Shown: positions 1 to 64,000 of the stretch, one piece after another
How positions within the stretch are numbered: the first letter of the stretch is position 1
Layout: the number at the start of each line of letters is the position of its first letter
DNA from: Mytilus galloprovincialis
Taxonomy: Eukaryota; Mollusca; Bivalvia; Mytilida; Mytilidae
Assembly: GCF_965363235.1 (NCBI RefSeq)
Contig: NC_134846.1
Span: forward strand, 75,924,724-75,988,723
DNA: 64,000 nucleotides
Direction: 5' to 3'
Notes under the pieces: generated by a model
The model's database searches: none
Told to the model about the DNA's origin: nothing
The model's input: the letters and a program-made list of their open reading frames with translations, nothing else
Translations under genes and position numbers: made by a program

Positions 1-761
1 GGTACATAAAATTTCTCTCTCAAAGTAAACATGTTTTCAAATGTTAAATGTTTAAAATATCAACTTCAATATTCTTAAAAACAAGTGAAAATAAATAAGA
101 TAAAAGTGTATCCAAGGTTATTCAAGGTTATAATGTCTTTACGAGACAAAACACAGTCATATTTATGAGATCAAGTAATAAAAAGTTGTTTTTACTCGTT
201 ATATAAGGTACACAGACATAACCTTTACGTCCATTCCCGCCCACAAAGCCCTTCCAAAATATAACAAACGAGACAATTGTCAATAAATAAGTTTTTGATC
301 AATCGGAAAATACCATATAATGCAAACCTTTGCTATATGAAATACTGACCTCTTCATGCATATATGATTACGCCATATTAAAGGTTAATAGAAAACAGTT
401 TCCGACGCAACTTCTACCTCTGCTGGTGAACTCTCAGTCCCCGAGGGTATCATCAGCTCAGTAGTCAGTACTTTGGCACTGACATGATTTAAAAAACTTT
501 CCTAAAATTGTCCGTTTATAAATTTTGAAATTATTAAGAAACTAAGGTTTCAACTCCCTCAGGCAAAGTTGACTGTAGATGAATTTGGCTATTTATTTTA
601 GGTATTTTTGACATATAGCTCAGAATTTTACTACTAAACATATGATCTTTAATGCATAATGTTTTATTTTAACTACACCTAATTCTTTTCTCATTCTACA
701 CACTAGTGGGTTAAAATTAACGTGTGTTATTCTCGCAAACATTTTTTTTTTTCAAAATATA
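1..761. other. AT-rich non-coding stretch
   Basis: No open frame, splice-bounded exon or recognisable repeat was found here on either strand. Confidence 0.5.
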
Positions 762-830
762 TACTCGCCGCGGTATAGCCTTGTTGTGCTAATGCGGCGT
801 AAAGCAACAAACAAACAATCCATCAATCAA
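762..830 (+). repeat. SINE-like 3' end
   Basis: The stretch starts ACTCGCCGCGG, contains AATGCGGCGTAAAGC and ends in a CAAT-rich simple tail. This order resembles the 3' part of SINEs widespread in bivalves. The tRNA-like head is not seen, so it is a fragment at most. The family is assigned from memory. Confidence 0.4.
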
Positions 831-1107
831 AATATATGAAGCTCTTTTGACGAAACCACTTTCTCTTTGGTTCCTTCTCTTGTTTGACAAAAATTGCACT
901 TCATTTCTTGATTCTCCTTTGTTATACCCACCATTGTTTTGTATTGTTTGTATATATGTAAATATTGTATGTGTCTTGTTACACGTGTGTATAGTGTCTT
1001 AATGATCAAATAAAAGTTGAAAGTTGATTAAATTGGTTATTTTCTTCAAATATTTGATTTCATTTATGCATGTGGTCGCTTCAATTACATAATTGCATAA
1101 TTTATTA

Positions 1108-1660
1108 AAGGCATATGAAACGAGTGAGTGGTGAAAAAAAATGTTTATCCAATTCTTGAACCAATGCATGTACATATCATAAACTTAGTCCTCTGTGAAC
1201 GATTTTCTCATTTTTTGCTCAAATATAACGTATAATCATCAATTTTTTCTCCCTCTGTCTGTTATGATTTAACAAATATGGCTGTCCATTAAATACCGTG
1301 TTTTGAAGCCGAGGTTTACCGATTGTCACCTTATAGTAAACAAATAACATAAAACATGAGTATTGAGCACGTGTTTAACATGTACATATGCAATCAGAGA
1401 ATTGTTTATTTTAATGACAGATCCATGCGTATTGCGACCACCGGATTTTTATGAGGAGGGTTACGCTCAGGTCACTATGCATACGGAAAATATGTCGGCG
1501 AATTGCTTCCCTGGAAGGAAGCAATTAAAAATAAGTAAATTCTTCTAAATGTGGATAGTCAAATTAAAGATTTTTCCTCAGAAAAAAAGTATATATATGT
1601 ACATAAGTTGTATAAAGAAAACTATCCATTTAGTTATAAAAAACATATGCATATTTTTTT
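1108..1660 (+). repeat. Left arm of a large inverted repeat
   Basis: This arm is the reverse complement, by eye about 75-80 percent identical, of 4076-4628. Shared landmarks are GAAACGAGTGA, CAATTCTTGAACCAATGCAT, GTTTTGAAGCCGA, GAGCACGTGTTTAACATGTA and GGAAGGAAGCAATT-like blocks, in the same order. Small open frames inside it look like chance. It is either one arm of a long-TIR element or one of two copies of a dispersed repeat in opposite orientation. Confidence 0.75.
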
Positions 1661-2836
1661 TTAATTTGAGGTTTCTTAATGACTTTAACTTTGAAGATAT
1701 AAAAATGTTTTTAGAAATATTTTGGTTTGCAAAAACATTTGTTTCCATGTTTATTTTGTGACTTGTCAAAATAATTGCACGTTGGATTCGTGCCTTATGT
1801 ACAGTTGAATAAGGAATGAGGAGAATTCAAAATGGCAAGTCCGTAATCTTAAATCAAATTATCATTTAACAAATATGTGGCTAAGATTCTATGAACTAGA
1901 ATGAGATATTAAATTGGAGGATATTAAAACTGAAGAAGGAATTTTATACGAACGTACAATTAAATAACGTTAATAATATCCAATACAACACGTCAGCTAA
2001 GTTGTTTTTGTTTCTACAAGTTATCAAACTATTGACAATTTTCCAGGAAAATTAAATGCAAAACTTGTAAATTAAATACAGTGCAAACGATGATTCCATT
2101 TAGATAATAATATTAGCTTGGAATAACAAATATTAAATCCTTTAAATTAATTATTTCAAATTTTAATACGGTCCGTCTTTATCGTTATCAATTTCAAGAT
2201 TAAAGTAAAAAAAAAAAAAAAAAAAAAAATTCTGCGACGTATATAAAGGAAGGCAGTTTGTTCATTTTGAGAAAGAGCGTGTTATAACATTTACCAAAAC
2301 AACCCTCTGTTTGTACTGTATTTAATTCTCCGGTGTTACCTTACTTGACTGGCCTGCATAAAAGAAACCTCTCAAACTAATCGAAGCATTGTTTTACTGT
2401 CAGACGGAGGTTCATTTAATAGTTCTATACCCTAAACATCACAAAGGCAAAACAAATTATAATGCGTCTTATGTTGATTCATAAATTTATTCTAAACAAT
2501 TATTTGAATAGAACTAAAATTAAAGTCATTCGCTTTTCGGGAGGATTATAACTGTTTCTCTACAGATTGTGTGTTGATTTGCCTGAACAAACTTGTTCGT
2601 CTTTTCAGTAAATTGGTTCCAGCAATAGTTGAATATAAAGGTAAAACATAATTTGGTTGAAATTTTCTTTTCAGTAGCTCCACCGAGGCAACAGGTAAGA
2701 TATGAAAAAAGTAAAATAACAAAATACTGAACTCCGAGGAACATTCAAAACAGAAAGTTCCTTTTCAAATGGCTGATTGGCGTATTTTTGGTACATTTTT
2801 CTTGATTCCTTAGTCGTATTTGTTTTACACTACATT

Positions 2837-2875
<39 letters not shown>

Positions 2876-4075
2876 ATATAACATGATCCCAATCAAACAC
2901 ACGTGCTTAATATGTCATCTTTGTGGATGATCTTGTTATTTACGGTATAATACTGCCAGGGTAAACCTTCGAACACGTGAAATATGTTATGAAATTTTCG
3001 TATTTTATGACATTAAATGTCCAGATAGCCTATGATAAATTCCATATTATTACTAAAATAGGAAATGTAATCTTAACTTGCTGGAAGATAGATAGTACGT
3101 TATACAATAAAACGTCTACTTGAGGTCATAAATAAAAGTAATCAAAGATAATGTTTTTCCTATCACAAAATCGTGTTGCTTTCACATTCGTATTATGAAA
3201 GTAAAATGGTAGGCATCAAATATAGATATGATGTATTGATTCTGCTTTCCATCTGTTTCGCTGGAAACGTTCATCCTGAATCTTTCTTCATTTTCTTTGG
3301 TTTATTTTCGACTTTTTTCTGTTACAACAGCACAGCGGAATAATCAAATATAAATAAGATTCAGTGTGAAGCTTCAAACACAAGGTCACGTGATAATTAA
3401 TTGAACTATTCTATAAAAACCAAACATTCAATACTTTTACAGACATCAGATCAGTTTTAATCATTGGTGGTAAATTAAACGAGCTTTTCTTCATAAAAGT
3501 ACAAGCTGTGAATGAAAGGAGATGTAGGATATATGCAATTGAAACAACAAACACGATTAGATTTTTTTTTTTAATACAATTATATATTCTTTTAAAGCTC
3601 GCATCGTATCGTATAAAACTGAGACTTGTACGAATGTTGAATAGAATGGTAAAGACCGTATGTTGCACTCTAGATGTTTTTTGTTTTGTTTTGTTGTTAC
3701 TATCTTTTGGATTTTTCTCAATCTTCTCTTTTTATTCACATTATATTGAATGTCAGATTTATTTTTACATTAAATGCGTCACAAAATAGAACTGAAAGTG
3801 ACCGTACAATTTTAATCGTTACCTGTATTCATTGTTATGATTTTTTAAGACAAGGCTGCACACATCTAATCAATCTACGATATGACCTCCGAAGACTGCA
3901 TACGGTATAAACAAAAATATGAATATAAATAATTAGCGAGCACGTGCAATTGGATTCTTGAAGTCCGCTTTTATATATCTTTGAAACCAAAAAGTAATCG
4001 TAGTTAATGCCCCTTTAAAAGTGGAGCTATAACAGTTATTAAATAAAAACTAGTTTAATTAAGTCATAAAAAAAA
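1661..4075. other. Spacer between inverted-repeat arms
   Basis: AT-rich spacer of about 2.4 kb. It has a poly(A) run near 2208-2229 and a (TA)n microsatellite near 2838-2880. Open frames here are short, unlike known proteins, and lack splice support. I see no transposase remnant that would tie the two arms into one element. Confidence 0.5.
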
Positions 4076-4628
4076 TAATGCATATGTTTTTTTTTATAAC
4101 TCAATGGATAGTTTTCATTATAAAACTTATGTACATATACTTTTTTCTGAAGAAACTTCTTTAATTTATTCATATTTAGAAGAAGTTTACTTTATTTTGA
4201 TAACTTCCTTCCAGGAAGCAATTCACCCAACATATTTTCCGTATGCAAAGTGACCTCAGTGTGAACAATCTCGTAAAAATCCGCTGATCGCAATACGCAT
4301 GGATGTCCTTAAAATAAACTATTATCTGAATTTACATGTTAAACACGTGCTCAATTGCCATGCTTTTTTGTTGACTTTTGTTGATTGTTGACAAACAGGT
4401 GACAATCGTTAAACTTCGGCTTCAAAACACGAACTTTAATTACCTACCATATTTTCACAACAACACTGACCGATTGAAAAAAAAAATTGACGATAATACG
4501 ATATTTATGCGAAAAAAATGATAAATTCGTGTACAGAAGACTAAGTTTATGATGTTTGTATGCATTGGTTCAAGAATTGGAAGAACATTATTTTTCACCG
4601 GTCACTCGTTTCTTATGACTTTAACCTC
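4076..4628 (-). repeat. Right arm of the large inverted repeat
   Basis: Reverse complement of 1108-1660 (see that entry). The outer end lies next to another dispersed repeat at about 4635. No target-site duplication could be recognised around the pair. Confidence 0.75.
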
Positions 4629-4634
4629 AAAATA

Positions 4635-5000
4635 TAGATTTGAGACGATGTGTGTCAATGAGACAACTCTCATCCAAGTCACAAAAAGTAAACCATCATA
4701 GGTCAAAGTAAAGTCTTTAAAGCGGAGCCCTGGCTCACTCTGAACAGCAAGCTATATAAAAGGATCCCACAAATGACAAGTGTAAAACCATTCAAACAGG
4801 GAAACCAACGGTCAAATCTATATTAAAAACGAGATACGAGAATCACTTATGAATCACATCAACAAATAACAACCACTGATCAACAGGTTCCTGACTTGGG
4901 ACAGGTGCAAACAATTGCAGTGGGTTTAAACGTTTTACCAGGCCAAAACTTTATCCTAACCTAACACATTGTATAGATACTGCTTGTATAAAGCACAAGA
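4635..5000 (+). repeat. Dispersed bivalve repeat (GAGACAACTCTC type)
   Basis: Runs from GTGTCAATGAGACAACTCTC through CAGGTTCCTGACTTGGGACAGG to TTTAAACGTTTTACC. A related copy lies at 16778-17045 and a short related piece in the opposite sense at about 5375-5425. No coding capacity is seen. The superfamily is not known to me. Confidence 0.5.
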
Positions 5001-6180
5001 ATTGGCGTTGACCTCTCGATATCATCTATCCGTGCCGATTTCAAGGGGCAAAAAGAACTGACAATGAAAAGGTTATTTTTGGCTTTGCAGTTTAAAAAAA
5101 CATCCATTTATAATCTCAAATTAAAAAGTCACAAAAAAATATAAACCAAGATAATTTTGATTTTCTTTTTAAATGAAATAGAATACTTCGAAAATTCAAA
5201 TTGAAGTTTGGTTAGAACTTTTATCTCATTTGAAATCAGTCGTCATTCAATATTTTGTGTACAGAAATAGTGCATACAAATTGAAATCTACAGTAAATCC
5301 ATATTTTCATATTTTAATTCAAATCTGATGTGAAATATCAGATCGATTATGATTTTTTTTCTTCACTTGATCCTGTTGTATTCTCTATGGTCGGGTTGTT
5401 GTCTCTTTGACACATTCCCCATTTTATACATGCAATGTACCGTCGACTAAGGATCACCTTCTTCTCTGTCAATATACAAAAAATCAAATTTATGATTTGG
5501 AGGTTTTTTGTCAGTTTTATTCGACGCAACAAATATTTGGTGGTTTTTTTTCTAATATTTCCATATGTGTATACATCAGCTTAACCTACAATTTCTGAAC
5601 ACAAAATATTAACCTACAATTAATAAAGTAATTTTTAGTTTTTAAATTCTTGTTTGGAAGTATATTTTAAATTAACTTTTGATTCAATATAAATGCAAGA
5701 CTTTTTGTTCTTCAGTCGAAATATCATATCATTTAACAAATCTCGAAGTCCCTTGTCCCATCATAAAAATGAAATAATCTAAGCAGTCGTCGCAATACTT
5801 ACGACAAATAACAAAGATCTCAATGTGTTTACTTATAAAATTTGCTATTGTAGATTTTCTGTATTCTTTATTCTTTTAAAGATTATACCGAAAACTCTTT
5901 TGTTCATAAACATGTATAAAGGGCAATAATTCTAAGACGAAATTCAATCATCTACCAATTTTGGTCTACATATTCCATTTTTAGATATCAGACAGTTAAT
6001 TGCAGTTTATCCCTAATGTCTAATTCAAGTAACCAAGTAAATATAAGCAAGAACGTACTGCTGATAGACGCAAATTGTTCCGTCGATGTATGCAAATGAT
6101 TAATTCAGTATACTAGAATATAACTGGTCATTCTCTTTTCACTCAAGCCAAGAAAACTACGTAAGGTATTCCTTGTAAAA
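5001..6180. other. Non-coding stretch
   Basis: AT-rich. Apart from the short repeat piece near 5375-5425 I see nothing that can be supported as a gene or element. Confidence 0.45.
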
Positions 6181-6185
6181 CGATT

Positions 6186-6970
6186 TTTGTAAAATTTCAA
6201 ATATTGGCTAACAGGCAGAGGTAAAAATTGCTTAATAGTCACAACTCAAGCTTATCAAGCTGCAAGCCAAAAATCAAATCATAGCCTTCAATACGAGCCA
6301 AGAAACTTGGGCGAAAATTTTACTTGTGCAATGAGTGTTGTAAAATTTCAACCTATAGTCAAACAGGAAGTGGCAACATTGAAGATCAGGAAGTTACGTT
6401 CAGCTGATGAAAAACTATTAAATCTTCCGAGGCCAAAATTTTTCTTTTTTTTTCATAAACATTTACATATTTCGGTTCTCAAATACGGAACAGTATACCA
6501 CAAGAAATAAAGTCGAGTAATACACTTGTATCTTTTAAAACAAAATTTCACAAATTTTTCATAAATTATGCAAAGTAATATGCTTTTTCATTAATCTCTA
6601 TATATAATTGTATATCAATTGTATATCAGTGTTGTATATATATTGTACTTAATAAATATGTTATCGTTATTGTGAGGACTCTCCCCAAGATTTGTTTTAA
6701 CGAATGGGATTATTCTCTTGAAATAAAGACTATTTATTTATTTTCACTTATCGGATTGAACGTTCCCATTCTGACCGGACGTACGTGAACGCAAATTTGT
6801 ACATGCCTCACAGCCAAAACGGACGCCCCACTTTGGCGAGGGTTTTAATGGCGATCGGAGAAGGCCAACATGGTGACCATACTTCTTTTTCCCAGTAACC
6901 CTTTGGGATCAATGAGTGTTGTAAAATTTCAAACTATCAGCAAAAAAGAAGTGGCAAACCTGACGGCAAA
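6186..6970 (+). repeat. Short repeat units around a retroelement-like tail
   Basis: The motif GTTGTAAAATTTCAA followed by a CTATAGTCAAACAGGAAGTGGCAA-type segment occurs near 6190 (weak), 6336 and 6915. Between the last two lies a segment near 6672-6744 ending GAAATAAAGACTATTTATTT. That resembles the 3' tail of a LINE, so the repeat may have been split by an insertion. Confidence 0.3.
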
Positions 6971-7929
6971 TGTAAATTCTTACGGTATATAGTTTGTTTT
7001 TTAATAAATTTGTCAAAATGTAGTTTTTATCATGTTTTTTTCCAAATACAATAAAAATTATGAGTCACCGGACTTTTTTCACGCTACAGGTTGTGCAAAA
7101 TTGTCAGATTTTGTATAGATTATATGCATGGAATATCCAATTTTGTGTGATAAAAACAAAACTTCACTATAGAACTTTAAGATAAAATATGAGGAGATAG
7201 CTCTTATAACATGCTTTAAGATAAGAAAAATCAAAATGGGACCACTGGACTTGTTATCTTGCTTTATAGTAAAATATGGAAATTTATATCACTTTATATT
7301 GTAAATTCCTTATCTGAATTATCTTCCCTTTTATCTAAGTTATCTCCTCTTATGTGGCAAGTAGAGAGAAAAATTAATCAAACAAAAACAATGTGTTGTT
7401 TTGTTTTTTAACCGCCGTCAATATGATAAAACACATAAATAATTTTCTATATAAACATGAAAAATATAACACATGAATTTCATACAAATCTCAATTTGCA
7501 CATTTCAAATAAGATCTAGACCAATTATAATATGCTACTTCAAACCAGTAAGGAGGAGAACACCCAGCCACCAAGACTCGCTACAGGACGTAACAACTCA
7601 TCCTATCCCAGCTGCAGACCAAAAAAAAACCTCAAAAAACGAAATGACGACGAAGTTGGCAACTATATAAATATGGATCACCGTGCGTCAAGTTTAGTAT
7701 ATATTCGTCTTGTAGTAACAGGGGAATCTTAATTGAAAATTTCTCCAAGAAAGAGTCGAATAATGGCTTCAATCTCGTAAAACATTTTGCCTCTCACACT
7801 TTTATTCACTTGATTTAGAAATTAAAAGCCCAACATCCATAAATTGCCAATTGAGATAGGTAAATGGACAAATATTCAGAGAGAAAGACGAACTTGTAAA
7901 TTGTGTGATTCAAAATATCTTTCAGATGT
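6971..7929. other. Non-coding stretch
   Basis: No supported gene. Overlapping open frames near 7473-7732 resemble no protein known to me and lack good splice sites. Confidence 0.4.
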
Positions 7930-8530
7930 GTTTCATTATATTATAAGGAGGGGGGAAATTACCAGAGGCACATTCAAACTCATATGACAACGCCATGTCT
8001 AAAAAAGAAAAAGACAAACAAACAAATAATAATACACAAAACACAACGTAGAAAACTAAAGACTAAGCAACACGAACCCCCACCAAAAACTTGGGGTGCT
8101 CTCAGATGCTCCGGAAGGGTAAGCAGATCCTCAGGGCTGCTCGGTCACATGTCAGCGGGCACCCGTCGTGTTGCTCATCTTATTACAAACCCGGTAAATA
8201 GTTTAATTCGGTAGGTCACATGGGTGAAAAAGGAACGGGGTTGTAGTTACGACGTAATTAAGGAACATATCCGATATCATCTGTAAAACGGATATTTCAT
8301 AACGGTCAACCAACTCGTGATTGCGTCCGTCGTTTAAATTTACACCAGGGATTATATCAACTGCACCTTTTGGAACAGCTTTCTTGTGAGCAGCAACCCT
8401 CTATCGAGGAAATCATGATAGGAAAAACAAACCCAGGAATATTGTTTCAATTTGGAAACATATACTCCGAATGCAGGCGATACTGAAATGTTGCTACATA
8501 CTCTGAAATGGAAAGCTCAAAAATGAAGGG
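7930..8530 (+). repeat. Dispersed bivalve repeat, degraded copy
   Basis: The stretch holds phrases I recognise as repetitive in bivalve DNA, such as GGTGCTCTCAGATGCTCCGG, GGTCAACCAACTCGTGAT and GAGCAGCAACCCTCTATC. It looks non-coding. The 76-residue open frame within it is a by-product. The family name is unknown and the boundaries are approximate. Confidence 0.4.
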
Positions 8531-9655
8531 TAAAGATACGGTCAATAAAAAAGAAATTAAACACTGTAAAGTTGATGAATAGTTTGCAATATATTAAAGT
8601 TATGGAACTTATGAATTTACCAAAAAAAATATATAAATTGACAAAGTTGTACGTGCATCTTCATAATTCAAGATTTGTAAATAAAGAAAATAAAAATGAG
8701 CAAAAATGAAATAATTATAGATAAATTAAATCCGATTTAAAAGAATAAAGAATAAATTAATTGGCGTTAAATAAATGGTTTGGGAATAAGTTAATAATTG
8801 ATAACAGAAAACGATGATTTACAGAGTATAGACTAATCGCAGAAAAAGTCAATAGGCATTTTAAATACTGACAGTTTTTTTTAAGTATCAAAAGTTAACA
8901 GCATAGGCCTACGATATATTATTTGAGACAATGTCTGAAAAATTCTAATTTCCATGTCCCACACTTTACCAGCAATTATTTTTTTATTCAGGTATCTTTT
9001 TGGAAAATTTTAAGTTACAGTATTAACTAGAGTATATAATGCACCAACTGCAACCAATTAAACATTCTTTTTAATATTTCTTCTAATAAAATATTATAAT
9101 TTAAATGGTCAACCCCCCCAAAATATCATGTTGTCCCCTGTTATTTTCTGAAAATTGAATCATTCAAAGAATATCTAAATTAAGTAGACAGCCTTCCGAT
9201 TTTCACAAATCTGATAAATAATATAAAAAAAAAACTTCTCCATTACTGGTCTGGTTTTGTTATAACCAAAGCATGTTAGAAAATTTTGCATTTTTAAGGG
9301 TCTTTTAAATGTTGTCCCCAGGGGTAATTTCCCTCCTGTCACCGCTTGGTTTTTTCCACCTGTGGAATGCAATGTGAAGAGCATCATTTCCTGAATGTAT
9401 GACTCCATATGTTTGGGTGAATAGCAACCAGTTTAAAAAATCTGAACTCCCCAAAGATCAGAATTTGGAGAAAAACAATCTTGTTGTTCTCTCCTGTGTT
9501 ACAGCCTTTTTGTGTACCTTCTGATAATATTTCATAATCAGCACGATACCCATGATACCAGTACATGTGTTTTTATAGTATCTGATCAAATTGACATGTA
9601 GATGGAAGTAAACTTATACACAATTGAGTAAAATTTAATGAACAAAAAGTACTGC
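8531..9655. other. Non-coding stretch
   Basis: AT-rich. Short open frames on the - strand at 9175-9566 show no family resemblance. Nothing else is seen. Confidence 0.45.
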
Positions 9656-9659
9656 GTAA

Positions 9660-10340
9660 TTCCTTTCTGTTACGTTCTGTCATATGTTACCCGATTGAAA
9701 GTAGTTCAGCATAACCATAATCAGTAACAGGAAGGATGTTCAAGACAATTTCACTGATGAATCAAAAAGTTAATCTACTATATGCCAACTATTTCATTTA
9801 ATATAAGTTATCATCACCATATTGAATAAATTTCAAAAAATTATACAGTATGTTGAATGAAAAAATAGGTATTTTGCTTTTGAAAACAGCAGAGAACATT
9901 GTGCAATTTTAGTATAGTAGATAGTAACAGAAAGGAATTTATTTTAGAATTTTTCATTACCTAGGCAGATTTTTCATCTTGTAAATAGTTTCAAAGGATA
10001 AATGACATTGTTTGCTGTTATCTTCCAATTGTGACCAATCTGAAATGATGTATTTTTCTTAAACTATAAAATAAAGCATTTTTTGAGAAAAAAAAAATCC
10101 TTTCTGTTACCGTTGTCCTGTTACTCAAGATACTTTCATGTTACCGACATACCTGACTATATTTTAGGATATTTCTAAACCTTTTGTATTGCAAATGTTA
10201 AAATCAATAATTGGCATTTGATTAAGTATTGCAGGATATACTAGTAAACCACAAATAGTGTCTTAAACGTATTCCTTATTAATCCCATTAGAAACTTTTT
10301 AAACATGTTAAAATTGATTCACTTTGGTAACAGGAAAGAA
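9660..10340. repeat. Scattered TAACAGAAAGG motif in both orientations
   Basis: The motif (A)GTAACAG(A/G)AAGGA or its complement TCCTTTCTGTTAC occurs at about 9660, 9724, 9924, 10098 and 10326, in mixed orientation. It could be a degraded tandem or inverted repeat. No coding content is seen. Confidence 0.45.
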
Positions 10341-10870
10341 CTGGATTTTTTTATACTATTTTTAAAAGTGCCCTTGTTACCAAATTTAACAATTTCTTGA
10401 ATTACAGACAACAGTTCCTAGATCCTCAATGTGTTTTCTTCGATTAGTGTTATTAAAATACTGGGTCTAAATATTTTTCTTGTTGCCAAAAATTATACTT
10501 TTTCAGATATTGTCTCATTTGCAATTTTGAGAAAAAAAATGTGCACTGCCAATGTATCTTTTAATTCATGTTATAATCATTGTGAATTGTTATATTTTAC
10601 GAACAGCGCCTTTAGGTTTCATGATTGTTTAGAGAGAACATCGAGTGAAGGGAAAATCTATTTATATTTGTATATTCACCGGTTTAACCGTTTCACGTAT
10701 TGAAAAATAGTGCATAATTTATATGCTATATTTCGCCATTGTAGTTCTTTTGGATTGCATATTTTGTAAACATTTGTCATATTACTAAATACGTACTAAA
10801 TAATTAAGACAATATTATTTTGTTACAACTACATTTTTATCTCCTAAAAATTTAGGAATTTATTAATACG
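10341..10870. promoter_or_regulatory. RPS9: RPS9 upstream region
   Basis: AT-rich stretch just upstream of the inferred TOP first exon. A TTTATTAATA block ends about 3 bases before the inferred start. It could serve as the TATA-like element common in ribosomal protein promoters, but its spacing is not typical. The open frame at 10431-10703 resembles nothing. Confidence 0.3.
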
Positions 10871-10909
10871 CTTTCTCTTCCGGTCCTTTTCACATTGCAC
10901 CATCGCAGG
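10871..10909 (+). promoter_or_regulatory. RPS9: Inferred RPS9 non-coding first exon (TOP/TCT start)
   Basis: The sequence begins CTTTCTCTTCCGGTCCTTTT, a polypyrimidine tract matching the TCT initiator and 5'TOP signature of animal ribosomal protein genes. After 39 bases it meets a good 5' splice site (AGG then GTAAGC at 10910). RPS9 coding exon 1 begins 9 bases after a clear 3' splice site at 22331, so a separate upstream leader exon is required, and this is the best candidate on the correct strand. That it is joined to 22332 is inference. If right, first intron 1 is 11.4 kb, nearly all of it a transposon. Confidence 0.65.
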
Positions 10910-11647
10910 GTAAGCACGTGGCGAAGACTTTCTCACAATTTTATTTTGTTTTTTCGTCGTTTCTTAATGCAAAAGTAGTCACTATTTAAGGAGAGACTAC
11001 ATATATTTAGTTATTTTTTTGAAATAAATTGATTAATACAAACGAGGACAGTTGAATACGTGGGTCAAACCTGTATTATTTTGTGGATCTTGACCCTCCC
11101 CCTTTTTATGTTTCATCATAATCTGTTGGTGTGGGATCGTGCTTTCCACAACAAATTTATCCATACAGTTCATCTTAAATTATCAATAATTAGTGTTAAA
11201 CATTTTGTATTTACCGTTTCGAAAGAACGTGTTATAAACTACCACGTGCTGTTCGGTTGGGCAGAGACATATATATGTCTGGGTTGGGTACTTTCATATG
11301 AGCAACCTCTTAAATTTAGGCCCCCAAATTTATTGAGCAATCATCTGATTGTGCTAAATTAAAGTTTTAAAAGTCTGTTGCAAGTCGTTTCAGTAATTTC
11401 TGCAGAAATGAAATAAATGAATAGCAAAATCCAGAAAAGTTTATAATTTTCTGAAACATAAATTGCATTTAAAATTTAATTATTAAACTAGGTCATGTCT
11501 AGCTGCGGAACCATAGCTCTTAGGTCATACTATTTATGACTATTTGCGGAATGGATTTTTCTTTTTCTATTTGAAAAACATCATCACTAGTGAATGCGAC
11601 TGATATTTAAAATTTTTAAAAATTTCGACTAAAATCATGGTGCCAAT
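10910..11647. other. RPS9: RPS9 intron 1, part left of the transposon
   Basis: Unique-looking AT-rich intron sequence. The open frame at 11060-11362 has no recognisable relatives and is probably chance. Confidence 0.45.
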
Positions 11648-11663
11648 AAGCGAGTTCGGAGTT
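11645..11663 (+). repeat. ISL2EU left terminal inverted repeat
   Basis: AATAAGCGAGTTCGGAGTT, 19 bases identical to the complement of 22174-22192. The match includes the duplicated target dinucleotide. Confidence 0.9.
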
Positions 11664-13064
11664 CTGTAATGCGCAGGTGCGAAAATATTCAAGGGAGATC
11701 ACCCACTAAGGTCGAAAGGTCATTGCAGATAAACAAACGGGATAAATACACAACGGATATCGTGAATATGCTTTAAAACGTTAGTAATCGTTGCGCAGGT
11801 AGAAAAATATTTATTGTTACGCAACAAACGGTAGTATTGAATGATAAACAGAGGGTTTTCAAATGAGTTTCACGGAAAATTGTTCCAGAAAAATTAAAAA
11901 CGGAGATATTGGACGGTTATGACAGTACCGATGGCAATAATGCGACTTCTATGTTGAATGATTCTACGCAAGTAATTGTTGGGTCCCGTTATGGCCTTAA
12001 TCATAGTCATATAACTTACTCATAGCTTGTTGTGATGGCTTATAAAAAAAATGAAGGGATAGTTGTATCATTGGCACTCATACCACATCTTTTTTTTTAT
12101 CTATAAACAGACTTTTTTACCACTGGCACTAGTCTATAAACAGCACTCGAATAAATACTGAAACACTTTATGTAAGCACATGTGTATTTATTTATTTTTA
12201 AATAAGATAAGCACAACTTAAAAATAGGTATTGCAAGGAAGGCACTTAAATTATTCCACCTACATGTACATGTAAACTACAAATTTATGTGTGAACAGTA
12301 AAATTTAAAGTAAATATGTCCAATATGTGACCATTGACAAAACTCAAAACACAAGAAATATTAAATGCTCTGTTAAATATCATGGTATATATATGATTGA
12401 CATTAACTTTCACCAGTTTTAATACTTTAGACTTGCTTAGAAACAGCAGTAGTTATTTCAAATTCATTGTTGCATACAATTTCCTATTCATAATGAATAA
12501 ATGAAGGAGATGAATTTTTTTTAGACCATGTCAATACATGTATAACACAACTACTAAAAATAAATTAAGAAATAACAAACTGTTCTTAATTAATGTGCAT
12601 AATGACAGTTTGAAAATGCACAGAAAGTATTTCTTAAAAAATGTTTTGGGCAAATTCTAACAATAGTCTAACACATATGTCACATCACAATACAAAAATT
12701 CTGTTATTTATAAAAAAAAAACAATGTATAAAGTTTATAGTGGCAGTCATTTGTTAGTTTATTCCAAGGATTTGTATAGTTAATAGTTGGACACTGCATA
12801 ACAATTTTGTAATGTATCTTGGTTAATTGGCACAAGATACTGGTCATCAGCTAATAATGCAGATCTCTTTAGCCTAAAACTGTTTCAGTTAACATCTGTT
12901 GAATTTGACAAAATATTGGTGCTCACTTTATTCAGTTTACACAGGTTGCTCTGTAATGTTTATCACTTGGTGGCAATAGGTTTTTATTGGTCTTTGTTTC
13001 TTTCAGGTATTAGTCAAAGTAAAGGTCAAGATATTTAAAGTTTCCTTGTAATGTTTAAGAGAAG
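11664..13064. other. ISL2EU left subterminal and leader region
   Basis: About 1.4 kb between the left end and the transposase. It should hold the transposase promoter; no TATA box could be singled out. A short piece near 12055-12095 (GTATCATTGGCACTCATACC) resembles dispersed bivalve repeats. Confidence 0.4.
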
Positions 13065-13073
13065 TTGTATAGT

Positions 13074-14765
13074 ATGAGAATTTGTTGTGTTGTTGGGTGT
13101 GGTAATTCCACCTACCACCTCAACAAATGGATGAAAACTTTGTGTCAAGTTCATAAGTGTAATTTAGGAACAAGGTCTTGTGATTGTGAACCACCCTTCA
13201 AGTTGTTTCCATTTCCAACAGAAAACAAGAATCCTGAGTTAAGGAGAAAATGGATGATTCAAGTTAATAGAATTGACCCAACAACTAATAAAAACTGGAC
13301 TCCAAAAGCTCATGACAGGGTTTGCTCAAATCATTTTGAAGAATGTACTCCTTATCCATCGGTTAATTTAGGGCACACTGTTAAAACAACTGTAAGACCA
13401 TCCAGAAAGATAATTGTTAAACATCAATTTCAAAAGAAAAGCAAGTCTGTGTTTGAAAATACAAGTACACTTGAGTCATCTGCATTGCAAGACATTCAAG
13501 ACACAAATTTACCAGCAGAAGACATTCAAATATATACTGCTACACCGTATATTGACTATGTAAAAAAATCTGCACAATCAGACCACTGTTACACTGGTAT
13601 AAATAAAGAGAAAAACAGTATATGTAAAGAAAAGCTGCAATCTGACAATCATCTTAATAAATCAGACCATTCATATGCTTCTAAATGTGACTGTTCCTCC
13701 AACTGTGTTTGTAAAGGTTGCTTCACCAAACAACAAACTATCAATAAACTAAATTCTCAATTAATTTATTTACAACAACAACTACACAGCAAAGGCACAA
13801 AAAACATGGTTCATACAACTATGACAAATAACATAGTGAAAGATGACAGCAAAACACGATTGTACACAGGGCTGCCAAATGCAGATGTATTTGATAGGCT
13901 ATACAAGCATTTGTTACCACGTGCAAAGCGTTTGACCTATTGGAGTGGAAGCAAGAAAATCGTAAGCACGAAAGCGAAAAGGGTTTTTAAAAAATCACCT
14001 AAAAAATTTGGTCCCAAAAGAAAATTGTCTGTCAAAGATGAACTTGTTATGACTTTGATGAAGTGTAAGGTTGGTATGAACAGTGAGCTACTGGGTGATT
14101 TTTTTGGTGTTCAACTCTCAGTTGTCTCACAGGTGTTAAATACATGGTTGAAGTTTCTGGCGTACGAGTTGAAGCCTCTTATACATTGGCCAGATAAAGA
14201 AATAACAAAAGAGACATTGCCACATGTATATAGTTCAATTGCTCCTAATCTTAGGTGTATCATAGACTGCACTGAAATATTCATTGAAAGACCCCGAGAT
14301 ATGGAATTACAAGCACAAACATGGTCCGACTACAAAAAAAACAACACGCTTAAGTTTTTAGTGGCAATGGCACCAAATGGCAGCATTTCATACATTTCTG
14401 AAGCTTATGGCGGGAGGGCCTCTGACCGCTTTATTGTAATGGACAGTGGTTTTTTAAATCTCATTGATCCAACTGATGAGGTAATGGCAGATAGAGGTTT
14501 TCCCATACAATCAGACTTGGTAATGAGACAAGCAAAACTGATCATACCACCACCTGGTCAGGGGTCAGAGCAGATGACTAAGGAAAATGTTCTGAAAACA
14601 AAGGCAGTTGCCAATGTCAGAATTCATGTTGAAAGGGCAATTGGCCGAATCAAGTGTTTTCAAATTTTGAAAAACACATTGCCTATTACTTTGGTTCCTT
14701 TGGCAAATGAGATTTTTACAATTTGTTCTGCTGTATCTAATTTGCAACCACCTTTAGTAAAGTGA
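13074..14765 (+). CDS. ISL2EU transposase with THAP zinc finger and DDE domain
   Basis: Single-exon gene. The frame opens at 13065, but the Met at 13074 is preferred because a THAP finger normally starts at the first residue; this gives 563 residues. The THAP C2CH finger covers roughly residues 1-100: CCVVGC at the start, an insertion with extra cysteines (CQVHKC, CDCEPP), then LFPFP, RKWM, and CSNHF. A lysine-rich linker with a second cysteine cluster (CDCSSNCVCKGC) and a short coiled stretch follows. The DDE nuclease (DDE_Tnp_4 type) carries D398 in IIDCTEIF, D473 in VMADRGF and E520 in RIHVERAIG, with the group's typical TWSDYK and GGRASD blocks. All three catalytic acids are present and the frame is unbroken. 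The THAP finger is expected to bind the element ends. The poly(A) signal lies 7 bases after the stop. Confidence 0.93.
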   Translation: MRICCVVGCGNSTYHLNKWMKTLCQVHKCNLGTRSCDCEPPFKLFPFPTENKNPELRRKWMIQVNRIDPTTNKNWTPKAHDRVCSNHFEECTPYPSVNLGHTVKTTVRPSRKIIVKHQFQKKSKSVFENTSTLESSALQDIQDTNLPAEDIQIYTATPYIDYVKKSAQSDHCYTGINKEKNSICKEKLQSDNHLNKSDHSYASKCDCSSNCVCKGCFTKQQTINKLNSQLIYLQQQLHSKGTKNMVHTTMTNNIVKDDSKTRLYTGLPNADVFDRLYKHLLPRAKRLTYWSGSKKIVSTKAKRVFKKSPKKFGPKRKLSVKDELVMTLMKCKVGMNSELLGDFFGVQLSVVSQVLNTWLKFLAYELKPLIHWPDKEITKETLPHVYSSIAPNLRCIIDCTEIFIERPRDMELQAQTWSDYKKNNTLKFLVAMAPNGSISYISEAYGGRASDRFIVMDSGFLNLIDPTDEVMADRGFPIQSDLVMRQAKLIIPPPGQGSEQMTKENVLKTKAVANVRIHVERAIGRIKCFQILKNTLPITLVPLANEIFTICSAVSNLQPPLVK

Positions 14766-14771
14766 TAATTA

Positions 14772-14777
14772 AATAAA
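14772..14777 (+). terminator. Poly(A) signal of the transposase gene
   Basis: AATAAA 7 bases beyond the TGA stop at 14763-14765. Confidence 0.6.
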
Positions 14778-16777
14778 CCCATCAACAATAATAATTGGTT
14801 TTCACTAACACTGATTTAAAAAGTTTAGACAATTTGGCTGTAAAAGTTTATTGAGGACTATGAATTGCACCTATTTTGTAGAAAAAAGATAATCACTTTC
14901 AAGAATATATACTCCAAGCATTTAAAAAATTATTATATTTTCTGTTTGAATTATTGAGACTTAAGGTGCCAAAGTTTGATACATGTATATCAAAACTTTA
15001 CGATTTTGTTAATTCAAAATTCTAAAATGTATCACAATGCAGGAGTTTAAAAGATGTACGTTTTTGAATTTTAAAATATTATCTGATAAAATGTTTTAGG
15101 TTGTGATTTGGTTTAATTAGTTATTTGGAGCCAGAAGTAAAAATAAACCGATCTAAACAGACTACTGTTATAGTTTTCAATATAATAGTACTTAACTATC
15201 ACTACAACTGTCTTTAGACCTCACCTCATACATCATTTAATTTGAATTATTCCTGTTAAACGAATATAAAAAAAAACGTTTTAAATTTTTGGCCAAGAGA
15301 AAAATTTCTTCCAAATACATGTAAATTGTTTATTTATTTTTTTTAGCTCAAAGGATATGTTATTTACTTTTATGATTAAATTATTGCTTGAAAAAGGATT
15401 TTTTTTAGAATAACTATTCAACTGTAATTTGTCTTTGTACTTTTCGATAATAAGTTTATTTTAAAACCTTGTTTCAAGAATGTTGAATTTTAAAAATATA
15501 TAATTATGGTTGTTAACCATGATAAAGACATCTTTTCTTAGGTTGTTAACCATAGCCGTAATCATGATAATTGAGACAACTTTTCTTAGAACTTAATAAG
15601 TACAATGTATAACCAAATATATATAATTTGAAAAGAATGCATAATTATGAGTGAGGTTTCAAGGACAATTGGTTTGAGAACACAGTTATTTCATATATAT
15701 ATAGTGCAATTCTTTGAGAAAATAAATGGAAATAAAACAAATCCCAACTGCCCTTCTTGATATTATTTTCACAGTGCATGTGTTGAACTAGTTTTGGGAC
15801 AAATTATATCAAAATAATAAAAAAAAAAACCTTCAAAATATGGACAATTTTATGTTAAGGAGGTCTTGAATTCTTTTTAACTGCTTCTGTCAGAAATGCT
15901 ATTTTTTTAAGCCTTTTTTATTTGGAAAATTCACTACTTAAAATAACTTTGAAATTCATGATCCAATGTTTTTAAAGTGTACTTTCATTCCCCTACTTGC
16001 CATTTAAGGCCAAAAATATGAAGAAATACATTTGGAAAGGATAAAAAATAATTGGTAATTATAACACACTGTCCACACTAAGGATTATATTTGGAGACTA
16101 TGAAAAATCAAGGGAAGATAACTGTGTTCCCAGACCAATACACCTGAAAAGTACATGTACATACATGTACAATGTATTTTTACAATACTGCTTCAAAGAA
16201 TGTTTTCACTGAAGAAATATAAAAATATGTAGGCTGTCTAAAGATAATGATTAATATCATCTTCAACTTTTATATCTTCCGTCTTCTCTTTTCTCCTCTT
16301 GCATATACTCCTCTGCAATATCAAAACAAATAAGTCATTTTTCAAATTGATTCTAGAAATAATAATATATTTTTTGAGGGTTTAAATTACAAATATTCAG
16401 TATATTTATTATAATATATATTAAATATTTATATACTATTTGTTGGTTTTGATTTGTGAAAATCCAAATATTTATTTTTTGTTTGTTATAAATACTGTTA
16501 ATAAAATATAAAAGTTTTATGAAGTTACTTTTATTATCGGGTGAAGTTAATTTTATATTCTGTAGACAGTTCATGTATCTAGCAAGCCAACACAAAATGG
16601 GATATGATATCATATGTGGAGCAAAATATTAAAAATAATTGACCTAAAATTGGAAGGAAATTTTGATAATTTAACAGACTCACACCACATCTTTCTATAT
16701 CTATAAATACCATACAATATTCATTGTATATTATTTATGTTGCTATTCAGATAGTCCAGACAATTCTTTAATATACA
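14778..16777. other. ISL2EU middle region between the convergent genes
   Basis: Two kilobases of very AT-rich sequence with no supported gene. The 86-residue frame at 16353-16613 (-) is low-complexity and probably chance. Confidence 0.5.
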
Positions 16778-17045
16778 AGAAGTTGTGATATGATGATTGC
16801 CAATGAGATAACTCTCCACAAGAGACCAAGAAATACAGAAATTAACAAATGTAGGTCACTGTATGTCCTTCAATAACGAACAAAGCCCAAATGACATAGT
16901 CAGCTATAAATTGCCCCGAAATGACAATGTAAAACAATTCAAACGACAACTTTATATTTAGAAAGCAGCATATAATATCAAAGTCTGTCAGAGTGTATTC
17001 AAGGTGTAAAATAGTCTTAAATGACATAGTTTAAAAACTGCCTTG
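16778..17045 (+). repeat. Dispersed GAGATAACTCTC-type repeat inside the transposon
   Basis: Runs from GATTGCCAATGAGATAACTC through ATAGTCAGCTATAAATTGCC to AATTCAAACGACAACTTT. It is related in layout to 4635-5000. Its place in the middle of ISL2EU means it inserted after the transposon was assembled or travels with it. Confidence 0.45.
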
Positions 17046-17071
17046 TGGGACAGCAAAAAAAAATGCTTCTA

Positions 17072-20000
17072 CTACTGTAGGTGAGACATAAAAATATACC
17101 TTATTAATAAACTGTTTTCCTTACTAGCTTCACAGTCATCACAGTACCATTTATCCATGTTCAACATACCATCAAAACCAATGCATCCCCAGTGAAACCA
17201 TTTTCTACATTTGTCACATCCTACACTGTAGTCAGATTCACAATTGTTGTCCAGTTCATCAATTTCCAAACATGTCTGCTGACATGAGCCGCACAGATAA
17301 ATTGGTTTTGGTTCAACCTTTTTGCTTCTCTTGTTGAGCTTTTTCCCTTTAGCTTGTGTTGGATTTATTAATTTACATGTATTTATTGCCAAGAGTGGTA
17401 TGCCGTCTGTATTACTCTTCGTACCACTTGATGTTTCTGTGTGTGCAACCTTTTTTTTTATATCCTGAGTCAGAAGCTCCACTACAACATACTTAAGAAA
17501 GAAATTTTCCAAATTTGATACAATCTTTTCCCAATAATCTTTCTGGAACAGAATTCTCTCCAAGTGGTGTCCATGCTTGGTAAATATAAAAAAATCACAC
17601 CATTGTTTATTGCAAATTGCCATTTGCCCTTGTATCTGTGTGTAGTAGTTGTGGTTTCTTTGTAATGTGATATTACTTCCTTCTTTAACTAAGTATGTTA
17701 GATTTTCATGACTTGGTATGGTGTGTGCAATACTTAATGGACATTTAACCTCCAACACACCAGAACCACAGCAAGAACAGTCTACCATACCATCTGGACT
17801 TGAACCTAAATAGCCCCTTTCAGTGTCAATGTAGAGCCCTGTTTCCACAACTTTTAAATCTTGGTGTTTCCTCTGTAACAGTATACACTTATACTTCCTT
17901 CTGGCTACAGGTTCCATGAATCTACCATACTTCAATGCAGGAATATTACTATTTTTTTCTTTGTAGCCAAGGATCTCAGTGACTAGTGATTCTGTGTTCA
18001 CAGCTTTATTTTTCTTCAATGTTTCTGATTTTGTGAAAACAGAGTGCATCCTAGAACATGTAATTCGTCCTTTCCTTTGATTGAACCATTCCGTGTTTTC
18101 ACTTTGCCCATTTGTTTCCTGTAAAATTTTCTCCCGGTCAGCATCTGTGTACTTCAGTTTTTCAAGAAGCTCATTATGATCATGACAGTTTCCAGCAATC
18201 TCTGGTAATGATAAGGGTAAAATGGTCCCCTCAGTAGTTGTGACAATTTCTGTTGACAGAACATTAAAATCTTCAGATGGTTCATAATTTGTGTAGTTGT
18301 GGTGTAAGTACTGGAATACTGCAGCATTCTGACATGCCGGTAGTAAGGCATCACTCAACTTCCCTAAAGATGGTTTTGTTCCCTGTGTTGGCTGAAAAAG
18401 TTGTCGTTTGATTGGGTTAATTGGCTGGCCTTGCCCTACAAAATAAAAGTGTGAGTATTCGACACTGAAGAATGATGGAAAAGTTCATTTTACACAAGAG
18501 TAAAAATTATGTTAACATATCCTTAGTCTCCAAAGTTAACAAAGTGACATAAAAAGAAATTTTATAGGCAAGCAATGTCCTTGTATATTTAAACATGTCG
18601 TCACAGTGAAAATACAGAATGATGTAAAAATTAAATATTTCATTCATCATCATCATTCATTCATTTTATCATTGGGACATCTTCTACAAATGTAGTAGAT
18701 ACATTGTTCACTCCAGGGTAAACTGAGTTTTAAGAATACACAAGCCAATTAAATGTCGTCTCCAGCATGTCCAGTATTTCAGAAAATAAAATTGTTTTTA
18801 AATTCATACTTACAATTTTTTAAGGAAAACAGTAGTATATAAATGAAGTTTTTGTGTAAACTATTTCAAATTGTAGGCTGCTTGAATTGCATATCTATTA
18901 CTTCCAAAGATTTCTTACTACATGTAGTTGAAATATACCTTTCTTAAACAGTTATAAAATGGCAAATAGAATATCAACAGAACTTTTTGCACATTTCATA
19001 ACAAGACAAGAAAGTAAGAACTGCACAGAAAATGGAGAACTAATAACTAACAATCTGGAAAAATAAAATAAAATTTCATAAATACAGTACAAATTCACAT
19101 GCAATTTTTTTAAATAACAAACTGATTTCATGCAATTTCAAATGCAGAATACATTTTTATACATGTACCTCCTTTAGAATAATGTGGTTTCATTATTTTT
19201 AATTCAGAAAGTTTTTTTGGTTGAACAACAGACTTTTTTGTACTTGGTGACTTCCAGACACATGGCTTGGAAGTGCAAGATTTATTATTTGCACCCCATT
19301 GCCAAGCATAGTCTACTTTGAATAAAATGGCTGCCATATGGTTGCAAGTCTCTCCCAATCTACAAATTTTAACACAGGAATAGAAAGTTGTTTATCTATA
19401 CCAACATGAGCAAATAAAATAGTGAAATAATTTAATAAACAAATCTTATTTTGTATGGAAGATAATGTAAAATGTTACATCAGTATGTGTAGAAGTTAAA
19501 AACTTTATGTAAAAGTCCGAATTAGAAAATGTTCTAGTATGCATACGAGTGTAAAATTCTGTGTAACACGTATGTGAATATGTTGACTTTAAGATGAAAA
19601 ACATCAATAAAAGATTAAAAGTGGCGTTTCTATATCACTTTCATGACTTTGAAGCCTTGAAATTTGAATGTTTTTAAATTTTTAAGTCCGTTCAATGATA
19701 CTAAATATTTATATATATATATATATTTTAATATTTTTCTTTTCAAATTATTACCATGGTTACTGCATATTTTTTTAACATACCCAGCAAAACATGAACA
19801 GTAAGCTGTCTGAATTTCCCCAGAAATTTTCTCAAGTAACACCCATGCTGTATGTGGCACATCATTAATGCGTTGCGATGCAGTACATTCTGCCTTCAAA
19901 AAACAATAAGGACTATTGCTGTCGATATGATGGTAATGAACTTCCTTCAGCCATCCGGATGTAAAATAACTGTAGGCCTTTCCCTCCTTGTAGTCCTTCA

Positions 20001-22139
20001 TCAACCTGTCACTCAGCGATTTGTCTTCTTTTTTCTGAAGGAAGGTGGCTATGTCATAGTACATAGTTGGAGGCCACATAGAAACACCCTTGGATTCTGT
20101 AACCCATCCACTTGTCAAGTCTATCAAAGGATCTGGGACAATACCTACGAAGAAGATTTTCATGATTGCTTAAATCATATTTAATCTTAATTTATTCATA
20201 ACACTGAAAAGCTATTTTTTGCTACATGTACTTCCAAAGGATAAAATATTTTCATATAGATAGGGTTACAAGCTTCTGGAAGTAATGATTCAGTAATGGT
20301 AATGCCATATAATTGGATAATTGATTATGTAGGATTTTTAAAATAATGTCCCCACCCATGAAATAATGTCCAGCAGGCATAATTTTGTAATATTACATGT
20401 GTGAGGGCCCTCATGGGGTTTTTGATTATGTGATTACTTGGCCGTTTTTTTAATGATTATTTGATTATTAAGCCAAATATTTCATGATTATTTGATTACC
20501 TAGGACTGTATTTTTAGTTTATGATTATTTGATTACTAAAGATAAGCAAATATTTAATGATTATGTGATTATATTGGCAAAAAAATGGTGATTATGTGAT
20601 TACTAGGACCCCCCCATGAGGGGCCTCATGTGTATACTGTCCATGGACAATATTGGTATCAGGTCCGTTCGTGCCCAATATACTTTCGCACCCTACTCGT
20701 TCGCACCTCGCACGTTCGCACCCAAGGTCCGTTCGCACTCTACACATTCGCGCCCAATTTTAATTCAAATTCCAGTTGAATAATTGGAAAATCATCATTG
20801 TTGTTTTTAATTGCTTTCGTGTAAATACTGAATGTATTTATAGCTTGGTATGAGTAAAAGATTGAAGATTATAAATGAAAAACACAAAAGATAATTGTTT
20901 TTAACAGCTTGGTCCCTTTGATCTGAAACAATGAAATAATAAAATATAGCAATACACTATTATAACCAAAACATGATAAAATTTATTCAAGACTAAAAAA
21001 AAACGTAGTCAAAATCTCACTTCATTTTGAAACATGTCAATGAAACAAAGTTATAATAATACAAGAACCAAAATATGATAAAGAGTTATTCAACACAAAA
21101 TAAAACGTTGACAGAATCCCACTTTATTTAGAAAGGAATATTTTTTTTTAACAATACACTATCCAAAACATGATTAAGATTTATTCAACACAAAAAAATG
21201 CTGTATCACTTTATTTTGAGACAATGAAAACAATAATATTTATAAGAATACTACTTGATTACAAAGTTGCAATTGGGCGTGAACATGTAGGGTGCGAACG
21301 GACTTTGGGTGCGAACATGTAGGGTGCGAAAGTGAAAGGGGGCGAACATGAGTGGGTGCGAACGTGAATGGGCGCGAACGGACCCGGATTCGACAATATT
21401 TACTTATTCAAATGTGTCCAGGACACAATTTCCTATAAAAAGATGTCCCCAGGAATGAAAAAGTGTTCATGAAAATATGGACATAGAAGTAAATATTTGT
21501 GATGTTTTATTCTATTGTCAACTGTCATCCAACCAAGTTTTTTTTAATAAGGGGGCTGAGGAGGATAAAGGATCTGCATCTATAATTAATTTTGCTGCCC
21601 TTTTTATGACTTTTAAAATTCTTGTTATCCCTTCTGAATTCAGTTTTACATTCACCCCAAATAATACAGCAGTAGTCAATATTAAGGGCAGAATATACCC
21701 ATTGTAATATATATGCTTTCCTTGCATTTTATATAGACTTATAGTATACAGGTATAGGCTGTCTGTATATCTTATATATTTTTTTATTTGAGCTATGGGT
21801 ATTTTGCAAAGTGAATGTATTTTTATAAATGTAACCTTTTGGTGCCTTCAATTTGTCACAGTACTGATCAGCTTTCAGTTTTCTCTCTTCGGCGGGTGTT
21901 AGCACTGGCTTAATCTTCATCAAATCAGCGGAATAAACCAGTGCTACAAGTTCTTCTTTCTTCCCAGATGTTCTCAAACCACGTTTCCGCAGATACTGTT
22001 GCAGCACTGGTACCGTCCACCGTTTAAAAGTATCAATCGAGGTGTCATTTTCAGACATCTCGATAAAAACCAACTCTCTCTCCTCAAAATGTAACCGCCA
22101 AAATGCTTTGTTTATCTTCCGTCCGATCCCACAATGCAA
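17072..22139 (-). CDS. ISL2EU second protein: SAP, SWIM, YqaJ nuclease, PHD finger
   Basis: Four exons: 22139-21836, 20144-19784, 19359-19169 and 18435-17072. Donors and acceptors are GT/AG, phases are 1, 2 and 1, and the joined frame is open for about 739 residues. Domains in order: a SAP-like DNA-binding helix pair (VPVLQQYLRKRGLRTSGKKE); a SWIM zinc finger formed across the second splice (CSC..., then GETCNHMA); a YqaJ/exonuclease fold of the PD-(D/E)xK type with WFNQRKGRIT, KYGRFMEP, SSPDG, LEVKCP and YYTQIQGQM; a C-terminal PHD finger (CGSC, CDKC, WFHWGC, WYCDDC). YqaJ resembles phage lambda exonuclease; its role in transposition is unproven. The first Met is uncertain: 22139, or 22058 just before SENDTS. 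Intron 1 has grown by two MITE insertions. The first donor (GTTACA) is weak. Confidence 0.88.
18436..19168. other. Intron 3 of the ISL2EU YqaJ gene
   Basis: Non-coding, AT-rich. No element is recognised inside it. Confidence 0.5.
20403..20626. mobile_element. MITE with GAGGGCCCTCATGGGG ends
   Basis: A 224-bp element. The left end GAGGGCCCTCATGGGG faces the right end CCCCATGAGGGGCCT in inverse orientation. The interior is made of degenerate GATTATNTGATTAC units. A 7-bp direct repeat CATGTGT (20396-20402, 20627-20633) looks like the target duplication. It lies in intron 1 of the YqaJ gene, nested in ISL2EU. Confidence 0.75.
20655..21391. mobile_element. Non-autonomous element with motif-array inverted ends
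   Basis: Both ends are arrays of a degenerate GTTCGCACCC unit with varied 5-7-bp linkers (left 20662-20758; right, inverted, 21285-21387). They enclose about 520 bp of AT-rich sequence with its own loose repeats. A 9-bp direct repeat GACAATATT flanks it at 20646-20654 and 21392-21400. No coding capacity is seen. It sits in intron 1 of the YqaJ gene. The superfamily is unknown; an 8-9-bp duplication would fit hAT or Mutator groups. Confidence 0.75.
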
Positions 22140-22173
22140 AGCGGCAAATCTCCTATGTACCGGAAGTAATCGA

Positions 22174-22192
22174 AACTCCGAACTCGCTTATT
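22174..22192 (-). repeat. ISL2EU right terminal inverted repeat
   Basis: Complement of AATAAGCGAGTTCGGAGTT at the left end, 19 of 19 bases. Confidence 0.9.
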
Positions 22193-22337
22193 TTACATGA
22201 CCGCGACTATATAATATATATTAATAGTTTAATAAACCAGTGATGACTGAAGTTTAAAAACATATGTTTCAAAGCTTTGCTAATTAAGTAATTGAGGTCT
22301 TCAATGAAAATAATTTACATTTCTTTCACAGGTATAA

Positions 22338-24716
<2,379 letters not shown>

Positions 24717-24737
24717 ATGAACATTTTCCCATGTCTC

Positions 24738-24743
24738 AATAAA
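24738..24743 (+). terminator. RPS9: RPS9 poly(A) signal
   Basis: AATAAA 22 bases after the TAA stop, giving the short 3' UTR usual for ribosomal protein mRNAs. Confidence 0.85.
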
Positions 24744-24759
24744 GTGATAAAAAGACCAA

Positions 24760-25124
24760 ATTGTTGTCAATATAATAGAATTCTATGCAATTGTTGTACA
24801 AGTGTGAGGTTTAGTAACATGTAGTTGTGAAACCGGTTTATAATCCACCTTAAAATCCAATTCGTAAGCTCAAGCAAATATAAAATATTTATCAAATAAC
24901 CACAAACTCTCACATGGGAGACGCCACTTGCAGAGACAAGTGCACATTTTATTATTCGTATACCGGTATGTATAATGAAATCATGTTTTTGTGTGAATAC
25001 ACCGAACATTCTCAGCTGGTACTGGTTAACGCATACTAAAGGTAAACAAATCTAAAAGTAAATAATATAAAATTATTATATTATTTACTTGGAAAAGTGC
25101 TACTGGAAACTTAACTGCAATGGC
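24760..25124. other. RPS9 downstream intergenic stretch
   Basis: No gene seen. Open frames on the - strand at 24493-25009 overlap the RPS9 3' end or intergenic DNA and resemble nothing. Confidence 0.5.
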
Positions 25125-25411
25125 CAGGGTTCTCTCTAAGGATTTTTGAAGGCGAGTCCAGGGACTCGTCATTTTTGGCCATGGGGAGTCCAACAGCAAA
25201 AAGAAGACATTTATCGCAATATAATGACATTAAATTCAGATTACTTTTAAACTTTTGCTATAAAATGAGTATATTTGTGTTTAACTGTGTTCAGTTTATG
25301 CAAATTATTTCAATCTTGATGCATCTGTGGATTTGCCAGTTTTGAAAATGGTGAGTCCAGACAGATTTTGATGAGTCCAGGACTCATGGACTCGCCTTAG
25401 CGAGAACCCTG
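25125..25411. mobile_element. hAT-like MITE with CAGGGTTCTC ends
   Basis: A 287-bp element with terminal CAGGGTTCTC / GAGAACCCTG. Internal copies of GAGTCCAGGGACTCG-like words appear at both ends in inverse orientation. Direct repeat AATGGC flanks it (25119-25124, 25412-25417). The CAGGG ends suggest the hAT group. No coding content. Confidence 0.75.
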
Positions 25412-25690
25412 AATGGCTCAAATGACTTTTAACTACCTGAATTCAATAGTGTGTGAAACTTGAAACCCCATTCAAACTGACCTTACTATAAATAACTAAA
25501 CACACGTTCACTATAAACAACGACAACAAAATTCTTACATGTTTGACTTTTGTACAACTTTGATAAATACATTGTATCTAGTCTGGAAGATGACGGTTTC
25601 CATTCATTTGATGTGTTTCACTTTGAGCTTCTGATTTTGCTATGGAGTTTTGTTATTTTGCTCATTGATGTTAATTTGTCCATTCCACAA
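25412..25690. other. Short unique stretch
   Basis: Non-coding between two repeats. Nothing recognised. Confidence 0.4.
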
Positions 25691-27516
25691 TTTTTATACC
25701 GCAAAAATTTTAATTTTAAGTCGTATATTGCTATCACGTTGGCGTCGTCGTCTTCCGATTACTTTTAGTTTTCGCACTCTAGCTTAAGTAAAAGTGAATA
25801 GAAATCTATGAAATTTTAACACAAGGTTTATGACCACAAAAGGAAGGTTGGGAGTTTTGGTCCCAATATTTTAGGAATTAGGGGCCAAAAAGGGCCCAAA
25901 TAAGCATTTTCTTGGTTTTCGCACAATAACTTAAGTTTAATAAAATAGAAATCTATGAAATTTTGACACAAGGTTTATGACCACAAAAGGAAGATTGGGA
26001 TTGATTTTGGGAGTTTTGGTTCTAACAGTTTAGGAATTAGGGGCCAAAAAGGGGCCCAAGTAAGCCTTATTCTTGGTTTTCGCACCATAACTTTAGTTTA
26101 AGTAAATAGAAATCTATGGAATTTAAACACAAGGTTTATAACCACTAAAGGAAGGTTGTGTTTGATTTTGGGAGTTTAGGTCCCAACAGTTTAGGAATAA
26201 GGGGCCCAAAGGGTCCAAAATTGAACTTAGTTTGATTTCATAAAAAATTGAATAATTGGGGTTCTTTGATATGCCGAATCTAACTGTGTATGTAGATTCT
26301 TAATTTTTGGTCCCGTTTTCAAATTGGTCTACATTAAGGTCCAAAGGGTCCAAAATTAAACTTAGTTTGATTTTGACAAAAATTGAATTCTTGGGGTTCT
26401 TTGATATGCTGAATCTAAAAATGTACTTAGATTTTTGATTATTGGCCCAGTTTTCAAGTTGGTCCAAATCGGGTCCAAATTAAACTTTGTTTGATTTCAT
26501 CAAAAATTGAATAATTGGGGTTTTTTGATATGCCAAATCTTCCTGTGTATGTAGATTCTTAATTTTTAGTCCCGTTTTCAAATTGGTCTACATTTAAGTC
26601 CAAAGGGTCCAAAATTAAACCTGAGTTTGATTATAACAAAAATTGAATTCTTGAGCTTTTTTGATATGCTGAATCTAAACATGTACTTAGATTTTTGATT
26701 ATGGGCCCAGTTTTCAAGTTGGTTCAAATCAGGATCCAAAATTATTATATTAAGTATTGTGCAATAGCAAGAAATTTTCAATTGCACAGTATTCAGCAAT
26801 AGCAAGAAATCTTCAATTGCACAATATTGTGCAATAGCAAGAAATTTTCAATTGCACACTATTGCGCAATAGCAAGAAATCTTCAATTGCACAGTATTGT
26901 GCAATAGCAAATATTTTCAATTGCACAGTATTGCGCAATAGCAAGAAATTTTCGATTGATTGGAGTTATCTTTCTTTGTCCAGAATAGTAGTTGAATCAA
27001 CTTAAATCATTGTTTTATACAATATACAATGTAAATTCACTTTTACTACCAACTGATAAATTAAAACAATCTTTACCATTCAGTGATAACAAGCACCTTT
27101 TGTTACATTTTAATATTTTATGATGTATTTAAATGAGTAGGTATTGTTGCAAACTCCATTAGAAATTTGAATTGAGATCAGTTTTGGAAAAAGGGAAAGG
27201 GGGATGTGAAAAAAAAAGGGGGGGGGGTTAAATTTTTCTCATTTCAGATTTCATAAATAAAAAGAAAATTTCTTCAAACATTTTTTTGAGAGGATTAATA
27301 TTCAAAAGCATAGTGAATTGCTCAAAGGAAAAAAAAGTATTTTAAGTTCATTAGACCACATTCATTCTGTGTCGGAAACCTAGGCTGTGTCAACTATTTA
27401 ATCACAATCCAAATTTAGAGCTGAATCCAGCTTGAATGTTGTGTCCATACTTGCCCCAACCGTTCAGGGTTCAACCTCTGCGGTCGTATAAAGCTGCGCC
27501 CTGCGGAGCATCTGGT
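25691..27516 (+). mobile_element. Helentron-like non-autonomous element, copy A
   Basis: Starts TTTTTATACCGC (copy B has TTTTTATACGACCGC) and ends with the inverted counterpart GCGGTCGTATAAA, then a short hairpin GCTGCGCCCTGCGGAGC and ATCTGG. The interior holds tandem 130-160-bp cores (GGAATTAGGGGCCAAAAAGG, GGTTTTCGCAC words) and a 36-bp array built on TGCAATAGCAAGAAATTTTC (26745-26960). Asymmetric terminal repeats with a 3' hairpin after the inner copy are the layout of non-autonomous Helentrons, and tandem cores recall bivalve pearl elements. No coding capacity. Family placement is inference. Confidence 0.6.
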
Positions 27517-28185
27517 TTTTATTGAATTGTATGCTTTATTAGGGAAATGAAGGAAAAAATCATGACCCCTTGGGCCTGTTTTTATCAAGCAAGTGCCTTT
27601 TTAACTTCAGTTAATATAAGGTCTTTTGTAGATTGGGCACATGTCCAATGTCCATTCATTGTATCCTTCTTTCTTACAAAAGTTCATGGAGTATTCGGTA
27701 ATGCCAACTATGACTTGAAAATATAGGACAACACACGAGTACAACAAACAGTTACTTCAAATGTTTTACGTTACCACGTTGAAAAAAAGTCCTAGCAAGG
27801 CTAGTACATCCAATGAACAAGTAAAGGAAACATGGTTACAAAATTTGTACAGGGGTTATGGTCTGAAAGGATTGTGGGTCGGTCCCTTTCTTTTCATGAT
27901 CTTTCACTTTTTGTAATATTGCCAATTTCTCCTTGTTGCAGTTTGGATGAACTTTTAGGTATCTTCACCCTTGTTTTACTCGCTAATTTCCTCATGCTGT
28001 TTTATACATCTTCCCTTAATTATGACACGAATCGCAGAACTGATTCTCCTTTAATTTTGCCATAAAAATAGAATTTTCCAGAGTCGTTTTATGGAAACTT
28101 GACAAATGAGTTATTGCCTATACAAGGAGAATTATGTTGACATATAACAAGTTACTTTAAAGCCTTTAACAATTACCAAATTAAT
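27517..28185. other. Unique stretch between two repeats
   Basis: Non-coding. The 77-residue frame at 27832-28065 (+) is not recognised and lies between mobile elements; not called. Confidence 0.4.
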
Positions 28186-28189
28186 GCAT

Positions 28190-30775
28190 ATACAACAAGA
28201 ATGTGTCCAAAGTACGTGGATGCCCCACTCGTACTATCTTTTTATACGACCGCAAAATTTGAAAAAATTTTCGTCGTATATTGCTATCACGTTGGCGTCG
28301 TCGTCGTCGTCGTCGTCCGAATACTTTTAGTTTTCGCACTCTAACTTTAGTAAAAGTGAATAGAAATCTATGAAATTTTAACACAAGGTTTATGACCACA
28401 AAAGGAAGGTTGTGATTGATTTTGGGAGTTTTAGTCCCAACATTTTAGGAATTAGGGGCCAAAAAGGGCCCAAATAAGCATTTTCTTGGTTTTCGCACTA
28501 TAACTTTAGTTTAAGTAAATAGAAATCTATGAAATTTTGACATAAGGTTTATGACCACAAAAGAAAGGTTGGGATTGATTTTGGGAGTTTTGGTTCCAAC
28601 AGTTTAGGAATTAGGGGCCAAAAAAGGGCCCAAATAAGCATTATTCTTGGTTTTCGCACAATAACTTTAGTTTAAGTAAATAGAAATCAATGAAATTTAA
28701 ACACAATGTTTATGACCACAAAAGGAAGGTTGGTATTGATTTTGGGAGTTTAGGTCCCAACAGTTTAGGAATTCGGGGCCAAAAAGGGACCCAAATAAGC
28801 ATTTTTTTTGGTTTTCGCACCATAACTTTAGTATAAGTAAATAGAAATCTATGAAATTTAAACACAAGGTTTATGACCATAAAAGGAAGGTTGGTATTGA
28901 TTTTGGGAGTTTTGGTCCCAACAGTTTAGGAATAAAGGGCCCAAAGGGTCCAGATTTAAACTTTGTTTGATTTTATCAAAAATTGAATAATTGGGGTTCT
29001 TTGATATGCCGAATCTAACTGTGTATGTAGATTCTTAATTTTTGGTCCCGTTTTCAAATTGGTCTACATTAAGGTCCAAAGGGTCCAAAATTAAACTTAG
29101 TTTGATTTTAACAAAAATTGAATCCTTGGGGTTCTTTGATATGCTGAATCTAAAAATGTACTTAAATTTTTTATTATTGGCCCAGTTTTCAAGTTGGTCC
29201 AAATCGAGGTCCAAAATTAAACTTTGTTTGATTTCATCAAAAATTGAATAATTGGGGTTCTTTGATATGCCAAATCTAACTGTGTATGTAGATTCTTAAT
29301 TTTTGGTCCCGTTTTAAAATTGGTTTACATTAACGTCCAAAGGGTCCAAAATTAAACTAAGTTTGATTTTAACAAAAATTGAATTATTGGGCCTCTGTGA
29401 TATGCTGAATCTAAACATGTACTTAGATTTTTGATTATGGGCCCAGTTTTCAAGTTGGTCCAAATCAGGATCCAAAATTATTATATTAAGTATTGTGCAA
29501 TAGCAAGAAATTTTCAATTGCACAGTATTCAGCAATAGCAAGAAATCTTCAATTGCACAGTATTGTGCAATAGCAAGAAATCTTCAATTGCACAGTATTG
29601 TGCAATAGCAAATATTTTCAATTGCACAGTATTCTACAATAGCAAGAAATATCTAATTGCACAATATTGTGCAATAGCAAGAAATTCCAATTGGATTTCA
29701 ATTGGAGTTATCTTTCTTTGTCCAGAATAGTAGTTGAATCAACTTAAATCATTGTTTTATACAATATACAATGTATATTCACTTTTACTACCAACTGATA
29801 GATTAAAACAATCTTTACCATTCAGTGATAACAAGCACTTTTTTTACATTTTAATATTTTATGATGTATTTAAATGAGTAGTTATTGTTGCAAACTTCAT
29901 TAGAAATTTGAATTGAGATCAGTTTTGAAATAAGGGAAAGGGGGATGTGAAAAAAAAATTGGAGGGTCAATTTTTTTCATTTCAGATTTCATAAATAAAA
30001 AGAAAATTTCTTCAAACATTTTTTTGAGAGGATTAATATTCAACAGCATAGTGAATTGCTCAAAGGCAAACATTTTTTTTTAAGTTCATTAGACCACATT
30101 CATTCTGTGTCAGAAACCTATGCTGTGTCAACTATTTAATCACAATCCAAATTTAGAGCTGAATCCAGCTTGAATGTTGTGTCCATACTTGCCCCAACCG
30201 TTCAGGGTTCAACCTCTGCGGTCGTATAAAGCTGCGCCCTGCGGAGCATCTGGTTCCATGTTCCATGGACCGTGAAATTGGGTAATAATCTAATTTGGCA
30301 TTAAAATTAGAAAGATTATACTATAGAGAACATAATTTTATGTACTAAGTTTCAATTTCATCAAAAACTTTTAACCTGAAAATCCCACTGTCATTTTCTA
30401 TGATCAGTGGACCATGAAATTGGGGTCAAAAGTCTAATTTGGCTTTAAAATTAAAAAGATCATTTCATAAGCAACAAGTGTACTAAGTTTCAAGTTGATT
30501 GAACTTCAGCTTCATCAAAAACTACCTTGACCAAAAACTTTAACCTGAATTTCCCACTTTCATTTTCTATGTTCAGTGGACCGTGAAATTGGGATCAAAA
30601 GTCTAATTTGGCTGTAAAATTAGAAAGATCATATCATAAGCAACACGTGTACTAAGTTCCAAGTTGATTGGAATCAGCTTCATCAAAAACTACCTTGACC
30701 AAAAACTTTAACACGGACGAACGAACGGAGCCACAGACCAGAAAACATAATGCCCCTCTACTATCGTAGGTGGGG
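28190..30775 (+). repeat. ATGCCCC-type dispersed repeat, split by insertion
   Basis: The left part (28190-28238) has GTGTCCAAAGTACG, GGATGCCCCACTCGTACTAT. The right part (30256-30775) has three tandem units of about 150 bp built on GTGGACCGTGAAATTGGG and CTAATTTGGC, ending GTAGGTGGGGCAT. Between them lies Helentron-like copy B. A second copy in reverse sits at 34150-34400. Terminal ATGCCCC / GGGGCAT words are inverted. Confidence 0.65.
28239..30255 (+). mobile_element. Helentron-like non-autonomous element, copy B
   Basis: Same layout and largely the same sequence as copy A: TTTTTATACGACCGC start, (GTC)n run near 28295, tandem cores, 36-bp TGCAATAGC array (29490-29690), GCGGTCGTATAAA and the GCTGCGCCCTGCGGAGC hairpin at the end. 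It is nested inside the ATGCCCC-type repeat. The flanks differ from copy A, so this is transposition rather than a segmental duplication. Confidence 0.65.
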
Positions 30776-31239
30776 CATACAAATAATCTATTGGGAGACC
30801 ATAACTAGATGCAAATGCGCCACAGAAAGTTGGATACCTAAGAGAACATTCTTTGGCACTGATGTTGGTAGGTAAATTTTATAAATCTGAAGCCAATTGT
30901 CCATTTACCTCACCTTTTCTAAGTGATAACTCTGTCCATCATTATCCTTGCACTATATCAGAGTTCTCTCCAAAGTTATAAAATGTGAAATTTCTCTGCC
31001 AAAATCATTGGGGCATAAAAGTGGTCTATGTGTTGTTTCTTTTCAAAGATTTGTTGGTTTTGCATGACATAGAGTTAACCCAACCTAGGTATCATTTTAC
31101 GGATCCTTCGTGTTGAAAATCTTCAAATAGTTTAATAGCATCGCAGAAACTGAGGTAAGATGCATATATACCTTAGTTTTTTTATACCCAAACTGTAATT
31201 GACCTATTGGTCATGGTAATTAAAAAAACTGAACATTGA
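30776..31239. other. Non-coding stretch
   Basis: Nothing recognised. Confidence 0.4.
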
Positions 31240-33200
31240 CAAATGAGCCCAAGGTCATAATACCTACTAGACACATCTTTTAACCATTCCATACACTATA
31301 CATATTTAACTTTTTGCTTGTAGTAATTTAAAAATAGACCAGACCAAACCATAAAGATAAAGTCGAGGTCAAATGAAACCTGCCAGACGGACATGTACAC
31401 ATTATAGTCATTCCATACACCAGTTATCAGGGGCGGATACAGGATTTTGGAAAGGGGGGGCGAAGTTTTGAAAGATCGCCGAGCGGAGCGAGGCGAAAAA
31501 ATTTTGGGACCTTTTGGGGGCTAAAAACATAAAATAAGTGTAATATGCACTTTTCAAACGGTTACTGGCGTGGGGCATGTATATTTTGTAGCTGCTGTAA
31601 AGTGTAAGGGTTGGATATTTTCGATGCTGTATTCTCTCTATTAATTGTCTATCATAAAATGATAGTATGGATCCAAAGCTATGAACTGATAAATTTGATG
31701 TGGGACTTGTCAATAGAAAATAGACATGGAAAATTCTCGCTGTTTTGTTGTAAGTTAAGTTATCATATTAACTTCACAGATTTCTTGTTGTAAACAAGAT
31801 ATACGCCGGGGTATTCAATGAAATTTACAATACGGCCGGCACAAGTTAAAAATGACAAACAAGCAATTTCTTATCCAAATGTTTCGTTGATATGTTTCAC
31901 CCAACAAAATTAAGGGAAGTGAGGGGTTCCAAATCAACCAAAGGCTAAGAATGAGTCTGAAATGACAACGAATTTATGAATGACGGTCGACAAATGGAGA
32001 CATAAAGGCCACACCCATCAGGCAGGTTGCAGTCTGGTCTTGAAAATAGTATTTAATATATCAGTTCGGCGAAACAGACATGCAAACCCCTGCCACCAAA
32101 AAAAATGCTCGTTTTTATTCGTCATGTTCATTTAATGCTAAATAATTCTGTTGGAAATTTTTGTTTCTAATAGCAAAAACAGTGGACATGATTATTGTTG
32201 TTAATCCAGATACAACCAGAATTTTTGTTTAAGGCAAAAATCAGAGTTATTTTTTTTCTCTCAAATATCTCAGACTGTCTCCTCAAATAAATGACTTTAA
32301 ATATATCTAGAGCTTATACTGACTGGGGATCATTATCCAGCTATGTTATTTTAAAATTCGCTGGGGCGTTTGGGGTTAAACATGTTTTCGTAGGTAAATA
32401 ATATTGCCGTGGAACTTTTTTTTCATGGGAGTGTAATAGTCTATAGATTGTTTGGTGGAATAGTGAAATAGAAGTTAATACGTTCTTGCTCAATCCTGTG
32501 TCGCTTTGGATGTGTCATGATTGTCATCTTCAGCCTAAGCAATGTGTTACTGTAATTTGAATTTCAAAATGACTAAGCGACGTTTTTTTTCGACGAACTG
32601 TTCAACTCCAACATGACTTTGACAATCAGTAAATTCCAGCGAAAAATATCTTTATAAGTAAAGAATTGTCGCATAAAAATTAAATACTACAGTACACGGG
32701 AAATGGCAAAGTTCACGAAGTCTAGTCTGATTAATCATTTTACCAAAAAAAAAAAAAAAAAAAAAAGTCCGAGCAAAGGGGGGCGTACGCCCTCTACGCC
32801 CCCCTCTGGATCCGCCACTGGTTATAGTTGAAACTATTGCGTGTAGTACTCGAAAAAACAGACCAAGCTGAATAAAATAACCGTTACATTAAACATGAAA
32901 ATGAGTTCTAGGTCAGATGAAACCTACCATACTGACATGTACACATAGTCGTTCGAAATATAGTTAACTTTTGCTTATAGTACTTGGAAAAACAGACCAA
33001 GCCAAGGTCAAGTTCGGATAAATCTGCCAGACTGACAAGCCTATTGCAGTTGTTCCAACACACCACATATAATTGACCAACTGCTTATAGTATTTGAGAA
33101 ACTGACCAATCGCGTAACTTTAACCTTGGTCACTGATCCAGAAAATGAGGTTAATGTCAGGTCAACCCTGCTTGACGGACATGTAGACGTTGCAAGGAAT
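31240..33200 (+). repeat. Tandem-core repeat (GACATGTACACATT type), split by insertion
   Basis: Degenerate 130-150-bp units carrying AAACCTGCCAGACGGACATG, CCATACACCAGTTAT and AGACCAAGC words occur at 31250-31427 and continue at 32821-33200. The hAT-like element at 31428-32820 interrupts them. Boundaries are approximate. Confidence 0.55.
31428..32820. mobile_element. hAT-like element, 1.4 kb, 5-bp duplication
   Basis: Starts CAGGGGCGGATACAGG and ends CTGGATCCGCCACTG, inverse of each other except at a few bases. Direct repeat GTTAT flanks it (31423-31427, 32821-32825). The ends match the small MITEs at 42303 and 62779, which also have 5-bp duplications. The 1.39 kb interior carries no convincing transposase: the open frames at 31408-31793 show no DDE or BED motif, so it looks non-autonomous. 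hAT5-type placement rests on ends plus duplication length only. Confidence 0.75.
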
Positions 33201-33802
33201 CCATATACCAAATATGGTTATCCTATAAATCGAGTGAGAAATTCACAAGACAAAACACTCCTTTTATTTCAAGCAGTCGCTGAACCATGAAAATTATGTC
33301 TTGGACATATGCCAGATTGACACTTCGTAATATCAGATATCTGCATACAATATAACATTGAGAGGTCATCGAGCATTTTCTCAAGATACAGGCTACAATA
33401 ATCAACCAATTTTTTCCCAAGAAGAGGGGTTCGGATCGGTCTATGAAGGCTGAAATCTGCCGCAACAGATCGCAAGAAGGCTGATTTTTCAGAAAGGATA
33501 TTTGCATGTCGGATTGTCAAAAAGACCAAAAATTAAGCAATAGTTAAAAAAAAATCATATGATTTGTTATTTCATATTTATCCATTAAATGATCGAAGAT
33601 TTGATACATCAACCGACCGATATAAAACAGATCTAGATATTAATCTAAATATTTACGTCTATCACTTTGTCTAGAATTAGGGTTAATCTATCAAATTTAA
33701 CCCATTTTTCTCTTTTCCCTAATTGTTTAAGAAGATACACGATAACCTCGAGTGGACTACGGACACTTAATCAATGTTACGATAGGTTAATACATACGTA
33801 TA
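33201..33802 (+). promoter_or_regulatory. Upstream region of the ependymin-related gene
   Basis: TATAAAA at 33621-33627 lies 176 bases before the start codon and is a candidate TATA box. Open frames at 33223-33529 (-) are not recognised. Confidence 0.4.
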
Positions 33803-36800
33803 ATGTCGTTTTGTTCACATTTTCTATTACTAGTCATTTCTTTAGGAACTGTGGTGGTTCATAACGGTGTAGATGGAACAATATGCTGTGCTCCAGACCA
33901 ATGGGAAGGACATATGTATTTGGATTATATGCAAATTTTCATTGACTCCAATACGCTGTATCTGTATTTCAATGGAAGTGTAAACGTATCGTACGACTAT
34001 ACCAACTCTAGAGCGTTTTACACTATTGTAGGGACTGAAATTAGTCCATTGATCCCTAAACCGGAACCGCTCAACAAAACCTACATATTTGACTACAAAA
34101 AGGTCAGTTTTATCTTAGTTTCGCTTATTCTAATCTTTTACTCTGCGGATAGTATTTTTATGCCTCATTTATATGTGTTCTGGTCGGTGCGTCCATTCGT
34201 CCGTCTGTCCCGCTTCAGGTTAAAGTTTTTGGTGAAGTCCAATCAACTTAAAACTTAGTACGCATGTTCTCTATGGTATGATCTTTCTAATTTTAATGCC
34301 AAATTAGTGTTTTGACCTCAATTCCACGGTCCACTGAACACAGCAAATGATAGTACGTTTGGGGCATCCTCCGAGTACATATGGACACATTCTTGTTTAA
34401 TCTAGTAAGTGTGCTTTTACTCTATAATTTAGACTTATCGCGATTCCTACAGTTTTAGTTGGAAATTAAAGGCTACTGTATAGCTAGTAAAAGCATCATG
34501 AAATATCATACAAATAAAACAAAAATCGTGTCTGGCATATTGTAACTGTTTTTATTATACCCTTTTCTAGAACATGCAGTATGCAATCGATAGTGATGGC
34601 TCTTGTGAAAAATCCAAGATAGATCAGAATATGACCAGACAATGCGTACAAGGTAAAGAATTCAAAAATAACTTTTATTAGCATGATAAACTGACACATT
34701 GATAATTTATCAAACATCCAGGACAGATATTAAAGCCACCATATGCTTGGAGTTGGCATAACATATTCAATCTACAACGTTTTACTATTAGGATTATAAA
34801 CTGTTGTTGATATTTATTAAGAGGGGGCAGTACTTTTTTAAGTTAACCTTTTTTGGCCTTTTTTAATGTGTTGTTAACTGTTATTTGAGATAAATTTAAA
34901 CTGTTAACTGTTTTAACTGTTATCAGCATTTTTAAAATTTGTTGTTAACTGTTTTTGCCAAAATCTAGGTGTTGTTAACATGTTAACGTACCCCTATTGC
35001 CCCCTCTATTAAGTATCGAAACGAAGCTTAAAAACTTCTTTTCTACTCCTTCAAGTTTCTCGCTCAGGACTGAACTTGTAACGTGCACCACTCCTTAGCT
35101 ATAGTGACTATAGTCAAAGTCAGTTAGATGAACTAAAAGTTTCTACGTTATTATATACTTACATGTATACTAGTAGTTGTCAAAACAGAAGGGTACTTTT
35201 TAGAAGGATTGAGTCTACTATAAAACAATTCATAGATTTTTTTAAAATTTCCAATCACGAATGGCATGTTTAAATTGTCAAAACTTAAAGAGCAAAGACG
35301 GATGAACAGTGTCTTCAGCAATGATCGTGATCTTCAATGCATACCAATTACGTAAGGGTCAAAATATCAGTATTCACCTATATACGACCTTCACCTTTGA
35401 CCTTAAACATTGTATTTCAAGTTATCCCCAAACCGTTATACTAGTATATAGAGTAAGTCCCCATGAGTCATTCTCACCCTGCCATTTCATAATGTTCGGA
35501 GGGTCTTTGTAAAATAAATTTTATGTTATGCAGAGAGTCCAGTTATGTCTTCAATTTCCTTCATATACATAAATGCGTCTTGTAGAAAAAAGTAAAACAC
35601 AAAACAACAAAATAATTCCAAAAGTTAATAAACTTGATTTTTTTTTTAAATCGAATGCAAATATTTAGCTATTTTAATGTTTTTAAGACAGTGGAATATT
35701 AAAGAGCAGTGGAAAAGTTGGAGATAATATTATCACGGACACTTATATACTGACGTTATCTGAGAGCTTCAACAACGTACGAGGAACCATTCAACGAGGT
35801 CAGTTGTATAATTTTCTATGTAAACTATTAACCATAATCCACCGGGCTTTAAAATGTCATCTTTTGAATTATATGATAATACTTGATGCTATGTATCGCT
35901 CTCCTGGATCTAGGAGTACAAAAAGAAATAGTCATTCACACCAATTTTGTTTCATCCTATATTGGTTAGTTTTACAAACCTGATCTTGAACAGTATCAAA
36001 ATTTTCCGTTAATTGATAGGAGATAATATAAACACAGATAAAATGTCAAAATACTATAGTTTTAGGTGTTCGTTTTTATTCTGTGGTTAACATGTCGAAA
36101 TGTATTATTGTATTGTTTATTTGTGTATTTGTCCCGAATGTTCAAGTGTATTTATTTGTACTGTATTCCTATCATGTAATGCTATCATTTTAATGTTATA
36201 TTTATCGTTGCCATAAAAATGCGAGGTTTGGCTAGCCACAAAACCAGGTTCAACCCACCATTTTTTTCTTAAAATGTCCTGTACCAAGTCAGGAAAACGG
36301 CAGTTGTTATCTTGTAGTTCATAATGTGTATGTTGCATTGTTGTTTATTTTTTATTCACTTAAGTATTTCTGGTGTTTCGTTGTTTTCCTCTTATAGATG
36401 TGTTTCCCTCAATTTTAGTATGTAACCCAGACTTTTGGTCTCATTTGATTTATGACTTTCGACCAGCGGTCCAATGAATATACTGCTTAGAGAATAAAAC
36501 ATTTGCAAATAAAAAAGTATGAGTATTCGGATTTGTTTTTTTATAGTATTTGTTTTTTTATAGTATTACGTATATTAAGTATAGTGTATGATAGGAATGC
36601 AAATAATTCAAATTGTTTTGTTGTTGTTGTTGTAGACAGCTGTTTACCTGTACACATGGTATATTTAGTGGGATCTGACAATCCAGACAGTGGCAGCGTT
36701 TTTAGTTTAGATGTGTTGAGTACAGTACCACGAATAAAAAACCCAGCAATATTTACTCCTCCGTCTTCTTGTCTTAAAACGTCAAGAAAACAATCTAACA

Positions 36801-37770
36801 GCAAGGTGAGATATTTCGTAATCCAATTGTTGAAAGACGGTCTTTTGGAGGATATCTCATCTAAAATACAACCAAGTAATAGTTGGTGTAACCAATCATA
36901 GAAGAAATTTTGGAGAAGACATTACTAAGTTGTAAAACTTGTGTCTGATCCATTTGTCATTTTGAACAATAAAATATGTTTAAACTCTAGAAGACAATCT
37001 CAAGTAAGGTGGTGAAAACAACCAGCTGTTCATCAAAATCAATAATGCATGCCAATATTTCTCATTCTTTGAATTATATTTAGACTTATATATTGGATTA
37101 ATTCCATTTTTTTCATTTTTTCATTTCTTGTTTTTGAGCAATTGTGGGACTTTAAATCCAAATATTTAGTATCATTGCAATACTCATGTTTTTATGGTAA
37201 TAAAAACATGATGCCAGTGGACTTTAACCATAATCTGTATGACAACCTAATGTCTGTTTCATGCTGCAGAGTTGTACTCAGAGCAAGTAAAATTATAAGT
37301 CAACCCTCTGGTAGTAATCTGAATGCTTCACAATATATGTTATCTTAACCTGTGTTTAACAGGACTGGATACAAAATAAAGCCACATCCAAACTGCTATA
37401 AGTCTTGATCAAAGTTATGGTGAATACAAAACATTAGACACTCAAAGTTAATATTTGGATAAGAACAGTTTGTTTAAAAGACTGGGTATTGTAAAATTGA
37501 AACTAGATGGAATATATATGGCAAAGCACTGTTCAGAATAAACCAGGTATACAAAAATGCAATTAAAAACAACGTTTAAGAATGTGTATGATGAGATATC
37601 CTAGTATATTTTAAAGTAAAAATAGATTTTGAAGCTTGAACTTTCTTGTTACAATACTCTTTACTGTAAATTAACACATTATTCAAGGAATCCATATTTG
37701 TTTTCAGACTTCACAACAATTGGAGACAGTGCTTACAGAAATATTCCAGAAAAGAATGTTGTATGGATAA
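33803..37770 (+). CDS. Ependymin-related secreted protein
   Basis: Five exons: 33803-34102, 34571-34652, 35688-35798, 36636-36805 and 37708-37770. Phases agree and the joined frame gives 241 residues. Ependymin-related proteins are secreted or lysosomal glycoproteins that bind calcium or hydrophobic ligands; in molluscs they are often expanded and tissue-specific. Residues 1-20 form a signal peptide (FLLLVISLGTVVV core). Family marks follow: CCAPDQWEG, FDYKK then IDSDGSCEK, DSCLPVH, and IKNPAIFTPPSSC near the C-terminus. N-glycosylation sites include NGS, NVS, NKT and NMT. Exon 3 must use the AAG acceptor at 35687, since the CAG four bases on gives a stop. Alternatively, exon 4 reads through its GTGAGA donor to a stop at 36901. 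The spliced end is preferred because exon 5 is open and in phase. Confidence 0.85.
34150..34405 (-). repeat. ATGCCCC-type repeat in an ependymin-gene intron
   Basis: Reverse copy of the repeat at 28190-30775. On the - strand it reads GTGTCCATATGTACTCGG, GATGCCCC, GTTCAGTGGACCGTGG, CTAATTTGGC. It has a single core unit. Confidence 0.6.
34653..35687. other. Intron 2 of the ependymin-related gene
   Basis: Non-coding. A run of GTTAACTGTTNT words near 34840-35000 is a loose tandem. No other element seen. Confidence 0.45.
36050..36490 (+). repeat. Dispersed bivalve repeat in intron 3
   Basis: Contains GGTTTGGCTAGCCACAAAAC, CAGGTTCAACCCACCATTTT and a 3' part with TTTATGACTTTCGA. I recognise these as common in mussel DNA. 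Non-coding. Boundaries approximate. Confidence 0.45.
36806..37707. other. Intron 4 of the ependymin-related gene
   Basis: Non-coding if exon 5 is used. No element recognised. Confidence 0.4.
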
Positions 37771-37876
37771 CATGAAGTCATTTTTTACTGTCAACATTTT
37801 ACATATTAAGTGTGTAATGATTATTATCATTTGTTTTAATATAAGTTTGTTTATTGTAAACTGTTAAATATTTATT

Positions 37877-37882
37877 ATTAAA
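37877..37882 (+). terminator. Candidate poly(A) signal of the ependymin-related gene
   Basis: ATTAAA, 107 bases after the stop at 37770. It is the nearest signal variant I could find. Confidence 0.35.
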
Positions 37883-37909
37883 CAAGATGTATTTAAAAAG
37901 TAAGAAAAA

Positions 37910-38170
37910 TCAGCAATTTCAACAACACATGTGGACACAAACATGATGGTAGTCTCACATCTCAAAAATCAGCCCAATATCTAAAGATGTTTAGAAAAAA
38001 AGTCTCTATAACTGTGAATTTCAACAATTTTAATATTAAAGTCCAAGGCCTGTAATTTCGGCAAAAATTAGCGGAGCAGAACAAAACCTAAACTTGATCG
38101 CTATCTCATCATGGTTAACTCACATACATGTACTAAAAAATCAGCCCAATATCTGAAGGCATTTAGAAAT
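37910..38170 (+). repeat. Dispersed repeat (AATTTCGGCAAAAATTAGCG type), copy 1
   Basis: Shares AACTGTGAATTTCAACAATT, CCTGTAATTTCGGCAAAAAT, TCATGGTTAACTCACATAC and CAGCCCAATATCTGAAGG with 40900-41080. Confidence 0.65.
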
Positions 38171-38339
38171 CAAAGAGCTGAAAGCTCTGAGGAAAAATGA
38201 CGCCACTGCCTTTAATATTGGGATATTTTTTATGCAAGTCTTGATTTTCACATTCCGTAATAAGTTGAACATTGCAACATGTCTCGTAAGCATGTAATTG
38301 ATATTCGTATATGAGTGTGTGAAGTGAAGATGACAACTG

Positions 38340-38690
38340 ACTGTTTTTTTTTAATACAAATGAATAGGTCAAGAGTCAAGACTACCTAAATGATCTACAG
38401 TATCCAATGACTACTGGCATGTTTTTTTTTTGTACAAATAAATAGGTCAAGACTACCTGAATGATCTACAGTATCCAATGACTACTGTCTGTTTTTTTGT
38501 ACAGATAAATAGGTCAAGAATACTGGAATGATATACAATATCCAATGATTACTAGCTGTTCTTTTGTAATAATAAATAGGTCAAGACTATTTATATGATC
38601 TGCAATATCCAATGACTACTTGCTGTTCTTTTGTACGTACTAAATAAAGACTACCTGAATGATCTAAAGTATTCTAATTAATGTGTATTT
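38340..38690 (+). repeat. Tandem array of about 65-85-bp units
   Basis: About five degenerate units share AAATAGGTCAAGACTACCTG, AATGATCTACAGTATCCAAT and GACTACTGNCTGTT. The last units are shortened. Confidence 0.7.
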
Positions 38691-39497
38691 TTTTTTCTTG
38701 CAATTACATTTTTTCTAATTCAAGAATACAGACTACTAGTATCCTTTCAAACCAAATGATTATGAAGAGCCTGTTGTAATAAGCTCTTATACCCCACTAG
38801 TCCTATAAACATATGACTCCACATTCTTATTCAATTTTTAACGTTTTTATACTGATATTTTCATTTTTTTTAATTTTTGAATGCGAAGTGTGACACATTG
38901 ATAGTAAAAAAAAATTATCAGAACAGTAAATAGAAATAGTAAATAATGCTCTGGAGGTCATATGTTATAGGACTAATTACCCACATACTCATTAAATAAG
39001 TTACTAGTGACATACACAAATGTAGTTATTTCTGTTACTTGAAGCAAATTCTATTTCTGTACATTTACACAATATTGGTATACTTGTTTTATTTCACATT
39101 GAAGATTAGACAAATAGGGATACTCCTTTGATTTTTTTATTTCATGTCAGTCAGGTCCCTTTATATGAAACTTGAAACCACTTCTCTGCCATATTGATAT
39201 TTTATAACAACTCTGCCCATGACCCATATAATTTGATATTCATTCTTTAACCATATATTATAGTAAGAAAGTTTTTTTTTCTTTATTTTACACTAATCCA
39301 CAATCTTTCATGTTAAATTTTGTCTCCATTTAAGTTTATGCCATTGAACCATCATGGTATTAAACACAATCCCAAGTAATTATGCTGTTATAGTGGGTCA
39401 CCATAAAATTATATTCAACTTGGGTGGCATTCCAGTTATTGAAATTTGTGTCAGATTGGATAATGAACTAGACCTTTAGGAATTGATCTTATAATTT
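38691..39497. other. Non-coding stretch
   Basis: AT-rich; nothing recognised. Confidence 0.4.
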
Positions 39498-39544
39498 AAT
39501 ATGGAGCCATCGTATGCGACCCCTACCCGGTAACAAAAATAAAC

Positions 39545-39938
39545 ATGTCAAGCGGCAATATTTATCACCAGAGATTACAAGTCAAAAGAGGATGGATAAG
39601 TCTCCAAAATGCTTGCCAAACTGGAACTACAACAAGATCTCCAGACAAGGACGAACAAAACGTTCAAGCCAAGGTTAGTATTTATGTACAAAGAAGTTGA
39701 GGGGCTGATTCACGCTATTGCACCAGACGAATTCCTCTTTAAAACATGTCCGAAGAGAACCATAACTGCCGAGAAATTCAAAGAATACCACGAAACAATT
39801 ATTGTGGAAAAGCAAGTAAAGAATAACTCTTACTGTGAGTGTATTGACATTCCGCCAAGTAAAACACCGTACAATATTCAAACTCACTTTAGGGCCTTAA
39901 TAATATGGTACAAGTCTGTCAAATGGGCACCTGGTTAA
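39545..39938 (+). CDS. Unassigned open stretch, possible gene fragment
   Basis: The frame at 39609-39938 encodes 109 residues with unusually normal composition for this window (RLVFMYKEVEGLIHAIAPDE, TITAEKFKEYHETIIVEKQV, YCECIDIPPSK). It ends inside the inverted-repeat element at 39916. An overlapping frame from the ATG at 39545 (MSSGNIYHQRLQVKRGWISL) reaches a usable GT donor at about 39675. I recognise neither. It may be a terminal exon fragment truncated by the insertion, or a pseudogene. Function unknown. Confidence 0.25.
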
Positions 39939-40271
39939 ATCGACATCTAGTCAAATCGGCACCTATTTAAAGCCAATTAGGTATCCAATAATAAATATAA
40001 ATAATTCAACCTTTAAAAATGTGAATAAACATGATAAAATTAGGTTAATATTTCTGGCCAACCCCTTCCTTATCTACCTTTTCTTGGGTAAATACTGTAA
40101 AATTTCTGGACAACCCATTCCTTATTTTTACTGTTTTTGCTTAAAATACTGTTAAAATATATATTAAACAAATCTAACATGGGTGCCGAATTGACTATAT
40201 CAAGTGCCGATTTAACCAGGTGCCAATTTGACTAGATGCCGATTTGACTATACCGGGTGCCGATTTGACTG
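39916..40271. mobile_element. Small element with motif-array inverted ends
   Basis: The left end reads CTGTCAAATGGGCACCTGGT and the right end is its inverse form (ACCGGGTGCCGATTTGACTG). Both ends repeat a GTGCCGATTTGACTA unit of about 18-20 bp, enclosing some 200 bp of AT-rich sequence. The layout parallels the element at 20655-21391 with a different motif. No target duplication found. Confidence 0.65.
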
Positions 40272-40899
40272 GAATTCCGTAAGACAGTGATCGCGCCAAT
40301 CAGGGCGAACGATCCCACCCCGCCAATAAAACCGTTGTATTAAAGCCAGCATCGATATCGACAATTTATGCACATGTCAATGCACATGTCTTACAGATAC
40401 AGTCTGTTACAGACTCTACTGATGTAACTTTGTAAATTGCAAAGATTGAGTCGGATTTCCGGTACTTCGATCTGTCTTATAACCAATAAAAAGTGGACCA
40501 ACACGGACACATTATATTTTCTTATAAAAAGGCAGTGGTTTGTAAAAAGAAAAGACTATCAAGTTTTCCCCAATTAATTATAGATTTTTAATGTTTTAGT
40601 TTTACTTCACATAATCAATAAAGTTATAAAAATAGATTTATGAGTATCTTAACAACATTGGTTGGTACACTTCGATCTTTTTGGTAATAAGAAGGACCGG
40701 AGGTATGTAAACTGGTTCCCGGTTGATTACTAAACAAAAATCATAATAAAAGCAAATTCCAGTTTAAATGTAAAATAGTAGATACGAAACCAACAGCGGT
40801 AGACGGAGAAATGTAATGGAAAGTAAATACGAACCAACGCGGTAGGCAGAGAAATGTAATGGAAGTTCAGTTCACTAGTATAGAAACATGCCTCTGAAA
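40272..40899. other. Non-coding stretch
   Basis: Nothing recognised apart from a small duplicated phrase (ACGAANCCAACNGCGGTAG...AGAGAAATGTAATGG) near 40785-40862. Confidence 0.4.
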
Positions 40900-41080
40900 G
40901 CGTCATTTTTCAAAAAAGTGAGTATAACTGTGAATTTCAACAATTTATCAAAGTCCAAAGCCTGTAATTTCGGCAAAAATTAGCGGAGTGGAACGAAACT
41001 TAAACTTGATCTGTAACTTATCATGGTTAACTCACATACCAAATATCAGCCCAATATCTGAAGGACAGAATTTTGGAATT
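40900..41080 (+). repeat. Dispersed repeat (AATTTCGGCAAAAATTAGCG type), copy 2
   Basis: Same phrases and order as 37910-38170. Confidence 0.65.
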
Positions 41081-42297
41081 ACGGACAAGGGTAAAACTAT
41101 ATGGCACCGACAACTTTGTTGCGGGTTCATAAAAAATGCATTGTGCTTCAGTTGCTTTGTGTTTAACTTTAAATTTGTATATTAAGCACTACCGTACATG
41201 ATTGATTTTATCAATAAAACTGATAAAAAAAAATTATAATTACATAAAAAAGATACTGGTGAATATACTTACTATTAGATCTAACCTGACCTTGATCTTG
41301 TAACTTGTGACTACACCATCAAAAGAGTCTTTTTGAAATGTAAAAGGAGAATGAAAACCCATGATTGGCCAAGATCTGATTTTTGGACAAGAAACTAGAC
41401 AGTAGCAACACAAGTTCTGAGAAATGATTGATTTCAAAGATATTGCTTTGAAATTTATTTTCTCTCAAAATATTTTGTTGCATTATAGCTACTATGGTAT
41501 TGACCTTTGACCTGCTGGTGTGAAATACTCACTTATAGTAATTTACCAGTAAAAGTAATAAAAATGTAAATATTTAATTAAGAACACTTTATCTTTGATC
41601 TAAATATAGACCACAAAATCAAAGGGATTTTGTTTTGGGTTCAAACTTGATTTATGGTTAAAAAAATGTCCAAAGCTTATAGAAATTCTGACATCTGAAT
41701 GGATTGAATTTTTCACAACTTAGCTAATAGTTTTTTACAACTCAATAAACTACTGGTTATAATTTTTTTTTTTAGATTAATCTTTTAAAAAATGTCTACT
41801 CTATATCATACATAAAACACCATTTTCTGGTCACAGTTTTGATTACAACACATATGGACTCTCAAGATAAAACCAAGCTTAATAAGAAGTAGAGTACTGA
41901 AAAATACAAATAAATATTTTATGAAGCTAATGATGAACACATTTTTCTGTTGTTCTTATCTCTTTTATTATTAAAAAAGCTTTTGCTAAACAAATCATAA
42001 AAAAGTCTAAAATGCACACAATAAATTAAATCTCATGTTGACAGTTCTACACATATGTATTTGGCAAAGCTAAAATTAAAGCTATAAACCACAGTGAAAA
42101 TGTAGCAATATTTCACCTGAATTTGGATGACAAAGGTTATATGTTTTTAACGAGTGTTTACATATTAGTTTAATTTGTCAGCATCAATGTTTTTATAATT
42201 TCCTACGTTTTTTGTAACAACAAAAAAATCATTTCTTTCAAATATTACACACACCTACGTATAGTGTAAATTCAGAAATTATTGAGAGGTTTTAATT
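41081..42297. other. Non-coding stretch
   Basis: AT-rich, no gene. Short frames at 40988-41437 overlap repeats. Confidence 0.45.
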
Positions 42298-42302
42298 GTG
42301 CA

Positions 42303-42461
42303 CAGTGGCGGATCCAGGGGGGGGGTTCCGGGGGTGCGCACCCCCCCTTTATTTTTGCCGATCAATGCATTTGTATCGGGACATATGTTTTGCACCCCCC
42401 CTTTGCCCTGGGTGCCCTGGGTTAGCACCCCCCCTTTCGAAAATTCCTGCATCCGCCCCTG
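42303..42461. mobile_element. hAT5-like MITE, 159 bp
   Basis: Ends CAGTGGCGGATCCAGG and CCTGCATCCGCCCCTG, near-perfect inverse. Direct repeat GTGCA flanks it (42298-42302, 42462-42466). The interior is G- and C-run rich. The overlapping open frames on both strands are by-products. Sister copy at 62779-62947. Confidence 0.85.
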
Positions 42462-42466
42462 GTGCA

Positions 42467-43180
42467 CATTATGATATTTGATACATATATCTGTATGCAG
42501 ACTTTTCTGAAATGGCAATAACTTATTTTGCATTGTAGTCCATTCTTCCAAAATCACGTTAATAAATGCACTCATCAATTTCTCAATTTACAGTATATCC
42601 ATGTATGTATAAATATGACTTTTAAGCTAACATAATTTCACCACATTTTGGATTATTTTACAAAATTAAAGTTTGCTTATTATGAACAAAGCATAACACA
42701 GACACATTTAGTTTGCTAATTAAATATGTATTGAAATTTCAGACAATTTACTGTCTTCTACAGTGGAGACATTCATCAGTAACAATACAAAATATAAAAA
42801 ACAACACATACCAGGTAGCAAAAATAACAAATGTAGCACTATATTAAATTCTACGATGTTTCGTAATGTAATGAGAAAATAATAACAGTCCCATTATAGT
42901 TACAGTAACAATATACTTGTACTTCAATGATTCCTTTTAATTTCCATTATTGTTTTAAAAAAATACCATAACAAAACAAATTAACAAAGCATAACGAAGA
43001 TACCTTAGAAATTATTGAAGACAGAGAGCTACGCTACAACAACTTATGTTTGACAAATTTTACTTGCATATTCATTGGAACAACAGTTATTTTTAAATGT
43101 CTTCTAAATGCCAAAGTCTAATTTTAAGCATGATAATTTACAAAGGAAAACATTTCACAACTATAAACAAACTGAACACA
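42467..43180. other. Downstream of the flavin reductase-like gene
   Basis: AT-rich, nothing recognised. Confidence 0.4.
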
Positions 43181-43181
43181 A

Positions 43182-43187
43182 TTTATT
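43182..43187 (-). terminator. Poly(A) signal of the flavin reductase-like gene
   Basis: TTTATT on the + strand (AATAAA on the gene strand), about 105 bases past the stop. Confidence 0.5.
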
Positions 43188-43291
43188 AGGGCATGATTCA
43201 ACATACAAATCTACAATGGTAAACAAAAATCTGTCTAAATCTTATAAATAATATCACATGATACTTGATGGTGGAATTCTTCATCTGGTGT

Positions 43292-46200
43292 CTAACATGG
43301 AAGCGGACATATATCAGGAGTCACAAAACTGAAAAATAAATATTTGTTACATCTAATAACATCATATATAAAGTTCAATCATAAAATATGAAAGATAATT
43401 AGACTTTTAAACAAGCAATCTACGTCAAATAGATAATCACACTTTGTTGTAGACCATGGCTCTCCCCATCGCACCTCAGAGTTGTTCATATATATTTCCC
43501 ATTTTTAGAGCTATGGATGTAGTGATGTTATATATTGTGTATGCAGGACAACATGCTAGTGTGGTACGATTTGAGCTTTATATGAGTCAGTTGTTGTCCT
43601 AAATTCAACACATGACTGCATAATAAAGTTAACATAAAAAAAAATTGTTTATCCATCTGTCAGTGTAAACACATAAATATTAAGAGCAAATTGAATCTTG
43701 TTTTAAAATAACAACTTTGTTTATCTTTATGTGTACAGCCTATCTATATCTGATTAGTTTTCAATTATATGATACTCTTACCTGTGCCTGGCATCATCAC
43801 TATAAAGCCTGTCTTTTGTATAATATTTAGATATCACATTTTTGTCAAATAAAAACGAATTCTTTGTTATAAATTCGTCAAAAGTTAATGCTGATGTTCT
43901 ATTAACACTATCAGCTACTATAGAAATATAGAATCCTGTTATAGTCTCATGGTATCCAAATTTTACCTGAAAAATAAAGGAATTGCTTCATTATAGTCTA
44001 GTATAATCTCTAATAGGTTTAACATTTAATGCTATAGCAGAGAATAAAGATCACTCATTTCCATTGAGTTAACAGTTTCTACTGACCTACTGAGAGCATC
44101 TTTTTTGTTATTTTGTAAAGGTATACATTAATAATTTTAATTCTCTAGATTATTTTATCTTTTCTTTGCTTCCTCTGTGTTACACTTTTCTTACAGTTTT
44201 TAAAGAAGTAATTATGACCTTATATTCTTTTCTTTACATACATTACAAATTTTTAACGAAAGAATTTGATTTCAGAAAAAAAATAATCCCCATAACAAGG
44301 GGAGAGCACACAATTGCCATCCATTGTTTCAGTAAGAATTGAGTGGTTTTAAGTTAGATAGGTGTAAAAAATAACCAGTGAAGTATCTACTAAACTTACT
44401 TTGTCTTTGTTTTGTTCATTGAAATGCTGAATACCTTCCCTGTAATACAATAAAATGTAAGAATATGTTTAACTAGAAACCATCTCTGTGAATAACGTGT
44501 AGTAAGAAAGTTGTATCTTTATAAACACAGGACATCGGGTTGTCAACCAAAGTTTTTGAACTTGACCTTTGACCTAGGAAGTTGTACATACATTATGACA
44601 CACCCTCTGGAGCTGGTTAATGTACATGTCAAGTATAAACTTTGAAATCATAATGGTTCTCAAGATATAGAACGGACACAATCTTTACCATAGGATATGG
44701 GTTTTCTACTGAAACCAAAGTTTTTGACTTTGACCTTTGACCAAGGAAGTTGTATATACATTATGACACACCCTCTGTTGATGGTCAATATACATGTCAA
44801 GTATAAACTTTGAAATCATTACGGTTCTCTAGATGTAATGCAGACACAATTTGTTATGGACTACAGGGTAACCCTCCAATTGGTGGTGCCCTAATAATGT
44901 ATACAACACAAATTATTTCTAACTGAAAATCATGTATTTTTTTTAAAACATTTCTAGTAATATTTATGATGGCATCATAGATACTGATATTCTGTTGTTT
45001 GCTTTTCTCGAGCATAATAAACTCAAGGATTTGTATAGTAAAAAAACTCCTTGATAACATATAAAATATGCCTATAAAATTGTGCTAAAAAGAGGGAATA
45101 TATAATGTCCTAATGACCATAGTAATTTTTTATACTTCTCTGTCTATCCATGTATAAAGAAATCGTCCAAATTAAAATGCTTTCCAATTTTAAAATACAA
45201 TACTCAAACAGTTGTTTAAAAATTTGCACCATCAAAAAATAAAAATTTGCAATTTTTTTTAACCCACCTTATAAAAGGGGTAGCCTTCTCTTTCCCATAT
45301 TCTGTAATATAAGTCCAAGCCATTCTCAAGTGAGCTTCATGTGTCCAGTCTTCATACGGTAACGTTGCATCCTCAAAAGCTTTTATAAATATTTCATCCC
45401 CAACTGATCTGAAAGATCTGAAATATAGTGTAAAAACAATCTTGTTAGTTGTGTCTACTTTCAATCCTCCCAGTAAAACAAGGATTTGACAAAATATTGA
45501 ATCAAATTTTTACTGTGATTTTTACCTTAATAAGATAATTTTATAGAATTATGTCGAAGAGTGCAAACTATATCCTTACAAAATGAGTTTTTTTTTTTTA
45601 AACTTTATTGAACTAGAAGACATCAGATACTTACCATAGCAAAAAGGAAATCTACCATGATGACCTCTTGAACCAGGTAACAAATATGTCATCTCATGTT
45701 AGCAGTAAAGGTAACTGCCCTCAAACATTACATGTGTGTAAAAAATAAATAAGTTATAACTGAATAAAGACATACTCACTTAAAGTAGTATAAAAGTGTA
45801 TCTGGAGCATTATCTGAAACAACCGCATCAAATACACTGCCATACCATACATGGTGGTCTCCAACAGTGTGCACTGAATGTACTCTACACTGCATTACAG
45901 CAGAACAGCCTGCTATAATGGGGATTCCCTGTTAATATACAAAACATTTTGATGAATTTTGCATTTGCACTGTACATATTTTTTTGTTTTTTTTTAGGAT
46001 TTTCTTTTTGCTTTAAGGGGAGGGGGAGGCCTTGGTTACCCCAAATTTTTCATCTGGTTTAATTTTTCTATATTGACACAATTGAATGAGTAGGGGTACT
46101 TTCCTCATCAGCAAAAGTCTTTTGAAATTAACATTGCATTTTATGTTTGGAGTATATTGAGTATGGTCAGTTTTGGAAAACCCTTAAAACAGTTGAAAAG

Positions 46201-49200
46201 TAGGCATATCTTGTTGTTTGATTGTGCACATGGTCACAATAGGAATATCAACAACTGTTAAAATATATAGTAGAAACATATTTTAAAGTAAGTCTGAAAT
46301 ACCACGAATACCCTGTAACACAAGATGACAATCTTGTATGTAACAGTAAAATCTATGTTCACCTTCAAATCTTTCTTTTATCAAATCCATGTTGATTCAT
46401 AGACGTGTCAAATCCATGTCCTTTGTTTTCTCACATCTGTGTTAAAAAGGGCCAAATTGAGTCTGGACATAGATTTGATGCTCTTAAATATACAGAATAT
46501 TAAAAAAGAAGTAAACATCTATAAAAGGGTGTATAAGCCTAAATATCCAGTTTGATTTTTTTTTTCTTAAATCCAAAATTGTTTTTCTAAAATTCTGAAA
46601 ACGGTAAGCTGATTAAAAGTGAAAGAAGTTTTTAGAGGCTTTCAACTTGCAAAAAACAGATTTTTCAATTATAAAACAATGTTTGCATGAAACCTTTGGA
46701 CGGTTTATGCTGTGAATATGAGCACACACTTTATACATTTTTGTTAAGGGCATTGAATGACATCTAATGATAAGTATATACAAGTAGTAACTAATTTCGT
46801 GTAATTTATTAGAGGTGAGGACACCATAATTTTAAACAATGATCTCAATAACCAGTTTTGCAACGTTTCAGCATTCTCATTATGATATATTTTCATGTTT
46901 GTTTTAAAAGTAATGAAGCCTTGATGACCAAATGGTCAAATAGATTTAAAGGTCACAGATTTGAATTCAGTGATGTCTGATTGAACTGAGTCTACCTTCT
47001 AAAGAGATCACTGATTTTAATAAGCCAAGGGCAACAGAATTGATTTTCGTGACATCATAGGACAAAGATTTGAGTCTGGACATAGATCTTATCCTTGCAT
47101 GTTTATAATACATTTTTAATCATAATTATATGCTTACAAATAACAATATAATACCTCATGTCCCTGTGTGTGTGGTACTCTGACAAATTGATCTATATCA
47201 TCATTTACATGCTTGGCAAATTCTAAACTATATGCAACCTGTAAGTAAAAGCTTCATTTTAATCTTTTATAAAAAAAACCAGTAAAAATAATTTATGGAG
47301 CTAAAACAAAGGTGTGTTCGAACATTAAAAAATAATCTATCATCTTTTTCATGTTACATATATGAACAGAATAATTTCAAAGACTTCATTACTTTTTGTA
47401 TTTGTTTTAAAATCTTACAGATAAAACAGGTTAAAAATCAACTCTCATGACTAAATATTCTTAGTGTTTCACATGTGTTTTAGTGGTTTAAGTCTTTTCA
47501 TATTTGTTTTCCATAATTGTATAGTAATAAATCATGCTGTTAGTTTTTCTGGTTTCAAAAGTTTAACATCTTTCATGTTAGGGTCTTTTATAGCCTACTA
47601 TACAGTATGAGGTTTTCCCATTGTTGAAGGCCATATAGTGACCTCTAATTTTGTATATTCACGTCATTAAACTCTGTGGATAGTTATCTCATTAACTATC
47701 TAACATCATCTCCTTATTTTTAATATCTGAAATATTACCTGATCTTTTCCCAATACATGGATGGCAAAGTGCTGTGTTCTCAAAAGTAGATCATGCATTT
47801 TACTGAAAAAATGGAAAATATCAAAAACAATGCAGTAAAGTAAAATACACATGTATGCGAAAAGTGTAAACAGAAAACAGCTCTAAAATTACCTTCAACA
47901 TAAGCAATTAGGACTAAAAAGTTGGAGAATATAAATTTTAGGATCCCAAACTAGAAAAAAAACCTTACTGTAAAATGACAAATTCTAAGCTTCATAACAA
48001 AATATTGTCTAATGCATAAAGAAACATTGTTGAAGTTCTTTAGCAAAACATTACCTATTACTTATATAGCTATTCATGTATAAGAAGCTTTAGTTTAAGT
48101 AAGTTTATACTAATTTCAGGAATGAAAAAAATCATAACTGAATTACCTTGGTTGGTTGACACAGGATGATACAATAGGTGTATGATTAGGTTAATTTTAC
48201 CTTGGTTGGTTGACACAGAATGATACAATAGGAGGAGGATAAGGTTAATTTTACCTTGGATGGTTGACACAGAATGATACAATAGGTGGAGGATAAGGTT
48301 AATTTTACCTTGGATGGTTGACACAGAATGATACAATAGGTGTATGATTAGGTTAATTTTACCTTGGATGGTTGACACAGAATGATACAATAGGTGTATG
48401 ATCAGGATAATTTTACCTTGGATGGTTGACACAGAATGATACAATAGGTGTATGATTAGGTTAATTTTACCTTGGATGGTTGACACAGAATGATACAATA
48501 GGTGTATGATTAGGTTAATTTTACCTTGGATGGTTGACACAGAATGATACAATAGGTGTATGATTAGGTTAATTTTACCTTGGATGGTTGACACAGAATG
48601 ATACAATAGGTGTATGATCAGGTTAATTTTACCTTGGATGGTTGACACAGAATGATACAATAGGTGTATGATCAGGTTAATTTTACCTTGGATGGTTGAC
48701 ACAGAATGATACAATAGGTGTATGATTAGGTTAATTTTACCTTGGATGGTTTACACAGAATGATACAATAGGAGTATGATTAGGTTAATTTTACCTTGGA
48801 TGGTTGACACAGAATGATATAATAGGTGTAGGATTAGGTTAATTTTACCTTGGATGGTTGACACAGAATGATACAATAGTTGTATGATTAGGTTAATTTT
48901 ACCTTGGATGGTTGACACAGAATGATACAATAGGTGTATGATCAGGTTAATTTTACCTTGGATGGTTGACACAGAATGATACAATAGTTGTATGATTAGG
49001 TTAATTTTACCTTGGATGGTTGACACAGAATGATACAATAGGTGTATGATTAGGTTAATTTTACCTTGGATGGTTGACACAGAATGATACAATAGGTGGA
49101 GGATTACGTTAATTTTACCTTGGATGGTTGACACAGAATGATACAATAGGTGTATGATTAGGTTAATTTTACCTTGGATGGTTGACACAAAATGATACAA

Positions 49201-52200
49201 TAGGTGTATGATTAGGTTAATTTTACCTTGGATGGTTTACACAGAATGATACAATAGGTGTATGATCAGGTTAATTTTACCTTGGATGGTTGACACAGAA
49301 TGATACAATAGGTGTATGATCAGGTTAATTTTACCTTGGATGGTTGACACAGAATGATACAATAGGTGTATGATCAGGTTAATTTTACCTTGGATGGTTT
49401 ACACAGAATGATACAATAGGTGTATGATTAGGTTAATTTTACCTTGGATGGTTGACACAGAATGATACAATAGGTGTATGATTAGGTTAATTTTATCTTG
49501 GATGGTTGACACAGAATGATACAATAGGAGGAGGATAATGTTAATTTTACCTTGGATGGTTTACACAGAATGATACAATAGGTGTATGATTAGGTTAATT
49601 TTACCTTGGATGGTTGACACAGAATGATACAATAGGTGTATGATCAGGTTAATTTTACCTTGGATGGTTGACACAGAATGATACAATAGGTGTATGATTA
49701 GGTTAATTTTACCTTGGATGGTTGACACAGAATGATACAATAGGAGGGTGATAAGATACATTTGTGAAGGAGGTACAGGTTAATCCTTTGTTCATCCATC
49801 TGTTCTTCAGAATATCATATTCTGCTGTTGTTACCACTACAACTGTAAAGAAATATAGAAAAGTGGAATATGTAATAAGTCATCTGTCACAGAAACACAT
49901 AATATGCTTTCCCTCTAAAAACTTAATAAATATATAACTCCCCCCTTAAGTAAGCCAAGATTAAGAAATATTTCGTAAAAATCAACTGAAGCTAATTTTT
50001 ATACGACCCCAAAAAAATTTTTGGGATCGTATAATGGTATGATGTTGTCGTCGTCGCTGCATCATCGTCTGCGTCGTCCGAAGACACATTGGTTTCTTGA
50101 AAACAACTTCAGTTTAACTGAATAGATCTTTATGAAATTTATTCAGAAGGTTCAATACCACAAAAGGAAGGTTGGGATTCATTTTGGGGATGATAGTTCC
50201 AACCAACTAGGAATAAGGGGCCCAAAAAGGGCCAAAATTAAGCATTTTTCTAGTTTCAGGATAATAACTTGTGTATAAGTATTTCAATTGCTCTGAAATT
50301 ATACTGCAATGTTTAAAACCACAAGTAGGAGGTTTGGATTCATTTTAGAGGTTATGGGGCCAAACTTTAGGAATTAAGGGCCAAAAAGGGGTCAAAACAA
50401 GCATTTTTCTAGTTTCAAGACAATAACTTGTGAGTAATTGTATGGATTTCTCTGAAATTGTACCACAATGTACCATATAACAATGGGGAGGCTGGGATTA
50501 AGTTTTGGGTTAATTGCCCAAAATAAGTAGGAATTAGGGGCCAACAAAGGGCAAAAAAGAAGCATGTTTCTAGTTTCCAAACAATCATGACAATAACTTG
50601 TGTTTAAGTGTATGGATCTCTCTGAAATTGTACTACAAGGTTCAATACTACAAAGGAAAGCAATAGATTGAGTTTAAAGGTTATTGCTCCGAGGGGGTTT
50701 CAAAAAAGTTGGGGGAGGGACTTTTGTTTACCATTTTTTTAAGGGCTTCCTTTTTTTTCAACATTTTTCAAATTTCGAATTTCGAATTTTGAAAAGTTTC
50801 AAGAAGAAATCAAATTCAGACAGAATCAAGCTTCAATATTGTGACCAAATTTGCCCCAACTGTTCAGGGTTTTACCACTGGGTCGTATAAAGCTACACTT
50901 AAAAACAAGAAATTGTTTGAAAACTACAAAAATGCTTATTTTAGGCCCCTTTTTGGCCCCTAATTCCAAATCTATTGGGACAAGAACCCCTAAAGTCAAT
51001 CCCAACCTTCCTTTAGAGGTATTGAACCTTCTGGTTTATAAAGATCCATAAAACTAAAGTTATTGTCCGGAAAATGAATGCGACGACCCAGACAATGACG
51101 ACATGATAGCTTTATATGATGCAAAACATTTTTTGCAGTCGTATAAAAATTGACTCCATGAAAGTAGGAATTGACATAATCTAAAAACTTCAACACAAAC
51201 AGCAGTCTGCTTCTTTTACAAAAAAAGACAGTTTAATATTTGTTAATCTGTTATTCATCTAATATTCTAATATGACGTGCTACTTTCTCTTTGTAAACAA
51301 CACTGTGTGAAAAATCTCGATATATCTATACTTAGCGCAGACTCAGAGATATACATAATAATGAATGTTACAATATACCTCCGACGTCAATCCGCGTATT
51401 TGAACCTACTTTGCAAACGCTTTGCCAATTTTATTGTATTAGAAATTGTAATAAAACAAAAGACAAAAGAACTTTCATTCTTATTCGGATGCATAATAAA
51501 AAGAATTTATTGCAACTAGTTTTGCTTATTTTCTAAATATAGTAACACAGCTATATTTTGTGCAATGTCAATTTCATCATGGAACACTTTCTCTACAATC
51601 AGGGGTTCATTAAGGGATGAAAATAAGCTTGATATTTATGTTTCGATTTTTAAAGCTATCAATATACTAATTTGCAGTATAAAAACAATATTTAGTCAAT
51701 GTCACAAAAATATAAACTTTTTTGTAACCATCGAAGTTCGTATAATATTGTATTAAAATGGAATTCTGAGGTAGGTTTTGTTTTGTTTTCTATTCTATTG
51801 CATTTGATTTCAGCGAGTCAACATGGCAGCTCCTTAGTTACGAAATGTCAATTTTGGATTTGACAGTAGCTTACGAGAAAACATGTAAATTGAAAATCTG
51901 AAATATTGGGTTTGAGAATTAAACATATTTTTTCTAGCGGTTATTAACGAAATAATCAATGCAAGCTAAAGATTTATGAGAATATTTGAGCTTTATCTAA
52001 CAAGGAGTAAATAAAACCAGGTACACACACGTCATACCCACCCTCGCTTCAGTATTTGAATGAACTTATTTGTCCTATTAGAATCAAAATAATTCATGGA
52101 AGCCATAGATTTGTTGTAAATTTACACATGGCCTGGGCCGTGATATTCGTTAATTTTATCCCTCGCTAACGCTCAGGATAAAATTCGAATATCACGGCCC

Positions 52201-52891
52201 AGGCCATGTGTAAATTTCCAACTACACATGGCCTGGGCCGTGATATTCGTTAATTTTATCCCTCGCTAACGCTCAGGATAAAATTCGAATATCACGGCCC
52301 AGGCCATGTGTAAATTTCCAACTAATCTGTGGCTTTCATGAATTATTTCTTAAATAGAGTCAATTTAAAGTTAGAAGTTTTTTATGTTCTTTTGTGTACC
52401 TTCAGTAATTCTACTGATCAAGATGTAGAAACAAGGGGAGGATTGAGATAAAAAATAAAAAAAAGTTTAACTCGGCCAAATAGTCACCTGTCTGTCCAAA
52501 GTATGGTACGTCATCATTGGTTGACTCATGTCAATGTTTTAATATTTATTGTGAGAACAAGGTTTCAATGGCATATATTTGGTAGTCTGTTCAATTGATT
52601 TTGCATTATTTTTAGATTGGATGGAAATAAGGGCAGGACATGTACATGTTGTGTCTGGCCTATGCTTGAAGATTGCGTTTTGACCTCCAGATGTCTTTTG
52701 TAAATTTGTGTTAAAGGTCTATAACCATTGATAACTGTGTCATTGGCATATTCCCTAAATCTATTCTTTTTAATACAACTGAGTATACTATAGTTTACCT
52801 GATTGTGGAACTTTTCCCATCAGTTTTTTGTATAACCTATCAACAGCTGATTCGTAAGGTTTGTCAATCTGTTTTGAGCTATTCTCTGAAG
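43292..52891 (-). CDS. Flavin reductase-like domain fused to a HEAHL/YHET domain
   Basis: Nine exons, 5' to 3': 52891-52799, 49842-49713, 47802-47739, 47238-47155, 45928-45780, 45417-45268, 44439-44400, 43966-43782 and 43328-43292. All are GT/AG with matching phases, giving 309 residues plus a missing 5' end. The N-terminal part resembles FMN-binding split-barrel flavin reductases (VVVVTTAEYD, GLTCTSFTNVSYHPPIVSFC, then HDLLLRTQHFAIHVLGKDQ and GCSAVMQCRVHSVHTVGDHH). The C-terminal part carries WTHEAHLRMAWTYI and GYHETITGFYISIV, motifs I associate with an uncharacterised bacterial helical family. The histidines and acidic residue could form a ligand site. No known mammalian counterpart comes to mind. 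Substrate unknown. The exon ending at 49713 is the source of the 54-bp minisatellite. Confidence 0.8.
43967..44399. other. Intron of the flavin reductase-like gene
   Basis: Between exons 44439-44400 and 43966-43782. No repeat recognised. Confidence 0.5.
44540..44870 (+). repeat. Two tandem 165-bp units in an intron
   Basis: Units share ACCAAAGTTTTTGAACTTGA, CATTATGACACACCCTCTG and GTCAAGTATAAACTTTGAAA. Lies in the intron between exons 45417-45268 and 44439-44400. Confidence 0.75.
45929..47154. other. Intron of the flavin reductase-like gene
   Basis: 1.2 kb, AT-rich. Nothing recognised. Confidence 0.5.
48142..49744 (-). repeat. 54-bp minisatellite, 30 copies, made of exon end plus splice donor
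   Basis: Thirty units at a constant 54-bp pitch: the ACCTTGG landmark runs from 48145 to 49711 in 29 equal steps. Read on the gene strand, each unit holds 32 bases of the flavin reductase-like exon end (from CCTATTGTATCATTC to CATCCAAG) followed by 22 bases of intron start (GTAAAATTAACC...). So each unit copies the 5' splice site. The unit next to the exon is the real exon end. Units differ at a few positions only (TGTATG/TGGAGG, ATTAGG/ATCAGG, TTGACAC/TTTACAC), which points to recent homogenisation. The long open frames here (up to 214 residues) arise only because 54 is a multiple of three. Confidence 0.95.
49843..49995. other. Intron next to the exon at 49842-49713
   Basis: Contains the 3' splice site (TTTACAG on the gene strand). 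Otherwise plain. Confidence 0.5.
49996..50900 (+). mobile_element. Helentron-like element, copy C
   Basis: Starts TTTTTATACGACCCC, ends GGGTCGTATAAAGCT. Core units share GGAATTAGGGGCC and AGCATTTTTCTAGTTTC words with copies A and B but are clearly diverged. It lies in the first confirmed intron of the flavin reductase-like gene. Confidence 0.6.
50901..51149 (-). mobile_element. Helentron-like element, copy D, partial and inverted
   Basis: On the - strand it starts TTTTTATACGACTGC at 51149 and contains GGAAGGTTGGGATTGACTTT and GGAATTAGGGGCC. It abuts copy C tail to tail. Confidence 0.55.
51150..52085. other. Intron stretch of the flavin reductase-like gene
   Basis: Open frames at 51277-51756 (+) are not recognised. 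Non-coding as far as I can see. Confidence 0.4.
52086..52348. mobile_element. Foldback element with duplicated palindromic core
   Basis: Outer arms (AATTCATGGAAGCCA at left, TGGCTTTCATGAATT at right) are inverse. Inside, a hairpin of about 85 bp (ACACATGGCCTGGGCC ... GGCCCAGGCCATGTGT, loop near CTCGCTAACGCTCA) occurs twice in tandem at a pitch of about 101 bp. Arms of the hairpin are almost perfect, so the DNA can fold in several alternative ways. It lies in an intron of the flavin reductase-like gene. Confidence 0.8.
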
Positions 52892-53028
52892 CTAAAAAAA
52901 AATTGCTATTTAGCTATATACATGTTATGATATATAATCATACATCTCTTGAACTAAATATGTTATTCATCTGTATATTGTACATGTATCTACTATATCT
53001 ATATGTGAATATGCAATGTAAAACTTAC

Positions 53029-53041
53029 CCTGTAAATACAT
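53029..53041 (-). other. Candidate start-codon exon of the flavin reductase-like gene
   Basis: On the gene strand ATGTATTTACAGG is followed by a perfect GTAAGT donor in the required phase 1, giving MYLQA joined to SENSSKQ. It is attractive but very short, and its upstream side is a repeat at 53063, so the true first exon may lie further upstream. Confidence 0.3.
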
Positions 53042-53062
53042 ATTTTATGAGTGTAGGAGGTA

Positions 53063-54022
53063 TAATTTTTGTCGAGCCTTCGACTTTAGTCGAAAAAGCA
53101 AGACTAAGCGATCCTACATTCCGTCGTCGTCGGCGGCGTCAACAAATATTCACTCTGTGGTTAAAGTTTTTGAAATTTTAATAACTTTCTTAAACTATAC
53201 TGGATTTCTACCAAACTTTGACAGAAGCTTGTTTATGATCATAAGATAGTATCCAGAAGTAAATTTTGTAAAAATAAAATTCCATTTTTTCCGTATTTTA
53301 CTATAAATGGACTTAGTTTTTTCTGCGGGGAAACAAAACATTCACTCTGTGGTTAAAGTTTTTAGAATTTTAATAACTTTCTCAAAAAATCCTGGGTTTG
53401 TACCAAACTTGGACAGAAGCTTGTTTATGATCATAAGATAATATCCAGAAGTAAATTTTGTAAAAATAAAATTCCATTTTTTCCGTATTTTACTTATAAA
53501 TGGACTTAGTTTTTTCTGCGGGGAAACATTACATTCACTCTGTGGTTAAAGTTTTTAGAATTTTAATAACTTTCTTTAACTATCCTGGGTTTGTACCAAA
53601 CTTGGACAGAAGCTTGTTTATGATCATAAGATAGTATCCAGAAGAAAATTTTGTAAAAATAAAATTCAATTTTTTCCGTATTTTACTTATAAATGGACTT
53701 AGTTTTTTCTGCAGGGAACCATTACATTCACCCTGTGGTTAAAGTTTTTAAAATTTAAATAACTTTCTTAAACTATCCTGGGTTTGTACCAAACTTGGAA
53801 ATAACCTTATTTATGATCATAAGATTGTATCCAGAAGTAAAGTTTGTAAAAAGATTACTCTGTTTTTTTCTGTAATTTACTTTCAAATGGACTTAGATTT
53901 TCTTACAATCATAAAATAGTAACAAGAGGAATATTTTTATTGATTTTTTTCCTCATTGTTGTTGAGCCTGTGATTTACAGCAAAAATAGGCGAGACACTG
54001 GGTTCCGCGGAACCCTTACAAA
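53063..54022 (+). mobile_element. Helentron-like element, second family
   Basis: Begins ATTTTTGTCGAGCC and ends AGGCGAGACACT plus a perfect 16-base palindrome GGGTTCCGCGGAACCC and TTACA. The interior has four tandem units of about 190 bp built on TTCACTCTGTGGTTAAAGTT, ACCAAACTTGGACAGAAGCT and AAATGGACTTAGTTTTTTCT. Non-coding. The terminal palindrome after an inner inverted word mirrors the layout of copies A-D. Confidence 0.6.
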
Positions 54023-55090
54023 TTTTTTAATCAATGAGTAATAATAGTTAGCTAATAGCTAGTTTTGCAAATATATGAGGCTTTCTCCAAAGGTTATATC
54101 ATTGTCTAATTGTGTTTTAGTACTCTTTTAACAAGTTAAACCCTGGCATTGTCAGTATATAGAGGATTAGGATGTTTTAATAAGTCCATACATCATTTAT
54201 GAGGACCATGAGTATGTGCACAGTAATTTATAAGGACAGCAGTTCCTGAACTGGTCATTTGGTTTTAACCGACTATAATAATATTACTCCTGTTGTGATA
54301 TATTTTTACCTTTTTGACAAAAACATCTTGTAACTGATGTCTGATTCATAAAAATAGGTTTTCTCCTCATACAGATCAAGGAAAATGTTCTGATAAAATC
54401 CATTTTACAAGCTACATGTATATATACAACCTGAAATATTAATGTCAAAGATATTTATTTTTTATTGTGTTATCTACATGTATCATGTCTATATAGTATG
54501 GTACAAATATAGTGAGTAAACACAGTAAATGAACCACATTTTTTATAGAATAAAATAATTAATGTAGAACTCTGGAAATCTTTTTTAACTTCAATTACAA
54601 AATTCATATATGTAAGACTCTAATCTGTATGTGATGGTACACTGAACCATGATGGTCATGCTGACATGTGTTCATTAACATGCTGAAGTGCAATAGTGAC
54701 ATTGTGACGTTAACTTGTTGATAACTAAGCTGAAGTGTGTTGGTAGTTACGCTGAGGTGTGTTGGTCTAACTGTGATGTTGATGCTGATTTTTTCAATGG
54801 TGACTACAAGTTAAAATACAATGATTGGAAGTCAAAACTACATCTAATGGGATGAAGTTGTTATGCCTGCTAACTTGGCCCTTCGAGGAACAGTAATGGA
54901 CTTGACAAAATAAAAGCTACAATCTGGCATCCTGTGTTTTTCTATTACCAAAAGCTGAAAATTTGAAATTTTTAAATAAATGTAGCTGATTGGTTGTACA
55001 TACAAGCCACTAACAGAAAACAAAAGGTAAGTCTTTATGAATAGATGCATCTTCTTATTTGTATGATTTAATGGAAATATCTGGTATAAA
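54023..55090. other. Non-coding stretch
   Basis: A loose array of GCTGAAGTGTGTTGGT-like words lies at 54640-54800. No gene supported. Confidence 0.45.
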
Positions 55091-55094
55091 ATGT

Positions 55095-55690
55095 ACAAGG
55101 GTGTAGTATTGGTGGTATTTTCATGACGAATAAAAGTTTAAAAAATTGCCAAATTATGTTTACGGTAATTTTAGGAGCATCACAATAAAATATTCACTTT
55201 CTTGTAGACAATAAAAAAAATCTACTGATTTTGACAAATCAAGTAATATTTTATACAAAAACAACAATAAAGATAACTATTTGAGAAATCTGACGAATCA
55301 CAGTAGAATTTTAACCAATTTGACATTAACGGAAGCCAAAAACTATCTATGGTACAGGTCATTCCTACCCTCATGTATGAGGGTGGTAATGGGTGTACCT
55401 TCATGACGAATAATGGGTAAAATTTCTTGCCAAATGACGTTAACAGCAATGTTTGGTGTATGACATAAAATGTTCACTTTCTTGAAGAAGATAAAAAAAA
55501 ATGACTGATTTTGACGCATCACGTTAATTATTTTCCTGAATTAACTTTGACACTATATATTTTAGACCTCTGACGATTCATAATGCATGATAAGGATGTT
55601 TTGATGAATCACAGTAAAATTTTAACCAAAATAGCTTACAGTAAAATTGGCAGTTTGACACCTCACTGTAAATTAAAGGGCATTCCTAAC
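55095..55690 (+). repeat. Duplicated repeat of about 280 bp
   Basis: Two degenerate units, starting near 55106 and 55386, share CATGACGAATAA, TGCCAAAT, TTCACTTTCTTG and CTGATTTTGACNNATCA in order. Confidence 0.6.
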
Positions 55691-57303
55691 CTCTTGTTCA
55701 TGTACAGTGAGCAGATTAAATTTTCAATCATTCCGCTAAGAATAGATGGGCATCATATATAAACTACTGTTACAGCAATATTGTACCAATAAGAGCAAGT
55801 ACTCATCACATAAATAACTTAAAACATTTTAAAATATTTGCTACAAACAATTAACACATTTATAAAAAAGGGGGTCCATAAAGCGCCACCTACAATATAT
55901 AAGGTGTAATACCACCAAATCATGGTACGTCACATCCGGTTGTATACGAAAGTAAGTCTAAAAAAATATTCCTTTGAATTTGACAGTTGTAGGTAATTAA
56001 TCCTACATTTTATTGCAGTAAAAACATTTCTGTGTCATAAACATATGTCTTGGGTATTTCAAAACACCATTATTTTTTATTTGGAATTTCTATAGAAAAT
56101 GTTGTAATCTTGAGATTACATGGTGACTAAACCTTGTACACAGATAAAATAAGGGGAGACATTTGATTGGTTAACTTCCAACGATGGTTATTTTCTTATA
56201 TGCAATGAAATGTTATGTGAATTTTTTTCTATAGTACTGGACAGGATAAAACTTTACTCATGCCAAGTATTTCTTTATTTGAAACAAAGATAAATTCTGC
56301 ACATTTTTTTGAAAAGTGCAAATTTAACAAAGACTAATAGGGGAAAATCAATGGTGGTATTTCACCTAATAGTACAAAGGAGTAACTACATTATAAACTG
56401 GTCCGCCGTTCTATCTATAGCTTCGCACCGAAGGAACAGGTTGGAGGTATTGTCACATTGGCATTAATTGGACGAGTCTTACAAATTCAACGATTCGCTA
56501 ATAAAATTGGCCAATTAAAGTGATAGGAAATTGACCTCAAATGTTAATACTGTGATGCTGCAAAATAAACAAGTATCTGTTAATTAACCCCATGGTAGTA
56601 GTGCAGATAAATGACCAACGAGCTTGTTAACATGTTCTTGACAAACTGAGCCGGTATCTTTTGTTCCCTTAAAAACTCAGTAGGGTAATAAATGTGCTAA
56701 TTTTTCTTAGATTTGATATCAGTATAATAAATAACTAAACATAACCCATGACGTACTAGTCTCGTCGAATTATTAAATCCCATGGTCAGAATTCTGACCA
56801 CGTCAGTATAGCGATAAGTGAACACAAGGGTCCAGTTTAACTATACATTAGTCTGTTAGTGATTAATAATTTTACAAGAGAGGATAATTTACAAGAGAGA
56901 TTACTCTGTTATCACGACAAAAAAATTATTCAACAGCAAGAACAAGACAGTATTATATGCTGAGTGAAATTGAAATAAATAGTATCAGAACCTTCATAGT
57001 TCATTGTAGTTCATGGGGGAAAAAGGGGGGTGGTAATTGTCAAAACCGACTTTGTTACGTTGCTAGTTGATAATTTCCATAACATACAACATATGATTGT
57101 AGAGATAGTCAGTTTCTAATTATATGCTTTTCACTTTTGAAACCTGCAGACTAATTTTGTTTTTACCAGGTATTTTTTTTTTATAGCCTTTCGGAACAAT
57201 TTATTTTCCGGAAGTGCTAAATTAATTCTTGTAATACCGATCATAATTTTTTATGCCTATTTAAAAGGCGGCTATTTTGCCGGCGCCGTCAAAATTGAAA
57301 ATA
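55691..57303. other. Non-coding stretch
   Basis: No supported gene. It may hold the real first exon and promoter of the flavin reductase-like gene, but no candidate could be singled out. Confidence 0.35.
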
Positions 57304-58277
57304 GGCACTGGCTACGGTTACATGGAAATGTAACAATAATAAAAAATATTATTGTTACATTGGAGACTAATTACCGAAATGCAAAGTTGGGTGAGGAACC
57401 GATTAATTACGAATGTAACAATAATTACTGAGGCTACGGTTACATTACGTTATTGTTACATGAAAAACAGCAATGTACGCTAGATTTATTAAACTTAAAT
57501 CTTCTATAGTTGTTTTGCTTAATTCTTTCATATGTACTAAACAATACTTGTAATACTGATAAATTTTAAATATTATTATTCAACAATCAAATGGTGTTTA
57601 ACTTGAATAGTTTTACGTATTAATGTTTTTGATGTTCTTAAAGATACTATTCAAGATTAGGAGTGTCAAAGGCGAAACATATAGTTTAATGGTTTTTCTT
57701 TTTTAAAGTATTTAACTGCACACCTACTCTTATTACTGTCATTATACTTTGAACCAATTTTGTTTAGGGTGAAAAATTTAAAAAAATTGCGATGCGTTTT
57801 AAACCGGCGAAACTTAAACAAAATCAAGACATAAATTTCATACAGCTATACAACTTGGCCCAAATTGATACATCAAAAGCAAAGTTTGCTAACTGTAACT
57901 TGAATACTAAGAACTTCTGTATGTACACGTAACCGTGGAGGACGCAATTTCGATCATCAAAAAATGTGTCGGACTTTAAAAACCACTTACTTGATTTGTA
58001 GAAATTGTCAGTAAATAAATTATATGTAATAAATGTATGTATTGCAAATATAAAATAAATGTCTTCATTTTTTTATTATCTAGTACATATTACTAGTCCC
58101 ATCGTACAGTGCTGCTTTTCATGTAACAATAACGCTATGTAACCGTAGCCTTAATAATTATTGTTACATTCGTAATTAAACAGATCCTTACCCAACCATG
58201 CATTCCGGCATTTAGTCTCCAATGTAACAATAATATTTTTATTATTGTTACATTTCCATGTAACCGTAGCCAGTGCC
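57304..58277. mobile_element. Foldback element with 9-bp duplications, Mutator-like
   Basis: Inverted arms of about 175 bp (57304-57478 and 58110-58277) start GGCACTGGCTACGGTTACAT. Each arm carries smaller palindromes on TGTAACAATAAT / ATTATTGTTACA. The spacer of about 640 bp has no coding content. Direct repeat TTGAAAATA flanks the element at 57295-57303 and 58278-58286. Long inverted repeats with 9-bp duplications are typical of non-autonomous Mutator-like elements. Confidence 0.8.
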
Positions 58278-58318
58278 TTGAAAATATGCCTTTTTGCAGG
58301 CACTGATTAAACCTATAT

Positions 58319-58352
58319 TCAAGGATTTGTATAGTGCAATACAAATCCTTGC
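58319..58352. repeat. Perfect short palindrome
   Basis: AAGGATTTGTAT, a 6-base loop, then ATACAAATCCTT. The half-site AAGGATTTGTATAGT recurs near 12767 and 45027, so it may be an element end. Confidence 0.6.
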
Positions 58353-58807
58353 TATATCTTAATGAAAGCCGGTAAAAAAAAAACATATTTCTATAACAAT
58401 GGCTATTTTGCCGGCGTTGCCAAGAAAGTGAGTTTGTGATTTTGACAGTGACTGATTTTGAGTCCAATTGTTTTTTTTTAAGAAATCGAAATAAAGATAG
58501 TTGGATGAGCATCCTTGCATTTATATCAATAAAATCATATCAAAACAAATTAATTATTTCTGAAATCAATCGTCTAATGTTACATGTATATATAGTAAGC
58601 CTTTGCATAAGAATGAAATTTCAGATTTTTTACGTATCATCGGTTGTAAAAAAAATCAGTAGACTTAATAAAACTCTTGTTAAAAGTTTGCGAAGGGTTA
58701 AAATTAGCCTCAACATTAGTTTTTATTTAAATCAGGCTCAAGTGCTTAAAGTTTCACGTAATTATTCAAAATAATTTTTTTTTTTTAAATGACGAAGTCT
58801 TGACTCC
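58353..58807. other. Non-coding stretch
   Basis: The word GGCTATTTTGCCGGCG at 58400 repeats one at 57270, outside both foldback ends. The frames at 58135-58774 are chance or overlap the foldback arm. Confidence 0.4.
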
Positions 58808-58811
58808 TTAA

Positions 58812-59180
58812 GGATGTACTTAGGTGAGGTTTTGGAATTTGTGTCAGATGTTCGGACTCCTTGGTGTTTTTTCATACAATACAAGGTCAAATATCTTGCC
58901 CAATAACACCTATTTATCTTTTAACATAAGACTAAATAGCTCATAAAAGATCATTTTAATTTAACCAGATTCTTGATTTTCTTTCTTTTTTATTTGAGAC
59001 CCAAATCATACCAATGCAAATATAAGGTAAAAGTCAGAGTCAGTCTTTTCCCTTCATATTTTATAAATCAAATATCTTCAATATTTTTTAGCTTATTCTG
59101 ATCCTTAACTAATCATACTCTTCCAGCTTCTAGTATCAATTTTAAATTCTTGATTTATTTGTTTTCACCTAAGTACACCC
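58812..59180. mobile_element. MITE with TTAA duplication
   Basis: Ends GGATGTACTTAGGTGA and TCACCTAAGTACACCC, inverse of each other, flanked on both sides by TTAA (58808-58811, 59181-59184). TTAA targets suggest the piggyBac or Kolobok groups. 369 bp, non-coding. Confidence 0.8.
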
Positions 59181-59184
59181 TTAA

Positions 59185-59560
59185 GCTTGTTACGTTAGTG
59201 TTGGTAAAAATTTCAATAATTCTTAACAGTTTTTATCATAACTAACCACCAATCACCAATAAAATGTGTTCAAGTGTGTCTAGGGATTCAATATCATCTA
59301 TAGCACCTTTTTGCTACAGAAGATTTTGAACTTCAATCTAGAAATTTGCATTTGTTCATATCGACTTAAATCTCGAAACGAGGGTAAAACGACCACGGGG
59401 ATGGCCTGAATCATAAGGGTCATAATGGTGTTGTCTGTTTTTCTTTCACCTATAGTTTTTGACTGTCCGATTGATATATCGTCTCCTTTTCCTTTATGTA
59501 CTAAATATAGACTTCTTGTCATTACACAAGGCTCGGTCTTCCTGTAACTCTATATAAAGC
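59185..59560. other. Non-coding stretch
   Basis: The frame at 59298-59522 (-) is not recognised. Confidence 0.4.
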
Positions 59561-59561
59561 T

Positions 59562-60000
59562 GTTTTATGTATTATGATATGAAGTACAGCTACCGATATT
59601 GCAGTGAAGGATGACATGATGCCACATATATACTAGTAAGCAAGTTTCTACACGCATCTAGGAGAAGCCATGTATCAGTGACACATTATGAAGTTGTTGT
59701 ATGTAGCATAATATGAAATACAGCTACCGATATCACAGCGTAGAATGACATGATACCATATATATAAGCAAGTTACTACAACCATCTTTAATCTGCCATG
59801 CAGGTATCTGTGACACTCCATAAATCTGTTGTGTGTGATATAATATGATGTACAACCCCTGATATTAAAGTGTAAGACGGAATGATACTATATCTCAGAA
59901 CAGGCTACTGTAAGGTTTTTTAATAAGTCACGCAGGTCTATGTGAAACTTTATTTGGTTGTTGTATGTAAAATGATATGATATACAGCCACCATATTGTT
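59562..60000 (+). repeat. Tandem array of about 130-bp units
   Basis: About three and a half degenerate units share ATAATATGANNTACAGCTAC, CGATATNNCAGTG, ATGACATGATACCA and TTGTTGTATGT. Confidence 0.7.
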
Positions 60001-60049
60001 TAAAATATACCATTTAAAATCATATACTACTCAAAATATGTATATTTGT

Positions 60050-60430
60050 GGCCAATTTGCATTTATTATATTTGAACTTCTCCTTATCCCTAGATTTTTA
60101 GATAATACTTTCCTAAACATTTAACACATTTAAATTTTCTTGTGTAAATAGCCATAAAAACTTTGAAAATTGTCTAAAGATTGGAAATGATTACAATTTA
60201 GAGAAATTTCAGTAAAAAACTGATTTCTGTTATCAATATATAGTGGACATTCAGTTACAAAGTGTATCTCATCTTCAACTTTATTTAAAATACAGTATAA
60301 ACATTTTCTCCATGTCCTTTTCACATAAAGTTTGGCATATCTATCAGTCTCAATCCTTAATGGACTATTTAATCCTTTATATAAAGGTATATAGGGGAAA
60401 ACAATTCTGAGACTAGTGCCTGTGTCAAGA
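60050..60430 (-). mobile_element. LINE 3' end fragment
   Basis: The - strand frame at 60130-60324 and its upstream continuation encode the cysteine-histidine tail that follows reverse transcriptase in many LINEs: SPLRIETDRYAKLY, RKCLYC, VEDEIHFVTECPLY. No reverse transcriptase core is present, so only the 3' end was inserted or survives. Confidence 0.65.
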
Positions 60431-61350
<920 letters not shown>

Positions 61351-62384
61351 TATGTCATTATTATGTTGTTCTCACATCGAACATGTACATAAAACAGTAC
61401 GATAATCACTTCAATAGGAGGCCGTGTACTACTATAAAGGAAGAACTGAGAACCTTCGTAAGGGAGTTACCATTTGATTTTTAGGGGTCATAGAACACAA
61501 TTTATCATCCTAGCCCAATTCTAAAAGTCAAATTGTAGCTCCCTTATATGAGAACTCATGGGAGATTGTACACAATAACAAGCAATATCGTTCACATATG
61601 GATCATGCTTAGGGAACCCAGGACCCTGTGGAGCAGGAGCAAATATCTATGCTGAGAAAGTTAAACTTGCTGCAAGACTGTATAGACCTGTGGCATAATG
61701 AGGATCCATCCTCCTGGCATAACTCCTGGCATAACTCATAACGATTCTTATGGTGCTTGAATACTGCATTACAGAAAATATGTACAAGCCTGAAGGCAAT
61801 GACAAAAAAAAAAAAAATTCTCTGACAGTCAAAGGGCTGTAGGACTACTAAGACTGAACTGGGCCCCAAATAACTATATTTCCGTAATAAGAGATATAAA
61901 AGAAAACATAGATCATCTAAGGCTTAAAGGACTTCATGTAATTATATCGTGGACACCAGGACATGGATGATGCCAATATAGCTGACAATGACGAGGCTGA
62001 CGTCCTTGCAAAACTGACAGCAGCACATAAAGCAAAAGAACTACTACTGGAAAATAACGTCATTTATAACACTTCACAACGTCAAACAGGCAGCCTATAA
62101 AAGTACAGGAGAAAAATAGCAGAGAAGATGGGAATTATCTGAGAAAGATAGGAACCTGTACGAAAAATACCAACTACGAAGCACTCAATTGCACTCAATT
62201 GTGTATGATTTTCCAACTATACGACATTTCAACATATTCGCCCTACTAAAAGACATTTCAGCATATTCGCCCAACTAAGAACTGGCTACACAGAACTCAA
62301 CTACTATTATACAAGAAACGAGTAGGCCAAGTCAGAGGGGAATCGTCAGTTTCGTATGCTCCATTATTATTACACAAAAAGACT
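61351..62384 (+). mobile_element. Broken retroelement RNase H region, tandem unit 1
   Basis: 1034 bp. Contains an RNase H start (GNPGPCGAGANIY), an ISWTPGH block and a NDEADVLAKLTAAH block, then a downstream stretch recalling the LINE tail (LRTGYTELNYYY). Probably a LINE of an RNase H-bearing clade; an LTR origin cannot be excluded. It is broken in several places and is a fossil. Immediately followed by unit 2. Confidence 0.65.
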
Positions 62385-63573
62385 TATGTCGTTATTATGT
62401 TGTTCTCACATCGAACATGTACATAAAACAGTACGATAATCACTTCAATAGGAGGCCGTGTACTATATAAAGGAAGAAGAACCTTCGTAAGGGAGTTACC
62501 ATTTGATTTTTAGGGGTCATAGAACACAATTTATCATCCTAGCCCAACTCTAAAAGTCAAATTGTAGCTCCCTTATATGAGAACTCATGGGAGATTGTAC
62601 ACAAAAACAAGCAATATCGTTCACATATAGATCATGCTTAGGGAACCCAGGACCCTGTGGAGCAGGAGCAAATATCTATGCTGAGAAAGTTAAACCTGCT
62701 GCAAAACTGTATAGACCTGTGACACAATGAGAATCCATCCTCCTGGCATAACTCATAACGATTCTTATGGTGCTTGAACAGTGGCGGATCCAGGGGGGGG
62801 GGGGGGGGTTCCGGGGGTGCGCACCCCCCCCCTTTATTTTTTGCCGATCAATGCATTTGTATCGGGACATATGTTTTGCACCCCTTTGCACCCCCCTTTG
62901 CCCTGGGTTAGCACCCCCCCTTTCGAAAATTCCTGCATCCGCCCCTGTTGAATGCTGCATTACAGAAAATATGTACAAGCCTGAAGGCAATGACAAAAAA
63001 AAAAATTCTCTGACAGTCAAAGAGCTGTAGGACTACTAAGACTGAACTGGGCCCCAAATAGCTATATTTCCGTAATAAGAGATATAAAAGAAAACATAGA
63101 TCATCTAAGGCTAAAAGGACTTCATGTAATTATATCATGGACACCAGGACATGGATGATGCCAATATAGCTGGCAATGACGAGGCTGACGTCCTTGCAAA
63201 ACTGACAGCAGCACATAAAGCAAAAGAACTACTACTGGAAAATAACGTCATTTATAACTCTTCACAACGTCAAACAGGCAGCCTATAAAAGTACAGGAGA
63301 AAAATAGCAGAGAAGATGGGAATTATCTGAGAAAGATAGGAACCTGTACGAAAAATACCAACTACGAAGCACTCAATTGCACTCAATTGTGTATGATTTT
63401 CCAACTATACGACATTTCAACATATTCGCCCTACTAAAAGACATTTCAGCATATTCGCCCAACTAAGAACTGGCTACACAGAACTCAACTACTATTATAC
63501 AAGAACCGAGTAGGCCAAGTCAGAGGGGAATCGTCAGTTTCGTATGCTCCATTATGTTTACACAAAAAGACTT
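62385..63573 (+). mobile_element. Broken retroelement RNase H region, tandem unit 2
   Basis: Second copy of 61351-62384, by eye about 95 percent or more identical, longer by the MITE at 62779-62947 plus its 5-bp duplication. The unit boundary is sharp (GACTT then ATGTC). Broken like unit 1; fossil. Confidence 0.75.
62779..62947. mobile_element. hAT5-like MITE, 169 bp, with visible empty site
   Basis: Ends CAGTGGCGGATCCAGG and GCATCCGCCCCTG. Direct repeat TTGAA at 62774-62778 and 62948-62952. The matching place in unit 1 (near 61758, GGTGCTTGAATACTGC) lacks the element and has a single TTGAA, proving a 5-bp duplication and insertion after the tandem duplication. The open frames here are by-products. 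Confidence 0.92.
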
Positions 63574-64000
63574 GAAAAGAAAAGAAAAACTGTTTTACCA
63601 TTTATTCTGTCTCATAAAGCAGTTGCTACTTAGTGACAAGGATTTGAGTCAGATCCCGACGACATTTTAGATAAGTGCCGGTCACGGTTACCTGTCGACA
63701 TGTCCGGTATTATTTTCGCGGGATACTTTTTGTTAATCAGAATTATACAAATGTGTTGGCTTAAAATCGTTTGATTTACGACATGACAGCTTCCGTACGT
63801 AAATGCGCAAGTTTCAACACTGTTCAATTGTTGAAAAAAAAAGTTCCCGATTTTTAAATCATTAATATGTTGATTTTCTTACTGAGGAATTCATTCTCTA
63901 TTACTATCAACATTATATGCACAAACATTCTTAATTTAGTTTACTAGTGTGTTATGGTAGCAAACGTGCATTTGGAGTTGTGCATGAATTATTATTTTAT
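63574..64000. other. MRM2: MRM2 intron, right edge of window
   Basis: No MRM2 exon recognised. The frame at 63630-63827 (-) resembles nothing. Confidence 0.4.

Follow-up and report, generated by a model that had tools for sequence, protein, structure and literature searches.

The mussel Mytilus galloprovincialis carries a flavin reductase-like gene in which the end of one coding exon, together with the 5' splice site that follows it, stands as 30 tandem copies. The array lies on the minus strand of the window analyzed here, a 64,000-nucleotide stretch of contig NC_134846.1. We consider it probable that this is a neutral minisatellite derived from one exon-end duplication, in which the first donor is used by exon definition and a small leak of transcripts goes to decay.

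Tandem Repeats Finder reports a minus-strand array at 48143-49744 with a period of 54, 29.7 copies, 96% matches, 0% indels, and a score of 2938. This agrees with the extent given in the first-pass annotation (48142-49744), although the true start lies deeper in the exon, at 49762; re-phased from there the array is 1620 bp long and contains exactly 30 copies of 54 bp (Table 1), and when these are cut in register on the minus strand they align without any indel. The earlier description of a minisatellite made of an exon end and its donor therefore holds, with coordinates and copy number right to within half a copy, but the proposed division of the unit (32 bases of exon, 10 of donor) does not: each unit corresponds to exon positions -50 to -1 plus the intron bases GTAA, and donor positions from +5 onward within the array are the exon part of the next copy. 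Copy 30 ends at GTAA and is followed by different intron sequence, TTCAG, unlike copies 1-29. Both ends of the array thus fit a duplicated segment running from exon -50 to intron +4, and hence a whole number of copies, and the donor of copy 30 would be the ancestral exon-intron junction.

Table 1. Features of the array and its host gene (window positions).
Feature	Positions	Strand	Remarks
Tandem array, 30 x 54 bp	48143..49762	-	begins with the end of the exon itself (copy 1); copy 30 enters unique intron
First donor GTAA, read as productive	49709..49712	-	AAG/GTAAAA, since copy 2 follows
Broken donor, the only one in the array	49493..49496	-	GT to AT; predicted U1 pairing -0.3 vs -6.8 kcal/mol
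Last donor	48143..48146	-	AAG/GTAATT; the only donor with unique intron behind it
Coding exon, 130 nt, flavin reductase core	49713..49842	-	ends in array copy 1; joins in frame at both ends
Next coding exon, 64 nt	47739..47802	-	acceptor TTTCAG ending at 47803
Upstream coding exon completing the PF01613 start	52799..52891	-	lower end from frame, upper end by eye
Downstream exons 47238-47155, 45928-45780, 45417-45268, 43966-43782, 43328-43292	43292..47238	-	last ends in TAG

The copies are not uniform along their length. Seven positions, all within the first 20 and none in the last 34, separate copy 1 from the consensus of copies 2-30. This clustering has a Fisher probability of 0.0004, with the split at column 20 picked after the differences had been seen. 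The first 20 bases of copies 2-30 are nonetheless 12 to 15 of 20 identical to exon positions -50 to -31. Copy 29 is the best of the 29 (15/20) and is equalled nowhere in the window outside 48100-49800 on either strand; copies 28 and 5 have 14/20 (the fraction of window positions as good is 4e-5), and copy 2, the commonest type, has 13/20 (5.5e-4). Among themselves, copies 2-30 vary at 13 of 54 columns, seven in the first 20 and six in the last 34. These variable columns are not significantly clustered (p 0.19) and so give no sign of selective upkeep of the donor, nor is there any higher-order pattern, as the similarity of adjacent copies does not exceed that of random pairs (p 0.22). In our reading the fixed differences arose in an early duplicate, whose changed sequence was then propagated through the array, although constraint on, or gene conversion of, the 34 donor-proximal bases could also cluster them in this way.

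A search of the 1.38 Gb assembly with the 54-bp unit gives 15 matches, all of them in the array (a lower bound, as very common words were skipped). As a background for repeats of this size, twenty 10-kb stretches sampled from this contig contain eight repeat rows with a unit of at least 20 bp and at least five copies, none exceeding 12.3 copies; exons are unannotated in these stretches, which therefore provide no base rate for exon-end arrays. The window contains several other repeats. A 35-bp minisatellite unit is present twice (26753-26958 and 29489-29693) and recurs on the opposite strand of one of the sampled stretches (L017:3407-3645), some 52 Mb distant on the contig; a dispersed element is therefore its probable carrier. 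At two places (25848-26740 and 28330-29480) tandem copies of a 161-bp unit give way to a unit of roughly 135/260 bp, and a similar-looking 161-bp unit lies on the other strand of another sampled stretch (L026:29-653). One 29-bp repeat is found at both 62213-62278 and 63401-63466, 1188 bp apart, and because the open frames around the two match each other, the pair looks like a fairly recent tandem duplication. An open 770-codon frame has 17 matches to the mussel decapeptide (Mytilus foot-protein repeat), in keeping with a Mytilus host.

The host is a real gene by its match to the flavin reductase-like family PF01613 (Flavin_Reduct). The open frame holding the 130 nt exon alone matches the profile with E 1.9e-7 (31.7 bits against a cut-off of 27), and the six exons from the one ending at 52799 through 45417-45268 join in frame to give 134.3 bits against the same curated cut-off (E 4.8e-39), covering profile positions 1-152 of 153. 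Both the end of the array exon at 49713 and the start of the next exon at 47802, as first annotated, are in frame and lie inside this match. The upstream exon was picked from five candidates by a family pattern, and the PF01613 match of the joined exons then supported the pick; the intron between it and the array exon contains two copies (100% matches) of a partly palindromic 100-bp unit at 52123-52324. Among the 23 sequences of solved relatives with E up to 0.01 (142-residue query), most bear the name of a flavin reductase or oxidoreductase. Further downstream, 45417-45268 and 43966-43782 join out of frame in the gene model, and a short exon is therefore probably missing between 45268 and 43966. 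No paralogue is found in the 1.38 Gb assembly below E 2.7: searches with the protein of the exon pair and with PF01613 each return two matches, both at the host locus, and a search with a longer protein (E up to 10) returns nine, of which six are the host exons and three lie elsewhere with E 2.7 or worse. The host is thus the only PF01613 gene found.

The choice of donor has a simple consequence for the product. Joining donor 1 to 47802 gives the in-frame junction NHP-S-KMHDLL, and by donor 1 only does the frame stay open through the array junction. The first-pass annotation had predicted that any other donor would add an in-frame stop, and this is so for all 29: each of donors 2-30 has its first stop at the same residue, a TAA right after the shared Arg. 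The exon would be 130 nt long by way of donor 1 and 1696 nt by way of donor 30, with introns of 1910 and 344 nt respectively. Skipping of the 64 nt exon that follows would shift the frame.

The donors themselves are alike. GT is kept at 29 of the 30 donor positions, the exception having its +1 position at 49496; 28 of the 30 read AGGTAAAATT, and the last reads AAGGTAATTC. The 28 are alike over the first eight intron bases and are spaced at 54 nt or a multiple of it. Predicted pairing with the U1 5' end is -6.8 kcal/mol for these 28, -6.6 for donor 30 and -0.3 for the broken donor; five other donors of the host gene, the upstream exon's donor being left out, range from -5.8 to -11.5 kcal/mol. 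Because predicted pairing is so similar among the array donors, donor strength does not single out donor 1, and position rather than strength should decide. Predicted RNA accessibility, taken up with a hairpin over the donors in mind, cannot tell them apart either. The four-nucleotide donor core has a median access of 0.017 in the array versus 0.084 at other nearby GTs, with little difference for the donor 9-mer (0.008 versus 0.012), but 30 shuffles of the first 20 columns give donor-core medians from 0.007 to 0.073 (10th percentile 0.021), a range in which the array lies toward the low end.

The favored explanation begins with a single 54-bp tandem duplication over the exon-intron boundary (exon -50 to intron +4), which would have given the exon an additional donor after its original one. 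Free of coding constraint, the added copy would have drifted at its 5' end, and later growth would have carried the array to 30 copies, as minisatellites do. Because its acceptor and body are intact, the 130 nt exon would be the one that the splicing machinery mostly defines, using donor 1, and the remaining 28 intact donors would be mostly ignored intron. A small fraction of transcripts would use donor 2 or a later one, read the TAA, and probably be decayed. The sequence directly establishes the array, the resemblance of its units to the exon end and the consequences for frame; the order of events, use of donor 1, leak and decay are inferred. The origin of the unit and the whole number of copies count in favor of the duplication; fixed differences confined to the 5' end of the unit are what one would expect had an early copy changed before the array did most of its growing; and the fact that the gene reads in frame through the array junction only by donor 1 counts for its use. 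Counting against this explanation, the last donor scores above the other array donors (2.38 versus 1.02) with a splice-site weight matrix. Studies of competing donors point both ways, since SRSF1 favors the intron-proximal site and hnRNP A1 the distal one (PMC5585400), and the intron-proximal end is the unproductive one in this gene.

The closest known counterpart runs counter to the first-pass suggestion that no case quite like this had been described. In human ABCA7, a 25-bp VNTR in intron 18 begins with the exon 18 donor and ranges from about 12 to 427 units, with 23.7 in the reference (PMC5954066). Retention of one unit through an intronic donor leads to a premature stop and, by the apparent order of the figures, makes up 2 +/- 1% of transcripts independently of VNTR length; transcripts retaining a unit rise when decay is blocked. 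This level, unaffected by length, counts for a small leak in the mussel gene; against it, the 2% was measured with decay active, so real use of donor 2 would be higher. Both loci have a minisatellite directly behind an exon with the donor inside the unit, and in the mussel the unit holds the exon's donor with GT in 29 of 30 copies. They differ in that the ABCA7 unit is 25 bp starting from GT, whereas the mussel unit is 54 bp with 50 exon bases, so that the mussel donors keep nearly full exon context and the AG/GT junction. One extra unit shifts the frame in ABCA7, whereas in the mussel it preserves the frame but runs into TAA immediately.

A different use of the array, as a means of tuning expression by copy number, was suggested in the initial annotation and is one we regard as unlikely. 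A longer array would give either more late-donor use and decay or more skipping of the next exon, so that copy number sets expression. The TAA shared by all 29 late donors would suit such a role, and longer VNTR alleles of ABCA7 go with lower expression and more skipping of the following exon; however, the unit-retaining isoform there is unchanged by length, and the authors saw decay unaffected by it (PMC5954066). As for the copy number itself, it is very unlikely that it is an assembly artefact in which a repeat was collapsed or stretched: the 13 variable columns of 54 among copies 2-30 anchor individual copies, unique intron or exon lies on both flanks, and the unit is matched nowhere else in the assembly by a search that gives a lower bound. 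Alleles are still likely to differ genuinely in copy number. Translation of the array in another frame as an 18-residue repeat is an idea that we reject and give almost no credence. The unit is indeed 18 codons long, and open runs in one frame reach 226 codons, but a C-to-A change interrupts that frame in four copies and the host gene uses a different one.

The remaining alternative is that errors are repaired by the array itself. Each copy forms a complete GT...AG stretch whose terminal AAG/GT could serve as both acceptor and donor, a property we doubt strongly, and products of late donors could be mended if donor 1 were spliced once more, to the AAG at the end of the copy concerned, giving normal mRNA (a recursive, or iterated AGGT, intron), which seems equally doubtful. 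If true, the array would amount to up to 29 silent, interchangeable introns, unseen in mature RNA. Each copy has one AG (30 in 30 copies), with 29 AGGT among them; columns 8-12 hold a branch-point-like yTnAy in 27 of the 29 copies; and of the 30 AAGs in the array, counting the one that ends the exon, 22 reach 1.25 with an acceptor weight matrix, by which three acceptors of the host gene fall below the array (0.98, 0.20 and -0.65) and three above it (1.74, 4.25 and 5.28), the scoring covering six of the eight acceptors in the gene model. This matrix is nevertheless a weak judge, as 15 of the 18 AGs of the region that it ranks above the array are non-acceptors in the gene model, and AAG acceptors are a weaker class than CAG. 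Moreover, in a one-copy step the branch-like A would sit near position +15 relative to the donor, closer than the usual geometry allows, and use of donor 2, the likeliest error, would thus be beyond such repair. Duplication of AGGT segments has made introns elsewhere (PMC4974935), which speaks for this alternative.

Tandem duplication of AGGT-containing segments is described as a route to intron gain in the Rogers model, in ATP2A1, in fission yeast SPOG_01682 and SOCG_00815, and in potato RdRp (PMC4974935, PMC3629103). The fission yeast introns lie inside exon-derived tandem repeats, at a site given as AGGC in PMC3629103 and as AGGT in PMC4974935, and the duplicated segment in potato RdRp spans an intron-exon boundary. 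Tandem copies containing AG/GT are common to these cases and to the mussel array, with its 29 AGGT in 30 copies, but in the former the duplication made a new intron, whereas in the mussel the donor of a presumed existing intron is present in 30 copies. In DOK7 intron 4, as in the mussel, neighboring donors compete and one or more are unproductive, although there the choice is between two unlike donors 11 nt apart (PMC5585400), compared with 29 intact donors, 28 of them alike, at steps of 54 nt or a multiple. What sets the mussel array apart from ABCA7 is the presence in each unit of 50 exon bases and the AG/GT junction, which ties the array to the AGGT-duplication model of intron gain. For the likely behavior of the mussel array, ABCA7 is the best available guide, and since every copy bears almost the same exon end, the array offers a natural test of choice among many equal 5' splice sites in a nearly constant exon context.
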